In this document: piece by piece, positions 1 to 64,000 of the stretch
Position numbering within the stretch: the first letter of the stretch is position 1
Layout of the letters: every line of letters begins with the position of its first letter
Assembly (NCBI RefSeq): GCF_038002965.1
Contig: NZ_JBBOOE010000001.1
Span: 3,019,001 to 3,083,000, forward strand
DNA length: 64,000 nucleotides
Source: Robertmurraya sp. FSL R5-0851
Lineage (GTDB): Bacteria > Bacillota > Bacilli > Bacillales > Cytobacillaceae
Direction of reading: 5' to 3'
Notes under the pieces: generated by a model
What the model was told of the DNA's origin: nothing
Seen by the model: only the letters and a program-made list of their open reading frames with translations
The model's database searches: none
Made by a program: the position numbers and the translations under genes

Positions 1-195
1 ATGTCCGGGAAGCATGATCATTCTTCCCTTAAACTGCCTTTCTAGGGGAATTGTAAGCAGTTGGATAAATTCCGTCATCGCAACTGATTGTTTAATATCA
101 TTTCCAAATGAAACTGGATATAAAGGCAACACAGCAGTATCTACATACTCTCTTGCCCCTAAAAACATGTCCATATCCTGAGAAACCCATTTCAC
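1..195 (-). CDS. ypiF: YpiF family protein (DUF2487), N-terminal part only
   Basis: Sixty-five codons are present and the frame runs off the left edge, so the C-terminus is missing. The protein starts MKWVSQDMDMFLGAREYVDT, which matches the N-terminus I remember for YpiF. The start is GTG at 193-195, with a GGAG ribosome site 8 bases upstream on the minus strand. In Bacillus ypiF lies between ypiB and the qcrABC cytochrome bc genes, and it follows ypiB here. Its biochemical role is unknown. A terminator at 251-285 separates it from ypiB, so it probably has its own promoter or depends on read-through. Confidence 0.8.
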   Translation of the reverse strand, partial: MKWVSQDMDMFLGAREYVDTAVLPLYPVSFGNDIKQSVAMTEFIQLLTIPLERQFKGRMIMLPGH

Positions 196-250
196 GAGAA
201 CCACTCCATTTATCTATTAAATCATTCCTATCATACCATTTATTAGAAAC

Positions 251-285
251 AAAAAAAACCTGCTATGTACTAGCAGGATTTTTCT
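251..285 (-). terminator. Intrinsic terminator after ypiB
   Basis: A 7-bp perfect stem (CCTGCTA/TAGCAGG, loop TGTAC, 259-277) is followed on the minus strand by eight T residues. It starts right after the ypiB stop codon. A shorter T tract on the other side could make it weakly bidirectional. Confidence 0.85.
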
Positions 286-834
286 TTATTCACTGTTTCC
301 GAGCCGTTTTAGCTGTCCTGTTAGTTCCTGAAAGGCTTCCTGATCCTGTCTGTCAAGCGCATCATCAATCAACGTAAGAAGCTTATCACGCTGGAATTTT
401 GATAAACTAGTTGTTAAAAATCTTTCAGCAAGGATACGATCCTTCTCATTAATTTGCAGACTGTTTGGCATAAATGGATTATCCTCTAACACAATCACAT
501 ATTGATGCGCTTGATTTGATGCGTGAAAATTCAATTGAATATAAATCTCTTCATCTCGGTTTAGGCGAATGTCATGGAATGATTTTTCAGCATCCGTTGT
601 CATCACATTTTCCTTATAAAAACGAAATGGTACTTCATCGACGCAATGTGTTGACATAACAAGACCACGTGGGCAATATTGCGCTTGATCAACAAAATGT
701 ACTTTCTCCATTAATTGATCATGGCTCATTAAGTAATTTAATATCCATACACATTCTCGTCTTTTAAGTTGATAATGATTTAAAAACCAGCGAATAAAAT
801 CTTTTTTCTCGTTGACAGATACAGGGGTCGTCAT
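286..834 (-). CDS. ypiB: YpiB family protein (UPF0302)
   Basis: A soluble protein of 182 residues beginning [20 protein letters not shown]. It belongs to the UPF0302/YpiB family, whose biochemical function is not established. The ATG at 834 is preferred over one at 855, because the upstream ATG is itself part of the AGGAGGG ribosome site, which sits 7 bases before 834. Many aromatic and basic residues lie in the first half ([14 protein letters not shown]) and the C-terminus is charged and helical. There is no signal peptide or membrane segment. It is the last gene before a strong terminator and lies 56 bp downstream of ypiA. The ypiA-ypiB-ypiF order is conserved in Bacillus. Confidence 0.85.
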
Positions 835-890
835 CGTTGCTTCCCTCCTCTGCATACAACTAATTTCGATTAAACACCTGTTTTTTTCAC

Positions 891-2153
891 TTACACGTCT
901 TCAGAAAATCTGTGCACCAATTCTGCAAACTCTTCATTACTTGGATCCATTTGAAGAAGTATACTAAAAATTTCTGCAGCGTCATTCGTTTTTCCTTCTT
1001 CAATTAAAAAATAACCGTAGTCTGATAAAAATTCTTGTTGATTCTTAAAGAAATTATATGCAAGTTGATATTTGTTTAATGCCTCTGAATATCTTTCAAC
1101 ATTCGCCAAAGCATTCGCTTCATCCCACAATAACTGCGGTTCTTCTACTCCTTGCTCATTCATAATATCAATAATTTCTAACACATCATCATATTTTTCT
1201 TGGTGAAAAAACAGCTTATTTAATGTAAGTGCGGCTTCAACGAACTCCGGATCAAGTGCTAACGCCTCCCTGATAAGCCTCTCTGCTTCATCCTCAAGAT
1301 TTAATTTTAATGCAATTTTCCCACCATAAAAGAAGAGGTCTTTATTAAACTCGTCATATTGAATGCCTTCTTTAATAACCTCGAGGCTTTTCGTTAATTC
1401 TTCTTCATGCTCATACGCTTTAGCTAAATATAAGTAGAGAGAGTTGTACTCACGGTCTATATTCTTCAATTCTGTAAGTTTCTCGATCGCCGTTTGATAG
1501 TATCCCGCATGAAGGGCTGTAAAACCATACCCGAACAATGTATTCACTTCAAATCGGTCTTCTAGTGCTTGTTCGTAATGTGGTAATGCCTCCTCAAACG
1601 CACCTCCCGCACTGTACGCCTCTGCTAATCGTTGGTGAATACTTGTGCCAGCAATCTCTTTTTCCTTTTTAAGTATATCCTCATACAATCGAATCGCATT
1701 TGTAAATCTTCCTTGTTCCATATAAAGCTCTGCCAAAGCAAAGTCAATCAGAACTTCATCAGGAAGAACTTTTTTAGCTTTTAGAAGCTTCTGTTCACTT
1801 ACCTCAAATAAACCCTGCATTTGGTATAAATCAGCTGCAAGAAGCAAGGCCTGAGGATAGCTTTGATCAGAAGAGTGTATTTTTTCTAAAGCTAGCATTG
1901 CTTCCTCCTCATTACCAAGCTCAATACAGGCCTCTGCTAATAACACCAGTAATTCTCCTTCTTCCGGGTACGCAATTAATAACGTTTCAAAAAGTTCTTT
2001 TGCTTCTTCAAGGAAGCCTAGCTGAAGAAGTTCCTCACCAAGAACAAATCTTTCTTCATTTGATCCATTTAATAAAATATCTTTATAACTTTTTATTGCT
2101 TCTTCATGTTGACCACTTTCTAATAGAGAAAGGATCTTTTCTACTTTATCCAT
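891..2153 (-). CDS. ypiA: TPR repeat protein YpiA
   Basis: A 420-residue, strongly acidic, all-helical protein made of about ten tetratricopeptide repeats. Repeated patterns such as [29 protein letters not shown] and [13 protein letters not shown] show the alternating small/large helix packing of TPRs from about residue 15 to the C-terminus. TPR domains form a superhelix that binds partner proteins, and no catalytic domain is attached. The start at 2153 has an AAGGG site 7 bases upstream. It sits between an aro-linked gene and ypiB, as in B. subtilis. The partner is not apparent from the sequence. Confidence 0.88.
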
Positions 2154-2176
2154 CTTGTATCCCTTCTTACTTTAAA

Positions 2177-3076
2177 CTATTCCCCTGTAAAAAAACTAGG
2201 AGTGTTTATGATGACATGTTCTCCATAGCCTGATCGAAACCATACCTTATCGCCTGCACGAATTACTTCGCCTTTATGGACGGTTACTAGGAGTCTATCA
2301 CTATGATATAAAAATAGGCTCTTTTCATCAATATTTATGATTTCAGATGATTTCCTATAGAAATTATAGCTCACTTCACTTCCTGGATGTAAATGCGATT
2401 TAAGCGGTAAGATTCCGATCTTATGCAGGGCCTCCTGTGTGAGGGGTTCCCCTTGCATCAACTCTTCTCTTATATTAGCGATGTTATGTTTAGCCATGAT
2501 TTCATTCCATACTTGTTTAGCACGCTTCTTCTCGCGTTCTCCGTCCATTTGAAAACATGGAATTAAAGGACTGTTATATGGAAACATAGCTTCCCTGATC
2601 CATCCCCATGGTTTCTCTTTTAGTTCATCTACTGAAGAAAACTCTATAAAAACAGGAACCTTTTCTCGTTTAGTCGTTCGTATAAAGGATGGTGTCAACG
2701 CAGATAAAGGAATCTTCACTCCAATAACATAGTCAATTGGACTGCTTAATAACCCCATTTTCGCCTGTTTTAAGCTCGTTTTTAATTTCTTTTCTTGAGA
2801 TACTGAAACATATGTTAAAAATGTGGTACAGCCCCTTTTAAGAAACCTCTCCGTCATATATGACTTCATGTCTGAAAAGGATGTGAGAGTTGGTATTTTC
2901 GGGTCAAAAATGATATGAGGATTTGTCGTTATATAGCCGCTGGCATTCATTTTTACATAAGAATAGTTTTTCATTTCATTTGTAATTGTGGAAATACGCT
3001 CATTTTTCACAAGAATAGATATTTTCTCTAGCTTGTCCTTCTTTAAAAGGTTCATATTCTCTATAATATACGCCAT
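2177..3076 (-). CDS. Unrecognised protein with a decayed amidohydrolase-like layout
   Basis: A 299-residue soluble protein that I do not recognise as a named gene. The start at 3076 (MAYIIENMNLLKKDKLEKIS) has a GAGGTGG site 4 bases upstream. A further in-frame start at 3136 lacks a ribosome site. The layout resembles amidohydrolases. A short beta-rich N-terminal part (SILVKNERISTITNE) leads to GYITTNPHIIFDP, where active enzymes have a PG-x-ID-x-H-x-H motif. An alpha/beta middle contains FLKRGCTTFLTYVS, and a C-terminal beta module ends near VTVHKGEVIRAGD. No metal-binding HxH pair is present, so if the relationship is real it is a pseudoenzyme. It lies 23 bp upstream of ypiA and after the likely end of the aro operon. 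The homology is inferred from pattern only. Confidence 0.6.
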   Translation of the reverse strand: MAYIIENMNLLKKDKLEKISILVKNERISTITNEMKNYSYVKMNASGYITTNPHIIFDPKIPTLTSFSDMKSYMTERFLKRGCTTFLTYVSVSQEKKLKTSLKQAKMGLLSSPIDYVIGVKIPLSALTPSFIRTTKREKVPVFIEFSSVDELKEKPWGWIREAMFPYNSPLIPCFQMDGEREKKRAKQVWNEIMAKHNIANIREELMQGEPLTQEALHKIGILPLKSHLHPGSEVSYNFYRKSSEIINIDEKSLFLYHSDRLLVTVHKGEVIRAGDKVWFRSGYGEHVIINTPSFFTGE

Positions 3077-3151
3077 AAAACCACCTCTTTTTAGGGTCTT
3101 ATGACAAACTATGAAACAAAATGGACATTCATACATATTTATAGAAAATAT

Positions 3152-3183
3152 AAAACTGACACGTATTAAATACGGGCCAGTTT
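3152..3183 (-). terminator. Probable terminator of the aromatic operon
   Basis: A hairpin (AAACTG/CAGTTT plus CGTAT/ATACG, separated by a 3-nt internal loop) lies 6 bp beyond the aroA stop codon. It is followed on the minus strand by a T-rich but interrupted tract. The stem is imperfect, so termination may be partial. Confidence 0.55.
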
Positions 3184-3189
3184 CTTTTG

Positions 3190-4476
3190 TTAATTAATTA
3201 ATTTATTTAAGTGTGAGAAGAACATTGGATATGACACAGAAATTGCTTCTTCATTTTCTAAGGTTACTTCCTCACTGCTAATTAAACTTGCAATGGCAAG
3301 CATCATTCCGATTCGATGATCTCCATAGCTATTCACTTGGCCCCCATGAAGTTTGCTACCACCGTGAATAATCATACCATCGTTCGTTGCTTCAATCGAT
3401 GCTCCTAATTTCTTTAACTCATTTACAACTGTATCAATTCGGTTTGTTTCTTTTACCTTTAATTCCTCAGCGTCCTTAATAACCGTTGTTCCGTTTGCCT
3501 GTGTAGCTAATAAGGCTATGATAGGAATTTCATCGATTAAGCGCGGAATCATATCTCCCTCAATCGTTATTCCCTTAAGACTTGAGGTTGTAATCGTTAA
3601 GTCTGCTACAGGCTCTGCCGCATCTTTACCTTCTTCAGAAACATGAAGAGAGGCACCCATTTGAAGCATCACATCAATAATCCCTGTTCTAGAAGGGTTA
3701 ATACCCACATTGCGCAATGTTACTTCACTATTAGGTACAATCGCTCCTGCAACTAAAAAAAAGGCAGCAGAAGAGATATCACCCGGTACATGAACATGAG
3801 TTGCCTTGAGTGTTTGTCCACCAGTTACGGAGACCTTTAAACCATCAACAGACACTTCCCCACCGAATTGGCGAATCATTCTTTCTGTATGGTCTCTTGT
3901 TTTTGATGGCTCAATAACCGTTGTCGTACCATTTGCTTGTAAGCCTGCTAGGATAATGGCTGATTTTACTTGCGCACTTGCCATTGGTAGCTCGTACGTA
4001 AATCCTTCTAAATTTCCACCTCTAATAGAAATAGGAGTGAACTTCCCATTTTCTCTGCCGTCAATTACTGCTCCCATTTGGCTCAACGGATTCGTAACCC
4101 TTGTCATTGGACGTTTGGCGATTGAAGAATCTCCTTCCAATGCAGCATAAAAAGGTCTGCCTGATAAAATGCCAAGCATTAATCGTATCGTTGTTCCCGA
4201 GTTCCCCACATCAAGTCGTTCAGTAGGTTCTACTAGGCCGTCAAAGCCCTTCCCAATGATTTCAACCTTATCTTCGTGCTGGTGAATCGTTACCCCTAAT
4301 TTTCGAAAGCAAGCAATCGTACTAAGACAGTCTTCACCTGTAAGAAAATTAGATACTGTTGTCTTCCCATGAGCAATCGCTCCAAACATAACAGAACGAT
4401 GAGAAATAGACTTATCTCCTGGTATAGAGAGTTCACCTACCAGTCTCTTTACTTGTGACGTTAACACCGTTGTCAT
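3190..4476 (-). CDS. aroA: 3-phosphoshikimate 1-carboxyvinyltransferase (EPSP synthase)
   Basis: Joins shikimate 3-phosphate and phosphoenolpyruvate to make 5-enolpyruvylshikimate 3-phosphate, the sixth step of the shikimate pathway, in the cytosol. The 428-residue length is normal. Family signatures are visible: [11 protein letters not shown] near the N-terminus, [12 protein letters not shown] for phosphate binding, and the C-terminal [10 protein letters not shown] and GDHRIGM blocks. The ATG at 4476 ([20 protein letters not shown]) is chosen because AAGGAAGG sits 9 bases upstream. In-frame codons further upstream overlap tyrA and have no site. It follows tyrA by 28 bp at the end of the aro operon. 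B. subtilis calls this gene aroE. Confidence 0.96.
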
Positions 4477-4504
4477 TGATTGTATCCTTCCTTTCGTGTA
4501 ACCC

Positions 4505-5611
4505 CTATAGGCCGGTTGAGGTACCATAATTGGTATAACGCTGTATGCATTCCTCTGCTTTGGCCATATCGGTCTCTGTTTGAAAACTGATAACAAGTAC
4601 ACCGTTTATATCTTCTCTAGTTTCTAAAATACGGATATTTGTAATGGATATACGCTCTTTGGCTAAATAACCTGTGATTTCCGAGATAACACCTGGATAA
4701 TCCGGAACATCCACAAATAGATCGTAAAATGCAGGGATTGCTCCCTTTTCCTTACTAGGTAGATCATCTCTAAAATTTTTGGCTTCAGCAAAATAATCGA
4801 ATAGCTGGTCCTCATTGTTATCAGATAATATTTTCGAGAATTTATCCATTTCATCCTTCCAACGATCTAACAAAGAAAGAAGTACCTTCCTGTTATGAAG
4901 GGAAATATCCTTCCACATGGCTGGACTGCTAGAGGCAATTCTAGTAATATCTCTAAAACCACCGGCAGCCAACCTTGTTATAAGCTGATGATCTCTACTT
5001 GTTTGCTCAGCTTGATGTACGAGAGAGGCCGCAATCACATGTGGAAAATGGCTTATAACACCTGTTAAGTAATCATGTTCTTCAGGTGAAATAGTTATAA
5101 ATTTCGCTCTAGTTCCTTCAAGCCAACGCTTTAATAAATGCACTTTATCATCTTGGATATGTGGCTCCGGTGTAAATAAATAAAATGCATTTTCAAATAG
5201 AATTTCCTTAGCTGCTGCAACCCCACTTTTGTGTGAGCCAGCCATCGGATGCCCACCAATAAACGTAATGTTTTTCTCCTTTAAACACCTTGCTTTTAAA
5301 ACAATTGCTTCTTTGGTACTTCCAGCATCACTTATGATCACATCTTGCTTTAGCGGAAGCTCACAAAGTCTCTCAATCATTTTTTCAGTTTCGATAACAG
5401 GCGTTGAAATAAGAATGACATCTGCGTTCACTGCTTCTTCTTCTAAATTGAAACAAATCTCATCAATTACACCAAGCATCTTTCCAAGACGGCATTGTTC
5501 AATATTTATGTCGAAACCTATTAGTGTTGATTCTGGGTGTCTTTTCTTAATGCAAAGAGCTAATGACCCCCCAATTAGCCCTAGTCCAATGACTAGCACA
5601 CGCCCTTTCAA
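4505..5611 (-). CDS. tyrA: Prephenate dehydrogenase with C-terminal ACT domain
   Basis: NAD-dependent oxidative decarboxylation of prephenate to 4-hydroxyphenylpyruvate, the committed step to tyrosine. The 368-residue protein opens with a Rossmann motif, GLGLIGGS at residues 9-16. It contains [12 protein letters not shown], a conserved prephenate dehydrogenase block. It ends with an ACT domain ([20 protein letters not shown] onward, about residues 293-365), which in Bacillus TyrA relatives serves feedback control by aromatic amino acids. The start codon is TTG at 5611 with GGCGGTGA upstream. It lies 21 bp after hisC and 28 bp before aroA, so the genes are clearly one operon. Confidence 0.95.
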
Positions 5612-5632
5612 GAAATCACCGCCTAAAGTTAC

Positions 5633-6730
5633 TTAATGTGCTTTCACTTGCATGTATTGTGACATTTTTTCAATAATGCCAGCATTTTGTTCTTTCGAGC
5701 CAACCGTAACTCGGACGGATGTTGGAAAACCAAGCGCATTTCCTGACCGAACGATATAGCCTCTCTCTAATAAGAACTGAAATACTTCATTGCCATCAGT
5801 CTTAAAATCTATTAAGATAAAATTCCCTTGGGAAGGCATATAAGACAGATTGTGCTCCTTACAGAAATTGTAAAACTGTTCTAATCCTTGATGGTTTAAG
5901 GTACGACAGTTTTCCACATACTCTTGATCACCTAAAGCTTCAATAGCCGCTAATTGTGCAAAGCTATTCACGTTAAATGGCTCTCTCACCGGTTCCAGCG
6001 CTCGAATGATTTCTTTGGAAGCAAATCCATATCCCACACGCAAGCTAGCTAGACCATAAATTTTCGAGAAGGTTCTAAGAACAATCAAATTTGAATACTG
6101 CTCTACTAGTTCCACAGAATTATAGTAATCATCCGCTACTACATACTCGAAGTAAGCTTCATCCAATACCACAAGTGTTTCTTTTGGAACTCTAGCAAGA
6201 AAACTTTCCAACTTTTCTTTTGGAATATATGTACCAGTTGGATTATTCGGACTACATACCCAAACAACATTTGTTTTCTCATCAATGGCCGCAAGCATTT
6301 GATCTAAATCATGGTGACCATCTACCAGAGGAATTTCACGAATTTCTGCACCTTCAATAATCGCATTGTGCTTATACTGTGGGAAAGTTGGCGTAGCCAT
6401 TACCGTATTAAAACCTGGTCGTAAAAGGGCACGGGCAATAATTAGAATCAGTTCATCTGAACCGTTTCCAAAGATCAATTGATCTTTTGTCACTCCCACA
6501 TGCTCTGCTACACACTCGCGTAAGTTAGTGGCATAGCCATCTGGATAAAGTGCGAAATAGCCTGTCTCTTTAGACATAACTTCACTCACTTTTTTTGAAC
6601 AACCAAAAGGATTTTCATTAGAAGCTAATTTTATGATTTCTTCCAACCCATATTGCCTTTTTACTTCATCCTTTGATTTCCCCGGCTGATAAGGTGCTAA
6701 CGACTTTATTTGATCCTTCCATCTCATCAT
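5633..6730 (-). CDS. hisC: Histidinol-phosphate aminotransferase
   Basis: A PLP-dependent class I/II aminotransferase of 365 residues. In Bacillus this enzyme acts both in histidine synthesis (imidazole acetol phosphate to histidinol phosphate) and as an aromatic aminotransferase for Phe and Tyr, which explains its place beside tyrA. Visible signatures are LASNENPFG near the N-terminus, [10 protein letters not shown] and DEAYFEY, and the PLP-lysine block [22 protein letters not shown] precedes two adjacent ATG codons at 6730 and 6727, and either could be used. It is preceded directly by aroH with only 26 bp between. In B. subtilis the six trp genes fill that position. Confidence 0.95.
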
Positions 6731-6756
6731 CCATCACCTCTTACGTATAAATATTC

Positions 6757-7119
6757 CTATTTCTTTAAATCCGGTCGTAAAAGAACGGCTTCTTCCAAAT
6801 AAACATGTTCGATTTCGGTTTGTGCTACTTCAGTATTTACATGCATCATGACCCTAATACATAATTTGATACCAGTCGAAACAGTGATTTCCTTCATACA
6901 CATGACAGGAACATAAGTCCAACCCTCTATTTCACGCATAGCTTTAGCTGGAAATGCAGCTGTAACATCATCGGTTACAGAAATAAATACCGATGCGACT
7001 GACTCTGGAGAGATTCGATTAGCTTGAATCATTTCATTGAGCAGTCTCTTGGTGGATGCTATAATTTCTTCCTCTTTATTTTCTTGGATCGTAATAGCAC
7101 CTCTAACTCCTCTAATCAT
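6757..7119 (-). CDS. aroH: Chorismate mutase, AroH type
   Basis: Monofunctional trimeric chorismate mutase that rearranges chorismate to prephenate. The 120-residue protein matches the B. subtilis AroH fold family over its whole length. The active-site residues known from that enzyme appear at the expected places one residue earlier: Arg6, Phe56, Arg62, Cys74, Glu77, Arg89 and Tyr107. The start overlaps the aroB stop by 4 bp (ATGA), which suggests translational coupling. It is followed immediately by hisC. The family gives no evidence of feedback control. Confidence 0.96.
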   Translation of the reverse strand: MIRGVRGAITIQENKEEEIIASTKRLLNEMIQANRISPESVASVFISVTDDVTAAFPAKAMREIEGWTYVPVMCMKEITVSTGIKLCIRVMMHVNTEVAQTEIEHVYLEEAVLLRPDLKK

Positions 7120-8204
7120 CGGCTCTCCTCCTTCATAAATTGTTTCAGTTCTTCTAAGAGGACATTTTCGTCAATTTTATAAAGGACCGGTTTCCCAACT
7201 TCCTCTAATAAAACGAATTGTATTACTTGTCCAATGGTCTTTTTATCCTGCTTCATACGATCGATTAACTTTTCTTCATAAAGGCCAGAAGGAACTTTTG
7301 TTGAGTAACCGAGTTTATGTAGCCATTCGAGAAATTCTTGTTGTTCAAACTGTAAATGTAAAAGTTTTTTACTTAACCGTAATGCGAATACCATGCCGAT
7401 TACAACTGCTTCCCCATGTGTTATGGAGCCATACCCAGCCTCCGCTTCAATAGCATGACCAAGTGTATGTCCAAAATTCAAAAATGCTCGTATACCAAGC
7501 TCTTTTTCATCTTTTGAAACAACAGATTCTTTTACTTTTATTCCCTTTGATAAACACTCCTGTAATTGCTCGGTTGTTATCGTTTGAAGATTATCAATAT
7601 CTGTTAAAAGCCATTGATAAAAATGAAGGTCATCTATTAGAGCATGCTTCATGACTTCTGCAAAGCCTGAACGACGTTCCATCGCTGGAAGGCTTTGTAG
7701 AAAATCAACATCGTATATAACAGCTTCAGGTTGATAGAATGCACCTATCATGTTTTTACCAAGAGGATGATTGATTGCCACCTTTCCACCAACTGCACTA
7801 TCGTGTGCCAGAATGGTAGTAGGCAACTGAATAAAAGGAACGCCTCTCATAAAAGAGGCAGCAACAAACCCACATAAATCACCAATCGCCCCTCCACCAA
7901 GTGCGATAAACAATGATTTACGGTCGAGTTTCTCCTGTAAAGCAGCCGTTAGACAATCATAAAAAACGTCAAACGTCTTAGCTTTTTCTCCATTAGGAAC
8001 AAGATGTGTGACAACTTCGTATTCACCTAATTGAAGTTTTACTTGATTTAAATACCTATCACCAACATTACTGTCCGTTATAATCATGATTTTGGTCACG
8101 TTTGATAGATGTTCTTTTAAAAAAGGGGCTAAAGCTGTTAATGCCTCAGCCCCTAAAATTACAGGATACTCCTTAGAAGTGGTATCGATTTGAATCGTCT
8201 CCAT
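7116..8204 (-). CDS. aroB: 3-dehydroquinate synthase
   Basis: Converts DAHP to 3-dehydroquinate using NAD and a divalent metal, the second shikimate step. The 362-residue protein carries the family core GGGAIGDLCGFVAASFMRG for NAD binding, then PTTILAHDSAVGGK, and the metal-ligand region NFGHTLGHAIE with a later HGEAV. The start shares a base with the aroC stop (TAATG), with GAGGGAG inside the end of aroC. It also overlaps aroH by 4 bp. The three genes aroC-aroB-aroH are therefore tightly coupled, as in B. subtilis. Confidence 0.97.
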   Translation of the reverse strand: METIQIDTTSKEYPVILGAEALTALAPFLKEHLSNVTKIMIITDSNVGDRYLNQVKLQLGEYEVVTHLVPNGEKAKTFDVFYDCLTAALQEKLDRKSLFIALGGGAIGDLCGFVAASFMRGVPFIQLPTTILAHDSAVGGKVAINHPLGKNMIGAFYQPEAVIYDVDFLQSLPAMERRSGFAEVMKHALIDDLHFYQWLLTDIDNLQTITTEQLQECLSKGIKVKESVVSKDEKELGIRAFLNFGHTLGHAIEAEAGYGSITHGEAVVIGMVFALRLSKKLLHLQFEQQEFLEWLHKLGYSTKVPSGLYEEKLIDRMKQDKKTIGQVIQFVLLEEVGKPVLYKIDENVLLEELKQFMKEESR

Positions 8205-9367
8205 TAAAACTCCCTCGCATATGCTCTTTGATCTTCAATCGATTTAATTAATGTATCTAGACGATCTGCATAGAATTGTCCAGTTATTGCTGTAGCAAGC
8301 TCCCAAGCAATCACATTTTCAGCAACGACTGCGGCAGCAGGTACTGCACAGCTATCTGATCTCTCAATACTTGCAGTAAAAGATTCTTTAGAATCGATAT
8401 CCACACTTTGTAATGGCTTATAAAGTGTTGGAATAGGCTTCATTACTCCACGAATAACGATTGGCATGCCCGTCGACATTCCACCTTCAAGTCCACCTAG
8501 ACGATTTGTGCTGCGATGGAAACCTTCTCCTTCACTCCACTCAATTTCATCATGAACTTCGCTACCAGGCTTCCTAGCTGCTTCAAACCCTATCCCAAAT
8601 TCAACACCCTTAAAGGCATTAATACTTACGATAGCAGCAGCTAACTTAGAATCGAGCTTTCTGTCATAGTGAACATAGCTTCCTACACCAGGAGGCATTC
8701 CCTCAACAACTACTTCGACGATTCCTCCGATAGAGTCACCATTCGCTTTTGCATCATCGATGGCCTGCATCATTTTCTTTTCAGCCACAGGATCTAGACA
8801 TCTTACTGGTGAATTCTCGGTAATTTCCGCCAAACTCTCCATGGAGTCATATGCATGTACCTCTGATTTAATCCCACCAATCTCAACCACATGAGAAGCA
8901 ACCTTAATTCCTAGTAATGATAAAAGTTTTTTTGCAACTGCTCCAGCAGCCACTCTTACCGTTGTTTCTCTAGCAGAGGATCTTTCAAGAACATTACGCA
9001 TATCTCGATGTCCATATTTAAGTGCGCCGTTTAGATCGGCATGTCCTGGACGTGGACGAGTAATAACACGCTTAACTTCTTCATCATCGGTAGGTTCTGC
9101 ACCCATAATCTTTGTCCAATGCTTCCAGTCGTCGTTTTGTACAACGAGTGCTACAGGTGATGCAAGTGTTAATCCATGTCTGACACCGCTTGTAATATGT
9201 ACAGTATCCTTTTCAATTTGCATTCTTCTACCGCGACCATGCCCTTTTTGTCTTCTTGCTAATTCTTTGTCAATGTCCTCTGCAAGAAGCGGCATTCCTG
9301 CTGGTAAACCTTCAATAATTGTTGTTAATTGTGGACCGTGTGACTCTCCTGCTGTTAAATATCTCAT
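8204..9367 (-). CDS. aroC: Chorismate synthase
   Basis: FMN-dependent elimination of phosphate from EPSP to give chorismate, the last common aromatic step. The 387-residue protein begins [20 protein letters not shown] and has the family signatures [27 protein letters not shown] and RSSARETT. The ATG at 9367 has AAGGGGG 8 bases upstream, whereas an in-frame TTG at 9385 lies before that site. It is the first gene of the aromatic operon and is named aroF in B. subtilis. The 110 bp upstream hold the cheR terminator, and I saw no convincing T-box or attenuator. Confidence 0.97.
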
Positions 9368-9458
9368 TTCTCTTTCCCCCTTCAACTCATTAAAGGATTA
9401 TTTCTCAATATAACATATGTCCTTAAATAAACATAGCAGAAATTTGTGAATTTACAAA

Positions 9459-9480
9459 AAAAGAAGCCAAATTTTTGGCC
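9459..9480 (-). terminator. Intrinsic terminator of cheR
   Basis: A short stem GCCAAA/TTTGGC (9466-9479) lies just past the cheR stop codon. It is followed on the minus strand by TTCTTTTTTT. The stem is short, but position and T tract support the call. Confidence 0.65.
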
Positions 9481-9481
9481 C

Positions 9482-10384
<903 letters not shown>

Positions 10385-10387
10385 TTA

Positions 10388-10422
10388 CAAAAAAGAGACT
10401 TGTAAAAAACAAGTCTCTTTTA
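10388..10422 (-). terminator. Intrinsic terminator of ndk
   Basis: A long perfect hairpin, AAGAGACTTGT/ACAAGTCTCTT with an AAAAA loop, lies 4 bp downstream of the ndk stop codon. The minus strand continues into a run of T residues. Confidence 0.88.
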
Positions 10423-10425
10423 GTA

Positions 10426-10872
10426 TTAATAAGCCCAATTGTTTATAAGCTTGTTATATGAAAGAAGTTCCTCTTCTTTAAAGAATAAAGCGATTTCTCT
10501 TTCAGCACTTGCAGCTGAATCTGATCCATGGATAATATTTTTCCCAACAATCACAGCAAAGTCCCCACGGATGGTTCCCGGTTGAGAATCCTTTGGATTT
10601 GTTGCACCCATCATTTGGCGTGCAGCAGCAATTACATTTTCCCCTTCCCAAACCATTGCGAAAACAGGACCTGAAGTGATAAAGTCAACCAACTCACCGA
10701 AGAAAGGGCGTTCTTTATGTTCACCGTAATGCTGTTCAGCTAACTCATTAGAAATCAGCATTAACTTTGCACCCACTAATTGAAAGCCCTTTCTCTCAAA
10801 ACGTCCAACTATTTCACCAATCAAATTGCGTTGGACCCCATCTGGTTTAACCATTAAAAATGTTTTCTCCAT
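10426..10872 (-). CDS. ndk: Nucleoside diphosphate kinase
   Basis: Transfers the gamma phosphate from ATP to NDPs through a phosphohistidine, balancing the NTP and dNTP pools. The 148-residue length is typical. The active-site histidine is His115 in [16 protein letters not shown], and the N-terminus [20 protein letters not shown] is the usual nucleotide-binding strand. GAGGAG lies 8 bases before the ATG. It is probably transcribed on its own: a strong terminator follows, and a 92-bp gap separates it from hepT upstream. Confidence 0.97.
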
Positions 10873-10964
10873 CAGTTACACTCCTCTATGATTCGTATAT
10901 GTATATGATTGCCAATAAACAATCCACGAAAATCGTAACATAGTTATAACTGATTTCGCAACAT

Positions 10965-11927
10965 TTAAAATTTTCGTTTACCTATGTACACAGCTATATC
11001 TCTTAACGTCTTTTTGGCACGGTTATTTGGTAATTGATTTAATACATCAATCGCCTTGTGTAAGTACCGATCACTTATAGAAAGTGATCGCTCAATCGCA
11101 TCAGAATTCTTTATTGCACGGATAATCTCTTCAATTTCTGCGGATGAAGTATGTTCATGAACAGCAGTAATTTTTTTACGTAAAGAATTATCTTCCATTG
11201 CAAACAATACTGGTAGGGTAATATTCCCTTGTAATAAGTCTCCTCCAGCTGGTTTACCTAATTGCTCTTCCGTACCCGTAAAGTCCAGAACATCATCCGT
11301 GATTTGAAAAGACATACCTACATAATATCCAAACTGATACAGCTTCTTGTGAATCTCTTCATCCACGTTTGCTGCCACCGCCCCGAGTTGACAGCTAGCT
11401 GCAATCAATAAAGCTGTTTTTCGCTTAATACGCAGCAGATAGTCACGTAGTGTTTGATTGTAATCATATTTAAATTTTATTTGCTCAATTTCCCCAACAC
11501 ATAACTGAACAATCGTTTCAGAGAGAATTTGGTGAGCAAGTGGGTTTTTAATATTTGTCATTAATTCTAGCGATCTGGCAAAAATATAGTCGCCTGTATA
11601 CATCGCAATCCGATTATCCCATTTGGCTTTAATGGTTGGCTGGCCGCGTCTAAGTTCTGCATCGTCAATGACATCGTCATGAACAAGTGAAGCCATATGG
11701 ATAAGTTCTAGCGCTACTGCCACGTTCTTCATTCCATGTATATCATAGTCGCCAAACTTTCCTGACAGCAAAACAAAAACAGGGCGAATTCTCTTCCCCC
11801 CTGCTTGCAACAAGTGTAGAGATGCTTGACGAAGAAGAGGTGACTCAGCCTCCACCGTATCTTCTAGTGTTTTCTCAATTATATTAATATCTGAGTTTAA
11901 AAATGAATACATCATTTTCAGCTTCAT
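10965..11927 (-). CDS. hepT: Heptaprenyl diphosphate synthase component II
   Basis: Catalytic subunit of the two-part enzyme that extends farnesyl diphosphate with isopentenyl units to C35, the side chain of menaquinone-7. The 320-residue protein carries both aspartate-rich motifs of trans-prenyltransferases: DDVIDDAELRRG from residue 84 and DDVLDF about 130 residues later. GGKRIRP near residue 43 binds diphosphate. AGGTG lies about 8 bases before the ATG. It works with HepS, encoded two genes upstream, with menG between them. This is the hepS-menG-hepT order of B. subtilis. Confidence 0.96.
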   Translation of the reverse strand: MKLKMMYSFLNSDINIIEKTLEDTVEAESPLLRQASLHLLQAGGKRIRPVFVLLSGKFGDYDIHGMKNVAVALELIHMASLVHDDVIDDAELRRGQPTIKAKWDNRIAMYTGDYIFARSLELMTNIKNPLAHQILSETIVQLCVGEIEQIKFKYDYNQTLRDYLLRIKRKTALLIAASCQLGAVAANVDEEIHKKLYQFGYYVGMSFQITDDVLDFTGTEEQLGKPAGGDLLQGNITLPVLFAMEDNSLRKKITAVHEHTSSAEIEEIIRAIKNSDAIERSLSISDRYLHKAIDVLNQLPNNRAKKTLRDIAVYIGKRKF

Positions 11928-11966
11928 TCGTGAATCACCTAGCCTAACCTGTACATGAAGATTATT

Positions 11967-12668
11967 TTATTTATGACCAAAATGAACAGCAGCTGCCCCG
12001 CCACTGTATGGCTTATAAGTGACGTCCTTAAAACCAGCTTGTTTGAATAATTCAGCGAGTTCTTTTACCCCTGGAAAATCTCTAGCTGATTCTTGCAGCC
12101 AGGAATATTCACTATAACTTTTTGCAAACATCCTACCAAACAACGGCATAATAAATCGAAAATAAAAATAGAAGAGCTGTCGATAGCCTATTATTGTTGG
12201 TTGTGATGTTTCAAGACATACTGCAATTCCGCCCGGCTTTAATACACGATTCATCTCTTTCAATACTTGAAGATAATCGGGTACATTTCTTAATCCAAAT
12301 CCAATCGTAACATAATCAAATGAATGGTCAGGAAATGGAAGCTCCATGGCATTTCCATGGATGAGCGTCACTTGATTGAGATTGGCCTCAGTAATCTTTT
12401 GTTTACCCACATTAAGCATATTTTGGCTAAAGTCAAGTCCTACCACTTCACCAGTATGGCCTACAGCATCTGCAAGTGCAATGGTCCAATCGGCTGTTCC
12501 ACAACAAACATCTAGTGCCTTTTTCCCTTTTTGTACTTTCATTCTTTTCATCGTATCTTCTCTCCATTTAGTATGGAGTTTAAAGCTAATAACAGAATTC
12601 ATTTTGTCGTAGTTATCTGAGATCTTTTCAAAAACGTTATGAACTCGTTCTTCTTTCGATTGATTCAT
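11967..12668 (-). CDS. menG: Demethylmenaquinone methyltransferase
   Basis: SAM-dependent C-methylation of demethylmenaquinone, the last step of menaquinone synthesis at the membrane face. The 233-residue UbiE/MenG-family protein has the SAM loop [16 protein letters not shown], then [13 protein letters not shown] and the signature [15 protein letters not shown]. The ATG at 12668 has AAGAAGGG about 8 bases upstream. Placement between hepS and hepT puts side-chain synthesis and ring methylation in one transcript. It lies only 5 bp after the hepS stop. Confidence 0.96.
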
Positions 12669-12673
12669 ACTTG

Positions 12674-13492
12674 TTACCCTTCTTCCACAAATGTTTTTGC
12701 CATCGTTTTTTGGTTTATAATGGATGTGATTCGAGAATCTAACAGCTCATTTATTCGAGGAAGCTCTTTTTTAGCCTTTTCTAATAATTGTTTAGAGAAC
12801 TCTATATATCGGTCACAAATCAATATTAAGTAGTTTTGTTGCTCAAGAGACAGGTCTTTAAGTGAACCGTTATGTTTTGGAAAAACAAGAGTATGAAGAG
12901 CGTCAAATACAATCGAGGATTTTCTTTGTACAAAATTATCCTTTTCCTTACTAAGCCGCTTTATTAACAAAAAATTTTCAACAATGCTATCCCATCCATC
13001 TAAACGAAAATAATCAGTAAATTGATCAATAAGAGATGATTCGATCAACTTGACATTATTCATCAACGTATCAATTTCAGAACTACCTTTTTGATATACA
13101 ATTATTTTTTTATCATTAATTTTTTTTATTCCTTGAGCTAGCATCCGGATAGCGTGAACATCATTACACTCTGCTAGTAGTTTATAATATAACCCACTAT
13201 AATAAACGCCAGCTAATACAGTTAATTGCCTCTGCTTTAAGATTTCATTATTCGTATTTGTGTTGGTCACTTGTTCATGAGTATCAAGGGCTACTTGAAG
13301 CAACATGGTCGTTATAGTATAATTCTCCAACTCTTTATCAGATAACTTACACTGATCCAAAATCGAAATTAACAATAAAAGCTTATCTTCGTCTAACACT
13401 GGTTTATTAATATATTGGAACATATAGGGGTGAAGGAGCCTTTCCTCTACTTTTTCCTTCACATCGGCTATTTTTCTTTGAAAGTCTCCCAC
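12674..13492 (-). CDS. hepS: Heptaprenyl diphosphate synthase component I
   Basis: Non-catalytic subunit that pairs with HepT and helps set chain length and product release. The protein is 272 residues if it starts at the GTG at 13492 ([20 protein letters not shown]), which has AAGGGTGAT 4 bases upstream. The open frame continues upstream to 13627, but that part has no ribosome site or family similarity. The region [20 protein letters not shown] and the following helices resemble HepS. The family diverges rapidly, so the identification leans on position between mtrB and menG. Confidence 0.88.
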
Positions 13493-13644
13493 AATTATCA
13501 CCCTTGTATCCCCAAATTCTGTATATGTAATGTGATTACCCTTATTATAATTCATAAAGTTTACTGCATATGTACGATTTATTACTCCACTAAAGGCAGA
13601 GACAATTATAACACAAATGCTTAACAAATGGTCATGTTTAGCAT

Positions 13645-13884
13645 TTATTTCCCTTTTGTTTCGCTCTCAACCTCTCCATAAGAAGTGATAATTTTTGCAT
13701 TTCCGCGAATTTTTATCGCTGATGTGTGTTCAGTAAACTGAGCAATCATTACTTCGCCTTTATCTAGTTTCTCTGAGTGATGAAACTTGGTATCGGTCCC
13801 TCTTGTTAAACCGATTACATTGACACCATCTTCTATTGCTTTAATAACAATATAATCACTTGTTAGCGAAGTTTTTGGGTCCAT
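13645..13884 (-). CDS. mtrB: Tryptophan RNA-binding attenuation protein (TRAP)
   Basis: TRAP forms an 11-subunit ring that, with tryptophan bound, wraps around (G/U)AG repeats in trp leader RNAs and causes early termination. The 79-residue product retains the core [20 protein letters not shown] and [12 protein letters not shown] almost unchanged. The ATG at 13884 is used because GAGGGAG precedes it by 9 bases. A more upstream ATG at 13902 has no site. It sits with folE as the mtrAB pair known in B. subtilis. The trp operon is not beside hisC here, so its targets must lie elsewhere. An N-terminal extension of about four residues (MDPK) differs from the B. subtilis protein. Confidence 0.95.
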
Positions 13885-13946
13885 TATTTCTCGCTCCCTC
13901 ATTTTGATTGAAAGGGCTAACCGTTATGTAGCCCCCTCTATAATGT

Positions 13947-14513
13947 TTAGTATTTAATTAAGGAAAGCACCTCAGCTCTTGCTGTTGCGTCCTCCGCAAG
14001 TGAGCCTCGGACTGCTTGAGTTACGGTCTTAGCACCAGGCTTTTTAACTCCACGCATAGTCATACACATATGCTCTGCTTCAACAACGACCATTGCACCA
14101 TAAGGCTCCAGTTTCTCCATAATCGCGTCAACCACTGTGGAAGTAATTCTTTCTTGCAACTGAGGACGTTTAGCTACTGCTTCAACAGCTCTAGCTAACT
14201 TACTCAAACCCGTGACACGACCATTTCTTGGTATATAAGCTACATGAGCGACACCATAAAAAGGTACAAGATGATGTTCACACATGGAGTAAAACGGAAT
14301 ATCTTTTACAAGGACAATCTCTTCATGGTCCTCACTAAATACTGTTTCGAAATATTCTTTTGGATCTTGTTTCAATCCCGAGAATACTTCCTCATACATT
14401 TTCGCTACTCGTTTTGGCGTATCTAACACACCCTCACGATTTGGATCTTCTCCTACGGCTTCTAATATAAGACGCACCGCTTCCTCTATTTGGGTACGAT
14501 TAACTTCTGACAT
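13947..14513 (-). CDS. folE: GTP cyclohydrolase I
   Basis: Converts GTP to 7,8-dihydroneopterin triphosphate, the entry to folate (and often queuosine) synthesis. The 188-residue type IA enzyme keeps the zinc ligands Cys78 and His81 (CEHHLVPF) and Cys150 (HMCMTMRGV), as well as [17 protein letters not shown] lies 7 bases before the ATG. It is the first gene of the folE-mtrB-hepS-menG-hepT line. B. subtilis also calls it mtrA. The folate connection to TRAP is through trpG, a shared folate/tryptophan gene, which is not present here. Confidence 0.96.
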
Positions 14514-14565
14514 ACTAAATTCCTCCTACTGCAATGAGTTCCCTCTGTTTTTTCATATCATGCCA

Positions 14566-14594
14566 ACTATACTTATACATATTAGCACAACCAA
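14566..14594 (-). promoter_or_regulatory. Likely sigma-A promoter of folE-mtrB
   Basis: On the minus strand TTGGTT (14589-14594) is separated by 17 bp from TATAGT (14566-14571), about 50 bp upstream of the folE start. The -35 box matches consensus at four of six positions and the -10 at five of six. Confidence 0.5.
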
Positions 14595-14654
14595 ATTCTT
14601 TCTAGCAAAGTAGAAGGTTCTTTTAATGTGCCACAAAAGAGCAGAAAAAATAGA

Positions 14655-14685
14655 AAAAGGATCACGTATAAACGAGATCCTTTTC
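14655..14685 (-). terminator. Intrinsic terminator of hbs
   Basis: A hairpin AAAAGGATC/GATCCTTTT lies about 30 bp past the hbs stop codon and runs into T-rich sequence on the minus strand. Its place 3' of hbs exon 2 supports exon 2 being the genuine end of that gene. Confidence 0.75.
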
Positions 14686-14714
14686 TATAACATAAACATA
14701 TATCAATTTATGTA

Positions 14715-14833
14715 TTATTTTACAGCGTCTTTAAGCGCTTTTCCTGGTTTGAAAGCAGGAACCTTGCTAGCAGAGATTTCGATCTCTTCACCAGTTTGTG
14801 GGTTACGTCCTTTACGAGCTGCACGCTCACGAA
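14715..14833 (-). CDS. hbs: HU DNA-binding protein, exon 2 (C-terminal 39 residues)
   Basis: The 119 nt provide the last two bases of the Val52 codon, then 38 more codons and TAA. They encode [18 protein letters not shown] and then [19 protein letters not shown]. This is the DNA-contacting beta arm of HU with the conserved RNPQTG turn, followed by the final helix. It has no start codon or ribosome site of its own and is only meaningful joined to exon 1 at 17688-17841. Joining G at 17688 to T at 14833 keeps the frame exactly. The spliced product is 90 residues, versus 92 in B. subtilis HBsu. No second HU gene is visible in the window. Confidence 0.93.
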
Positions 14834-14884
14834 ATAGTGATAGGTAACGTTTTGTTTATGCAACTCCACGTTTTCCCCCACTCC

Positions 14885-14918
14885 ACACCGTACGTGCGAG
14901 TTTCCCCGCATACGGCGT
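14885..14918 (-). ncRNA. Group II intron domain V
   Basis: A 34-nt hairpin read on the minus strand. CGCCGTATGCG pairs with CGCACGTACGGTG around a GGAAAC-type loop. This is the catalytic domain V signature (the usual form has CCGUAU...ACGUACGG). In my alignment the catalytic triad position reads CGC rather than AGC. Domain VI follows directly and ends at the hbs exon 2 junction. Confidence 0.85.
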
Positions 14919-15012
14919 TCCATCGATACAGATACCTAATGGTTTACCCAGTACATCGTCGCCTCCGTATGGGCATTCTAGTTAATTCTCGTCGCTCGTT
15001 TAACAACTATAC

Positions 15013-16908
15013 CTATTCAGTCATAGTTAATTCTTTTCTTAACTTAAGAATTTTCTTCTGCTGATTAGGCTTTAAGCCTTCCATAACCTGTACATCATTA
15101 TGGACATATTTATGGCACTGAACACACAATGTCGTCAAGTTAGAGACTTTATTCACTTTATCAAGGGACAATTCAGGTTTGCGATGATGTACCTCCACTG
15201 AATGTGGGTATACAAAATCTTTGCAAACTGAGCATTTGGCTTTATCACGTTTAATAGCGTATGGTCGATTCATATAATATTCAAAGTTGTGTTTATGGTT
15301 ATTTAGGTTCGCATATATTCCTAATTTATCGTAATTAGTCCATATGTCTTCGAGATGTAGCTTACGATTCTTTTGAGTCGATTCGTGCCATTTGTCTCGC
15401 CCCGCAGGGGTGTAAGGAATCCAAGCAGGATTGAATAACTTTGCATACTCAATCTTAGTGATTGCAGTAATAGTTATCCCCACGATACTGTCTTGATATA
15501 CTTCTGCGTATGTCTTGAAGTTATACCCTTCGTGCCTTACAACCCTGTTAGAAAGCTCGCATACCTTATAGATATGTTTGGTATGATTTCCACCATAGAG
15601 CTTCCTAAAACTACCCAACGTTACTCTGAATAATAAATTATCGATTTTCGAAAAGGTTTTCTTTGCTATGCCGATTTTATAATAGTTGGCTATACCAATG
15701 ATTTTTGAATTGATAAGTTCAATCCGTGCTACTCTGTCTTTAGCGTGTTTTAGTCTACGTAATTGGTTAATATCCTGACTAATTTCATTAATCTTAGGCA
15801 AGAGCTTCTTCCAATCAGGATAGACTTTCCCAACTATCTTACCATCCAGACGTTTAGGTTCGGCTTTGATTAAGAAACCGAGAAAGTGTAATGGTTCTTC
15901 TCGACAGTCTGTAATGACCGTTTTCTCCTCGGATAATTCAAGTGAGAGTTTATGCTTCATATACTTCCTTAGCTTAGTGAGAAGCGTTTGGGCGTATTCC
16001 TTGGATTCCGTGAGGATTATCCAGTCATCTGCATATCTCACAAGGTTTACCTTGTGGTGTTTCGCAACCGTCTTATTCCGTAAGGATTGGTAAGTCTTTT
16101 CTTCGACAGTTTTTCCTTTTCTAGTAGTGGTATAAGTCACTACCGCTGGGTGTGATTCCCATAAGTCGCTAACCATCCAATCGAAGTTGTTCAGGTATAT
16201 ATTTGCTAGAAGGGGGCTGATAATACCACCTTGCGGTGTACCCATATCAGAGTCGATTATCTCACCGTCATCTAGTATCTTCGATTTCAGCATCTTTTTG
16301 ATGAGAGCAAGGAATTGTTTATCCTTGATTCCCATTTCCCATAACATTGCTAGTAGCTTGTTGTGGTTGATGTTGTCGAAGTACCCTTTAATATCGCCTT
16401 CGATGGCAATATAGGCTTTCGCATTGATGTTTTGTACAACCCTTGCGATGGCGTGTTCTGTACTCCTGTATGGTCTAAAACCATAACTATGAGGGTAGAA
16501 TTTTGCTTCACAATAGGGTTCGATAGCCATCCTTGCTATTTCCTGAATAATTCGGTCAACTATTACGGGTATGCCAAGTGGTCTGAATTTGCCTGTATTT
16601 TTCCCTTTAGGAATATAGGTTCTTCTAACCATCTTTGGGTTATAGTTGTCAATTTGAGATTTAATAAGTTCGATAAGTTCCAATCTATCCATTTGTAGAT
16701 AGTCGTTGATGGTTGCACCATCGACTCCCGCAGTTTGGGAACCCCGATTGGATTTTATGTTGTGTATGGCTTTATCAATTACTGGTTCGGATTTCATAAA
16801 CTCAAGTAAATTGTATAGAGGTTTTCCCTCTAGAGCCACTTGATATAACTTATCTTGGAATCCTATTAAGTCTCTTTCTCCTGCGATTGTACGACCTTTG
16901 AACCCCAT
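15013..16908 (-). CDS. ltrA: Group II intron-encoded protein: reverse transcriptase, maturase, HNH endonuclease
   Basis: A 631-residue protein that binds its intron RNA, promotes splicing, and copies the intron into DNA during retrohoming. Domain order is RT-0/RT fingers with QTAGVDGATI, then SYGFRPYRSTEHA, GYFDNINH, GTPQGGIISPLLANIYL and the catalytic YADD in LVRYADDWIILTES (about residue 292). A maturase/domain X thumb region follows to about residue 480. A C-terminal HNH module (about residues 560-612) has CSVCK, HHRKPE and CVQCHKYVH. AAAGGAGTG precedes the ATG. The frame is intact with no decay, so the element may still be mobile. It sits in intron domain IV. The symbol is the generic ltrA name. 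Confidence 0.95.
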   Translation of the reverse strand: MGFKGRTIAGERDLIGFQDKLYQVALEGKPLYNLLEFMKSEPVIDKAIHNIKSNRGSQTAGVDGATINDYLQMDRLELIELIKSQIDNYNPKMVRRTYIPKGKNTGKFRPLGIPVIVDRIIQEIARMAIEPYCEAKFYPHSYGFRPYRSTEHAIARVVQNINAKAYIAIEGDIKGYFDNINHNKLLAMLWEMGIKDKQFLALIKKMLKSKILDDGEIIDSDMGTPQGGIISPLLANIYLNNFDWMVSDLWESHPAVVTYTTTRKGKTVEEKTYQSLRNKTVAKHHKVNLVRYADDWIILTESKEYAQTLLTKLRKYMKHKLSLELSEEKTVITDCREEPLHFLGFLIKAEPKRLDGKIVGKVYPDWKKLLPKINEISQDINQLRRLKHAKDRVARIELINSKIIGIANYYKIGIAKKTFSKIDNLLFRVTLGSFRKLYGGNHTKHIYKVCELSNRVVRHEGYNFKTYAEVYQDSIVGITITAITKIEYAKLFNPAWIPYTPAGRDKWHESTQKNRKLHLEDIWTNYDKLGIYANLNNHKHNFEYYMNRPYAIKRDKAKCSVCKDFVYPHSVEVHHRKPELSLDKVNKVSNLTTLCVQCHKYVHNDVQVMEGLKPNQQKKILKLRKELTMTE

Positions 16909-17286
16909 ATCATCACTCCTTTTGTAGTAGTGACTGATAGGTTAGCTGTTTAACTCGGACTTGCCTTGTATTGTCGTACGTCGATTTTCACTATCTTCTC
17001 TACCGACTAGTCCCCTTCGCTCAGAGATGTTTATATCCTTCATATAGAATTACTCCTATACTAATAACGGCATCTCGTCATCACTACTATGGGACGCTGA
17101 CTGCTTTCATCACGCTCTTAGGTAATAGCATACCTCCTGTGATTACTCGCTCTCGACTGTTCCACACGACCTTTCCTTTAAACTGAACTTAGGCTCCCTC
17201 TTTACGCCGTTAGGCCTGAATAGAGTTTAATATCACAAATTGTTCTCTATTTCCAATACTATTTAGTGTATTAGATGATGGAACCA

Positions 17287-17292
17287 TCGAAG
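17287..17292 (-). other. Candidate exon-binding site EBS1 of the intron
   Basis: On the minus strand CTTCGA at 17292-17287 is the exact complement of TCGAAG, the last six bases of hbs exon 1 (IBS1). It lies in the loop of a hairpin with stem GATGG/CCATC, about 396 nt from the intron 5' end, a plausible place in domain I. A weaker EBS2 candidate, TCCAAAA, lies near 17395-17389 and pairs with the ATTTGGG region of exon 1, allowing one G-U pair. This is complementarity by eye, without a folded model. Confidence 0.6.
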
Positions 17293-17687
17293 AAAATCCC
17301 ATCACACCTACTCTGTGTCCCCTTAGTGACAAGGGGAGGCGGCAATATCGACGCTTCACACAAGGGTTAGTCACCTAGCCATATTCAGTTTTGGAGTCCC
17401 GCATCATTGTTACGTTCTCAACCGAAGTAGAGATTCTTCATATAGAAGAGAGTCACTCGCAACGTAGATTACGACTTTACCTAGCTTCGTACAATCTGGT
17501 GTGCTATCACCTCGTTGCACGTAGGAGTCTCAGACTCATATCCAAATGTGATATTAGATATGGGGCGATTTTTCATACGCCCATCAGGTGCGTGTAGTTA
17601 GACTCCAACGGAGTCCGCTCATTTCCTAACTTTGGATTTGCATCCTATAGCGTTATGCTACGTTAGTTATGGAGCAACAGCCCGCAC

Positions 17688-17841
17688 CTTCGAAGTTCCC
17701 AAATCCGATTAATTGAACTTTATCACCGTTTTTAAGGGCTTCAAGAATTGAATCGAAAACTGCGTCAACTGCTTTAGTAGCGTCCTTTTTAGAAAGTTCA
17801 CTCGCTTCAGCAACTGCGTTGATTAGTTCTGTCTTGTTCAT
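17688..17841 (-). CDS. hbs: HU DNA-binding protein, exon 1 (N-terminal 51 residues)
   Basis: HU is the main histone-like nucleoid protein. It bends DNA as a homodimer and is essential in B. subtilis. This exon gives 51 codons plus one base: [20 protein letters not shown] through to IGFGNFE, the helical dimer part. GGGAGGAGGTGAAAGGC places an excellent ribosome site before ATG 17841. Reading on without splicing adds 11 foreign residues ([11 protein letters not shown]) and stops inside the intron, leaving a product without the DNA-binding arms. The exon ends at a self-complementary CTTCGAAG, with the intron entering after its last G. A sigma-A promoter lies upstream at 17959-17987. Confidence 0.95.
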
Positions 17842-17958
17842 GCCTTTCACCTCCTCCCAAAATGGTATATTCAGTAAGTGAAAACGTTCTTATCTTCATT
17901 AGTAAACAATTTAGTTGAATTCTATACGTAATTGAAGCTGTTTTCTCTGACATGCCTT

Positions 17959-17987
17959 ATATTAAATGATGAAAACTAATTTTTCAA
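17959..17987 (-). promoter_or_regulatory. Sigma-A promoter of hbs
   Basis: On the minus strand TTGAAA (17982-17987), a 17-bp spacer and TAATAT (17959-17964) lie about 118 bp upstream of the hbs ATG. Both boxes are close to consensus. The rest of the 343-bp gap between hbs and spoIVA (17842-18184) holds only AT-rich sequence, an imperfect inverted repeat near 18002-18024 and the spoIVA terminator. Confidence 0.75.
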
Positions 17988-18153
17988 CGTTTTTTTACGA
18001 AAAACCTTTATTTATAAGGGTTTGACGGCATATCGTAGTAATTCTGTTAAAAGATTATCATAATAAATTGGGGTTATCAAGAATTTTCGCTAATTTATGG
18101 TAGTATTTTCGTGGTTTTTGATTAATTTTGTCGTAGTTTTATTAAAATCAATC

Positions 18154-18178
18154 AAAAAAAGACTCCTAGATAGGAGTC
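18154..18178 (-). terminator. Intrinsic terminator of spoIVA
   Basis: Stem GACTCCT/AGGAGTC with loop AGAT (18161-18178) is followed on the minus strand by seven T residues, 6 bp beyond the spoIVA stop codon. Confidence 0.88.
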
Positions 18179-18184
18179 GATACA

Positions 18185-19663
18185 TTATAAGATTATAGCA
18201 ATTAATCCACCAGAACCTTCATTGATGATTCTTTCTAGTGTTTCTTTTAGTTTATACCTTGCGTTTTCAGGCATTAATGATAATTTTGCTTGAATCCCTT
18301 CACGAACAATTGAACTTAGGCTTCTTCCAAAAATATCAGAGTTCCAGATAGAAAGTGGATCGTCCTCAAAATCCTGCATTAAGTAACGAACCAATTCCTC
18401 ACTTTGCTTCTCTGTACCGATAATTGGAGCAAATTCAGACTCTACATCCACTTTAATCATATGAATGGATGGAGCTACCGCTTTTAAGCGTACACCAAAG
18501 CGTGGTCCTTGACGGATGATCTCAGGCTCATCGAGGCTCATATCCGCAAGTGATGGTGCAGCAATTCCATAACCTGTTTGTTTCACCATCTTAAGCGCAT
18601 CAGAGATTTGATCATATTCTTGCTTAGCATGTGCAAAGTCTTGCATTAGCTCTAACAAATGATCTTTTCCTCTTATTTCTACTCCGACAATTTCTTTTAA
18701 AATGTCATCGTATAAATCATCTGGAGCATATAGGTCGATCTCTGCAATTCCTTGCCCCATCTCAATTCCAGCAAGACCTGCACGATCAATAAATTCATAA
18801 TCACTAAATTGACTTACGACTCTGTCAACATCTCTTAATCTCTTAATATCTTTAACTGTGTCTTTCACTGCTTCCTGATAGCTTTCCCTTAACCAGTGAT
18901 CTTCTCTAAGTACCATAACCCAGCTAGGAAGATTCACGTTTACTTCGAGCACAGGGAATTCATAAAGCGCTTCACGCATCACGTTCATGACATCACCTTC
19001 GCGCATTCCCTCTACACTCATAGCTAATACAGGAATATCGTATTTCTCTGAAAGCTCTGAACGTAATTTTTCCGTATTTGGATGATATGGTTGTACGCTG
19101 TTAATGACCATAATGAACGGTTTGCCAACCTCTTTTAATTCATTGATTACTCTTTCCTCGGCTTCTAAGTATGCAGAACGTGGAATTTCTCCGATGGTAC
19201 CATCTGTAGTAATAACCACACCAATCGTTGAGTGCTCTTGTATAACCTTCCTTGTTCCAATTTCAGCTGCTTCGTGGAATGGAATAGGCTCCTCATACCA
19301 AGGCGTATTAATCATTCTTGGTCCATTTTCGTCTTCATAACCCTTTGCACCTGGGACCGTATAGCCCACACAGTCAACTAAGCGGATATTCACATCCAAC
19401 CCATCGTCAACATGAATGCTTGCAGCCTGATTTGGAACAAATTTTGGTTCAGTTGTCATAATCGTTTTTCCAGCAGCACTTTGAGGCAATTCATCTTGGG
19501 TGCGAGCTCGATCTGATTCATTTGCCATGTTTGGAATAACAACTAGCTCCATAAATTTCTTAATAAAGGTTGATTTTCCTGTTCTTACAGCTCCTACAAC
19601 TCCTAAATATATATCGCCGCCCGTTCTTTCGGCAATATCTTTAAAAATATCTACCTTTTCCAA
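18185..19663 (-). CDS. spoIVA: Stage IV sporulation protein A
   Basis: An ATP-hydrolysing, self-assembling protein that coats the forespore surface and forms the basement layer for the spore coat. It is anchored by SpoVM and is also needed for cortex formation. The 492-residue protein begins MEKVDIFKDIAERTGGDIYL, nearly identical to B. subtilis. The Walker A motif GAVRTGKS lies at residues 24-31 of a TRAFAC-like NTPase domain. The C-terminal end, after GSGGL, is short and hydrophobic. The start codon is TTG at 19663 with AGGAGGGG upstream. The gene has its own promoter region and terminator. It is expected to be switched on in the mother cell by sigma-E. Confidence 0.97.
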   Translation of the reverse strand: MEKVDIFKDIAERTGGDIYLGVVGAVRTGKSTFIKKFMELVVIPNMANESDRARTQDELPQSAAGKTIMTTEPKFVPNQAASIHVDDGLDVNIRLVDCVGYTVPGAKGYEDENGPRMINTPWYEEPIPFHEAAEIGTRKVIQEHSTIGVVITTDGTIGEIPRSAYLEAEERVINELKEVGKPFIMVINSVQPYHPNTEKLRSELSEKYDIPVLAMSVEGMREGDVMNVMREALYEFPVLEVNVNLPSWVMVLREDHWLRESYQEAVKDTVKDIKRLRDVDRVVSQFSDYEFIDRAGLAGIEMGQGIAEIDLYAPDDLYDDILKEIVGVEIRGKDHLLELMQDFAHAKQEYDQISDALKMVKQTGYGIAAPSLADMSLDEPEIIRQGPRFGVRLKAVAPSIHMIKVDVESEFAPIIGTEKQSEELVRYLMQDFEDDPLSIWNSDIFGRSLSSIVREGIQAKLSLMPENARYKLKETLERIINEGSGGLIAIIL

Positions 19664-19709
19664 GTGATCCCCTCCTGAAATCTATGAGATAGTGGGATAA
19701 AATAACCCT

Positions 19710-19736
19710 AATGTATAGACAATATATGTGTATGAC
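19710..19736 (-). promoter_or_regulatory. Candidate sigma-E promoter of spoIVA
   Basis: On the minus strand GTCATAC (19730-19736), a 12-bp spacer and TATACATT (19710-19717) resemble the sigma-E -35 and -10 boxes. They lie about 50 bp upstream of the TTG start. A second possible pair is offset upstream by about 15 bp, so the exact start is uncertain. Confidence 0.5.
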
Positions 19737-19751
19737 GTTGTCCTACAACGT
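19735..19751. repeat. Perfect palindrome upstream of spoIVA
   Basis: ACGTTGT-CCT-ACAACGT, a 7-bp perfect inverted repeat with a 3-bp centre, abuts the candidate sigma-E -35 box. On the minus strand it contains GGACAAC, close to the remembered SpoIIID core GGACAAG. It could be an operator; no protein is assigned. Confidence 0.55.
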
Positions 19752-19804
19752 TATGACAGTTTTTATAATTTTTTTTGCCTAACTGTTATAGTCCATACAA
19801 ATAT

Positions 19805-19847
19805 AAAAAGCCCCTCTCCTACATTCTATTTCTGTAGGAGAGGGGTT
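19805..19847 (-). terminator. Intrinsic terminator of yphF
   Basis: A 13-bp perfect stem (CCCCTCTCCTACA and its complement, 19811-19845) with a 9-nt loop sits directly after the yphF stop. It is followed on the minus strand by CTTTTTA. Confidence 0.9.
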
Positions 19848-19851
19848 ATGA

Positions 19852-20559
19852 CTAATCCACTAAAAAGATAGGTTCTTTCGTCTTTTCATCCATTGTATAA
19901 GGTAGTGAAAAGGCAGGCACAAACAATGAATATTGCAATAAGCAGTCGCGAATATCCTCTCCTGCTGTCTTCTTACAACTTCCACTTTGCATCGCTTGAT
20001 ATAAATCACTTCTGTAATCTATAAATACTTCACCACTTCCAGTAATAACAAAAGAAAGGTTTTGGTTCGTATAAGGACTAACAACAAATGGTTCTTCCTT
20101 ATAACCTATTTTCTTGAAATCCATTGTGTATACACCTTTTGTTATTTCTTCTTTGTATGGAGGGTATTTTTGTAAACTAATTAAAAGATTTATATCTTTA
20201 ATTTTTTCCGCCATTCGCAAATCAAAGATCTTTACCGTTGGATTCTCCTCTACGTCAACTAGTACGTATTGAAATATACCTCCGGATTCATAAGCGTTTC
20301 CAGGTGGTTCTGCTAAATACTTTGGACTGATTCGGTTAAAATCAATCGGATACTTTTCGTAAATAGGAGTATCCATTTCCTTTGTCTTTATAGGTAAGAT
20401 GCCACCATTGTCCTCTTGAAATTGCTTAACCGCTGTTTGAACTGCTTGAACTTGATCTTCGTACGGTATTTGGTTTTGAGCTAACTCATCTTGAGGATAC
20501 ATGCAGCCCGTCAATAATATTAAAACAATAGACAATAACAATACTACTTGGTTCTTCAT
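19852..20559 (-). CDS. yphF: YphF-like lipoprotein
   Basis: A 235-residue exported lipoprotein. The N-terminus has a charged start, the hydrophobic run VVLLLSIVLILL and a lipobox TGC (residues 17-19), so Cys19 should be lipid-modified and the protein held on the outer face of the membrane. The remainder is soluble with no domain I can name; a segment near NLSFVITGSGEVFIDYRSDL is conserved-looking. It matches yphF of B. subtilis by position (yphE-yphF-spoIVA) and size. Function is unknown. A terminator between it and spoIVA makes it the end of the yphE-yphF unit. Confidence 0.8.
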   Translation of the reverse strand: MKNQVVLLLSIVLILLTGCMYPQDELAQNQIPYEDQVQAVQTAVKQFQEDNGGILPIKTKEMDTPIYEKYPIDFNRISPKYLAEPPGNAYESGGIFQYVLVDVEENPTVKIFDLRMAEKIKDINLLISLQKYPPYKEEITKGVYTMDFKKIGYKEEPFVVSPYTNQNLSFVITGSGEVFIDYRSDLYQAMQSGSCKKTAGEDIRDCLLQYSLFVPAFSLPYTMDEKTKEPIFLVD

Positions 20560-20596
20560 ACACTCAACCCTTTTAACCTATGTATTTCCAATACAC

Positions 20597-20797
20597 TTAA
20601 CTTGTTGGTCCCGATAGCACGACAAAAAAAATGATTATTCCAGAAATAACCATTAAAGAATAAGCAATAATAGCCGTTATTGCTTTTAAAACTTTGTTAG
20701 AAAATTTAAATCTGCTTAAGTAAATTAAAATAATGGAAATAAACATAAAGCCCATCCCCGCCAAGGAGATCCACATTTTCATTAGTGACGTTGACAT
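20597..20797 (-). CDS. yphE: Small two-helix membrane protein YphE (DUF2768)
   Basis: A 66-residue protein with two transmembrane helices, about residues 8-28 (WISLAGMGFMFISIILIYLS) and 40-62 (ITAIIAYSLMVISGIIIFF). They are joined by a short basic loop (RFKFSNKVLK), which should lie in the cytoplasm. Size and place between gpsA and yphF match YphE. The ribosome site GGGAGGGAG is strong. Function is unknown. The gpsA terminator separates it from the upstream gene, so it starts a new unit with yphF. Confidence 0.82.
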   Translation of the reverse strand: MSTSLMKMWISLAGMGFMFISIILIYLSRFKFSNKVLKAITAIIAYSLMVISGIIIFFVVLSGPTS

Positions 20798-20868
20798 AAA
20801 TAACTCCCTCCCTTTGCCTAAAATATTATATCATAAATGCTCCAATGCTTGCCTTACTCATTTAAGAT

Positions 20869-20912
20869 CAAAAAAAGCTGAAGCAAAGGAGGGGCAGCTC
20901 TTTACTTCAGCT
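20869..20912 (-). terminator. Intrinsic terminator of gpsA
   Basis: A hairpin with stem AGCTGAAG/CTTCAGCT extended by AAAG/CTTT after one mismatch (20876-20912). It is followed on the minus strand by seven T residues, about 110 bp past the gpsA stop. Confidence 0.8.
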
Positions 20913-21022
20913 CGTAAGACTAAATATACATACTCCCTGTTCATTTCACCAGGTTTGCTTCGTTGCATTGTATGCATTTCTCTATGTAAACGCATCATTG
21001 AAAAGCCCAATTTTGAAAATAT

Positions 21023-22075
21023 TTATTCCAATCCCTTTTCAACTAGTACATTTGCAAGATCTTCCATCTCATGAGTTTTTACACGTGTCATGAGTAAATC
21101 CACTTCATCCTTCGGTTTTGCATGGTTAAATAGAACATTATATAAAGCCGTTGTAATTGGCATCTTCACACCGTACTTTTCTGCTAGTTGGTAAGCGGCT
21201 TTTGTGGTTCTTACACCCTCTACTACCATGCCCATATTTTCAAGCACCTCATCTAAATTCTGGCCTTTGCCAAGCAAATTCCCAGCTCTCCAGTTTCTTG
21301 AGTGAACACTTGTAGAAGTAACGATTAAGTCCCCTATACCAGTTAAGCCTGAGAATGTTAGCGGACTTGCCCCCATTTTTGTACCTAACCGAGCTATTTC
21401 TGCAAGCCCCCTAGTTATTAAGGCAGCCTTTGCATTATCCCCATATCCTAATCCATCCGTGATCCCGGCAGCTAACGCAATAATATTCTTTAATGCGCCA
21501 CCCACTTCTACACCTATAATATCAGGATTTGTATATACCCGGAAATGCTGATTAATAAATAAGTCCTGCACACGTTCAGCTGCTTCCATGCTCTTGGATG
21601 AGACCGTCACCGTTGTTGGTTGACGAAGACTTACCTCTTCAGCATGACTCGGCCCAGATAATACAACCACATCTTGTAAAAGACTCTCTGGCATTTCATC
21701 TTCAATCATTTCTGAAATGCGCATAAGTGTATCCGGCTCAATCCCTTTACTAACATGAACTATTGTTAGTGGATTTTCAAGGAATGGAATCATCTTTTTA
21801 ATCACTTCACGAATCGCCTTAGTTGGTACAGCTAATATGATGGTGTTTACTTCTTTTAAAACTTCTTCAAGAGAGTCGTAACCAACAATTGTTTCAGGAA
21901 GTATGATTTCTGGTAAATACTTCTTATTCATGTGAGTGGCATTTATCTCGCTGATTTGGGCCCGATTATGTCCCCATAATCTCACTTCATGATCATTGTC
22001 CGCTAACACTAAAGACAAGGCAGTTCCCCAGCTTCCCGCTCCAATTACAGCAATTTTTTCTTTTTGGATTTGCAT
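21023..22075 (-). CDS. gpsA: NAD(P)-dependent glycerol-3-phosphate dehydrogenase
   Basis: Reduces dihydroxyacetone phosphate to sn-glycerol 3-phosphate, the backbone for membrane phospholipids. The 350-residue protein shows the Rossmann loop GAGSWGTAL (residues 12-20), VSKGIEP, LSGPSHAEEV and the catalytic-lysine block GGALKNIIALAAG. The ATG at 22075 has AAAGG about 10 bases upstream, a modest site. It lies 18 bp after der, so the two are probably co-transcribed, and the der-gpsA order is conserved in Bacillus. The transcript ends at 20869-20912. Confidence 0.96.
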   Translation of the reverse strand: MQIQKEKIAVIGAGSWGTALSLVLADNDHEVRLWGHNRAQISEINATHMNKKYLPEIILPETIVGYDSLEEVLKEVNTIILAVPTKAIREVIKKMIPFLENPLTIVHVSKGIEPDTLMRISEMIEDEMPESLLQDVVVLSGPSHAEEVSLRQPTTVTVSSKSMEAAERVQDLFINQHFRVYTNPDIIGVEVGGALKNIIALAAGITDGLGYGDNAKAALITRGLAEIARLGTKMGASPLTFSGLTGIGDLIVTSTSVHSRNWRAGNLLGKGQNLDEVLENMGMVVEGVRTTKAAYQLAEKYGVKMPITTALYNVLFNHAKPKDEVDLLMTRVKTHEMEDLANVLVEKGLE

Positions 22076-22093
22076 AGCATCACAACCTTTAAC

Positions 22094-23404
22094 TTATTTT
22101 CTTTCTCTAGCAAAGATTTTGATAGGAGTTCCTTCAAATCCGAAAGCTTCTCTAATACGATTTTCTATAAATCGCTGATATGAGAAATGCATAAGCTCTG
22201 GATCATTGACAAAGACAACAAAGGTAGGTGGCTTGACTGAAACTTGAGTCGTATAATAAATTTTAAGACGCTTTCCGTTGTCTGTTGGCGTAGGGTTCAT
22301 CGCTACAGCGTCCATAACAATATCATTTAATACACTTGTTTCCACTCGCATCGAATGATTTTCACTCGCTTTGTTTATCATTGGAATCAATGTATGAATT
22401 CTCTTTTTTGTTTTAGCAGATAAGAAAACAATTGGAGCATAGTCTAGGAATAAGAAATGCGCACGTATTTTTTCCTCGAATTCTTTCATCGTCTTTTCAT
22501 CTTTTTCCACTGCATCCCATTTATTCACGACTATCACAATAGCTCGTCCTGCTTCATGGGCATACCCAGCTATCTTTTTATCCTGTTCGATGATTCCTTC
22601 CTCTGCGTTAATAACGACTAAAACGACGTCGGACCGTTCAATTGCACGTAACGCACGAAGCACACTATACTTTTCTGTTGTTTCGTACACTTTTCCTCTT
22701 TTTCTCATTCCTGCCGTATCGATAATGACGTAGCGTTCGCCATTAACAGTTACCATTGAGTCTATCGCATCTCTGGTTGTACCAGCGATATCACTAACGA
22801 TTACTCGCTCTTCTCCAAGCATCGCATTGACAAGTGATGATTTCCCTACATTTGGTCGACCAATTAGAGAAAACTTAATAACGTCATCATCATAGTCATT
22901 CTCGTCCTTGCTTGGAAAATGCTGTGCTGCAGCATCTAAAAGATCGCCAAGACCTAAACCATGTGAACCCGAAATTGGATAAGGCTCCCCAAAGCCTAAG
23001 GCATAAAAATCGTAAATGAGATCTCTCATTTCTGGGTTATCAATTTTATTTACAGCAAGAACCACTGGCTTTTTAGCGCGATAAAGAATCTTTGCTACTT
23101 CTTCATCTGCAGAGGTAACTCCCTCTCTACCATTTGTTAAGAAAATAATGACGTCTGCTTCCCTGATCGCAATTTCTGCTTGTTGACGAATTTGTTCTAA
23201 GAATGGTTCGTCTCCAATATCAATTCCACCGGTATCGATAATATTGAAATCATGACTAAGCCACTCAGCTGAACTATAAATTCGATCTCGAGTAACCCCA
23301 GGTATATCTTCAACTATCGAAATCCGCTCACCAACTATTCTATTAAAGATTGTAGACTTTCCAACATTTGGACGACCCACAATCGCTATTACAGGTTTTA
23401 CCAT
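22094..23404 (-). CDS. der: Ribosome-associated GTPase Der (EngA)
   Basis: Essential tandem GTPase needed for maturation of the 50S ribosomal subunit. The 436-residue protein has two G domains, each with a P-loop GRPNVGKS (near residues 9 and 180), DTGG/DTAG switches and NKID/NKWD base-specificity motifs. A C-terminal KH-like domain ends KIFARERK. The ATG at 23404 ([10 protein letters not shown]) has AAAGG nine bases upstream. An in-frame ATG three codons earlier touches the ribosome site and is unlikely. It is followed by gpsA. Confidence 0.97.
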
Positions 23405-23547
23405 TTTTTTCATCCTTTCTAAAATAATAAAAGAGATATCAACAATATTTCAGACAATGTATAAGCAAAGTTATGTATCCGTGCAAGAACCGTTGAAATT
23501 ACAAACATCTCATTTCATTATGGTGTAAATCAGCATTTAGTAAAGAA

Positions 23548-23569
23548 ACCCTTCTACAAACAGAAGGGT
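23548..23569 (-). terminator. Intrinsic terminator upstream of der
   Basis: A perfect stem ACCCTTCT/AGAAGGGT with loop ACAAAC lies about 60 bp beyond the stop of the 61-residue gene at 23631-23816. It is followed by TTCTTT on the minus strand. It separates the yphA-seaA unit from der. Confidence 0.72.
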
Positions 23570-23630
23570 CTAACTTTATTATATTATCAAAGTGGTCATG
23601 TACTAGCAAACAAAATTAGAAGAAACCACT

Positions 23631-23816
23631 TTAATGTTTGACAATGACGTACAAATCCTCCGTAAGAGAATGTGCAATCCCATCCAAAATTGCTTCTAGA
23701 TTCCTCGTGATTTTTTCCATCTCCTCTTTATCATCACAATGAAAAACTGCTACACCACATGGGACTTTTTTAGGATTCGTCGTAATGGCAGCCAGGATAA
23801 ATTTTTCAATATCCAT
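23631..23816 (-). CDS. Small partner protein of the YIEGIA family protein
   Basis: A 61-residue soluble protein beginning MDIEKFILAAITTNPKKVPC, with alternating strand-helix pattern and HCDDKEEMEKI in the middle. It starts 1 bp after the stop of the YIEGIA-domain gene, with GAGGAG as ribosome site. I recall a family annotated as a capping-complex subunit for YIEGIA proteins that is always encoded here, and length and context fit. No catalytic motif is visible. A symbol is not given because I am not certain of the B. subtilis name. Confidence 0.72.
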   Translation of the reverse strand: MDIEKFILAAITTNPKKVPCGVAVFHCDDKEEMEKITRNLEAILDGIAHSLTEDLYVIVKH

Positions 23817-23817
23817 T

Positions 23818-24705
23818 TTATCTCTCCTCTAGTTTTTTCTCTCTCTCTTTAGGCATTCGAATGGCATTTTCTAAAGTTGGAACCTTTTCAATGATTTTCA
23901 TCGCCTTCTCAATATCATTTTCTTGCGGTAGAATAAATACCCCGACCCTTCCATCATCTAGGTCTCTTTTCGCCAAGGGAACGAGAGCTGGTGTACCAGA
24001 ATCTCGATACACACCTAGAGAGTTGGATACATCATGTAGAATAGCTTGACGCTGCCCTAGATTCGCAATTGTCGCTCTTGCGTCAAAATTTTTCGGCTTA
24101 AGGATAAACCCCATCCCATAGCGTAGTACTTCCTTTTGTCTTTCCGGGAGTCCAATGTTCATTATATAAATATTGTCCACATACAAGCCAGGACCGTCAA
24201 ACCGAGGTTCAATGTACTCAACTTCTACAATATCACCAAGCCTACCCCCAGACATTAGTTTGGTAGAAATTAATATCGCAATCACTGCTACAATTAGTCC
24301 ACCCCAAATATTAAAAAGGAGATACCCAAGTGTACTTAGAAAGGAGGTGAAGATTACCAAATAATTTCTACTTTCAAAAGCTATTGCAATTCCTTCAATA
24401 TACGTTTTACCTCTTGGTACTAATTCATAATTATCCAGTTCATTTAATGTGTTTCTCTCCATATTTCTGACATCTCTAAATTGTGAGGCTGCCAAAGTTA
24501 AAAAGGTGATGGCTGTAAACTCTTCCTCAAGTATAGAAGGTATGGCCACAGTACCAAGCCCTGCAGCAATAAACCCTAATGCCACATGGATGATTTTCCC
24601 GTGCAGATAAGTGGGGTACTGTCGATAATCCGTTCGTAGCATATAAATTCTTGTTGCTGTTCCAACAATCACTCCAAATAATATAGGATAAGTGTACTCA
24701 CTCAC
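23818..24705 (-). CDS. seaA: YIEGIA family membrane protein (YphB/SeaA)
   Basis: A 295-residue membrane protein whose family is named after the motif YIEGIAIAF seen at about residues 102-110. The N-terminal half has about four hydrophobic segments (for example ILFGVIVGTATRI, IIHVALGFIAAGLGTVAI, LVIFTSFLSTLGYLLF and IVAVIAILIS). The C-terminal half is soluble and ends in a charged, lysine-rich tail. In B. subtilis the homologue is linked to spore envelope assembly. It overlaps yphA by 4 bp and is followed after 1 bp by its small partner gene. The exact function is unknown. Confidence 0.82.
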   Translation of the reverse strand: MSEYTYPILFGVIVGTATRIYMLRTDYRQYPTYLHGKIIHVALGFIAAGLGTVAIPSILEEEFTAITFLTLAASQFRDVRNMERNTLNELDNYELVPRGKTYIEGIAIAFESRNYLVIFTSFLSTLGYLLFNIWGGLIVAVIAILISTKLMSGGRLGDIVEVEYIEPRFDGPGLYVDNIYIMNIGLPERQKEVLRYGMGFILKPKNFDARATIANLGQRQAILHDVSNSLGVYRDSGTPALVPLAKRDLDDGRVGVFILPQENDIEKAMKIIEKVPTLENAIRMPKEREKKLEER

Positions 24706-25310
24706 GATTGTCTTCCCCTCCCCTTTTCTAGTTGATAAACATGTCCTTCAAAAAGGCTAGTAAGCTTCTCAAAACCGCTCCAGGCCAAAATGAGACAAAC
24801 AGATATAGAAATAACATCTAAAAATTGAAGTGACCCAATTGGAATTTCCATTGAGTATACATCCAACACAAGAGAATAAACAATTTCTCCATGGATACTA
24901 CCAAAAATAAGTGCAATCACTCTTTTAAAAACCTCTTTATGCATCATAATGGTCATATAAGTTAATACAACAGCAAACATCCAATCTCTATCAAGGATTA
25001 ACCAAACAGGGTCAAAAAGCTCAAATAATTGAAAACTCCCATAGGCAAGCATAAGAATAAATGATGTGATTAGAAAGTAGGCCATTGATCTTCCTTTCAT
25101 TTTCCCGACCTCAAAGTAGGCTAGGAATAAAAGGAAAATGGAAACAACGGACACTTCCAGCCCAAAAAAATGGATGGAATGGGAAGACAGTATAATCGAA
25201 AATAATATGATGACCGTATACTTTACACGCCTCGGATTCGTTTTGCTCATAAAAAAGGTCGTACAAATCCATAGAACCCAAAATGTCCAATAAAAGATTA
25301 TTCCTTCCAT
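24702..25310 (-). CDS. yphA: Membrane protein YphA
   Basis: A 202-residue protein with roughly six hydrophobic helices (ending near VISISVCLILAWSGF) and a short basic C-terminal tail, QLEKGRGRQS. GGAGGGG lies 5 bases before the ATG. It is the first gene of the three-gene unit yphA-seaA-partner and is translationally coupled to seaA by an ATGA overlap. Divergent ypzI starts 105 bp away. No functional motif is recognised; the name follows position and size in B. subtilis. Confidence 0.75.
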   Translation of the reverse strand: MEGIIFYWTFWVLWICTTFFMSKTNPRRVKYTVIILFSIILSSHSIHFFGLEVSVVSIFLLFLAYFEVGKMKGRSMAYFLITSFILMLAYGSFQLFELFDPVWLILDRDWMFAVVLTYMTIMMHKEVFKRVIALIFGSIHGEIVYSLVLDVYSMEIPIGSLQFLDVISISVCLILAWSGFEKLTSLFEGHVYQLEKGRGRQS

Positions 25311-25415
25311 GTCACCCCTCCTATCATCTCCATTATGGCTTTTCAGTATGTACTTTAACCGTATGATGTATAAACTTTCAAAAATGATTCATCTTAATTA
25401 GGAGGAGGTGGGATC

Positions 25416-25559
25416 ATGGGTAAAGATCGTCAACAAAGCAAATTAAAAGCAAGTGGTCGCGTCGAGTCTGATCGAGACCAAGAGTTGGAGAAAAAAGGAG
25501 CAACCAAACTTTCCAGTCCAGAAGAGGCTAGAGAGCTAAATGATAATAAAAGATACTAA
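25416..25559 (+). CDS. ypzI: YpzI family small protein
   Basis: A 47-residue, highly charged and probably unstructured protein starting MGKDRQQSKLKASGRVESDR. AGGAGGAGGTGGGATC is a near-ideal ribosome site before ATG 25416. The sequence matches the YpzI family I remember (MGKDRQEKK, SGRVESDRD, SPEEAR). Abundance of K, R, D and E with almost no hydrophobic residues resembles small acid-soluble spore-type proteins, but no spore role is shown. It is transcribed divergently from yphA and ends against the shared terminator with fni. Confidence 0.85.
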   Translation: MGKDRQQSKLKASGRVESDRDQELEKKGATKLSSPEEARELNDNKRY

Positions 25560-25560
25560 T

Positions 25561-25587
25561 GAAAAAAAGCTCCCAATCCGGGAGCTT

Positions 25588-25589
<2 letters not shown>
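25561..25589. terminator. Bidirectional terminator between ypzI and fni
   Basis: AAAAGCTCCC/GGGAGCTTTT with loop AATCC lies between the converging stop codons of ypzI (plus) and fni (minus). It has A/T tracts on both sides. Confidence 0.88.
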
Positions 25590-26640
<1,051 letters not shown>

Positions 26641-26649
26641 TCATCACCA

Positions 26650-27786
26650 TTATCTCTTTAAATTCTTCAGTTGATCTCCAATCATTTCACCTAATTGAAA
26701 TCCTTTTGACTCTTCAGGAAGTTCGTAATCCTTCACTTCTTCTTCCTTTTCAGCAAGTTCTTTCATACTTAGAGAAAGTCTTTGCTCTTGCTCATTTACT
26801 TCAAGAACCTTAACTTTCACCGTTTCATTTTCCTTTAAAACCTCATGCGGAGTAGCAATATGCTTGTGGGAGATTTGTGAAATATGAACTAACCCTTCTA
26901 CACCTGGGAACACTTCAACAAAAGCTCCATAAGAAACAAGGCGTTTTACTACACCTTCTAAAGTAGTTCCTTTTGCTGCTTTTTCGGAAATATTAGCCCA
27001 TGGTCCAGGTAATGTTTCTTTAATCGATAAAGAAATTCGCTCATTATCACGGTCAACACTTAGCACTTTTACTTGAACTTGCTGTCCCTCTTGAACAACA
27101 TCCGTCGGTTTAACTACATGCTCATGTGACAGCTGTGAAATGTGGACCAATCCATCAATCCCACCAATATCGACAAATGCACCAAAATCAGTAATTCTTT
27201 GTACGGTACCTGAAAGAACCTGACCAGAAGCTAATGAATCTAATATATTTTTCTTTTGCTTTCCTTTCTCAAGCTCAATAACAGCACGATGAGAAAGGAT
27301 CAGACGGTTCTTCTCCTTGTCAAGTTCAACAATTTTAAATGCCATCGTTTTACCCTTATAATCAGAGAAGTCTTCAACAAAGTGTGCTTCCACTAAAGAA
27401 GCAGGAACAAAACCTCTTACTCCCAGATCAACTACAAGACCGCCTTTTACCACATCTTTAATTTCAGCATCAAAGACATCACCAGATTCAAACTTTTGCT
27501 CAAGCTCTTGCCATGCATTTTCAGCATCCACCTTACGCTTTGAAAGGATCAAGGCATCTTCTTCTACCTTTAATACTTCTAATTCTAGCTGATCACCTTC
27601 ATTCACCGCATCACTTGCTTTTTCGATGTGAAGACTTGATAACTCACTTATGGGAATAATTCCATCAAGCTTGCTGTTTGGGATTGTGATAATAACCTGT
27701 TTTTCTTCCACCTTTGTTACTTGTCCGCTTACTTTGTCACCCACTTGAAAATCCATAACTTCCACTTGATTCATTTCTTCAGACAT
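26650..27786 (-). CDS. ypfD: S1 RNA-binding domain protein (30S S1 homologue)
   Basis: A 378-residue protein with four consecutive S1 oligonucleotide-binding domains, starting near residues 14, 100, 185 and 270. Repeated cores such as [20 protein letters not shown] and [20 protein letters not shown] are visible. Low-GC Gram-positives carry this shorter form instead of the six-domain S1, and its contribution to translation is modest. AAGGAGGAG precedes ATG 27786. It is followed by fni after 12 bp and separated from plsC by a terminator. Confidence 0.93.
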
Positions 27787-27821
27787 ATGTACTCCTCCTT
27801 AATCCTTTGACTGCTCCATTT

Positions 27822-27848
27822 TTATAAAAGGTGATGTTTTCATCACCG
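27822..27848 (-). terminator. Intrinsic terminator of cmk-plsC
   Basis: A perfect hairpin GGTGATG/CATCACC with a TTTT loop (27830-27847) is followed by TTTTA on the minus strand, 100 bp after the plsC stop. Confidence 0.65.
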
Positions 27849-27947
27849 TTTGAAACAATGGTACCTGACCATACTTAGAGAATAATCTAAAAAATCTCTT
27901 TAATTAAACTTCTTATAAATGACTTCTTTTGTCAAGCGAGATACTCC

Positions 27948-28523
27948 CTATTTGTTCGCAATAATCAGTTTTCTGATTTCTTCCATAATGATTTTTGTAG
28001 CCTCATCAGCGGATATCTTATTTTTTCGATATTCTGTAAAATCAACCGGCTTTCCATAAACCACCTTTAGCTTATTAAGTGCCTTATATGGACCAATTAC
28101 TGCACAAGGGACGATTAATGCTTCGGATCTTGTTGCAAAGAAGCCAGCACCTGCTAACCCTTCACCAAGCTCACCCGTCTTACTACGAGTTCCTTCTGGG
28201 AATAAACCAAGAACCCTATTTTCTTTAAGAATCCCAAGCCCCTTCCTAAGCGCCTCACGATCACTCATGCCCCTTTTAACTGGAAATGCATTCAAATAAG
28301 GGACAAGCTTTCCCAATAATGGAACTTGGAACAATTCCTCTTTTGCCATAAAATGAACAGGCCTAGGAGTTGTAATACCTACGACAATTGGATCAAAATT
28401 TGAAATATGATTGGAACAAAGCAAAACCGATCCTTCTTTAGGAATATTTTCTTGGCCAATTGTCTCTATTCGATACAAAGGCTTATAGATCATGTTTACA
28501 ACCGAGCGTGCAAAAGAATACAT
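27948..28523 (-). CDS. plsC: 1-acyl-sn-glycerol-3-phosphate acyltransferase
   Basis: Adds the second acyl chain to lysophosphatidic acid to make phosphatidic acid at the membrane. The 191-residue protein keeps the family block SNHISNFDPI (HX4D, catalytic His and Asp) near residue 40 and the acceptor-binding FPEGTRSKTG near residue 115. A hydrophobic N-terminus likely touches the membrane. The start is taken as ATG 28523 (MYSFARSVVN); a TTG two codons upstream overlaps the cmk stop and is also possible. The cmk-plsC-ypfD order is common in Bacillaceae other than B. subtilis. Confidence 0.92.
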   Translation of the reverse strand: MYSFARSVVNMIYKPLYRIETIGQENIPKEGSVLLCSNHISNFDPIVVGITTPRPVHFMAKEELFQVPLLGKLVPYLNAFPVKRGMSDREALRKGLGILKENRVLGLFPEGTRSKTGELGEGLAGAGFFATRSEALIVPCAVIGPYKALNKLKVVYGKPVDFTEYRKNKISADEATKIIMEEIRKLIIANK

Positions 28524-28525
28524 CG

Positions 28526-29203
28526 TCAATAGGATCCTATCCTTTCCTCTACTAAAACTAGGATTTTCTCAACCACTTCTTGAATGGATAAGGAAGTGGT
28601 ATCTATCTCTACTGCATCCTCCGCTTTTTTCAGAGGTGCTACTTCTCGTTCAGAATCTAGTTTATCTCTAGCCGCAATTTCCTTTATAAGCATTTCTAAG
28701 TCGGCTGGAAAGCCTTTTTCAAGGTTTTCTTGATATCTTCTTTCCGCCCTTTCCTGAACGCTTGCCAGAAGAAATACTTTTATTTCTGCGTGAGGAAGGA
28801 CATGTGTGCCAATGTCTCGGCCATCCATGACCACTCCCCCATTCGCCCCGAATTGCTGTTGTCTTTTAACCATTTCTTCACGTATTAAACGGTGTTTTGC
28901 TACGATGGAAACTTGATTTGTCACTTCGGCAGAACGAATTTCGTTTGTAACTTCTTGTCCGTCAAGGAAAACAAGTTGTCCTTTTTCACCTGGCAACAAG
29001 TCAATTTTTGTTTGTGCTAAAAGGTCATTAAGTGCGCTCTCATCAGTAAGCTCACAATTTACTTGTAAAGCTTTATATGTAATTGCACGATACATAGCAC
29101 CTGTATCAATATAAATATATGAGAGTTTCTCAGCGATTATTTTGGCAACAGTACTTTTTCCTGCCGCAGCAGGACCGTCAATTGCGATAGATATTTTACT
29201 CAT
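28526..29203 (-). CDS. cmk: Cytidylate kinase
   Basis: Phosphorylates CMP and dCMP with ATP, supplying CDP for nucleotide and phospholipid synthesis. The 225-residue protein begins [20 protein letters not shown], with the P-loop [27 protein letters not shown] and the RRYQE lid region follow. The ATG at 29203 has AGGAGG 4-5 bases upstream; in-frame residues further upstream have no site. It is coupled to plsC. Confidence 0.96.
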
Positions 29204-29324
29204 ATGTCCTCCTAGTTGTTTGAACTCCACTATTTATATTAGTGTGTTCAATTTGAATCGTTAATGACTGATTCCTTATATATTTTAGCATATACTTGTT
29301 CGTTGCTTGTTAATAATATTTTAA

Positions 29325-29354
29325 AAAAGAAAAAAAGCAGGAGCTCCCTGCTTT
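29325..29354 (-). terminator. Intrinsic terminator of ypfB
   Basis: Stem AAAGCAGG/CCTGCTTT around AGCTC is followed on the minus strand by a long T-rich run, immediately after the ypfB stop. Confidence 0.82.
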
Positions 29355-29537
29355 TCATTTCCCATTAAAGGTTTCTAAGAAATCCGCAAAATTATTTTTG
29401 TTTACACCCTCATATTTTGTAATAATTTTCAACTCAGGAAAAATACTTAACTGATGAAAGAAAAGCTGTGTACCGATAAGGAAAAGAAACTGAATGACAA
29501 TGATCTTAACTATAATACGCTCAAACGTCTTCACCAT
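29355..29537 (-). CDS. ypfB: YpfB family small membrane protein
   Basis: A 60-residue protein with one transmembrane helix (about residues 8-28, IVKIIVIQFLFLIGTQLFF) and a short soluble C-terminal tail. The start at 29537 (MVKTFERIIV) has GGGAGG 7 bases upstream, better than an in-frame start five codons earlier. Position between ypfA and cmk and a size near 58 residues match YpfB (DUF5359). Function is unknown. It ends at a strong terminator. Confidence 0.8.
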   Translation of the reverse strand: MVKTFERIIVKIIVIQFLFLIGTQLFFHQLSIFPELKIITKYEGVNKNNFADFLETFNGK

Positions 29538-29591
29538 TTCACTTCCTCCCATAATATCCGTACTATTATAGGGAATTTATGGATTTTTTAT

Positions 29592-30254
29592 TCAAGATTC
29601 TAGACCCTTCTTCTTCATAAGCAACTGGCGATCAAAGCTAAAACGAAGCAAAAGCTGACGGTCCTGTGAGTTCATATCGACAAATTGTAAAGATGCCTTC
29701 ATACGACTGTCATCTAATGGAATAAGTCTTACTACCTTACTCTTAACTTGTAAATAATGAATTTCACCGCTTTGCATAGGAAGTACTAACCATAATTGAA
29801 TAGTATGACCAGCACGGACTCCATGTTTATCGTTGATTAGGATTGCTGCACCGCCTGCACTAATATCATCTGTAACTGTTGTGAATGGTTTAAACTCTGC
29901 ATTGGTTGAATGCACTGCCACGTCTGCAGTTGTTTCGACCCTTACATATTGACGTCTCTGGATTTTAACTAAGTGTTCGTCACCAGGATAAGATAAAATA
30001 AGCATAGGAATATTCTGCTTGGTTCTTCCTAATACCTCAGATTCAAACAAAAAGACTGAGTTATTATCCTGAGAAACAAAGGAACCTTTTAACTGTGTCC
30101 CATCAATTAAAAAGACTGTTCGTTCAGTTGCCGTATTGATTGGATAATCAATATAGATTTGATTTTCTTTTTGTTCTACTACTTTACACTTAAACTTATC
30201 TAATTTATCTCCATACTTTAACTCGAGCATAATTACATTGCCTATTTTAAACAT
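29592..30254 (-). CDS. ypfA: PilZ-domain cyclic-di-GMP-binding flagellar brake protein
   Basis: YcgR/MotI-type regulator: with c-di-GMP bound, the B. subtilis homologue acts as a clutch on the flagellar MotA stator. The 220-residue protein has an N-terminal YcgR_2-like beta domain (residues 1-95) and a C-terminal PilZ domain. The PilZ domain has both ligand motifs, QRRQYVR (RxxxR) and DISAGGAA ([D/N]xSxxG). The likely start is ATG 30254 (MFKIGNVIML), with a GTGAT element 4 bases upstream. The stretch further upstream lacks similarity. It lies after ypeB's terminator and before ypfB, so it probably has its own promoter. Confidence 0.9.
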   Translation of the reverse strand: MFKIGNVIMLELKYGDKLDKFKCKVVEQKENQIYIDYPINTATERTVFLIDGTQLKGSFVSQDNNSVFLFESEVLGRTKQNIPMLILSYPGDEHLVKIQRRQYVRVETTADVAVHSTNAEFKPFTTVTDDISAGGAAILINDKHGVRAGHTIQLWLVLPMQSGEIHYLQVKSKVVRLIPLDDSRMKASLQFVDMNSQDRQLLLRFSFDRQLLMKKKGLES

Positions 30255-30330
30255 AAGAATCACACATCCTGTCAAAACTTGTCACTACAAATTATGACAT
30301 GAACTTAATCATTGACGCAATATGAATCTA

Positions 30331-30359
30331 AAAAAAAGGAAAAGCGGGTGCTTTTCCTT
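30331..30359 (-). terminator. Intrinsic terminator of sleB-ypeB
   Basis: Stem AAGGAAAAGC/GCTTTTCCTT with loop GGGT includes the ypeB stop codon at its base. Seven T residues follow on the minus strand. Confidence 0.9.
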
Positions 30360-31710
30360 ATACAACGTCCTCATATATTTCCTCGGCGTTTTCTAGTTTA
30401 TAAACCTTTTCTTCAATGCCACTATTTGCATTTATGAAAATACGATACGTATCATCACCAAGAGTTCCCATGAATTCATAACACAGTACTTCTTCGTTCA
30501 TATCATTTATAATGATCGATTGTCTATTTTCCATTACCTTAACACTTGGGTTAATTTTCTTTTGTGCGTCTTCCACTGATAGAGTTGGCTTTGGAATGTC
30601 TCTAACATGGTGAGAGCGTAGATAATCATCAGCAGAAAAACCTAAAATATTTCCATTATCCAAAGCTACTTTTACATTAATTGCATCAGGATACACTCTA
30701 ACATCATTTTCGTTTGTAACAAAGGTAAATACTCCAATATTATCGTACTGCGTGCTTTCAAACAGATCTAAATTTTCGAAACCCGTATCTTTTAAGAATT
30801 GAATCGCTTTCGTACTTGCATCATTTAGACTTAGTTTTTGTTCTTTCACATCACGAGAGTAGATAAACCAAATGGGATAACCACCTTTTTTCGTGACATC
30901 CATACTTGCTTCTTCATTGGTTCCCTTCTTTTGTACAGAAACGCTATAAAAACCAGTACTTGCCCCTTTTCCACTTTCTGTAACCTTAACAGCCACATCA
31001 TTTCCAAAGGCTGCATATTTTTTTGCGATTTGGACCGCCTCTTCTTCTTTTACTTGTTTGCCTTGCAAGAATTTAAACTCGTTGTCTTCTTTTTGACTTA
31101 AAGACACAAAGGCAGGTCCAAAATCTGTGTCTCCATATCCTTCTACTGTTTTCTCAACGGTCTTAAAACCATCAATAATTGTATTATCTAAAGGCTCTTC
31201 TGATGATGCTAGAGCCAACTCCACATCCATCCAGCGTAAGTTATTTTCTAAAACCATATGCTGTACCTTTCGTAATTCTCCCTGAATTTCTGCAGACTGC
31301 TTATACAGGTCCTGTAACGATTGGTACTCTTTATCGGTTAGTGGCTCTTTCTCTAAATCTCTAATGGCGGTACGATAACTAAAATCACCTATTTTCGCGA
31401 GAAACTCCTCCGTCTTGTTGAAAGGTAGAAGTGTTAATGGAAGTTGCCCAACATCACTATGAGCATCAGATGTTATTTTCCAAACCTCTGCTAAAGAAGG
31501 CGATAATGATTCCCTTGAATTCATCGCTAATGTTGTTCCTATTTTATTATTCAGTAAATCTACCTGATAGCTTAGATCATGAAACGCTCTTTGATAGTTG
31601 TTCTCTGCATTAATGAGTACGGCATTTTTTTCACGATGCTCTTGATAGCCCCAAAAAGCCGTTCCTGCTACCCCGAGCACCAAAACACCTATTAAGATTG
31701 TTCTAATCAA
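30358..31710 (-). CDS. ypeB: Germination protein YpeB
   Basis: Partner of the cortex-lytic enzyme SleB. The two stabilise each other in the spore, and YpeB is cleaved during germination to release SleB activity. The 450-residue protein has an N-terminal membrane anchor (ILIGVLVLGVAGTAFWGY), a helical coiled region (about 30-220) and three C-terminal PepSY-like repeats. The start is TTG at 31710, 13 bp after the sleB stop, with GGGGTGAGG across the sleB stop codon. The frame is open for another 44 codons upstream but overlaps sleB with no site. Confidence 0.95.
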   Translation of the reverse strand: MIRTILIGVLVLGVAGTAFWGYQEHREKNAVLINAENNYQRAFHDLSYQVDLLNNKIGTTLAMNSRESLSPSLAEVWKITSDAHSDVGQLPLTLLPFNKTEEFLAKIGDFSYRTAIRDLEKEPLTDKEYQSLQDLYKQSAEIQGELRKVQHMVLENNLRWMDVELALASSEEPLDNTIIDGFKTVEKTVEGYGDTDFGPAFVSLSQKEDNEFKFLQGKQVKEEEAVQIAKKYAAFGNDVAVKVTESGKGASTGFYSVSVQKKGTNEEASMDVTKKGGYPIWFIYSRDVKEQKLSLNDASTKAIQFLKDTGFENLDLFESTQYDNIGVFTFVTNENDVRVYPDAINVKVALDNGNILGFSADDYLRSHHVRDIPKPTLSVEDAQKKINPSVKVMENRQSIIINDMNEEVLCYEFMGTLGDDTYRIFINANSGIEEKVYKLENAEEIYEDVV

Positions 31711-31723
31711 TTCGACCTCACCC

Positions 31724-32770
31724 CTATTTACAGAATATATGCTTTCCGATGCGCTTAATTTGTGGCCTAGACCAAATCCATCCACTTGTCGCCGTGTCAG
31801 GGTTAAAATAATAGATGGCATTACCAGTTGGGTCCCAACCATTCATTGCGTCTAGAACAGCTTTCTTTGCGTTCTCATTTGGGGTTAACCAAATCTGGCC
31901 ATCCGCAACGGCAGTAAACGCTCTTGGCTCAAAAATAACCCCTGAAACCGTATTTGGAAATGTAGCACTTTGTACCCTGTTTAATATGACAGCTGCCACC
32001 GCCACTTGACCAATATAAGGTTCACCTCTCGCTTCTCCATACACAGCGTTTGCCATTAGCTGAATATCATTCTGTGAAAACCCACTTGGTACATTAGCTG
32101 CTGTAGGTTTTTTTGGTGGAGTTGCAGCTGTTGCTTTCGGGCCAGTTTGATTCCCAGCATTCGCTTGTGGTGCCGCAGGTTTTTTTGCTGTCGTATTATT
32201 ATTTTGAGGCTTCTTTGCAGCTGTTGTATTCTGTTTCGGTTGTTGTGCAGTTGGTTTTTTCGCTTGAGTTTTTGCCGTTGGTTTTTGTTCTTGAGTTTTT
32301 GCAGTTGGTTTTTTTGCTGTTGCCGTTCCTTGATTGTTATTCGGCTGTGCCTTATTTACTTTTGGGTCTGGCTTCTTTTGCTTTGCTAAATCTACTCCAC
32401 CATAATGAGTAAATTTGTTTCCCTTATTAATTTGTTCCTTTACAAATTGCTCATTGTACTTTGTTGCCTTTGCTAATTTCTGCTTTGTTGTTGGTCCAGC
32501 AAGTCCATCGATTGGCAATCCAAATTCGTACTGAAAGTTTCTTAGAGCCCAATACGTCTTCCATCCAAATACACCGTCAATTTTTCCATTATAATATCCG
32601 ATATACTGAAGACGTGATTGAAGTTCGATAACATCTTCACCTACTGCCCCTTGTTGAATTACTTGATTGGTGAAGGCGTCAACCTGATCCACCTTTGTGG
32701 TAAAGGGGATAATCACTTGAGTTAAAAATAAGATTGTAGCTACTTTCATTAATAAAATTTTTTTGTTCAT
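31724..32770 (-). CDS. sleB: Spore cortex-lytic enzyme SleB
   Basis: Lytic transglycosylase that degrades muramic-delta-lactam-containing cortex during germination. The 348-residue precursor has a signal peptide (residues 1-32), a peptidoglycan-binding domain at about 36-103 (VIELQSRLQYIGYYNGKIDG) and a long low-complexity linker at about 130-228 rich in A, K, P, T, Q and N with repeated KKPTA units. A C-terminal hydrolase_2 domain has NAVYGEARGEPYIGQVAVAA, with the catalytic Glu in YGEARGE. The linker makes the protein about 40 residues longer than the B. subtilis enzyme (about 305). GGGGG lies 9 bases before ATG 32770. The gene is co-transcribed with ypeB; a sigma-G promoter is expected but I could not pick one confidently. 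Confidence 0.95.
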   Translation of the reverse strand: MNKKILLMKVATILFLTQVIIPFTTKVDQVDAFTNQVIQQGAVGEDVIELQSRLQYIGYYNGKIDGVFGWKTYWALRNFQYEFGLPIDGLAGPTTKQKLAKATKYNEQFVKEQINKGNKFTHYGGVDLAKQKKPDPKVNKAQPNNNQGTATAKKPTAKTQEQKPTAKTQAKKPTAQQPKQNTTAAKKPQNNNTTAKKPAAPQANAGNQTGPKATAATPPKKPTAANVPSGFSQNDIQLMANAVYGEARGEPYIGQVAVAAVILNRVQSATFPNTVSGVIFEPRAFTAVADGQIWLTPNENAKKAVLDAMNGWDPTGNAIYYFNPDTATSGWIWSRPQIKRIGKHIFCK

Positions 32771-32879
32771 CGTTTGCAACCCCCAGATGTAAATCTTATT
32801 AACATTAATCCTATTTTTTGTAGAGGTTGGTTTTTTATGCAAAAAAGCTAGCAGAAACTTCTTTAACAAGAATTTAGGA

Positions 32880-32919
32880 CAAAACAAAACCCCTTTCAAT
32901 TTTAAAATTGAAGGGGGTT
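32880..32919 (-). terminator. Intrinsic terminator of prsW
   Basis: A long A/T-rich stem (CCCCTTTCAATTTT with AAAATTGAAGGGGG) contains the prsW stop codon and its last sense codons. The minus strand then reads TTTTGTTTTG. Confidence 0.8.
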
Positions 32920-33594
32920 CTGAATTTGTATATCATCATTCGATGCCTTTATTCCGCTCAAGTGCCTCGCACTCTTCACTTTACGGAGAGCCAGCCACCA
33001 TAAAAAAATCATAAATGGTAAAATAAAAAGCAACCAATACTCAAATGACATTAGTATATAATCGTAAATACCATGAAAAAATACTGGAAGAAGCAGTGAA
33101 AAAAGGAGCCATTTTCCTTTTTTATCTTTCGTGAATTTTCCTTTTCCTAAATAGTAACCCATTAATACACCAAAAAGCGCATGACTTGAAACAGGTAATA
33201 GCGCTCGACCTATAGCATGCTCAACCCCATTTGCCACCAAATATAATATATTTTCACTTGTTGCGAACCCTAGTGCTACTGAGGTACCATACACAATTCC
33301 ATCGTATGGCTCGTCAAATTCAACATGTTGATAAATGGCATAAAAAAGTATGAACCACTTAAAAAATTCTTCCAAAAAACCCGTTGTAAAGAAGGCGTTT
33401 AAAAAATCAGAAACAACCAAATGCTCTACTTCAATCACATATTGAATAAACATAATTGGAAATACAAGCAGTGCACCATATATAAATGTGCGAAAAACCA
33501 CTGAGATTGGTTCTGACCCGTACTCATCTCTTAAGTAAAAATAACTAAGAAGAGCTAAGCCAGGAGCTATCCCAGCAGAAAAAATCCCTAGCAT
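32902..33594 (-). CDS. prsW: Intramembrane glutamic protease PrsW
   Basis: PrsW makes the first (site-1) cut in the anti-sigma factor RsiW in B. subtilis, releasing the cell-envelope stress sigma factor W. The 230-residue protein has about seven hydrophobic segments and the family motifs EEFFKW (glutamate motif), [11 protein letters not shown] and FFHGIYDY, whose Glu and His residues are implicated in catalysis. RsiW and SigW are not encoded in this window. It lies directly upstream of sleB with its own terminator. B. subtilis calls it ypdC. Confidence 0.93.
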
Positions 33595-33735
33595 TTGCTA
33601 TCCTCTTTTCCATTCGTTTATTCCATCGTACCATGAGTTCTTAAGAAAGAAAATCTATATTTTTAACGTTACGTGTAGACGAAGTAGCTTTCAAATAGGT
33701 ATGATTTTAAGTGGATGACATAACAGGAGGTTCTT

Positions 33736-34704
33736 ATGAAAAATCTACTTGTAATCCATACAGGTGGGACGATTGCCATGAGTGAAGATACGGAAACGGG
33801 AGCGGTAAAACCGGGCGAAAAAAATCCAATTGTCGATAAAACAAAGGAGCTTTTGTCCGTTGCGAATTTAATCATTGAGGAGCCTTTCCAGCTGCCCTCA
33901 CCCCATATTACAGCAAAAGAAATGCTGCAACTAAAAGATATTATTGAATCTTATTTAAAGGAAGATAAAATAAACGGAGTTGTGATTACACATGGTACAG
34001 ATACATTGGAGGAAACTGCCTATTTCTTAGATTTAACGATTCGGTCAAGCATACCGATTGTACTGACAGGGGCAATGAGATCAAGTAATGAAATTGGTTC
34101 AGACGGTCTTTATAATTTACTTTCTGCTTTAAAAGTAGCAAACAGTGATGAAGCCGTTGGAAATGGCGTTCTAGTTGTGTTAAATGATGAAATACATACA
34201 GCAGTAAATGTAACGAAGACACATACAAGCAATGTATCTACCTTTCAAAGTCCGCAGTATGGACCGATAGGGACAGTGACAAAAAGAGGAGTTTTCTTTC
34301 ACCACTCACCAAGAAAAAAAGAAATATATCATATAGATAAAATTTCCAAACGGGTGGTACTAATTAAAGCCCATGCCGGAATGGATTCCTCCCTGCTTTA
34401 TGCGATAAACGATTTACATTTTGACGGAGTTGTCATTGAAGCATTAGGACAAGGAAACCTACCTCCAGCTTCTATTCCTGGTATTAAGCTTTTACTCGAA
34501 AACAAAATACCCGTTGTTTTTGTATCAAGATGCTTTAATGGCCTAGCGGAAGATGTGTATAGCTATGAAGGCGGTGGGAAACAGTTTAAGGATTTAGGCG
34601 TTATTTTCTCTAAGGGTCTGAATGGGCAGAAGGCTAGAATAAAATTGATGATTGCTCTAGAATCAACTAGTCATATAACCAAATTGGATCGCATGTTTCA
34701 ATAA
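33736..34704 (+). CDS. ansA: L-asparaginase, type I (cytosolic)
   Basis: Hydrolyses L-asparagine to aspartate and ammonia. The 322-residue protein has the two conserved active-site blocks: HTGGTIA near the N-terminus (nucleophile Thr12) and THGTDTLEETAYF near residue 88 (Thr/Asp pair). LTGAMRSSNEIGSDG also supports the family. No signal peptide is present, consistent with the cytosolic type I form. AGGAGG lies 6-7 bases before the ATG. It is one of the few plus-strand genes and sits between prsW and ypdA, where B. subtilis has no asparaginase. TTGACA-like boxes upstream are weak. Confidence 0.94.
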   Translation: MKNLLVIHTGGTIAMSEDTETGAVKPGEKNPIVDKTKELLSVANLIIEEPFQLPSPHITAKEMLQLKDIIESYLKEDKINGVVITHGTDTLEETAYFLDLTIRSSIPIVLTGAMRSSNEIGSDGLYNLLSALKVANSDEAVGNGVLVVLNDEIHTAVNVTKTHTSNVSTFQSPQYGPIGTVTKRGVFFHHSPRKKEIYHIDKISKRVVLIKAHAGMDSSLLYAINDLHFDGVVIEALGQGNLPPASIPGIKLLLENKIPVVFVSRCFNGLAEDVYSYEGGGKQFKDLGVIFSKGLNGQKARIKLMIALESTSHITKLDRMFQ

Positions 34705-34732
34705 AAATACCGGGCTTAAATGCCCGGTATTT
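34705..34732. terminator. Bidirectional terminator between ansA and ypdA
   Basis: An 11-bp perfect stem AAATACCGGGC/GCCCGGTATTT with a TTAAAT loop sits between converging stops. Confidence 0.88.
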
Positions 34733-34733
34733 C

Positions 34734-35699
34734 TTACGATTTTTTATTAGCTATCGATTGAGCGATTTGCTCTCCATGAAAGCGGCCGTTTTCAATAAAA
34801 ATTTCATTCGCATTGTTTCCAGCCGCCAATACACCTGCAATATAAATGCCGTCAATATTGCTTTCCATCGTCTCTCCATCATACCTTGGTCTTCCAGTCT
34901 CTCTGTCAATTTCTATACCCATCTGAGCAAGAAAGCCATGATCTGGATGATAACCAGTCATAGCAAAAACAAAGTCGTTTTTTATACTAAACTCTTTGCC
35001 ATGTTTGACATAAGTTACTTTGTCAGCTTCGATTTCCTTTAATTCTGCTTCAAATTCCATCTTTACGACACCATTTCGAACGAGCGAATCAAATTCAGGA
35101 AGAATCCACGGTTTAATAGAAGGAGAATATTCTTTCCCACGGTAAATGACAGTTACTCTTGCACCTGCTTTTACAAGCTCAATCGTAGCGTCAACGCTTG
35201 AGTTCTTCCCTCCGACGACAACAATATCCTGATCGAAATAAGGATGAGCTTCCTTAAAATAATGAGATACCTTTGGTAAATCCTCACCTGGAATTCCCAT
35301 TATATTTGGATGATCATAATAACCGGTTGCTACAATCACATACTTTGTAGTGTACTCCTTTATATGTGTGCGAACGATAAACTCATTCGCTTCTTTTTTC
35401 ACACTTGTTACTTTTTCAAAAGGTTGAACCCGTAATCCTTTTCTTTTTACTACTTCGCGGTAATAAACCAATGCTTGATTCCTTCTTGGTTTGTATTCTT
35501 CTGTTAAAAAAGGAACTTCACCAATTTCTAATTTCTCACTCGTACTAAAAAAAGTTTGGTGTGTAGGATAATGATAAATTGCATTCACTATATTTCCTTT
35601 TTCAATAACCAGGGGATTTATTCCAATTTTTTTCAATGCGATGGCCGCTGATAAGCCACACGGCCCTCCACCAATAATAATTGCATCTTCTATTTGCAT
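34734..35699 (-). CDS. ypdA: Bacillithiol disulfide reductase, YpdA type
   Basis: An NADPH-dependent flavoprotein that reduces oxidised bacillithiol disulfide, part of the low-molecular-weight thiol redox system. The 321-residue protein has an FAD Rossmann motif GGGPCGLSAA near residue 10, a second NADPH loop GGKNSSVDA and VIVATGYYDHP. The ATG at 35699 has AGGAGAGAG upstream. The in-frame stretch before it is the gudB terminator, so it is not coding. The adjacent gudB gene also precedes ypdA in B. subtilis. Confidence 0.93.
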   Translation of the reverse strand: MQIEDAIIIGGGPCGLSAAIALKKIGINPLVIEKGNIVNAIYHYPTHQTFFSTSEKLEIGEVPFLTEEYKPRRNQALVYYREVVKRKGLRVQPFEKVTSVKKEANEFIVRTHIKEYTTKYVIVATGYYDHPNIMGIPGEDLPKVSHYFKEAHPYFDQDIVVVGGKNSSVDATIELVKAGARVTVIYRGKEYSPSIKPWILPEFDSLVRNGVVKMEFEAELKEIEADKVTYVKHGKEFSIKNDFVFAMTGYHPDHGFLAQMGIEIDRETGRPRYDGETMESNIDGIYIAGVLAAGNNANEIFIENGRFHGEQIAQSIANKKS

Positions 35700-35715
35700 C
35701 GCTCTCTCTCCTAAA

Positions 35716-35754
35716 CAAAAAATCTCCATCATTATATGATAGGAGATTTTTTCT
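35716..35754 (-). terminator. Intrinsic terminator of gudB
   Basis: AAAAAATCTCC and its complement GGAGATTTTTT, extended by ATCAT/ATGAT after a one-base bulge, lie about 20 bp beyond the gudB stop and upstream of the ypdA ribosome site. Confidence 0.82.
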
Positions 35755-35774
35755 TGCTTTTCAAATATAAATCA

Positions 35775-37049
35775 TTAAATCCAACCTCTAAATCTTGATG
35801 CTTCGGCCATTTTCCTTACACCGACCATATATGCTGCTAAGCGCATATCTACTCGTCTGGTTTGTGCAGTATCATATATATTATTAAAGGATTTACACAT
35901 AACCTTTTCTAATTTTTCTTCCACTTCTTCTTCCGTCCAGTAATACCCTTGATTATTTTGGACCCACTCAAAATAAGAAACGGTAACTCCACCCGCAGAG
36001 GCAAGCACATCAGGTACAAGTAAAATCCCTCGGTCCGTTAAAATCTTAGTTGCTTCGAGGGTCGTTGGACCATTTGCTGCTTCAACAACAATCTTTGCGC
36101 GAATATTATGGGCGTTATCTTCAGTGATTTGATTCTCAATTGCTGCAGGAACCAAGATGTCACATTCTAATTCAAGCAACTCTTTATTAGAGATTGTATT
36201 ATTAAAAAGCTTCGTAACTGTTCCAAAGCTATCACGTCTATCCAACAAATAATCTATATCCAATCCATTTGGATCATGTAATGCTCCATAAGCATCAGAG
36301 ATACCCACTACTTTTGCACCTGCGTCATGCATAAACTTTGATAGATAACTGCCCGCGTTTCCAAACCCTTGGACAACCACGCGCGCACCTTCAATATTAA
36401 TACCCTTCTTCGCAGCTGCTTCTCTTATACAAATGGTTACACCTTTTGCTGTTGCCGACTCCCTGCCATGTGAACCACCTAATACGAGTGGTTTTCCAGT
36501 TATAAACCCTGGAGAATTAAATTCATCTATTCGACTATATTCATCCATCATCCAAGCCATAATTTGTGAATTTGTAAACACATCTGGCGCCGGAATATCT
36601 TTGGTTGGTCCAACAATTTGACTTATTGCTCTAACGTAACCACGACTTAATCGTTCAAGTTCACGAAATGACATATCACGAGGGTCACACACAATGCCCC
36701 CCTTACCTCCACCATATGGTAAGTCAACGATTCCACATTTTAAGCTCATCCAAATAGAAAGCGCCTTTACTTCCTTTTCTGTTACACCAGGATGGAAACG
36801 AATTCCTCCTTTTGTAGGTCCAACAGCATCATTGTGTTGTGCACGATACCCTGTAAATATCTTTACTGACCCATCGTCCATCCTTACTGGGATTTTTACT
36901 GTTAACATTCTCATTGGTTCTTTTAATAGTTCATATACTTCTTCAGGGTAGCCAAGCTTTTCTAATGCACTGTGAATAACAGTTTGAGTCGATCTTAGCA
37001 CATCAAGCTTTTCTTCATCGTTTATGTTTGTAGTCCCTTTTTCGGCCAC
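35775..37049 (-). CDS. gudB: NAD-specific glutamate dehydrogenase
   Basis: Catabolic oxidation of glutamate to 2-oxoglutarate and ammonia, linking nitrogen and carbon metabolism. The 424-residue protein has the substrate-binding and catalytic-lysine block PYGGGKGGIVCDPRDMS, the NAD loop QGFGNAGSYL, and the C-terminus MAEASRFRGWI of the Bacillus GudB/RocG family. The start is GTG at 37049 with AGGAGGG 7 bases upstream. The 9-bp VKA duplication that silences gudB in B. subtilis 168 is absent (VTEKEVKALSIW reads once). A sigma-A promoter lies at 37098-37125. Confidence 0.96.
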   Translation of the reverse strand: MAEKGTTNINDEEKLDVLRSTQTVIHSALEKLGYPEEVYELLKEPMRMLTVKIPVRMDDGSVKIFTGYRAQHNDAVGPTKGGIRFHPGVTEKEVKALSIWMSLKCGIVDLPYGGGKGGIVCDPRDMSFRELERLSRGYVRAISQIVGPTKDIPAPDVFTNSQIMAWMMDEYSRIDEFNSPGFITGKPLVLGGSHGRESATAKGVTICIREAAAKKGINIEGARVVVQGFGNAGSYLSKFMHDAGAKVVGISDAYGALHDPNGLDIDYLLDRRDSFGTVTKLFNNTISNKELLELECDILVPAAIENQITEDNAHNIRAKIVVEAANGPTTLEATKILTDRGILLVPDVLASAGGVTVSYFEWVQNNQGYYWTEEEVEEKLEKVMCKSFNNIYDTAQTRRVDMRLAAYMVGVRKMAEASRFRGWI

Positions 37050-37097
37050 TATTTTACCCTCCTAAAATCACTAACAATGTTGTCCCATTCATGACAT

Positions 37098-37125
37098 AGT
37101 ATACACTTTTGGGTAATTTATGCAA
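37098..37125 (-). promoter_or_regulatory. Sigma-A promoter of gudB
   Basis: On the minus strand TTGCAT (37120-37125), a 16-bp spacer and TATACT (37098-37103), about 50 bp upstream of the gudB GTG start. Beyond it, the rest of the gap to 37326 is AT-rich with nothing else I can identify. Confidence 0.65.
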
Positions 37126-37321
37126 TAATAAATGAAAATTTTTTGACATTTTTACGATATTTATTGAAAACGCTGTCATTGTTGTTATTTAGGGAATTTT
37201 CTGTATTTTTCATCTTTCCCTTACTTGCCTTTCAAAGGGCTTTCTCCTTTTATTTGAATACTATTTAGTAGTGTCTGTTGTTCGCCGTAAGATATTCTTT
37301 TAGAAAAAAACGGCAAAGACA

Positions 37322-37344
37322 GTCCATTACTTAAAGTAATGGAC
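37322..37344 (-). terminator. Possible terminator hairpin over the ypbH stop
   Basis: GTCCATTACTT/AAGTAATGGAC is an 11-bp perfect inverted repeat that includes the last codons and stop of ypbH. The downstream T tract is about 15 nt away rather than adjacent, so termination is uncertain. Confidence 0.4.
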
Positions 37345-37905
37345 AATTGTCTCAACCGCTTTCTGATCAATCACTGTTTTCCCATACTCTTTTATACGAT
37401 GAATACTTTCAAGAGTAGGGTTTGAGTATTCAGATAGAACAACTGCCACTAACATTAAGTTACAGTCTTCTACATTTTCTATACAAAAATAATACCTGTC
37501 CTCCATTACATATAAGCTTCCCCCAGTAAAGCCGAGTACTTTGAGCTGATGGGACACTTGAATGACATATTCAAAATTGGTAAATTCATAAATGAGGTCC
37601 TGCTTTTCCTTAACACTTACCTGTAAATCATAGAAGGAATCCATTAAGGAGCTGTCTTCTTCTTCCTCATCCATCGTGACAATCATGACCATTCCCTGAG
37701 TATGCATCGTAAAGATTTCTACCGCAACCGTTCCTTGTATATCCACATCAAATTGTTCACTTGCTTCTTCAAGCATTTCATGGAACAATTGATGCCATTT
37801 TAATGAATCTTTCCATATATCCTCTTTTGTTAATCCTCTTTCAGATAAATCATCAATAGTTAAAAAAATTTTTATTTTATTATACGTTAATCGTTCTAAG
37901 CGCAT
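37327..37905 (-). CDS. ypbH: MecA paralogue YpbH, adaptor for the Clp protease
   Basis: MecA-type adaptor that delivers substrates to ClpCP; YpbH is the paralogue that affects competence and sporulation in B. subtilis. The 192-residue protein has an N-terminal substrate-binding domain (MRLERLTYNKIKIFLTIDDL), an acidic linker (DEEEEDSS near residue 85) and a C-terminal ClpC-binding domain. The ATG at 37905 has AGGGGG 7 bases upstream; an in-frame start eight codons earlier has no site. It sits next to gudB as in B. subtilis. Which substrates it binds here cannot be told. Confidence 0.88.
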   Translation of the reverse strand: MRLERLTYNKIKIFLTIDDLSERGLTKEDIWKDSLKWHQLFHEMLEEASEQFDVDIQGTVAVEIFTMHTQGMVMIVTMDEEEEDSSLMDSFYDLQVSVKEKQDLIYEFTNFEYVIQVSHQLKVLGFTGGSLYVMEDRYYFCIENVEDCNLMLVAVVLSEYSNPTLESIHRIKEYGKTVIDQKAVETIVHYFK

Positions 37906-37989
37906 TATAAAGCCCCCTGCTGTGAACAACTGTTTGTTTAGTGTATGATATTCTTGCAGGAAGGTGAATTGTCTAATTGATATTCCTTC

Positions 37990-38898
37990 TTACATTCTAG
38001 TTTTTAACCAACTTTCCCACTCATTTCGTGAGGTACCTAAAATGTGTTCATGATATTTGAGTTTTTCTTTTTCAGAAATGGTATCAAACGCAAAGCCGCC
38101 TAATCCAATATGTATGTACTCATAGCTCTTCACCAAGTTCTCTGTGAGTTGAAGTGTTGCGCTAACATTATCCTTCATTGTACAGGAAAAGAAGATAAAT
38201 TTTGGCTTCACAATCTTAATAACCTCATCTATATCTTTTTCAGCTATACTTGCCCCCAAATAAATGACCTCAAATCCTCTACGTCTTAAGAATAACGTAA
38301 AAATTAGCAGGCCAAGCTCATGCCACTCTCCTGGTCCACAAACTGCAATCGCCTTTGGCATCATTGGATTTTGCGGAAAGGAGTGCAAAATCATCCCTAT
38401 TCTTGATCGGAGAATAGAAGAGGCAAAGTGTTCATGTGCAGTGGTGATTTTAGAATTTTCCCATAAATCACCAATTTTTACAAGTAATGTACCCAAAATA
38501 TCTACTAATACCTTATCCACTGTAAAAAAGCTAAATGCTTGATTAATGATGTCATGTGCTGTTTTTTCGTCAAAGACAAGTAGTGATTGAAGTAACTTGT
38601 CCGCCATAGCAATTGATTGGTCAACACCTGTTTGAACAAGTAAGAGACCTTCTTTTTCTTCAAGTTCATTATTTTCAAGTAACGTAACAGCTTGACTTAT
38701 CGTAAATCCTTTATTCACTTTATCTTGAAGCCATCTTAATATTCTTACATGTTCTTCCGTGTAAAGACGATGTCCCGATTCGTTTCTTTTTGGGGCTACC
38801 ATCTGATAACGCCTTTCCCATGCTCGTAGCGTTCCTGCTTGAATTCCTAACATTTTTGAGACCGCTTTTATATTATATTTTCCATCTTCTGTCTCCAT
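37990..38898 (-). CDS. MerR-family regulator with cobalamin-binding domain (CarH/LitR-like)
   Basis: A 302-residue transcription factor with an N-terminal MerR winged helix (residues 7-75: SKMLGIQAGTLRAWERRYQM, then ESGHRLYTEEHVRIL), a four-helix cap, and a C-terminal B12-binding Rossmann domain. The CarH adenosylcobalamin signature W-x9-EH is present (Trp146, Glu156, His157). So is the cobalamin-binding ExHxxG motif (Glu191, His193, Gly196). This group represses genes in the dark as adenosylcobalamin tetramers and releases DNA in light. The residue after Trp146 is Glu, where Thermus CarH has the His that ligates cobalt after light exposure. No target operon is evident nearby. A strong promoter precedes it. 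Confidence 0.85.
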   Translation of the reverse strand: METEDGKYNIKAVSKMLGIQAGTLRAWERRYQMVAPKRNESGHRLYTEEHVRILRWLQDKVNKGFTISQAVTLLENNELEEKEGLLLVQTGVDQSIAMADKLLQSLLVFDEKTAHDIINQAFSFFTVDKVLVDILGTLLVKIGDLWENSKITTAHEHFASSILRSRIGMILHSFPQNPMMPKAIAVCGPGEWHELGLLIFTLFLRRRGFEVIYLGASIAEKDIDEVIKIVKPKFIFFSCTMKDNVSATLQLTENLVKSYEYIHIGLGGFAFDTISEKEKLKYHEHILGTSRNEWESWLKTRM

Positions 38899-38932
38899 TG
38901 TCTTTCCTCCGTATAACTCGTAGCATACTCAC

Positions 38933-38962
38933 ATTATACAGTTCATATAAAAAATGTGTAAA
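38933..38962 (-). promoter_or_regulatory. Sigma-A promoter of the cobalamin-dependent regulator
   Basis: On the minus strand TTTACA (38957-38962), an 18-bp spacer and a perfect TATAAT (38933-38938), about 40 bp upstream of the ATG. A second ATACA element flanks the -35 box (TATACAAAGTTTACA). It could be a regulator binding site, but this is only suggestive. Confidence 0.7.
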
Positions 38963-38980
38963 CTTTGTATAGGCTGATAC

Positions 38981-39763
38981 TTACACTTGATCTTTATTAG
39001 AAATGGAAATGAAGTGCGTTTCAGCTCTTGCGCCTAGCCTTAGTGGCATAGCAGTCGTTCCATAGCCATTACTTACAAGAAGTGAGGTGTTTTCTAACTG
39101 TTGAAATCCCCCTACCTCATACGGTCCGAATCCAAATATTCTAATTTGTCCTCCATGAGTATGACCACTCAACACTAACGAAATTCGGTCTTGTGCCTGT
39201 ATCTTTTCCGTAATTCTAGGATTATGGCTGACGAGTATACGAAAACCCTCCTCTTGGGCATCCTGAAGTGCTAAGTCCAACCGATCTCTCTTTAATTGAA
39301 GATCATCAACTCCAAGTAGGACCATCATTTCTCCTGCTTCTGATTCAAAGGAAACCGCTGTATTATCTAAAATCTTCACTCCGTTATCAAGAAGCAAAGC
39401 ATCCAGCTCATGATAATCGACCTCATAATCATTATTTCCCCAAACAAAATACAATGGTCCCAACTGCTTGAGAAGGGTAAGATTGTGTCTAACCTTTTGA
39501 AAATCGACTCCTTTTTCAAGAAGGTCACCACCAATGATTACTAAGTCTACCTGTCCTTTTGCTTTTACATCCTGTATTATTTTGTCAGAGACTTGGCGCT
39601 TATGAATATCCGATATAAAAAAGAGCTTTAGTTCACCAAAGCTCTTAGGAAACTCTGAAAAAGTAAAATGATGGGTTTGAACTTTATTTCGAAATGCCTC
39701 TTTGTACATAAAAATAAGGAGCGAGAATGCCACTATAACTAACGCATAAAATAAGAACTCCAT
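38981..39763 (-). CDS. ypbG: Membrane-anchored metallophosphoesterase YpbG
   Basis: A 260-residue calcineurin-like phosphoesterase. After one N-terminal membrane helix (residues 3-20) it shows the full dinuclear metal motif series: ISDIHK, GGDLLEKG, WGNNDYE, SHNPR and SGHTHGGQI. The substrate is unknown for this family. AGGAGG lies 5 bases before ATG 39763. Next to it is a hypothetical membrane gene 17 bp away, so the two may be co-transcribed. Confidence 0.9.
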   Translation of the reverse strand: MEFLFYALVIVAFSLLIFMYKEAFRNKVQTHHFTFSEFPKSFGELKLFFISDIHKRQVSDKIIQDVKAKGQVDLVIIGGDLLEKGVDFQKVRHNLTLLKQLGPLYFVWGNNDYEVDYHELDALLLDNGVKILDNTAVSFESEAGEMMVLLGVDDLQLKRDRLDLALQDAQEEGFRILVSHNPRITEKIQAQDRISLVLSGHTHGGQIRIFGFGPYEVGGFQQLENTSLLVSNGYGTTAMPLRLGARAETHFISISNKDQV

Positions 39764-39780
39764 ATATCCTCCTCTTTATT

Positions 39781-40173
39781 TTATTCTTTACTTTCTCGAA
39801 GAAGCTCGTAATCTAATGAAATCATACCATAAAGCAATGAGAAACTAAAAAAAGCAACAGCTGGCCATAGAGAGACCATTGCTAGTAAATAAAAACTTAA
39901 ACACACCAAAAATAATAAAAGAAACTCAAGTTTTAATAGCTTTCCCCTCAACCTGCTTACAACCATCATTTCAACGCCGTTCTTAATTAAGTCAGCATTT
40001 ATTAAAAACCCAATAAAAAACGCTAAAATAGAAGCAAGAAAAGGAACAGGACTTAATACCACCTCTACAATAATATCTGATAAGTTATTTGGAAAATGGA
40101 TAGGTATCCATACAATAAATAATAATCCACATATATATCCGAAGAAAAGTTTCAACAGTTTTTTCACATACAC
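39781..40173 (-). CDS. Hypothetical membrane protein
   Basis: A 130-residue integral membrane protein that I do not recognise. It has about four hydrophobic segments, beginning LFFGYICGLLFIVWIPI, then PVPFLASILAFFIGFLI, and a long pair around LEFLLLFLVCLSFYLLAMVSL and WPAVAFFSFSLLYGMI. Positive loops (KLLK, SRLRGKLLK) set the topology. The GTG at 40173 has GGGAGGG 6 bases upstream; 17 in-frame residues before it lack a site. Together with the CBS protein gene it fills a gap between ypbG and ypbF that is absent from my memory of B. subtilis. Confidence 0.65.
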   Translation of the reverse strand: MYVKKLLKLFFGYICGLLFIVWIPIHFPNNLSDIIVEVVLSPVPFLASILAFFIGFLINADLIKNGVEMMVVSRLRGKLLKLEFLLLFLVCLSFYLLAMVSLWPAVAFFSFSLLYGMISLDYELLRESKE

Positions 40174-40235
40174 AAAAATCCCTCCCATAAACAATGTATG
40201 AGAGGAATCAATCTTGTTACACATTTATCTAATAA

Positions 40236-40571
40236 TTAGTCTTCATGTATGTGTAGAATCCGAAAACCAAAATCCTTTAGATCTAACAATAAATTCTCAA
40301 AGATTTCATTTCCTTCCAGAAAGCGATCTTGATGTGTTGCAATTTGTGAGACAGTAGTATTTGTTAAATACTCATCCTTTGTTTGCTGGCTTTTAAAATA
40401 ATTTTCATAAATGCTGTATCTTGTAACTGTTCCTACATAAGTTGGTCCATCTAACACGGGCAACCCATCAATTTGTTCTTCCTCAAGTTTAGTAAGCGCA
40501 CTTAACAAAGTGTCTTGATGAGAAACAACATGACACTGATGCTTTGGAATCATAATACTTTTTACGAACAT
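40236..40571 (-). CDS. Two-CBS-domain protein, stand-alone
   Basis: A 111-residue protein that is essentially one CBS pair, beginning MFVKSIMIPKHQCHVV, with GLPVLDGPTYVGTVTRYSIY as the first CBS hairpin. The second CBS unit (NTTVSQIATHQDRFLEGNEI) looks short and ends in an acidic LHIHED tail. CBS pairs bind adenine nucleotides or derivatives and sense energy or c-di-AMP; no enzyme or transporter is attached. GAGGTG lies 6-7 bases before ATG 40571; an in-frame GTG three codons earlier is inside that site. The neighbouring membrane gene may be its partner, by context only. Confidence 0.75.
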   Translation of the reverse strand: MFVKSIMIPKHQCHVVSHQDTLLSALTKLEEEQIDGLPVLDGPTYVGTVTRYSIYENYFKSQQTKDEYLTNTTVSQIATHQDRFLEGNEIFENLLLDLKDFGFRILHIHED

Positions 40572-40650
40572 GTCAATCACCTCAGGAAAGAGTAAATGTC
40601 TTCCATATTTTATTCGTCATTAAGGGTAAAAAATCCTTTTTCATCAAATC

Positions 40651-41109
40651 CTATTTACTTTCATGATAAAGGTTTATGTCAAAGTTTTTCTTCATCATTT
40701 CAAATACTTTGTGACGGTTTTTCCACTCATCTTCTTTTTTCCAAAGGTCCTTACTTTTGTCAATGATTTCACATCGAAGTGCATGATATTCCTTTTCGGC
40801 TTTCTCACGCTTTTCTCGAAGTAAATTCATAAATCCATATAATCCAACAATGATGACAAGGACATAAAGATTACTTGATTGATTAACAAATTGTGAAAAC
40901 ATGGATGCAAAAGAATACGAGTACGGAGTCAGTACTACTTTATAAAGATAGTAAAAATAAAAAAAACAGAGAAAAATGGTCGTCCACATCACAAGTAAAT
41001 GGCGAAGCTTTAATTTATCAAACTTCCTTTTTTTATCTATTACTTTTTGTAACATTTGCCTAGTTGCTTGGTCCGTTCGATCGTCCAATAATAAGATTTC
41101 CGATTCCAT
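40651..41109 (-). CDS. ypbF: YpbF family membrane protein (DUF2663)
   Basis: A 152-residue protein with a charged N-terminal helix (DQATRQMLQKVIDKKRKFD), two transmembrane helices (about residues 42-65 and 83-100) and a C-terminal coiled-coil tail rich in K and E (REKREKAEKEYHALR). It matches YpbF in domain plan and position. AGGGTAGAAT is a modest ribosome site. Function is unknown. It lies 66 bp upstream of the CBS gene, with no terminator seen between. Confidence 0.8.
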   Translation of the reverse strand: MESEILLLDDRTDQATRQMLQKVIDKKRKFDKLKLRHLLVMWTTIFLCFFYFYYLYKVVLTPYSYSFASMFSQFVNQSSNLYVLVIIVGLYGFMNLLREKREKAEKEYHALRCEIIDKSKDLWKKEDEWKNRHKVFEMMKKNFDINLYHESK

Positions 41110-41167
41110 TATTCTACCCTCCCCCTATCAAATAAATATGAACTTGTCCGACGTTTTATGATGATTC

Positions 41168-41203
41168 AAAAAAAAGAGCTAAGCCATTTGTATGGCCCAG
41201 CTC
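41168..41203 (-). terminator. Intrinsic terminator of ypbE
   Basis: GAGCT/AGCTC and GCCAT/ATGGC stacked stems with a TTGT loop, followed by eight T residues on the minus strand, 3 bp after the ypbE stop codon. Confidence 0.85.
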
Positions 41204-41206
41204 AGG

Positions 41207-41905
41207 TTACTTACTTAGCGGTATGGTTAAGGTTTGTCCAACTGTTATTTCGTTTGATGGTAATGAATTTGCCTTCTTAATAATATCAATACCAGACTGT
41301 GATTTATAGTACTTCATAGCCAGTCTAAATATGGTTTCTCCTCGCTGAACTTTATGGTAAACAACTGTTTGATCTACAGGCTCTGCTTTTGTGTTTGAAT
41401 TAGTTGAGCTTTCTGGAGTAATCGTTGTTTCTTGGACAGTTTCGATACTATTGGCCCGTTCCGCATTTGCAGATTCTTCAACAGCACTTGCTTCTGCTCC
41501 TCCATTCTCGTCCGCCACTGCTTCTTCTGTTACCGTATTTTCTTCCTCTACCTCTTCGGCAATATCCTCTTCTGCATCCGTATAATAAACAGCTTCTGCT
41601 CCCTTACTTTCTTCAACCGTCGAACTAACCGATGATTTCTGTGACTCGTTATATGTGTAAATACTAAAAATCACGATTGGAAGTAAGATAAAAAACATAC
41701 CTAGCAAGCGAATAAGGGGATACTTTACTTTTATTTTTGTCTTTTTTTTCAATTGTTTCTGTTTATGAACTCGACTCCTTGGTGGAAGCTTTTCATTTGA
41801 AAGGGTAGTATTTCCATCCTTTGGCGAATCTACTTTTTGATCAACATCCTTCATCCTTTTACGAAGTTTTTCTGCTTGATCTCTAATAGGCTCTTCTTTA
41901 TTCAT
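41207..41905 (-). CDS. ypbE: Single-pass membrane protein with LysM domain, YpbE
   Basis: A 232-residue type II membrane protein. A highly charged cytoplasmic region (1-70), one helix (LIRLLGMFFILLPIVIFSIY), a long acidic Ser/Glu/Ala/Val-rich spacer (about 95-175), then a C-terminal LysM domain (KVQRGETIFRLAMKYY with NEITVGQTLTIP) that binds peptidoglycan. It matches YpbE by order and layout. Start choice is uncertain: ATG 41905 or GTG 41914; neither is well spaced from AGAGGA, and both overlap the end of ypbD. Function is unknown, but cell-wall attachment is likely. Confidence 0.82.
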   Translation of the reverse strand: MNKEEPIRDQAEKLRKRMKDVDQKVDSPKDGNTTLSNEKLPPRSRVHKQKQLKKKTKIKVKYPLIRLLGMFFILLPIVIFSIYTYNESQKSSVSSTVEESKGAEAVYYTDAEEDIAEEVEEENTVTEEAVADENGGAEASAVEESANAERANSIETVQETTITPESSTNSNTKAEPVDQTVVYHKVQRGETIFRLAMKYYKSQSGIDIIKKANSLPSNEITVGQTLTIPLSK

Positions 41906-42500
41906 TTCTTTCACGTTCCTCTCTTATCCTCTCTTTTCTTTTGATAATAAATCCCAATAACGTATCAATAACAAAATGCATCGCAATAGTCACCAGGAGA
42001 TTTCCTGTCCACTCGTATATAACCCCAATTAAGAAACTGAGGAGAGTGATATTCAAAAAGAGAAACCAATTAAATAGATAACGATAATGGATTAAAGCAA
42101 AAATAACGCTAGATACAATCAATCCAAAATGAGTTTGTATGACCCCTCGAAATAGAATTTCTTCACAAGTAGCTACAATTGCTGCAATAAAGAGAATTTC
42201 CCACCATTTTCTCTTCGAAAACAATTTTTCATTCAACCCTCCATCGTCATAATAAGAGGAAGGAAGAAATTTCATAAACATTGCATCTATACAAACGATA
42301 AGTAATCCTGCAGGAACCCCTACCCACCAGATAAAAGGGTCGTTCCAGTCAAAGAGTTCGAGAAAGGACTTCAGACTGTCAAATAATAAACTCCCAATAA
42401 TTACGGAAAGAACCACGAGTATGACTTGTGTCAAGTAGAGGTGTTTTAACAATTCCTTATCTGATAATTCATCAATCAATTCTTCATATTTACTTTTCAT
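41898..42500 (-). CDS. ypbD: CPBP family intramembrane metalloprotease, YpbD
   Basis: A 200-residue membrane protein of the CPBP/ABI family. Motifs CEEILFRGVIQ (EExxxR) and a C-terminal AMHFVIDTLLG (HxxxN/D-type) flank about six transmembrane helices. Members process membrane proteins, prenylated peptides or bacteriocin-related targets; the substrate here is unknown. The start at 42500 (MKSKYEELIDELSDKELLKH) has a weak site and overlaps the end of recS by 11 bp, so it probably relies on translational coupling. Confidence 0.83.
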   Translation of the reverse strand: MKSKYEELIDELSDKELLKHLYLTQVILVVLSVIIGSLLFDSLKSFLELFDWNDPFIWWVGVPAGLLIVCIDAMFMKFLPSSYYDDGGLNEKLFSKRKWWEILFIAAIVATCEEILFRGVIQTHFGLIVSSVIFALIHYRYLFNWFLFLNITLLSFLIGVIYEWTGNLLVTIAMHFVIDTLLGFIIKRKERIREERERNE

Positions 42501-43992
42501 AACTAGTCCCACTCTTCGTAAGTAAGCCCCTCAAATATTCCTTCCACTGAAAAGGCGTAAACTCTACTTCATCTGAACACTTGGTTTTGTATCGATCGTA
42601 AACAATTCCACACACATGACAACAATCGTCTACGGTGCCGTGGGAAACTTCTCCAAAGTAAGAAAGAACCCCTTTACGTTTACACTCCTTCGACTGAATC
42701 CAGTTCAACATCTCCACTATCTTTTTTCTTTTATGCTTTTTTCTAGTGTTAACATACTCTATAAACCGTTCTTTCTCTATTATTAAATCCATACTGTTCG
42801 TTAGACTACGGAGAAAATCCCTTGTTAATCTCCAAGATGTTTCTGTAAATCCCCCCATCTGTTGAATGGATTCCTCCATTTCTTCCCACTCATAAAGCAG
42901 CTGATCTCCAAAATGTCGAAACAACCAACTTATTTGATATTCTGTAGGAAGCTCTCCTTCTGCTAACTGGTAAGGAAGCTGCTCATCATGGGGAGAATAC
43001 AAAAGAATAGATATACTATTCTCCCCATCCCTTCCAGCTCTTCCGATTTCCTGTAAGTAAGACTCTAACTGCAAGGGCATATGAAAATGGATTACAAATC
43101 TCACATTTTCTTTATTGATTCCCATTCCAAAAGCGCTAGTTGCACAAATCACATCAAGCTGCCCTTTAATAAATTGCTGTTGAATCAGTATTCTACTTTC
43201 CTGGTCAAGCCCACCGTGGTATGCCATTGCTCTTGGAACCCCACTGTCCCGAAGAATAACGGCTACTTCTTCAGCTAATTTTTTACTAGAAAAATAGATA
43301 ATTCCTGGACCTTGTAAAAAAGATACCCATTCCAACAGCCTATCAAGCTTTTCTTTTGTATCGTAGACATAGTCTACGACCATTTTAATGTTGGGACGGT
43401 CTACGGAGGACACAAACTCCTCCCACTTGTCTAACTTTAATGTTCGGACAATATCGGACCGAACCTCTTGATCTGCTGTGGCTGTCAAAGCAATCGTTTG
43501 CGGACTACCAAGAGATTCTCGAACGTCACCTAGCTTTAAATAATCAGGCCTAAAATCATAGCCCCACTGCGAAATACAATGTGCCTCATCTACCACAAAT
43601 AAGCTGATGACTAGCTTTTTTAGCTTTGTAACTACGAACTCATTCATTAGCATTTCAGGTGAAATATAAATAAACTTATACGTATGCAATCGACCAAACA
43701 CACGGCCTCTTGTCTCACGGTCTAGAAAAGAATTTATTGCTACTACCCGTTTTTCACCTCGTGACATCATCTGTTCAACTTGGTCCTGCATCAATGAAAG
43801 CAATGGAGTAACTACTACCACTACACCTTCCATTAGATAAGCTGGTAGTTGATAACAAAGTGATTTACCTGTTCCAGTTGGGAGCATTGCAAGGACATTC
43901 TTTCCATTTAACAATGCTTCGACAATCTCTTTTTGGCCCATTTTAAATTGGTTGTAGCCAAAATGGGTCTTTAATTCATATTCTAGCATCAT
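42490..43992 (-). CDS. recS: RecQ-family DNA helicase, short form (RecS)
   Basis: An ATP-dependent 3'-5' helicase in recombination and repair. The 500-residue protein has the RecQ helicase motifs: PTGTGKSLCYQLP (I), DEAHCISQWGYDFRP (II with aromatic-rich loop), ALTATAD (III), CATSAFGMGINKENVRFVIH and QEIGRAGRDG (VI), and a zinc-binding cluster near VDDCCHVCG. The C-terminal HRDC domain is absent, which matches the RecS paralogue (YpbC) of B. subtilis. The ATG overlaps the ypbB stop by 4 bp (ATGA). YpbB carries a helix-turn-helix that may act with it. Confidence 0.92.
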   Translation of the reverse strand: MMLEYELKTHFGYNQFKMGQKEIVEALLNGKNVLAMLPTGTGKSLCYQLPAYLMEGVVVVVTPLLSLMQDQVEQMMSRGEKRVVAINSFLDRETRGRVFGRLHTYKFIYISPEMLMNEFVVTKLKKLVISLFVVDEAHCISQWGYDFRPDYLKLGDVRESLGSPQTIALTATADQEVRSDIVRTLKLDKWEEFVSSVDRPNIKMVVDYVYDTKEKLDRLLEWVSFLQGPGIIYFSSKKLAEEVAVILRDSGVPRAMAYHGGLDQESRILIQQQFIKGQLDVICATSAFGMGINKENVRFVIHFHMPLQLESYLQEIGRAGRDGENSISILLYSPHDEQLPYQLAEGELPTEYQISWLFRHFGDQLLYEWEEMEESIQQMGGFTETSWRLTRDFLRSLTNSMDLIIEKERFIEYVNTRKKHKRKKIVEMLNWIQSKECKRKGVLSYFGEVSHGTVDDCCHVCGIVYDRYKTKCSDEVEFTPFQWKEYLRGLLTKSGTSYEK

Positions 43993-45038
43993 AATAGGTC
44001 ACCAAATTTCGCAATCACTAATCGAATTTGAAAATAATCTACATCTATTATTTCTCGGATTTTCCTCAACTGCTTGGATGAGGCTTTTTGAATCGCCTCT
44101 TTTATCCTTTCCTGAAGTGGCACTTCAACAAATCGGTCAATATTAAATCCGTTCACGAAAAGGGCAATCTCAACGATATGATCTTGAATTGTACTTTCTT
44201 TTAATTTTCTTATTCGGCCGATTTCTACAATCCCTTTTCCTTTCTTTATTAATTCGAATGTTTTTTTGGCAGAAGCTGTTAACTGCTGAAACTCATCAGT
44301 CACTGCCATTCTAGCTAATAATGGATAGGCAGAAGGATTTTCTTCGATTGAACTCATTAAAAAATGAAGCAATGCTTGAAATTGAAATCGATAGTTATTC
44401 TCTTCGATACCAAGCATTTCGATGGTTTGCATTTCCGTTAAACCAATTGACTCAAACCCGGACAATCTTGCAACTAATACGCTTGGGTCAATCTTCAGTT
44501 CTGAAGACTCCAATAAAGCCTGTAATTCCCTTAACAACTCATGAGGAAAGTTCTTGCTGTTTCCTTCCGATGTTGCGAACAAATGCTTAATCCAATTTTG
44601 AGTATCTTTATTTTTCTGAACAGGTATATAGCTTGTTTGATTATTGATTTGATTAGAGCATACTTGAATAAGTAAAGATAATCTTTCCCAAAATTGTAGA
44701 CAATTGTGATACCTTCCTCCTTGCAAGTTTTTCAAGAATGGGTACATTGAATACAATTCATGAATCAAAAGTTGTCCACTTTCGCTAATGCCAACCTGCT
44801 GATCGCCAGAAATATATATAAATTCATGTTTTATTAGTTTGCTTATAATGCTCTCATATTGCTCTCTTGTTAAATGATGTGCTGTATGAAAAAAGGAATC
44901 CAATTGAAAAAGATGTGAGTCCTGTATGGTTTGAGATGATTTTTTCCCATTTAATAAGTGAAACACGCTTGAGCTGCTTCGTTCTTTACCAAGTTTTGAT
45001 AAACAATATAGAACGACGTGTTCAAGAATATTTATCAA
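43989..45038 (-). CDS. ypbB: Helix-turn-helix protein YpbB, RecS partner candidate
   Basis: A 349-residue helical protein. The C-terminal third has a helix-turn-helix of the HTH_40 type (TFELIKKGKGIVEIGRIRKL followed by KESTIQDHIVEIALF), a module found fused to RecQ helicases elsewhere. The start is TTG at 45038 with AAGGTGAGG before it. The stop overlaps the recS start, so the two are co-translated. Function has not been shown; the fused forms suggest it provides DNA binding for the helicase. Confidence 0.83.
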   Translation of the reverse strand: MINILEHVVLYCLSKLGKERSSSSVFHLLNGKKSSQTIQDSHLFQLDSFFHTAHHLTREQYESIISKLIKHEFIYISGDQQVGISESGQLLIHELYSMYPFLKNLQGGRYHNCLQFWERLSLLIQVCSNQINNQTSYIPVQKNKDTQNWIKHLFATSEGNSKNFPHELLRELQALLESSELKIDPSVLVARLSGFESIGLTEMQTIEMLGIEENNYRFQFQALLHFLMSSIEENPSAYPLLARMAVTDEFQQLTASAKKTFELIKKGKGIVEIGRIRKLKESTIQDHIVEIALFVNGFNIDRFVEVPLQERIKEAIQKASSKQLRKIREIIDVDYFQIRLVIAKFGDLL

Positions 45039-45208
45039 TTTACCTCACCTTCGATACTTAGGTTTTTTTGTATTTTTATGTCTATTATTGTAGCATGAAA
45101 TGAGTCGCATTTAATGAATAAAAAATGCCATTAATGTCCAAACCCTTATATGATAAGCATTCTCAATACTTTTTCTATTGAAATGTTGACCATTCAGTTT
45201 TACAATAA

Positions 45209-45532
<324 letters not shown>

Positions 45533-45541
45533 TAAATAAGT

Positions 45542-45572
45542 AAAAGCAACGGCTTCGCCGTTGCTTTTTTTT
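45542..45572. terminator. Terminator of fer
   Basis: AAAAGCAACGGC/GCCGTTGCTTTT with a TTC loop and eight T residues on the plus strand. It also lies just past the ribU stop on the minus strand and could serve both. Confidence 0.9.
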
Positions 45573-45578
45573 GTGTGA

Positions 45579-46163
45579 CTATACAGCTCTACTTTGCACT
45601 TTTTGTTTGTTCATCCATGTTCCCATTCTTGCAAATAAAAGCATAAAAATAACTGATATTAAAATCCCCTTAACAAGGTTAAAAGGAAGTATTGCCGTAA
45701 CAATCATTTGCCTTGTTTCTTCTCCTGACATAGCAGGTGTATTTAAGAAGAATGTATAAGCAGGCAAAATAATGTAATAGTTAAGCACACTCATTAGAAC
45801 TGCCATAGATATTGTACCCACAACTAAGCCAAATGTCATACCTTTTGAGGATTTCACTTTCTGATAAATGTAGTATGTTGGCAATATAAATAGGATACCC
45901 GCAACAAAATTTGCCACGTGGCCAACAGGAACTCCTGTTGCACTTCCAGTTAAAAAATAATCAAGTACGTTTTTTAGAAGTTCAATTAATATTCCAGCTA
46001 CAGGTCCGAGTATTAAAGCACCAATTAAAGCTGGGACATCACTAAAATCCACCATTAAAAACTGCGGAAAAGGTGGAAGTGGAAAATTAAGAAGCATTAA
46101 TACATACGAGATGCTACTTAACATTCCAATCAATACAAGTGTTCTTACGTTAAAACTTTTCAT
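45579..46163 (-). CDS. ribU: Riboflavin ECF transporter S component RibU
   Basis: Membrane substrate-binding subunit that takes up riboflavin with the shared EcfA/A'/T module encoded elsewhere. The 194-residue protein has six hydrophobic segments and the family's MKSFNVRTLVLIGMLSSISY and FLMVDFSDVPALIGALILGP regions. The ATG at 46163 has AAAAGGAGAG upstream; 11 earlier in-frame codons precede that site. Expression should be controlled by the FMN riboswitch and terminator that precede it. B. subtilis calls it ypaA. Confidence 0.95.
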   Translation of the reverse strand: MKSFNVRTLVLIGMLSSISYVLMLLNFPLPPFPQFLMVDFSDVPALIGALILGPVAGILIELLKNVLDYFLTGSATGVPVGHVANFVAGILFILPTYYIYQKVKSSKGMTFGLVVGTISMAVLMSVLNYYIILPAYTFFLNTPAMSGEETRQMIVTAILPFNLVKGILISVIFMLLFARMGTWMNKQKVQSRAV

Positions 46164-46230
46164 TTCCCTCTCTCCTTTTTTTAGGATCCATCTCACCTAA
46201 AGAAGAAAGGTTCAGCATCACGTACCTCAT

Positions 46231-46262
46231 TAAAAAAACCCCAAGCGATTCGCTTGAGGGAG
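46231..46262 (-). terminator. Riboswitch expression-platform terminator before ribU
   Basis: A stem TCAAGCG/CGCTTGG with extra G/C pairs and an AAT loop, followed by seven T residues on the minus strand, between the FMN aptamer and the ribU start. A second hairpin, ACGTTCAAAA/TTTTGAACGT at 46288-46314, lies between and may form the alternative structure. Confidence 0.8.
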
Positions 46263-46327
46263 TTTGATTAGAAGTCACGCTTAATAAACGTTCAAAACTC
46301 TCCTTTTTGAACGTCTGCAGAACCTCC

Positions 46328-46455
46328 ATCTTCTCCCATCCAGACTTTACTGTCGGCTTTGGAATCGCACCAAATCCTGCCCAAAAACCAGGCTCGCGGG
46401 CTTAGAGTGTTACACTCATTACCGCCGGTCGGGAATCACACCCTGCCCCGAAGAT
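46328..46455 (-). ncRNA. FMN riboswitch (RFN element)
   Basis: The minus strand holds the conserved RFN aptamer segments in order: ATCTTCGGGGCAGGGTG, CCCGACCGGCGGTAATGAG, AGCCCGCGAGC, TTTGGTGCGATTCC, AAAGCCGACAGT and AGTCTGGATGGGAGAAGAT. The first and last pair as P1. It lies 165 bp upstream of the ribU start, followed by a terminator, so FMN is expected to switch ribU off by early termination. Confidence 0.96.
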
Positions 46456-46480
46456 AGACCAATATTATATTTTCCACATC

Positions 46481-46509
46481 ATTATAGCTTAGTTCGTATT
46501 TTTTGTGAA
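46481..46509 (-). promoter_or_regulatory. Sigma-A promoter of the ribU riboswitch transcript
   Basis: On the minus strand TTCACA (46504-46509), a 17-bp spacer and a perfect TATAAT (46481-46486) lie about 26 bp upstream of the aptamer. One mismatch to consensus in total. Confidence 0.8.
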
Positions 46510-46615
46510 GAAGTTTGCATTCTGAGTGAATTATTTTTTGTCCTTCTTTTGTATTTGTGTTAAATTATTAAAGTATATATACATACGAAATTGATTAATT
46601 TTAAAGGAGATAATC

Positions 46616-47551
46616 ATGGAAAAAGTTCTTATTTTTGGTCATAAAAATCCTGATACTGACACAATTTGCTCAGCGATCGCTTATGCAGAATTAAAAAAAG
46701 CTCTTGGTATGGATGTGGAAGCCGTTCGATTAGGAGAAGTGAGCGGTGAAACACAATTTGCTCTTGATACATTCAAAGCAGAAGCTCCAAGACTCGTTGA
46801 AACAGTTGCTGGTGAAGTCAACAGCGTTATCTTAGTTGACCACAACGAAAGACAACAAAGTGTAAGTGATATTGATCAAGTTCGTGTTATAGAAGTCATT
46901 GACCATCACCGTATTGCAAATTTTGAAACGAGTGACCCACTATACTACCGCTGTGAGCCTGTTGGTTGTACGGCAACTATTCTAAACAAGCTTTATAAAG
47001 AAAATGATGTTCAAATTCGCCCAGAGATTGCTGGTCTCATGCTTTCTGCCATTATCTCTGATTCATTATTATTCAAGTCCCCTACATGTACAGCTGAAGA
47101 TGTAGCAGCAGCAAAAGAATTAGCTGAAATTGCTAGTGTAGATGCAGAAAGTTATGGATTGGACATGCTAAAGGCTGGCGCAGATTTAAGCGACAAATCC
47201 ATTCAGCAATTGGTATCCCTTGACGCAAAGGAATTCCAAATGGGAGCTAGTAAAGTAGAAATTGCACAAGTGAATGCAGTAGATATTAACGATGTATATT
47301 CAAGACAAGCTGAATTAGAAGAAACATTATCAAACATCATTTCAGAAAAAGGTCTAGACCTGTTCTTATTTGTTGTAACAGATATCTTAACAAACGATTC
47401 AACAGCTCTTGCATTAGGAAATGCCCGTTCAGCTGTAGAAGAAGCATACGGTGTAACCTTAGAGAATAACAAAGCCGTGTTAAAAGGTGTAGTTTCACGT
47501 AAAAAACAAATCGTACCAGTCCTTACAGATCTATTCAATTCAAAAATGTAG
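46616..47551 (+). CDS. ppaC: Manganese-dependent inorganic pyrophosphatase
   Basis: Family II pyrophosphatase that removes PPi made by biosynthesis. The 311-residue DHH/DHHA2 protein shows [17 protein letters not shown] (metal-binding His and two Asp), [16 protein letters not shown] and the C-terminal VSRKKQIVP (RKK phosphate-binding loop). AAAGGAG lies 7 bases before the ATG. It is transcribed divergently from ribU. In B. subtilis the homologue is elsewhere, so its place here is a local difference. Confidence 0.96.
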
Positions 47552-47556
47552 TATTT

Positions 47557-47588
47557 TTAGCGCAAACTTTGAAAGTTTGCGCTTTTTG
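47557..47588 (+). terminator. Intrinsic terminator of ppaC
   Basis: AGCGCAAACTTT with complement AAAGTTTGCGCT around a one-to-three nt loop, then TTTTTGTT on the plus strand, 8 bp after the ppaC stop. Confidence 0.85.
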
Positions 47589-47662
47589 TTAAAAAATTTA
47601 ACAAAATCGTGACTTTAAAGCATTAAAGCGTTTACATTATTTGTTCTGAACGTTTTAGTCCA

Positions 47663-47691
47663 TTGACAGATAAATGTTCGTTTTGTAAAAT
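47663..47691 (+). promoter_or_regulatory. Sigma-A promoter of serA
   Basis: Perfect TTGACA (47663-47668), a 17-bp spacer and TAAAAT (47686-47691), 35 bp upstream of the serA ATG. Confidence 0.8.
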
Positions 47692-47725
47692 AATCAGAAA
47701 ATTGATAATTGGGTAGGTGTTTTGA

Positions 47726-49300
47726 ATGTTTCAAATTTTAGTAGCCGATGCAATAAATGAGGAAGGTCTTTCTCCCTTATTAGATTTTAACGAAGGCACA
47801 TTAATTCAAAAAAAAATTAATGATCCAGAAGTAGAATTAGAAAAAATTGATGCGCTTTTAGTTCGAAGCGCTACAACTGTTACTGAAGATCTGCTCGAAA
47901 AAATGCCTCAATTGAAAATTATCGCACGTGCTGGTGTTGGTGTCGACAACATCGACGTAAATGCGGCTACGAAACGAGGAATCATTGTCGTCAATGCTCC
48001 AGATGGTAATACGATTTCTACAGCTGAGCATACTTTTGCCATGATGGCATCCTTAATGAGAAATATTCCACAAGCCCATCAGTCGGTTAAAAATCTTGAG
48101 TGGAAACGAAATGCCTTTATCGGAACTGAACTTTATGGAAAGACTCTCGGAATCGTTGGTATGGGTCGTATTGGTTCTGAATTAGCTAAAAGAGCAAAAG
48201 TGTTCGGCATGAATGTAAAAGTATACGATCCTTTCTTAACCAAGGAGCGTGCATTAAAGCTAGGTGTTTCTCATGGTAGTTTGGAAGAAGTATTAGCAGA
48301 AGCAGATATTATCACAGTACACACACCATTAACACCAGAAACTAAAGGACTTATTAACGAAGAAACATTAAGTCAAACGAAAAAAGGTGTATACTTTCTT
48401 AACTGTGCCCGCGGGGGAATTATCGATGAACTCGCTCTAGCGAAGTTCGTTGGCAATGGGCATGTAGCCGGAGCTGCTATCGATGTATTTGAAGTAGAAC
48501 CACCTGGAGAACATCCGTTATTTAAATATGATAATGTAATCGTCACACCACACTTAGGTGCGTCCACAAAGGAAGCCCAGCTTAATGTTGCTACACAGGT
48601 AGCTAAAGAAGTTCGTATGTATTTTGAAGGCAAGCCAGTCCAAAACTCTATTAACCTACCAGCAATGTCTAAAGATATTTTTGAAAAGATCAAACCATTC
48701 CATCAGTTATCTAAGCAAATCGGATCCATTTTATCACAGTGCATGAAACAAGGAGTAAATGAAATCTCTATTACTTACTCTGGCACCGTAACAGATCTTG
48801 AAACATCTTACTTAACAAAAGCCGTTCTTTCTGGATTCTTTAAAAATAGAATAGATGTGAACGTCAATGAAGTAAATGCCTTACTAGCTGCCAAAGAAAG
48901 AGGCATTACCGTTGGTGAAAAAATATCAACGAATACTTTTGGTTATGCAAATAGCATCACAGTCACAGCTAAGGCAGAAAACCATCAGTTTACGGTAAGA
49001 GGTACCTTTATTGACCATTATGGGCCAAGAATTGTCTACTTAAATGACTTTGTAATCGACTTTTTACCTGAAGGAAATATGGTTTATATTCAACATATGG
49101 ACCGCCCAGGTGTCGTTGGTAGAGTGGGTAAAATCCTTGGAGATCAAGAGGTAAATATAGCAACCATGCAAGTGGGAAGAAAGCAAGCAGGTGGAGAAGC
49201 TATCATGGTTCTATCATTTGATAAACCACTAGATGACAAACAGATGGCAACTCTAGCAGCTCTTGAAGATATAGTATCGATTAATCGAATCAATCTATAA
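47726..49300 (+). CDS. serA: D-3-phosphoglycerate dehydrogenase
   Basis: Oxidises 3-phosphoglycerate with NAD, the first step of serine synthesis. The 524-residue long form has a split catalytic domain (residues 1-95 and 285-320), a Rossmann domain with [17 protein letters not shown], the active-site pattern ARGGIIDE and HLGAST, an intervening ASB domain (about 320-450) and a C-terminal ACT domain ([14 protein letters not shown] onward) linked to serine feedback. AGGTG lies 6 bases before the ATG. It has its own promoter and terminator. Confidence 0.97.
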
Positions 49301-49336
49301 AAAAAAGAGATCGGAGGGTTTTCCTCCGATCTTTTT
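49301..49336. terminator. Bidirectional terminator between serA and the PHP phosphatase
   Basis: GATCGGAGG/CCTCCGATC with a GTTTT loop, with A tract on one side and T tract on the other, between converging stops. Confidence 0.88.
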
Positions 49337-49337
49337 C

Positions 49338-50150
49338 TTATCCTAGTGGAAGTATTTTACGCTCTCCTTTTGAGAACGTCATAATTTCTTTATATCCTAC
49401 CTCTTTTGCAAGCACCAATGCCTGATCATAGTCAGCACCAACATGCTCTGGAAAATGGGCATCAGATGATAATACGATTGGTATCTTTTTATCGAAGCAC
49501 ATCTGCAATAATCGTTTGTCAGGATACAATTCACCGATAGGCTTACGTAAACCAGCTGTACTAATTTCTACACATGTTTTCGAGTTCGCTAGTGCTGTTG
49601 TCGCCTTATCATATTGCTCTAATAAAAACTCTTCTTCCTTCGGTATATATTTAAAAATTTTCACTAAATCCAAATGACCGACAATATCAAATAAATTTGA
49701 CTCCGCTAATGTTACGACCTGTTGAAAGTAATTTCGATAGACTTCATGCAGATCACGCTTTTCCCATTCATGAATATATTCCTTTAAATCAATTCCAAAG
49801 TCATCTACCCAATGAATCGAACCAATTACGTAATCGAAATCATAGCTTTTAATAAAAGCTTCCATCTCCGCATGTTTTCCAGGAGTATAGTCCATTTCAA
49901 TCGACATTTTTACATCGATCTCATGACTCCATGCCTCATGAAATAAATTCACATAGTCTTTCATGTCATAGTATCTACGTTCATTTACCCATGGATTTTG
50001 AAGAATATCTGCTGTTTGATAGAAATGATAAGCATGCTCAGAAATCCCAAATTGCCCGATTCCCTTGGCCTTTGCCTCATCTGTAAATTTCTTTAAATAA
50101 TCTAACGTTAATGTCCCTGTCTCCAAATGATTATGATAATCTGTTAACAT
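49338..50150 (-). CDS. Histidinol-phosphatase, PHP family
   Basis: A 270-residue polymerase-and-histidinol-phosphatase (PHP) domain protein. Metal ligands appear in TDYHNHLE, ISEHAYHF, EMDYTPGK, GSIHWVDD, GHLDL and SSDAHFPE. In this family the HisJ/HisK type removes phosphate from histidinol phosphate, the eighth step of histidine synthesis. The substrate is not certain from sequence, so no symbol is given. GAGG lies 8 bases before ATG 50150. It lies between serA and the LysM/M23 gene, apart from other his genes. Confidence 0.88.
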   Translation of the reverse strand: MLTDYHNHLETGTLTLDYLKKFTDEAKAKGIGQFGISEHAYHFYQTADILQNPWVNERRYYDMKDYVNLFHEAWSHEIDVKMSIEMDYTPGKHAEMEAFIKSYDFDYVIGSIHWVDDFGIDLKEYIHEWEKRDLHEVYRNYFQQVVTLAESNLFDIVGHLDLVKIFKYIPKEEEFLLEQYDKATTALANSKTCVEISTAGLRKPIGELYPDKRLLQMCFDKKIPIVLSSDAHFPEHVGADYDQALVLAKEVGYKEIMTFSKGERKILPLG

Positions 50151-50221
50151 CCAACCAGCCTCTTTTAGAATTTTCTTTCTATTATATACCGATTCGAAGG
50201 CTGCCGCAATGACAATTCATA

Positions 50222-51163
50222 TTATTCTAATTGCAATACTTGTCTTGGTATGATTATATCATTTTGTAACTGATTCACCTGTTTTAGCTGCTGCACAGAC
50301 TTACCTGTTTTATGAGCAATGTGTTCAAGTGTATCTCCTTCTTGAACAACATATTTATTTGTATATGATTCGTCAATTGTTAGCGTTTGATTCGCAACTA
50401 TCGTATCGCTAGTAAGATGGTTGGCAGACTTAATCGCATGAATACTTATATTGTATTTTTCTGCAATAGCCGATAGTGTTTCCCCCATTTTTACTGTATG
50501 AGTGATGTTTGATTCTACTTTTTCCGCAGACAACACAACGCTCTCCGATTCTTCTTTGGCAACATAAGTTTTTCCGTGTCCTTCATAGAGTCTCGTTTTT
50601 GCAACTGTCTCTAATACACTAGAGTCATCTTCCCTTTTTTGTACCACTACTTCTTGTCCCACTTTTATATCACCTAATGCTAGCACTGGATTAACAGCAT
50701 TTCTCTTATCAACCGTCCACTCGTTAAGATGAACTTCAAAGTGCAAGTGAACACCAGAAGAGTCACCGGTGCTTCCCATTTCACCAAGCTGTTGACCTGC
50801 TGTTACCGTATCTCCAGCATTTACGAACCTTGCTTTTAAATGAGCATAAACCGTTTCAATATTATTTTGATGTTTCACGAATATTACATGTCCATATGAA
50901 CCCGAATAGTAAGATTTAGTTACAACTCCGGCGTCAACGGAGTAGATGGGTGTTCCTAGCGAAGATGCTATGTCGATTCCTTTGTGGCTCCCTTTTCTTG
51001 TTCCATATGTATCGGTGATCATTCCATCAGCCGGCCAAATCCAGTCAGCGGTCTCCTGACTAATATTCATACTTGCTTGAGAGTGTTTTCCTCCGAGAAA
51101 TAGCAATGTGACACATAATGCCATTAAACCCGCAATCAAAAAACGTTTTATGTAGTCTCGCAT
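50222..51163 (-). CDS. Secreted M23 metallopeptidase with two LysM domains
   Basis: A 313-residue exported cell-wall enzyme. Signal peptide or anchor at about residues 7-30 (LIAGLMALCVTLLFLGG). LytM/M23 endopeptidase domain at about 42-165 with zinc ligands His60 and Asp64 (GSHKGIDIA) and His141 (VHLHFEV), plus catalytic His108 (VYAHLK). Two C-terminal LysM domains (about 222-266 and 270-313) bind peptidoglycan. AAGGAGG precedes ATG 51163. It probably cuts peptide cross-links. The closest B. subtilis counterpart is unclear to me. Its downstream gap (50151-50221) shows no clear terminator. Confidence 0.9.
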   Translation of the reverse strand: MRDYIKRFLIAGLMALCVTLLFLGGKHSQASMNISQETADWIWPADGMITDTYGTRKGSHKGIDIASSLGTPIYSVDAGVVTKSYYSGSYGHVIFVKHQNNIETVYAHLKARFVNAGDTVTAGQQLGEMGSTGDSSGVHLHFEVHLNEWTVDKRNAVNPVLALGDIKVGQEVVVQKREDDSSVLETVAKTRLYEGHGKTYVAKEESESVVLSAEKVESNITHTVKMGETLSAIAEKYNISIHAIKSANHLTSDTIVANQTLTIDESYTNKYVVQEGDTLEHIAHKTGKSVQQLKQVNQLQNDIIIPRQVLQLE

Positions 51164-51357
51164 TTTTTTCCTCCTTGTTATTGTACTCTCCTTTCTCACT
51201 CTATGACAGCCTGTCTAAAAAAAGACCTCTATCTAAAAAGTACAACTAAAGGAAGCAGCCTCCTTTTATATATCCTCACAATTAAAAAGTGAGCGATTAA
51301 TAAAAACACATTTGTTATTATTTGGACGAAGTGTTTTCTTTTATTCATGAAATATAG

Positions 51358-51383
51358 AAAAAAGATCAGCAACTTTGCTGATC
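51358..51383 (-). terminator. Intrinsic terminator of sigX-rsiX
   Basis: GATCAGCA/TGCTGATC with an ACTT loop and a T run on the minus strand, 11 bp after the rsiX stop. The rest of the 230-bp gap to the M23 gene is AT-rich with nothing assigned. Confidence 0.82.
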
Positions 51384-51393
51384 TCCTCTGATT

Positions 51394-52590
51394 TTAGTCG
51401 ATAGATTTTTTATTTGCTGCGATTGGTACTTGGATATCTTCTTGTAATGAAAATCTTCCAAGAGTATCAATCGGTGCATTAATAAATTTCACTTTTTCAA
51501 ATCCAAAGCTCTGCGCCGTTAAAAGGATGGCTTCAATTGATTGTGTGGTTTCAGGAGTATCCTCTATGTTTATCCCTTGGTTTAACGTGATGTTTACTCT
51601 TTTATTGGTTTCATCTATAGCAACTGAGCTGATGTGCTCAACCAATAATGGTGCTATTAGATTATGTGTATCTACATTTGTTTTCATTGCGTTAAAGGCT
51701 TCTTCAATTGTAGAATATGATTCTGTAAATGGAACAAGGTAAGGTTTTATTGCTTCATGACTTGGATAAAATAAATAAAATGCGAGATTTGATTTCTTTT
51801 CTACCATTTTTTCAGTGATAAAATCGTGACCAGTTGACATTCCTTTTTCTGTTTCATTCGTTGTAAAAATCGCTTTTTCTAGATTGAGGTTGAGTAGTAA
51901 ATGCTGAATGGCATTTAAAAATGGTATACTAGCTGTTCCATTTTGATACGGATGGTCAGCCGCAACATTGACATTCAATGTGCTGTGATTCGTATCTATC
52001 GCAAAGTCGGCCTCTAACGGATAAAAATCATCTAGTCCCCACTCTTGTTCGTCAATGCTAGCCATTACCTCTTCTATATGAGCCAGTTGATCTGCTTGGC
52101 CTGAAGGTTCAATCAAGAAGCTAACAGGAATAATATTTTGAACTTGGCTGTCTGGGATAGCTAAGGTAAAAACCTGCATTGCTCCTAAATCCTCAGCATA
52201 TATGGCAGTTGTTGGGTCTTCGGTCGCTTGGAATGTAATATCATTCATTTCAGTCGAGTTTTCTTCGTTACCAACGTCCATTCTTGCTTCATTTTCGACA
52301 GTTGATTCTTCCTTTTTTAACGAAGTATTTTGTTCAGTTGCCGCTTCCTCTTGTGTGCTTTTATCTGCTGAATGATTGATACTTGCTCCATCAAATAAAT
52401 TAAAGGAAAGAATGGCCATTAAAAATACTGCTGCTGCGGTTGCAAATGAGGGAATAATCCACGTTTTCCTCGGCCGTTCTTCTAGCTTTTTTGAAATATT
52501 CTCGTATATGTCATGAGGATCACGATGATCTTTAAGCTTTGGCATTTCTCGTAACCATTCTTCTAGTTGTTCATCACTTATCTTTTTCAT
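51394..52590 (-). CDS. rsiX: Anti-sigma-X factor RsiX
   Basis: Membrane protein that holds SigX inactive. The 398-residue product has a short cytoplasmic SigX-binding N-terminus (MKKISDEQLEEWLREMPKLK), one helix at about 45-66 (WIIPSFATAAAVFLMAILSF) and a large, acidic, Glu/Asn/Thr-rich extracellular part of about 330 residues with beta-strand pattern. The region (VEKKSNLAFYLFYPSHEAI) resembles GerM-like folds of RsiX. Its start overlaps sigX by 4 bp. It ends at a terminator, so sigX-rsiX is a two-gene unit. Confidence 0.92.
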   Translation of the reverse strand: MKKISDEQLEEWLREMPKLKDHRDPHDIYENISKKLEERPRKTWIIPSFATAAAVFLMAILSFNLFDGASINHSADKSTQEEAATEQNTSLKKEESTVENEARMDVGNEENSTEMNDITFQATEDPTTAIYAEDLGAMQVFTLAIPDSQVQNIIPVSFLIEPSGQADQLAHIEEVMASIDEQEWGLDDFYPLEADFAIDTNHSTLNVNVAADHPYQNGTASIPFLNAIQHLLLNLNLEKAIFTTNETEKGMSTGHDFITEKMVEKKSNLAFYLFYPSHEAIKPYLVPFTESYSTIEEAFNAMKTNVDTHNLIAPLLVEHISSVAIDETNKRVNITLNQGINIEDTPETTQSIEAILLTAQSFGFEKVKFINAPIDTLGRFSLQEDIQVPIAANKKSID

Positions 52591-53114
52591 CGATTCCCCT
52601 CCTTTTCTAAAAGTTGTTGCATTTCCTTTTTCAGAACTTTTAACGCACGGTGTTGAGTAGTTTTCACTTTACTTTCAGTCCAGTTTAAAGCTTCTGCGGT
52701 TTCGGCGATTGAAAGCTCTTGAATATACCTCATAATAATTACGATACGCTGGTCAATTGTACAATGATCTAAGCATTGGTAAATATACTGATATTCTTCC
52801 CTTTCCATCGCAATCTCTTCCGGAATGGGATTCATATCCTTCACTTGCTGAGTTGACCAATCAAATTTCTCCATGATTCGTTGCTTCCATCCTTTTTGCT
52901 TCCTGAATGAATCAATCGCTACATTTCTAGCGATAGAGAAAAGCCATGTCTTTTCACTACTTTTTCCTTCAAAGTTTTTATATGCCTTCAAAACTCTTAT
53001 ATATACCTCTTGAGCAAGATCTTCAGCTTGCTCTCGATTCTTCACCATATAAAACAAGAACTGAAATACGTCTTGATGATATTTCTCGTACAACTCGTCA
53101 AAAATCGAGTTCAC
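52587..53114 (-). CDS. sigX: ECF RNA polymerase sigma factor SigX
   Basis: Directs RNA polymerase to cell-envelope modification genes (resistance to cationic peptides, envelope charge). The 175-residue protein has sigma region 2 (NREQAEDLAQEVYIRVLKAY and FSIARNVAIDSFRKQK) and region 4 (ELSIAETAEALNWTESKVKT helix-turn-helix). The GTG at 53114 has GGGGAGGGG 6 bases upstream, better than an in-frame ATG at 53135. It is translated with RsiX (ATGA overlap) and lies downstream of resE with its own ECF-type promoter, which suggests autoregulation. Confidence 0.94.
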   Translation of the reverse strand: MNSIFDELYEKYHQDVFQFLFYMVKNREQAEDLAQEVYIRVLKAYKNFEGKSSEKTWLFSIARNVAIDSFRKQKGWKQRIMEKFDWSTQQVKDMNPIPEEIAMEREEYQYIYQCLDHCTIDQRIVIIMRYIQELSIAETAEALNWTESKVKTTQHRALKVLKKEMQQLLEKEGNR

Positions 53115-53142
53115 CGGGTTCCCCTCCCCGTTCATCTAATTA

Positions 53143-53169
53143 GTCGATCTTTATGTATAAAAAGTTACA
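53143..53169 (-). promoter_or_regulatory. Autoregulatory SigX-type promoter
   Basis: On the minus strand TGTAAC (53164-53169), exactly 17 bp, then CGAC (53143-53146), 29 bp upstream of the sigX GTG. This matches the remembered SigX/SigW consensus TGTAAC-N17-CGWC at every position. Confidence 0.85.
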
Positions 53170-53194
53170 CTTTAAATATATTATCTATCTAAAT

Positions 53195-53225
53195 AAAAAG
53201 GAAGGATTTATTACATAAATCCTTC
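53195..53225 (-). terminator. Intrinsic terminator of resDE
   Basis: GGAAGGATTTA/TAAATCCTTCC with loop TTACA, then five T residues on the minus strand, 69 bp after the resE stop. It also isolates the sigX promoter. Confidence 0.85.
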
Positions 53226-53293
53226 CCATCATACACAATATTCAATAAGACATGTTTCCCGTGAATCAAGAATATTCGGCATTCTTTAGCAAA

Positions 53294-55066
53294 TTATCCA
53301 GTTATTCGAGGAATTTGAAAGCTAAATGTCGTACCATGGTTAAGTTTGCTTTGTACCGTTATATCACCTTTATGAGCTTGAATAATATTCCTTGCAATCG
53401 CCAATCCTAAACCGGTACCAGATCTGCCTCTTGTTCTTGCTTTATCTGCTTTATAAAAACGCTCGAACACAAATGGGAGATCTTCTTCGGAAATTCCAGA
53501 ACCTGAGTCACTTACTTCCACATGGAAATTTTGATCATCGATTTTTGCTATTACCTTAACCGCTCCACCTTCTGGTGTATGTCGAATTGCATTATCAATC
53601 AGATTCGTTAGAACCTGCTCAATACGGTCTGGATCAAATACAGTAGTGGAGAATTTTAGATCATGCTCGTAAAGTACCTCAATTTCTTTTTCCTTTGCCA
53701 GCCCTTGAAACTTACGTATAATCCTTTGAATATACGAGTGAATTTCAACGGGTTCATTGGTTAATTGGATATGTCCAGCCTCCATATGGGCAAGATCTAA
53801 CAGTTCGTTCACAAGACGACCCATCCTTAGTGATTCATCGTAAATCACTCGTGCCATTTCTTTCTTTTCCTCTGTTGTCTCAGCAATATCATCTACGATT
53901 GCCTCGCTATAACCCTGAAGCATAGAAATAGGCGTTCGTAACTCATGAGATACATTCGCAATAAAATCTTTCCTTAGCTTGTCAAGCTGTCTCTCTTCTG
54001 TCATATCACGAACAACAGCCACTGCACCACGTATGAATGTATTGTTATAAAGTGGACTAACAATGACCACCCAATGACGACCTTGAACGGAAAATTCCCC
54101 TACTTGTTCCTGCTCCATGTCAACTGCCCATTGGAAAAGCTCCATGACATCATGTGGAACCGCTTCTGCCTGAACTGGTTTTCCTTCTTGTGTAAAATAC
54201 CAGTGTTGCAAAAAGCGCTCAGCAGGGGGGTTTGTGATTAAAATTGTTCCATCCCTATTAAACGTAATAACTCCATCTGCCATACTACTTAATATGCTGG
54301 ACAGTTGTTCTTTTTCCTGACTTAAGGCATTCATATTAAACTTTAATTGCCTTCCCATCTGGTTGAAAGCAGTTGCCAGCTCTCCAATTTCATCCCTGGT
54401 AAGAATAGGAACCTTCGTATCGAACTTTCCTCTTGCCGCCTCCACAACAGCCTCCCTCATTTTACGTAGTGGGGCTGTGATACGAGTTAATAAGAAGAAA
54501 GCAAAGATAGTGGTTAGGATGATCGCAATGCCAGCAGCTAAGAGGATAAACTTTGTTGTTGATTCAGTTGTTTCATGAAGGGCTTGTAATGATTGAAAAA
54601 TATAAACAGCCCCGTCTTCTCCGTCAAGATTTGAAATCGGTACTCCAATAATTAAAATACTTGAGTCTCCTTGTGTTTCAGAAGAAGGAATCTCAACTAT
54701 TTTTTTTGCCATTTTCTGCTGTTCTAATACTTTTGATAATTCTGTATCTTTTTGAAAGAAACTTACCGGCAGCTCTAAGGATTCGGGGATATCCGGAGAA
54801 TAGAAGAATTCATCTTCACTTCTTATCACCATTGCCCCTGTAACGTCGTCAAGTAGCTCCCATGAAATTTGCAATCCAATCTCTAATTCCTGATCCTCTA
54901 CAAAATGAGCCATATTAGAAGCAAGATTGGTCAAATTGCCCTCAGTTTCATTTATATGATAATTCTCAAAAAACTCTAGTAACAATACCGTTAAAATTAA
55001 AAGCACAAATGATACGAGTAGGAGTATAGTGAACCATAGCTTCCCAACAACACTACGCCAAAACAT
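53294..55066 (-). CDS. resE: Sensor histidine kinase ResE
   Basis: Phosphorylates ResD in response to oxygen limitation and nitric oxide. The 590-residue protein has two transmembrane helices (about 12-31 and 172-196) enclosing an extracytoplasmic loop, HAMP (about 197-250), PAS (about 260-345), the dimerisation domain with phospho-accepting His374 (NVSHELRTP) and an ATPase domain with [25 protein letters not shown] and GTGLGLAIA. The start shares a base with the resD stop (TAATG). Confidence 0.96.
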
Positions 55067-55782
55067 TATTCATTGACTACTTCGAACTTATAGCCAACAC
55101 CCCATACAGTAACAATCATTCTAGCCGCTTGCTCAGATACTTTGTTTAACTTCTCTCGCAAACGTTTTACATGGGTGTCAACAGTTCGTAAGTCTCCGAA
55201 AAACTCATAATGCCAAACCTCTTTCAGCAATTGTTCTCGGTCAAACACCTTATCTGGAGATTTAGCTAAGAAATATAATAACTCATACTCTTTTGGTGTA
55301 AGGCTCACTTCTTTTCCATCTGCTAAAACACGGTGTGCATCATTATCAATGGTCAAATGAGGGAAAACAATCACATCTTTAGCCGTTGTTTCTGTGTGTA
55401 AATAACTCGTGCTTGAAGAACGACGGAGTAGTGCTTTTACACGTAATACCACTTCTCTTGGGCTAAACGGCTTGACAATATAATCGTCTGTTCCTACTTC
55501 AAATCCCTGAACGCGGTTTACTTCTTCTCCTTTAGCTGTAAGCATAATAACAGGTGTTGCCTTTTTTTCACGAAGTTCACGACAAACCTCAATTCCATCC
55601 TTACCAGGCATCATTAAGTCTAAAAGAATCACATCATAGTCATTGCTTACCGCCTTCGTCAATGCTTCATTTCCATCTTCCGCTTCATCAATCATATAAT
55701 TTTCACGCTCTAAATACATTTTCAATAAACGGCGAATTCTTTCCTCATCATCTACAACTAGAATCTTAACTTCCTTTTCCAT
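55066..55782 (-). CDS. resD: Response regulator ResD
   Basis: An OmpR-type transcription factor controlling respiration and cytochrome c maturation genes, including resABC in B. subtilis. The 238-residue protein has a receiver domain with phospho-accepting Asp in [13 protein letters not shown], acidic pocket VVDDEE and Lys in VKPFSPRE. A winged helix at about 135-235 has [15 protein letters not shown] and [14 protein letters not shown]. The ATG at 55782 has GGGGGA 7 bases upstream; a TTG two codons earlier touches that site. It is coupled to resE. Confidence 0.96.
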
Positions 55783-55821
55783 TGACAATCCCCCTAACTA
55801 TTAATTACGTATGTGTTTAGA

Positions 55822-55850
55822 AAACAGCCCTCACGGAAAGTAAGGGCTAT
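55822..55850 (-). terminator. Possible terminator between resC and resD
   Basis: AGCCCT/AGGGCT with an 11-nt loop, followed on the minus strand by GTTTTC, between resC and resD. It may end resABC transcripts partly, leaving resDE with its own promoter. Confidence 0.5.
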
Positions 55851-55864
55851 TCGAAATCTTTCTT

Positions 55865-57052
55865 TTAGGATCCTGCGTAAGAATGAAGCCCTGCAATCAC
55901 AAGGTTGACAGCAACTAAATTAAACATAATAATAATAAAGCCAATAACAGCTAACCACGCAGATCTTTCCCCATGCCATCCTTTAGAGAGGCGAAGATGT
56001 AAAAATGCTGCATAAAAAAGCCAAGTAATAAGTGCCCAAACCTCTTTAGGATCCCAGCCCCAAAAACGGGTCCAAGCGATTTGTGCCCAGATCATTGCAA
56101 AAATAAGTCCACCTAATGTAAACACTGGAAAACCGATTAACACTGAACGGTAGCTGATTTCATCTACTAAGTCTAGATTAATATTTTTTGTAAATGGTTT
56201 CAATGCTGCCCCAATTCTTTTTCTTAAGACTAAGCGAAAAAGACCATATAGGAGGATACCCGCACCAAATGACCAAATAACCGTATTTAGTTTTTTCGCA
56301 TTGATAATACCAGGTACTGAAACAAGTGGTTCCATTTTCCCGTCGGTTAGAAGTTCTCCTTGATTTGGACCAACTAGAGCTGGCAAATGGTACTCAACTT
56401 TTGCTTCATTGTCATTTTTATCAACCCAATTAAATTCTGCTTTATAATCAGCAAAGGAAAATGCTGATACCACGATGACAAATCCCAATGTAGCGATTAA
56501 TCCATACATAACAACCTCTAACCAGGTAGTACTTTTACTCTTTTTTGTTTGATCAATCACTTTTACTAAATATATTAATGCCGCTCCAAAGCTAACGGCT
56601 AGAATAGCTTCACCTAATGCTACAGTTGTTACATGTATATGAAGCCAATCACTCTGTAAAGCCGGAATTAGTGGAGAAATATCTGTTGGGAACATACTAG
56701 CAAAAGCAATCACCAATAAGGCAATTGGCATTGTAAATAATCCTAATAAAGGTGTCTTATAGATAAAATAGATAATGATAAAAGCACCAACTAAACACAT
56801 TCCAAAAAAAGTCGTAAATTCAAATAGATTACTCACTGGAGCATGTCCGGCAATTGACCATCTTGTAAAAAAGAAACCGAGCTGTGCAGCAAATCCAATA
56901 ATGGAAATAACGATCCCAAAAGTGGCCCACTTGCCACTATTTTGTTGATGATCTAAGTTTTTCTTTTGCTTTATTGCTCCTCCAAAAAACGGAATAGAAA
57001 GTAAGTAAAGTATAAACGCAATATATAATAGATTCTCACTTAGAGTGATCAA
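55865..57052 (-). CDS. resC: Cytochrome c biogenesis protein ResC (CcsA family)
   Basis: With ResB it delivers heme to apocytochromes c on the outside of the membrane (System II). The 395-residue protein has at least eight transmembrane helices and the heme-handling WWD-type motif [18 protein letters not shown], with conserved His residues nearby ([16 protein letters not shown]). The start codon is TTG at 57052, overlapping the resB stop by 4 bp, with GAGGGG 8 bases upstream. Confidence 0.95.
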
Positions 57053-58695
57053 TCTGTTTCCCCCTCGTCGACCTGGTTGTCCTTCAATTGGTCCATTGGT
57101 TCTTTTATTTCTGTCCCTGTAAGAACCAACTGTATTTCTCTTTTCAGTCCAAACCAGTTTTTATTCGTATGTGCTGCTACCCAAACCTCGTCACCTTTAC
57201 GCTGAATCCATATACGACGATGGTTCCAATAAGCACCTTGAATCACACCAATCATGAAGATCAACCCGCCCAGTCCGATAATCCATAGAGTTAAGTCTTT
57301 ACGAACGGTGAGACCAGTCACATCCTTTGTCTCAATTCCATTGAAGGCCATCTTGTATTCATTATCCCCTAAAGGTTCAATCGTTTGCTGGATGGCAACG
57401 AAACTAACTTCTCCTTCAGGTTTTTCTGGTGAATACATCTTAAATACGAAAGCTGGATTATTTGGAACTCTTGACTTTGTTGTAGGATTCCCATCTTCAC
57501 CAAATTCAAAGTCTGGGAAGTAACTCATTAGTTCAACTGAGTAACCGTTATCAAGTTCATACATTTTTTCCGGGTCGTTCAAATTAATAGTAATATCACC
57601 AAAGGTTTCCCCTGAAGTTTTATTTGTTAGTAAAAATGACATCTTAGACAATTCATCGAGTTTATAGTTGACCTGATAAAGAGCAAACTTTTCAAACTTT
57701 AGCGGTTCATTCACTCGAATACTACTAGATTCCACTTCCTCTAGTTCAGGTTCCTCACCTGCTACCGTATTTCCCTTTGTCTTATATAATATGACATCAG
57801 ATTGATAGTTTTTTGCAACCATTCCTGCACTATCTAGAGCATCACTGAATGCTTCATTATCCGTTTCCTTATCATACACCTCTAACTTAAAATCCACATT
57901 CTTTAGGTAATATTGTCCACCTGTCTCGGGAATCACTTTTGTTTCGCCTTCTCGGAGCCAAAGAATTTCATCAATGTACATTCCTGGAACAAACCGGAGC
58001 ATACTACCAATGAGAAAGATGATTAAGCCTACATGATTCACATAAGGACCCCATCTAGAGAAACGGCCTTTTTCAGCTAAAATATTCCCTTCATCTTCAC
58101 GGATGTTATAGTGTTTCTTTTTTAATTGTTCTTTCACTAATTCATAGGAATCTTTACTTACTGCCATGCTGGTCGTTCCAAAAATTCTTTGTCTTTGCAA
58201 AAAGCTCTCATGTCGAATGACTCTTTGTTTCTTTAATGCTCTATATAAGGGCACCACGCGATCAAGACTACAAATAACCAGTGAAACCCCGATCGCTGCA
58301 ATTAATAATAGATACCACCATGAGCTATATAAATTATGAAATCCAAGATCATAATACAATCTACCAAACCAACCGTATTGGTCCTCATAATAATCAGCGA
58401 CAGGCATAATATTTGGAATATACATCTCTTGAGGTAAAATGGTTCCTAACGAAGAGGCAATAAGTGTAACAATAATCAGCCATACTCCTACTTTTACCGA
58501 TGAGAAAAAGTTCCAAACCTTATCAATCATTGATTTATTATATGTTTGAGACCTTCTTGCACTTCCTTCGTACCGCATGTCTATTACCGGTTCTGCTGTA
58601 ATTTGAGTTCCATCCTCTATGATTTTCCCACATGCCTCACAGAGGATCGTGCCATGTGGATTAACATGACCACAATCGCATTTAACTTGATTCAT
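57049..58695 (-). CDS. resB: Cytochrome c biogenesis protein ResB
   Basis: Partner of ResC in heme transfer to apocytochrome c. The 548-residue protein has an N-terminal cysteine motif ([18 protein letters not shown], zinc-ribbon-like, residues 6-23). Transmembrane helices at about 67-90, 125-145, 208-228 and 488-508 flank a large extracellular domain (about 230-480). It is nearly collinear with B. subtilis ResB, including the [13 protein letters not shown] segment [16 protein letters not shown] before the last helix. GAGGAG lies 8 bases before the ATG. It is 19 bp after resA. Confidence 0.96.
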
Positions 58696-58714
58696 TGCAA
58701 AATCTCCTCATACC

Positions 58715-59242
58715 CTATGGTTTTATCTTCTCCATCATCTCTTTAACATCAGCCTCCGCAATGATCTGCCCCGTATGTATTTCTACCACATTTCCTTGTT
58801 TATCAATTAAAAATGTGATGGGAAGGGGGTCTACTCCGTAAGCTGTCATTACTTGACTGTCTTTGTCTGTAACAATTGGAAATTGCAAATCATAGCGCTT
58901 TGAAAAATCAGAAACAGCAACATTTGATTCCCCAACATTTACTGCAATTACATGTACCCCTTGATCTTTATACTCTTGATATTGGTTATTTAAAAACGGC
59001 ATTTCTTTTTCACAAGGTTTACACCATGTTGCCCAAAAGTTTAACAGAACACCCTCTCCTTCATAATCGGAAAGCTGATGTTTTTCCCCATCGAGATCGG
59101 TTAGAACAAAGTCAGGTGCTTTTTTCCCTACCTCCACCTTTCGAACCTCATCCTTAGTAAAATTGGCGTACAGTGTATAGGCAACGGCAGCGCCAAGAAA
59201 CAGTAAAATAACCGTTCGAATTAATAGCCTCTGCTTTTTCAT
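58715..59242 (-). CDS. resA: Thiol-disulfide oxidoreductase ResA
   Basis: A membrane-anchored extracytoplasmic thioredoxin-like protein that reduces the disulfide in apocytochrome c so heme can attach. The 175-residue protein has an N-terminal signal anchor (TVILLFLGAAVAYTLY) and the active site Cys74-Lys-Pro-Cys77 in WATWCKPCEKEMPF; B. subtilis has CEPC at the same positions. GGGGGAGGAACC is the ribosome site. It is the first gene of resABC. A candidate promoter and palindrome lie just upstream. Confidence 0.95.
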   Translation of the reverse strand: MKKQRLLIRTVILLFLGAAVAYTLYANFTKDEVRKVEVGKKAPDFVLTDLDGEKHQLSDYEGEGVLLNFWATWCKPCEKEMPFLNNQYQEYKDQGVHVIAVNVGESNVAVSDFSKRYDLQFPIVTDKDSQVMTAYGVDPLPITFLIDKQGNVVEIHTGQIIAEADVKEMMEKIKP

Positions 59243-59286
59243 ATGGTTCCTCCCCCATCACAGTCAAAAATGGCACAATTTGCTTT

Positions 59287-59329
59287 ATTATATCATTTTT
59301 CAACATATTCATATTGTTATCGCTAACAA
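59287..59329 (-). promoter_or_regulatory. resA promoter with palindromic operator candidate
   Basis: On the minus strand a perfect TATAAT (59287-59292) has no good -35 box, as expected for an activator-dependent promoter. A perfect inverted repeat TTGTTA-GCGA-TAACAA (59314-59329) sits at about -30 to -45. An 8-bp inverted pair TCACAGTC (59258-59265) and GACTGTGA (59332-59339) flanks the whole region. ResD control is likely from the family. Confidence 0.6.
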
Positions 59330-59357
59330 AAGACTGTGACACTTCTATGAACTTTTT

Positions 59358-60080
59358 CTATTTTTTTAGTGCAAGTGCACGTAATTGTTTTACTTCATGA
59401 GGGGAAAGCTCACGAGCATCGCCCACTTTTAATCCTTGAAGGGTCAGAAAACCATAACGCTCTCTTTTTAATTTAAGAACAGGATTACCTACAGCTTCAA
59501 ACATTCTTCTTACCTGTCTGTTTCTTCCTTCATGGATGATAATTTCAACGATGGCTGTTTGTTTTTTCTTATCTACAGTATGCATTTTCACTTTTGCTGG
59601 AGCGGTTTTTCCATCCTCTAGACGAACCCCTCTTTCAAGCGCCTTCAACGCTTCCTTTGTAGGAATCCCCTTTACCTTTGCCACATACACTTTATCGATT
59701 TGATTACTTGGATGCATAAGTGTATTAGCAAATTCGCCGTCATTTGTTAATATTAGTAGACCAGATGTATCATAATCTAACCTTCCAACTGGATATATTC
59801 GTTGTTCAATCATTGGGAAGAAATCAGTTACTACTTTTCTTCCTTTATCATCGTTTACACTTGAGATAACTCCCCTAGGCTTATAAAGCATAAAGTAGAT
59901 CGGTTCTTCCCTTTCAAGAGGAATTCCATCCACTTCGACTTTATCTGAGGAAGAAACCTTTATTCCTAGCTCCTTTACAACCTTCCCATTTACTCGAACA
60001 TGTCCTTCTTCAATTAATTGTTCTGCTTTTCTTCTTGACGCAATCCCTGCGTGTGCAATTACTTTTTGTAATCTTTCCAT
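59358..60080 (-). CDS. rluB: 23S rRNA pseudouridine synthase RluB
   Basis: Converts a uridine in 23S rRNA (position 2605 in E. coli numbering) to pseudouridine. The 240-residue protein has an S4 RNA-binding domain at residues 2-60 (RLQKVIAHAGIASRRKAEQL) and an RsuA/RluB catalytic domain with the active Asp in GRLDYDTSGLLILTNDG, then HEGRNRQVRRMFEAVG. GAGGTG lies 6-7 bases before ATG 60080. B. subtilis calls it ypuL. It ends 116 bp before resA with no convincing terminator. Confidence 0.95.
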   Translation of the reverse strand: MERLQKVIAHAGIASRRKAEQLIEEGHVRVNGKVVKELGIKVSSSDKVEVDGIPLEREEPIYFMLYKPRGVISSVNDDKGRKVVTDFFPMIEQRIYPVGRLDYDTSGLLILTNDGEFANTLMHPSNQIDKVYVAKVKGIPTKEALKALERGVRLEDGKTAPAKVKMHTVDKKKQTAIVEIIIHEGRNRQVRRMFEAVGNPVLKLKRERYGFLTLQGLKVGDARELSPHEVKQLRALALKK

Positions 60081-60182
60081 CTATGTCACCTCATTGTTTG
60101 TGTTTCCTGTAGTGTTTACTCCTCTAGCATTATGACATATATTTTCATGATTTCAAAGTAACCTTTACGAATTAACCATTGT

Positions 60183-60220
60183 AAAAAAAGATACTCTCCA
60201 CATAATGTGAAGAGTATCTT
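60183..60220 (-). terminator. Intrinsic terminator of dacB-spmAB
   Basis: AAGATACTCT/AGAGTATCTT with an inner CACAT/ATGTG extension, then T residues on the minus strand, 8 bp after the spmB stop. Confidence 0.88.
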
Positions 60221-60227
60221 AGATAAA

Positions 60228-60761
60228 TTAATATCCAAATACAATGGTCACTACAACAATGGCAGCGATAATTCCTACCAAATCAGCTAGAAGCCCGACT
60301 TTTAAGGCATCCCCCATCTTTTTTATTCCTACAGCACCAAAATAGACGGTTAACACATAGAAAGTAGTATCCGTACTTCCTTGTAAAGTAGCTGCTAATC
60401 TACCAATATACGAATCTGGACCATGCTGTGCCATCAAATCGCTCGTCATCCCTAATGCGGCTGTTCCGGAGATTGGTCGAATAATGGCTAGTGGAGCTAT
60501 TTCCGGAGGTACACCGATTGCTTCAAGGGCTGGTTTTAGAAAACCCATGAAATACTCCAACGCACCTGACGCTCGAAAAACGGAAATAGCCACAAGCATT
60601 CCGACTAAAAAGGGAATGATTGAGACGGCTATTTTTATTCCTTCTTTCCCGCCTTCAACAAAGCTTTCATATGTTGGAACTTGTTTATACGTTCCATATA
60701 AGAGAATAACAGCAATCAATACGGGGATAAACCATAATGAAATAGCTGTAACAATACCCAT
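60228..60761 (-). CDS. spmB: Spore maturation protein B
   Basis: With SpmA it supports spore core dehydration and so heat resistance. The 177-residue protein has about five membrane helices and is a nucleoside-recognition (Gate) domain member, with VSIIPFLVGMLVAISVFRAS and RPISGTAALGMTSDLMAQHG visible. AAAGGATG lies about 9 bases before ATG 60761. It lies 8 bp after spmA, the last gene of the dacB operon. Confidence 0.95.
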   Translation of the reverse strand: MGIVTAISLWFIPVLIAVILLYGTYKQVPTYESFVEGGKEGIKIAVSIIPFLVGMLVAISVFRASGALEYFMGFLKPALEAIGVPPEIAPLAIIRPISGTAALGMTSDLMAQHGPDSYIGRLAATLQGSTDTTFYVLTVYFGAVGIKKMGDALKVGLLADLVGIIAAIVVVTIVFGY

Positions 60762-60769
60762 TTTCTACA

Positions 60770-61357
60770 TCATCCTTTACGGCTTCTTCGGTAGTAATAA
60801 AAACGATCGATGAGGATTGCACCTATGGAGGAACAGATAGTTGCAATCAAGGTTGGACCAACTATATCCGTAGGGGAGGCTGAATTATAATTCATCCGAA
60901 TCGCGATTACCGTCGTTGGAATGAGCGTGATACTTGAAGTATTAATGGCCAGAAATGTAATCATGGAGCGGCTGGCTTCATTTTTACCACCATTAATTTT
61001 TTTCATTTCCTCCATTGCTTTTATCCCAAGAGGAGTAGCCGCATTTCCTAGTCCAAACATATTTGCCATCATATTTGAAAGGATATATCCCATTGCTGGA
61101 TGATTATGAGGGATTTCTGGGAATAATCTCGTCACTATCGGTCTAAATAAATTTGATAATTTATTTAACAACCCCGCATCTTCCGCTATCCTCATCATGC
61201 CAAGCCAGAACACAAGAATACTAATGAGACCAATACAAAGTGTAACTGCTTCCTTGGCTCCACTAAATATAGCCTCGTTTACCTCAGACATTGTTCCATT
61301 AACCATTGCAAATACAATTCCAATTACGGTTAAACAAACCCATATAATATTAACCAT
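60770..61357 (-). CDS. spmA: Spore maturation protein A
   Basis: A nucleoside-recognition-domain membrane protein of 195 residues with about five helices. Family blocks are GLISILVFWLGMMRIAEDAG, NHPAMGYILSNMMANMFGLG and STITLIPTTVIA-like SITLIPTTVIAIR. It overlaps the end of dacB by 8 bp, so translation is coupled. It acts with SpmB in spore core dehydration; the transported or bound molecule is unknown. Confidence 0.95.
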   Translation of the reverse strand: MVNIIWVCLTVIGIVFAMVNGTMSEVNEAIFSGAKEAVTLCIGLISILVFWLGMMRIAEDAGLLNKLSNLFRPIVTRLFPEIPHNHPAMGYILSNMMANMFGLGNAATPLGIKAMEEMKKINGGKNEASRSMITFLAINTSSITLIPTTVIAIRMNYNSASPTDIVGPTLIATICSSIGAILIDRFYYYRRSRKG

Positions 61358-62483
61358 TCGCTTTCACGCCTATCATTGTAGTAAATACTTTCTTAAAAGA
61401 CTCGAAAAAACTCGTTTCATCTTTTTCATTGTTATAATAAATTGGCAGCGTTTTGATTGGCTTATCATCAAAGGTAATGATTACTTCCCCTATTACTTCA
61501 GGAATATTTCTTTCTCCCTTTAATTGTTTTAATTTGTACTCAACCTCAAATTTATCTTTTTCTGTTTCTAATATGGGGTACATAAAGTCGTGTTTGACCA
61601 AAGCCTTATTCTTATACTTGTCAGATTCAATTCCAGAGATGAAGCCTTGTTCAACAACTTGTACCATTTCATACGTCTTAAAAGCGGTTTCGAACATATT
61701 AATATGATCATTCCAATCGTCTGGTCCGTTCAATGTGACCGCAATTAAGTCCATTCCATCTTTCGTAGCAGTGGATACTAATGTTCGTTTTGCTAGCTTT
61801 GTAAAGCCCGTTTTCCCACCTGTACTATATTCATATAACTCTGTTAGCAATCGATTTTTGTTCCGCCATATCCTGTCCCAGCTTTCTGTAGGGTTTGGGG
61901 CTCTGTGTACTTCTGTTCCTGCAATCAACTTATAAGTATCGTTCATCATTGCATATCTTGTTAATACAGCCATGTCATATGCTGTGGAATAATGATTATT
62001 TGAATCATCTAAGCCATGTGGATTGGTAAAATGAGAATGTAACATTCCGATCTCATCTGCCTTTTGATTCATTAAGAACGCAAACCCCTCTACACTGCCT
62101 CCGATATACTCAGCAATCGCAACCGCCGCGTCATTGCCAGAACGAAGCATTAAGCCGTACACTAAATCTTCTAGCTTGATTTCTTCGTTTTCCTTTAGAT
62201 ATAAGGAAGATCCTTCTGCTCTAGTCGCATTTTTACTGACTTTTACCATCTCATTTAGTTTTCCTGACTCGATGGCAAGGACAGCCGTCATAATCTTAGT
62301 GATACTTGCGATTCGCCTTTTTTCATGTGCACCTTTTTCAAATAATACTCTTCCTGAGCTTTGTTCAATCAAAACTGCATATTGTGAGCTAACATTGATA
62401 TTGGTGTTAGCACTCACTGGAATATGAAAAAGAATCAAAAAGGTGATTATTATTAACACAAATACCTTTTTACTTCTAGCCAT
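61350..62483 (-). CDS. dacB: Sporulation D-alanyl-D-alanine carboxypeptidase DacB (PBP5*)
   Basis: Removes terminal D-alanine from cortex peptidoglycan, keeping cross-linking low in the spore cortex. The 377-residue precursor has a signal peptide (residues 1-25, cut after SANT or nearby), and the penicillin-binding motifs SxxK (Ser60-Ile-Thr-Lys63), SGN (LRSGNDAAVA) and KTG (STGGKTGFTK). A C-terminal beta-rich domain runs to a hydrophobic tail. A well-placed sigma-E promoter lies 35 bp upstream. It leads the operon dacB-spmA-spmB. Confidence 0.96.
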   Translation of the reverse strand: MARSKKVFVLIIITFLILFHIPVSANTNINVSSQYAVLIEQSSGRVLFEKGAHEKRRIASITKIMTAVLAIESGKLNEMVKVSKNATRAEGSSLYLKENEEIKLEDLVYGLMLRSGNDAAVAIAEYIGGSVEGFAFLMNQKADEIGMLHSHFTNPHGLDDSNNHYSTAYDMAVLTRYAMMNDTYKLIAGTEVHRAPNPTESWDRIWRNKNRLLTELYEYSTGGKTGFTKLAKRTLVSTATKDGMDLIAVTLNGPDDWNDHINMFETAFKTYEMVQVVEQGFISGIESDKYKNKALVKHDFMYPILETEKDKFEVEYKLKQLKGERNIPEVIGEVIITFDDKPIKTLPIYYNNEKDETSFFESFKKVFTTMIGVKANG

Positions 62484-62517
62484 TCTTCAACCCTCGTCTC
62501 CTAATTATGTTTGTACA

Positions 62518-62545
62518 AGTTTATGCTTGATAAAAATGAATATGC
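62518..62545 (-). promoter_or_regulatory. Sigma-E promoter of dacB
   Basis: On the minus strand GCATATT (62539-62545), a 13-bp spacer and CATAAACT (62518-62525) match the sigma-E boxes nearly perfectly and lie 35 bp upstream of the dacB ATG. This fits mother-cell expression of the operon. Confidence 0.8.
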
Positions 62546-62579
62546 CAAAAAGAGTCCACAAGCAAAGCGGTGGACTCTT
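62546..62579 (-). terminator. Intrinsic terminator of the superoxide dismutase gene
   Basis: AAGAGTCCAC/GTGGACTCTT with a 10-nt loop, followed by five T residues on the minus strand, starting 5 bp after the stop codon. It directly borders the dacB promoter. Confidence 0.88.
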
Positions 62580-62583
62580 CCGT

Positions 62584-63480
62584 TTACAATAGTTTCCATT
62601 TTATTTGTGATGCTTGTGAAAGTCTTTCCTCGACTTTTCTCCAATTCACTACGTTCCACCAATTAGAGACGTAATCCGCGCGATTATTGTTATATTGTAA
62701 ATAATAGGCATGTTCCCATACATCTAACGGCAAAAGTGGAATCGTATCCCATTGCGTCAAATTCATATGTTTTTCTGATTGAAGAATTTCTAGATGACGT
62801 GATCTTGGTGACCAAACTAAAATAGCCCATCCGCTTCCTTCTACTGCTTTTGCAGCTTCAGTAAAATGCTTTTTAAAAGCATTAAAATGGCCAAAATATT
62901 TGTTGATCTCCTCAAGCAGTTTTCCTGTCGGCTGCCCCCCACCATTCGGCTTCATCGTTTCCCAAAAGAGAGAGTGTAAGTAATGTCCTGATCCATGGAA
63001 AGCCAGCTCTCTTGACCAATGTTTTACTAACGAATAATCACCCTTTTCTCGTGCTTCCTTAAGTTTGATCTCCGCATTATTCAATCCATCAACATAGGAT
63101 TGATGATGCTTACTATGATGTAATTCCATAATTTTCTCAGAAATATAAGGTTCTAATGCATCATAACTGTAAGGTAGTTTGGGCAAAACATGCTCCCCTG
63201 CTTTTACAGCAGGCTCCTGTATATAAATGGACCCTATCTGTTGCCTCTTTGAAAAATATGCCTCCATTTCGTCATGTAATTCTTCTACCTTTTCTTGGAC
63301 AGTCGTAAATTCTTCCTGAGTTAAGTCTCCACTCCTTGAAATATGATTCATAATCTCACTAAAATGATCCAACTTACTCCATAATCCATCTTCTTCTGGG
63401 ACATGTTCCTGCTCTAAGAAACGTTTAAGCTCTTCGTTGTAGCTTATAACTTCCTTAACATACTGTTCAAATCGATTCAT
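62584..63480 (-). CDS. Fe/Mn superoxide dismutase with N-terminal extension (SodF-like)
   Basis: Destroys superoxide with an Fe or Mn centre. The 298-residue protein has about 95 extra N-terminal residues, mostly helical and acidic, before the SOD domain starts at about KLPYSYDALEPYISEKIMEL. Metal ligands are seen in HHSKHHQSYVDGLN, in FHGSGHYLHSLFWE, and in LDVWEHAYYLQY. The normally conserved Asn/Gln context is altered (FHGSGHYLH), which may affect metal choice. The ATG at 63480 has GAGGTG 6 bases upstream. This layout matches SodF of Bacillus. It sits alone with its own terminator. Confidence 0.9.
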   Translation of the reverse strand: MNRFEQYVKEVISYNEELKRFLEQEHVPEEDGLWSKLDHFSEIMNHISRSGDLTQEEFTTVQEKVEELHDEMEAYFSKRQQIGSIYIQEPAVKAGEHVLPKLPYSYDALEPYISEKIMELHHSKHHQSYVDGLNNAEIKLKEAREKGDYSLVKHWSRELAFHGSGHYLHSLFWETMKPNGGGQPTGKLLEEINKYFGHFNAFKKHFTEAAKAVEGSGWAILVWSPRSRHLEILQSEKHMNLTQWDTIPLLPLDVWEHAYYLQYNNNRADYVSNWWNVVNWRKVEERLSQASQIKWKLL

Positions 63481-63561
63481 TATCATCACCTCAGAACAAA
63501 TGGGTTTACCTTAAAGCATATGAGGGAGAGGCCTGGTTGACACCATAAAGAATAAAAGCAC

Positions 63562-63590
63562 AAAAAAATAACGACCGATTGGTCGTTATT
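63562..63590 (-). terminator. Intrinsic terminator of ypuI
   Basis: AATAACGACC/GGTCGTTATT with a GATT loop (63567-63590). It overlaps the ypuI stop codon and is followed by T residues on the minus strand. Confidence 0.85.
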
Positions 63591-64000
63591 TCGATTGTGC
63601 CATTTTTGTTCGATAATCTGTTTCGTAGTACTCCAGCTCTTCACGGATCTTCTGGAAATCTCCTTCAAAACCTTTTAGCAGTTGAAGAACACTTTCAGGA
63701 ACGTCCTCTTGAAATTTTATTGAGTTTTTACCCGTATAAGCGGATCGGCTATCTTCATACCATACATCATTTTTTGGTGAAAAAAATTCTTCAATACATT
63801 TATGATAAATACCATAAAGCGTCTTTTCTGCTGCTCCTTTTGGAAAAGATTCTGACTGTAAAATCACAGAACAAGCATCCAATCCCTCTTCACAATATAC
63901 AAGCAGCTTTCTTAAATTACCTAAGATTCGTTTATAGTATTCTTTGTCACCTTGTTTTTCTGACAATAATCCATCAATTGTTGTACTGTTTAAGAAAGAC
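63586..64000 (-). CDS. ypuI: YpuI family protein (DUF3907), C-terminal part
   Basis: The frame is open to the right edge, so the N-terminus lies outside. The 138 complete codons present end in EELEYYETDYRTKMAQSK. Motifs YGIYHKCIEEFF and VWYEDSRSAYTGKN match the YpuI family I remember. The product is soluble and its function is unknown. In B. subtilis ypuI lies next to dacB and the scpAB genes; here a SOD gene is between ypuI and dacB. Confidence 0.82.
   Translation of the reverse strand, partial: SFLNSTTIDGLLSEKQGDKEYYKRILGNLRKLLVYCEEGLDACSVILQSESFPKGAAEKTLYGIYHKCIEEFFSPKNDVWYEDSRSAYTGKNSIKFQEDVPESVLQLLKGFEGDFQKIREELEYYETDYRTKMAQSK

Follow-up and report, generated by a model that had tools for sequence, protein, structure and literature searches.

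It is highly probable (roughly 0.87) that the hbs gene of Robertmurraya sp. FSL R5-0851 holds a complete, mobile group II intron of a lineage specialised in HU genes, which would have entered by retrohoming and would be spliced to give HU. The anatomy of the intron, the empty sites in intronless genes, the common insertion site, the co-variation of EBS1 and the purifying selection on the intron-encoded protein (IEP) were read directly from sequence. Positions refer to the window, the whole stretch of 64,000 nucleotides that was analysed.

Anatomy of hbs and its intron

Features of the locus were mapped as follows:

17688..17841 (-), hbs exon 1, 154 nt; HU residues 1-51 and the first base of codon 52; PF00216 match to residues 1-51
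17688..17693 (-), IBS1 TCGAAG, the final six bases of exon 1
14834..17687 (-), group II intron, 2,854 nt, GTGCG...CTAT
17653..17655 (-), in-frame stop for unspliced hbs mRNA at intron bases 33-35; 62-aa product
17388..17562 (-), domain I region, RF02004 (D1-D4-5), 42.1 bits (gathering 34.5)
17275..17305 (-), EBS1 hairpin with EBS1 at its tip, intron 383-413, 11-bp outer stem
17287..17292 (-), EBS1 CUUCGA, complementary to IBS1 at 6/6 bases
15013..16908 (-), IEP, 631 aa; RT, maturase (GIIM) and HNH endonuclease
14834..14920 (-), domains V and VI, RF00029, 63.1 bits, E 4.9e-10, model 1-77 of 77
14715..14833 (-), hbs exon 2, 119 nt; remainder of codon 52 to the stop; PF00216 match to residues 53-90
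18185-19663, neighbouring open reading frame, taken to be spoIVA
13947-14513, neighbouring open reading frame, taken to be folE/mtrA-like
13645-13902, neighbouring open reading frame, taken to be mtrB-like
12674-13627, neighbouring open reading frame, taken to be hepS-like
11967-12668, neighbouring open reading frame, taken to be menG-like

Exons 1 and 2 were joined into 273 nt encoding 90 aa and a stop, with codon V52 split after base 1 (intron phase 1). The original prediction, that hbs is split by a complete group II intron with exact restoration of the frame, was thereby borne out to the base; Rfam matches and splice-site mapping also upheld the predicted GTGCG 5' end, the length of 2,854 bp and the presence of domains V and VI. 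The intron ends, GTGCG (5') and AT (3'), agreed with the group II GUGYG and AY, and the domain V/VI match reached the last base before exon 2. No lesion in the ribozyme was apparent from the Rfam matches. Reading through exon 1 into the intron gave a 62-residue protein, the product that had been foretold for unspliced mRNA. The open reading frames in the window were ordered spoIVA, hbs, folE/mtrA-like, mtrB-like, hepS-like and menG-like, which matches the order around B. subtilis hbs; on this gene order, the window gene is the standard chromosomal hbs.

Pairing of EBS1 with IBS1 was perfect over six bases, and CUUCGA was present as a single copy within the first 800 and last 180 nt of the intron. 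The window intron was compared with its relative L033 (described below), in which the exon ends in TTGAAG, its Phe codon being TTT instead of TTC, and CUUCAA stands in the loop, a two-sided change of EBS1 and IBS1. The 11-bp outer stem of the hairpin was present in both introns; a G-C pair is exchanged for A-U in one place, and three changes of a single partner left the pairing intact (by eye); when the window hairpin was folded in isolation, two weak pairs were added inside its loop. A third intron (L040), 60% related and located in another gene, had an EBS1 loop that fitted its own exon at 6/7 positions (by eye). For EBS2-IBS2, several weak candidates were found, which differed between the window and L033, and no convincing pairing was common to the two. 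The perfect EBS1-IBS1 pairing is also what a second reading draws on, in which splicing is conditional and the intron regulates the level of HU, with HU itself, temperature, magnesium or growth phase as possible cues. EBS-IBS pairing was found to be the means by which a group II intron lowers its host mRNA, and a regulatory role in essential genes has been speculated upon (PMC6003770, in excerpt); identical anatomy would, however, be expected of an intron that just splices efficiently, and we regard regulation as improbable.

The insert was predicted to encode an intact RT/maturase/HNH protein, and this was corroborated by Pfam, NCBIfam and the catalytic residues. RVT_1 (PF00078), GIIM (PF08388) and HNH all scored above Pfam cut-offs, and the IEP exceeded the NCBIfam cut-off for group_II_RT_mat (TIGR04416). 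In an alignment of the window IEP with six related sequences, two of which are nearly identical, RT residues A293, D294 and D295 and HNH residues C559, C562, H574, C595, C598, H599 and H603 were invariant. The sequence AGGAG was located seven bases ahead of the IEP ATG. Between the window and L033, pN was 0.10 and pS 0.75 over 629 codons, the latter near saturation, so that a corrected synonymous rate would be unreliable; the low pN against near-saturated pS shows that the IEP has been under long purifying selection. Among solved structures, LtrA, the protein of Ll.LtrB, was the best sequence match to the window IEP.

Empty sites in sister genomes and a second HU-like gene

Close relatives were compared for the empty site, as had been proposed with the original prediction, and a seamless one was found in each of the four other genomes of the genus. 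HU was uninterrupted in all four, and its protein was 100% identical to the joined HU of the window. The 273 coding bases aligned without gaps, 265-270 of them identical, and the joined flanks were 95-98% identical over 867-874 bases. Gap columns in the flanks numbered 2, 2, 2 and 8 in the four sisters, the closest lying at the end of the stop codon, 119 bases away from the junction. A copy of the window intron was found in 0/4 sisters, making its presence in the genus patchy.

The search of the own genome for a second HU gene yielded an intact HU-like gene (C1:2171192-2171461), encoding a complete 90-aa protein 52% identical to HU. An intact second HU gene had been named as half of what would tell against the original prediction; what was found, however, is a fast-evolving paralogue. 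Counterparts were present in 3/4 sisters (54-60% identical to HU), the sister without one being a 66% complete genome. In those three sisters the gene adjoined the same gltD-like gene (97-98% identical). Across species of the genus, identity was 71-86% for the second HU and 100% for HU. By these comparisons it is an old, fast-evolving paralogue, and because it is syntenic in intronless sisters with intact hbs, it did not originate as a substitute for that gene. Its junction codons are GAAACT, those of hbs GAAGTT, making it a poorer fit to EBS1 of the intron. NCBIfam HU models failed to separate the two proteins: the best scores were 120.6 bits for intact HU and 84.2 for the second HU, both below every cut-off.

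On a competing account, hbs is being lost: it would splice poorly or not at all, the second HU-like gene would take over, and the intron would be a recent passenger. The intact 90-aa gene in the own genome favours this, and only one hbs substitution in the exons was specific to the own genome relative to the sisters, so the insertion may be recent; such a number is too small for a selection test, and continued function of the split gene cannot be read from the evolution of its exons. The candidate replacement, however, is only 52% identical to HU, adjoins the same gltD-like gene in the three sisters that keep intact hbs, and has evolved fast (71-86%) beside an HU at 100% and a gltD-like neighbour at 97-98%. 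Its occurrence at the same place in those sisters weakened the case for the second HU having taken over from hbs. Ribozyme and IEP also lacked lesions, and the near-saturated synonymous divergence between the window and L033 speaks of a long stay of the lineage in HU genes. We therefore consider loss of hbs quite unlikely. The second HU might soften a shortage of HU or cover a loss of hbs. The earlier claim that HU supply is tied to splicing would accordingly stand for HU made from hbs and falls for HU as a whole, since a second HU-like gene exists.

Related introns in HU genes

A tblastn search of 72,556 plasmid records gave 15 matches at E values no higher than 1e-100, of which one had an IEP 83% identical. 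This match (L033) lies in CP079755.1, labelled Klebsiella grimontii pNY3A, a label that may be doubtful. The L033 IEP is identical at 627/629 positions to P0004, which bears the name of the B. cereus group, and the stretch matched, outside itself, Bacillaceae plasmids exclusively (8/8 other records); on these two grounds the true home of L033 is probably a B. cereus-type plasmid. Its HU match to residues 1-51 ended at 4196 and that to residues 52-90 began at 7067, with the intron at 4198-7067, so the codon is split as in the window. The two introns were 79% identical in DNA over 2,827 columns, and the HU gene that hosts the L033 intron differs from the window hbs. An intronless homologue of this plasmid gene (L057) was found on the Bacillaceae plasmid CP045534.1, contiguous at the insertion point: L033 3958-4197 corresponded to 1415-1654 and 7068-7232 to 1655-1819, without gaps. 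CP045534.1 is a second natural empty site, for the L033 intron.

Proteins carrying the read-through tail were sought with a profile of two 62-aa read-through products; 8,000 proteins were scored, 7,985 matched and the best 120 were considered. The top five (P0121-P0125) were all 62 aa long, with the tail GAGCC[SP]IT, and the HU parts of these were 55-94% identical to one another. The unspliced product was thus 62 aa in 5/5 split HU proteins. P0121 is the 62-aa product of the window itself, recorded on 3 contigs; the others came from a JGI metagenome, B. thuringiensis serovar medellin, a B. cereus FRI-35 plasmid and another metagenome set. Among the best 120 of 7,985, eight further proteins were inspected and lacked the tail, and the alignments of the remaining 107 all covered at most 84% of the query, which leaves out the tail. 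Public data therefore hold at least five distinct HU N-halves, that of the window included, with a common intron-encoded tail.

An assembly artefact or contamination could in principle have produced the split gene, but no sign supporting this was found. The insert is seamless, in sense, in frame, matched by EBS1 and inside a 4.76-Mb contig. The contigs carrying P0121 (longest 107,814 bases) are not that of the window, although they could stem from further assemblies of this isolate, and the split-HU arrangement recurs elsewhere (L033 and the tailed proteins). We give an artefact very little credence.

The insertion point, behind base 1 of the codon that comes next after GFGxFE in HU, was common to the window and L033, where intron and HU gene are linked in DNA, and to P0122-P0125, where the link is the protein tail. 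Relatives of the IEP (P0001-P0004) were 90, 87, 86 and 83% identical, after which identity dropped to 59-60%; from the parallel numbers, P0001-P0003 likely lie in HU genes as well. The window intron would accordingly be a member of a lineage specialising in HU genes, both chromosomal and plasmid-borne. The nearest relative outside the clade above 80% (G038, IEP 60%) has the 5' end GTGCGGGCTGT, as in the window intron, but its host is another, phage- or plasmid-like gene, not HU; the IEP of P0005 (Cytobacillus firmus, 59%) falls near G038.

Further copies were sought more widely. Genomes of the order (E 1e-200) gave 1/397 matches and those of the class (E 1e-180) 1/398, the own genome in both of these overlapping samples. 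Genomes of the family (E 1e-150) gave 7/193 including the own genome, the best other at 60%, and a search of genome contigs for IEP relatives gave three loci at 43-52%. Viral contigs gave no matches by junction pattern or by profile. Phage records were matched by the window intron in 10 cases, solely through short domain V/VI matches, and by the L033 intron in none.

Proposed mechanism and known systems

In the mechanism that we favour, EBS1-IBS1 pairing would let the intron RNP recognise the stretch of DNA that encodes the conserved HU motif GFGNFEVRER, and retrohoming would insert the intron seamlessly behind base 1 of codon 52, which is how the hbs intron presumably arrived. Ribosomes on hbs pre-mRNA would translate exon 1 and stop at intron bases 33-35, while the IEP would be translated from its own start inside the intron, bind the intron RNA and aid splicing by the ribozyme. 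Joining of the exons in vivo would yield normal HU, and hbs output would then depend on the maturase. The excised RNP could home into an intronless HU gene, the conserved coding motif being a durable homing site for the lineage, and the need for HU would select for efficient splicing and an intact IEP.

A stronger form of this mechanism amounts to addiction: the HU motif would be a permanent homing site, the main HU of the host would be limited by the maturase, the IEP would be conditionally essential, and splicing and HU would be joined in feedback. We hold this extension to be doubtful. If it is true, changes in splicing or HU would feed back on chromosome packing and on intron mobility, HU acting in the loop as the packer of the intron's target DNA.

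A recA intron of Geobacillus kaustophilus was reportedly described by Chee and Takami in 2005; it also occupies a housekeeping gene of a Bacillales chromosome, but the host is recA and not HU. Adamidi et al. are said to have described in 2003 a group II intron in a bacterial heat-shock operon (Azotobacter groEL). That operon is essential too, but belongs to another phylum, and the intron is reported to lie at the groEL stop codon, so that there is no frame to restore, unlike in hbs. Ll.LtrB of Lactococcus lactis is a class IIA/ML intron. It is mobile and pairs by EBS-IBS, like the window intron, but its host is a plasmid relaxase gene, the mRNA of which is lowered (PMC6003770, in excerpt), whereas the window host is hbs.

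The excerpt of Tourasse et al. (PMC3261151) assigns B.psf.I1 of Bacillaceae to bacterial class B, beta subgroup. Its domain V is nearly letter-for-letter that of the window intron and its IEP is related to the window IEP over its length (39% identical); the window intron is probably of class B, an assignment resting on these two likenesses. The host gene of B.psf.I1 is DNA primase and that of the window intron HU. Introns of its subgroup carry a 3' extension of 53-56 nt that separates domain VI from the 3' splice site; the window intron has no such extension. The case of B.th.I6 in pXO1-42 (same excerpt) resembles the HU lineage in that one intron type homes into one gene.

The premise that group II introns usually avoid essential bacterial genes agrees with the excerpts of two sources. 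Bacterial group II introns are mostly found away from housekeeping genes, with exceptions such as recA and a heat-shock operon, and those of organelles almost always lie within them (Zimmerly and Semper 2015, PMC4424553). Pairing of intron with mRNA lowers host expression, which has been proposed as a reason for the avoidance of essential genes, and cases in such genes are called rare and intriguing (Qu et al. 2018, PMC6003770). The HBsu protein of B. subtilis is described as essential and as very plentiful (PMC7261158, in excerpt). Group II introns in essential genes are thus rare but already known, and HU is an unusual and revealing host gene; no group II intron in an HU gene was found among the titles and abstract openings searched, although an earlier notice is possible. 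An HU-resident lineage would be a natural counter-example to the avoidance of essential, well-expressed genes and a bacterial parallel to the life of organelle introns in housekeeping genes. It raises the questions of how a bacterial intron splices well enough for a gene like HU, whether spliced hbs mRNA escapes re-opening despite perfect EBS1-IBS1 pairing, and whether the maturase has become essential to the host.

The own genome held no near copy of the intron, the next IEP matches being 31-50% identical. Nested introns (twintrons) were considered for split IEPs elsewhere in the genome, which proved to be a three-recombinase element.

Three-recombinase element in group II introns

A ~3,455-bp element that carries three tyrosine recombinase genes in tandem and has inverted ends was found in the Robertmurraya sp. 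FSL R5-0851 genome (contigs C1 and C2) in six full copies (loci L042-L047) practically identical to one another:

C1:480422-483876, three-recombinase element
C2:74711-78165, three-recombinase element
C2:108333-111787, three-recombinase element
C2:240112-243566, three-recombinase element
C2:464079-467533, three-recombinase element
C2:520008-523462, three-recombinase element

Each of the six interrupted a group II intron RT gene, always at the conserved PQGG motif, and both orientations were represented among these insertions. This RIT-like mobile element seems to be a specialist of group II introns.

Related introns and a plasmid host label

The hbs intron shared 83% identity in its domain V/VI stretch with introns in Bacillus phages AR9 and PBS1 (among other records, KU878088.1 120447-120538). 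Two different group II introns lay near each other in phage- or plasmid-like genes (L040; G038 C18:26000-38000).

L033, with a relative of the hbs intron, is a stretch of CP079755.1 (labelled Klebsiella grimontii pNY3A) and Bacillus-like in appearance. It contained fosB, an intron-encoded protein matching a B. cereus-group counterpart at 627/629 residues, and an HU gene resembling that of a Bacillaceae plasmid. The label may misname the host or stem from contamination.

Second HU-like gene and riboswitch

C1:2171192-2171461 (L001:1495-1767), second HU-like gene, adjoining a gltD-like gene
window 46324-46459 (-), FMN riboswitch, 120.3 bits

Within the genus, the second HU-like gene diverged much faster than HU; its closest named relatives were from Robertmurraya (71-82%). 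The riboswitch was ordinary.
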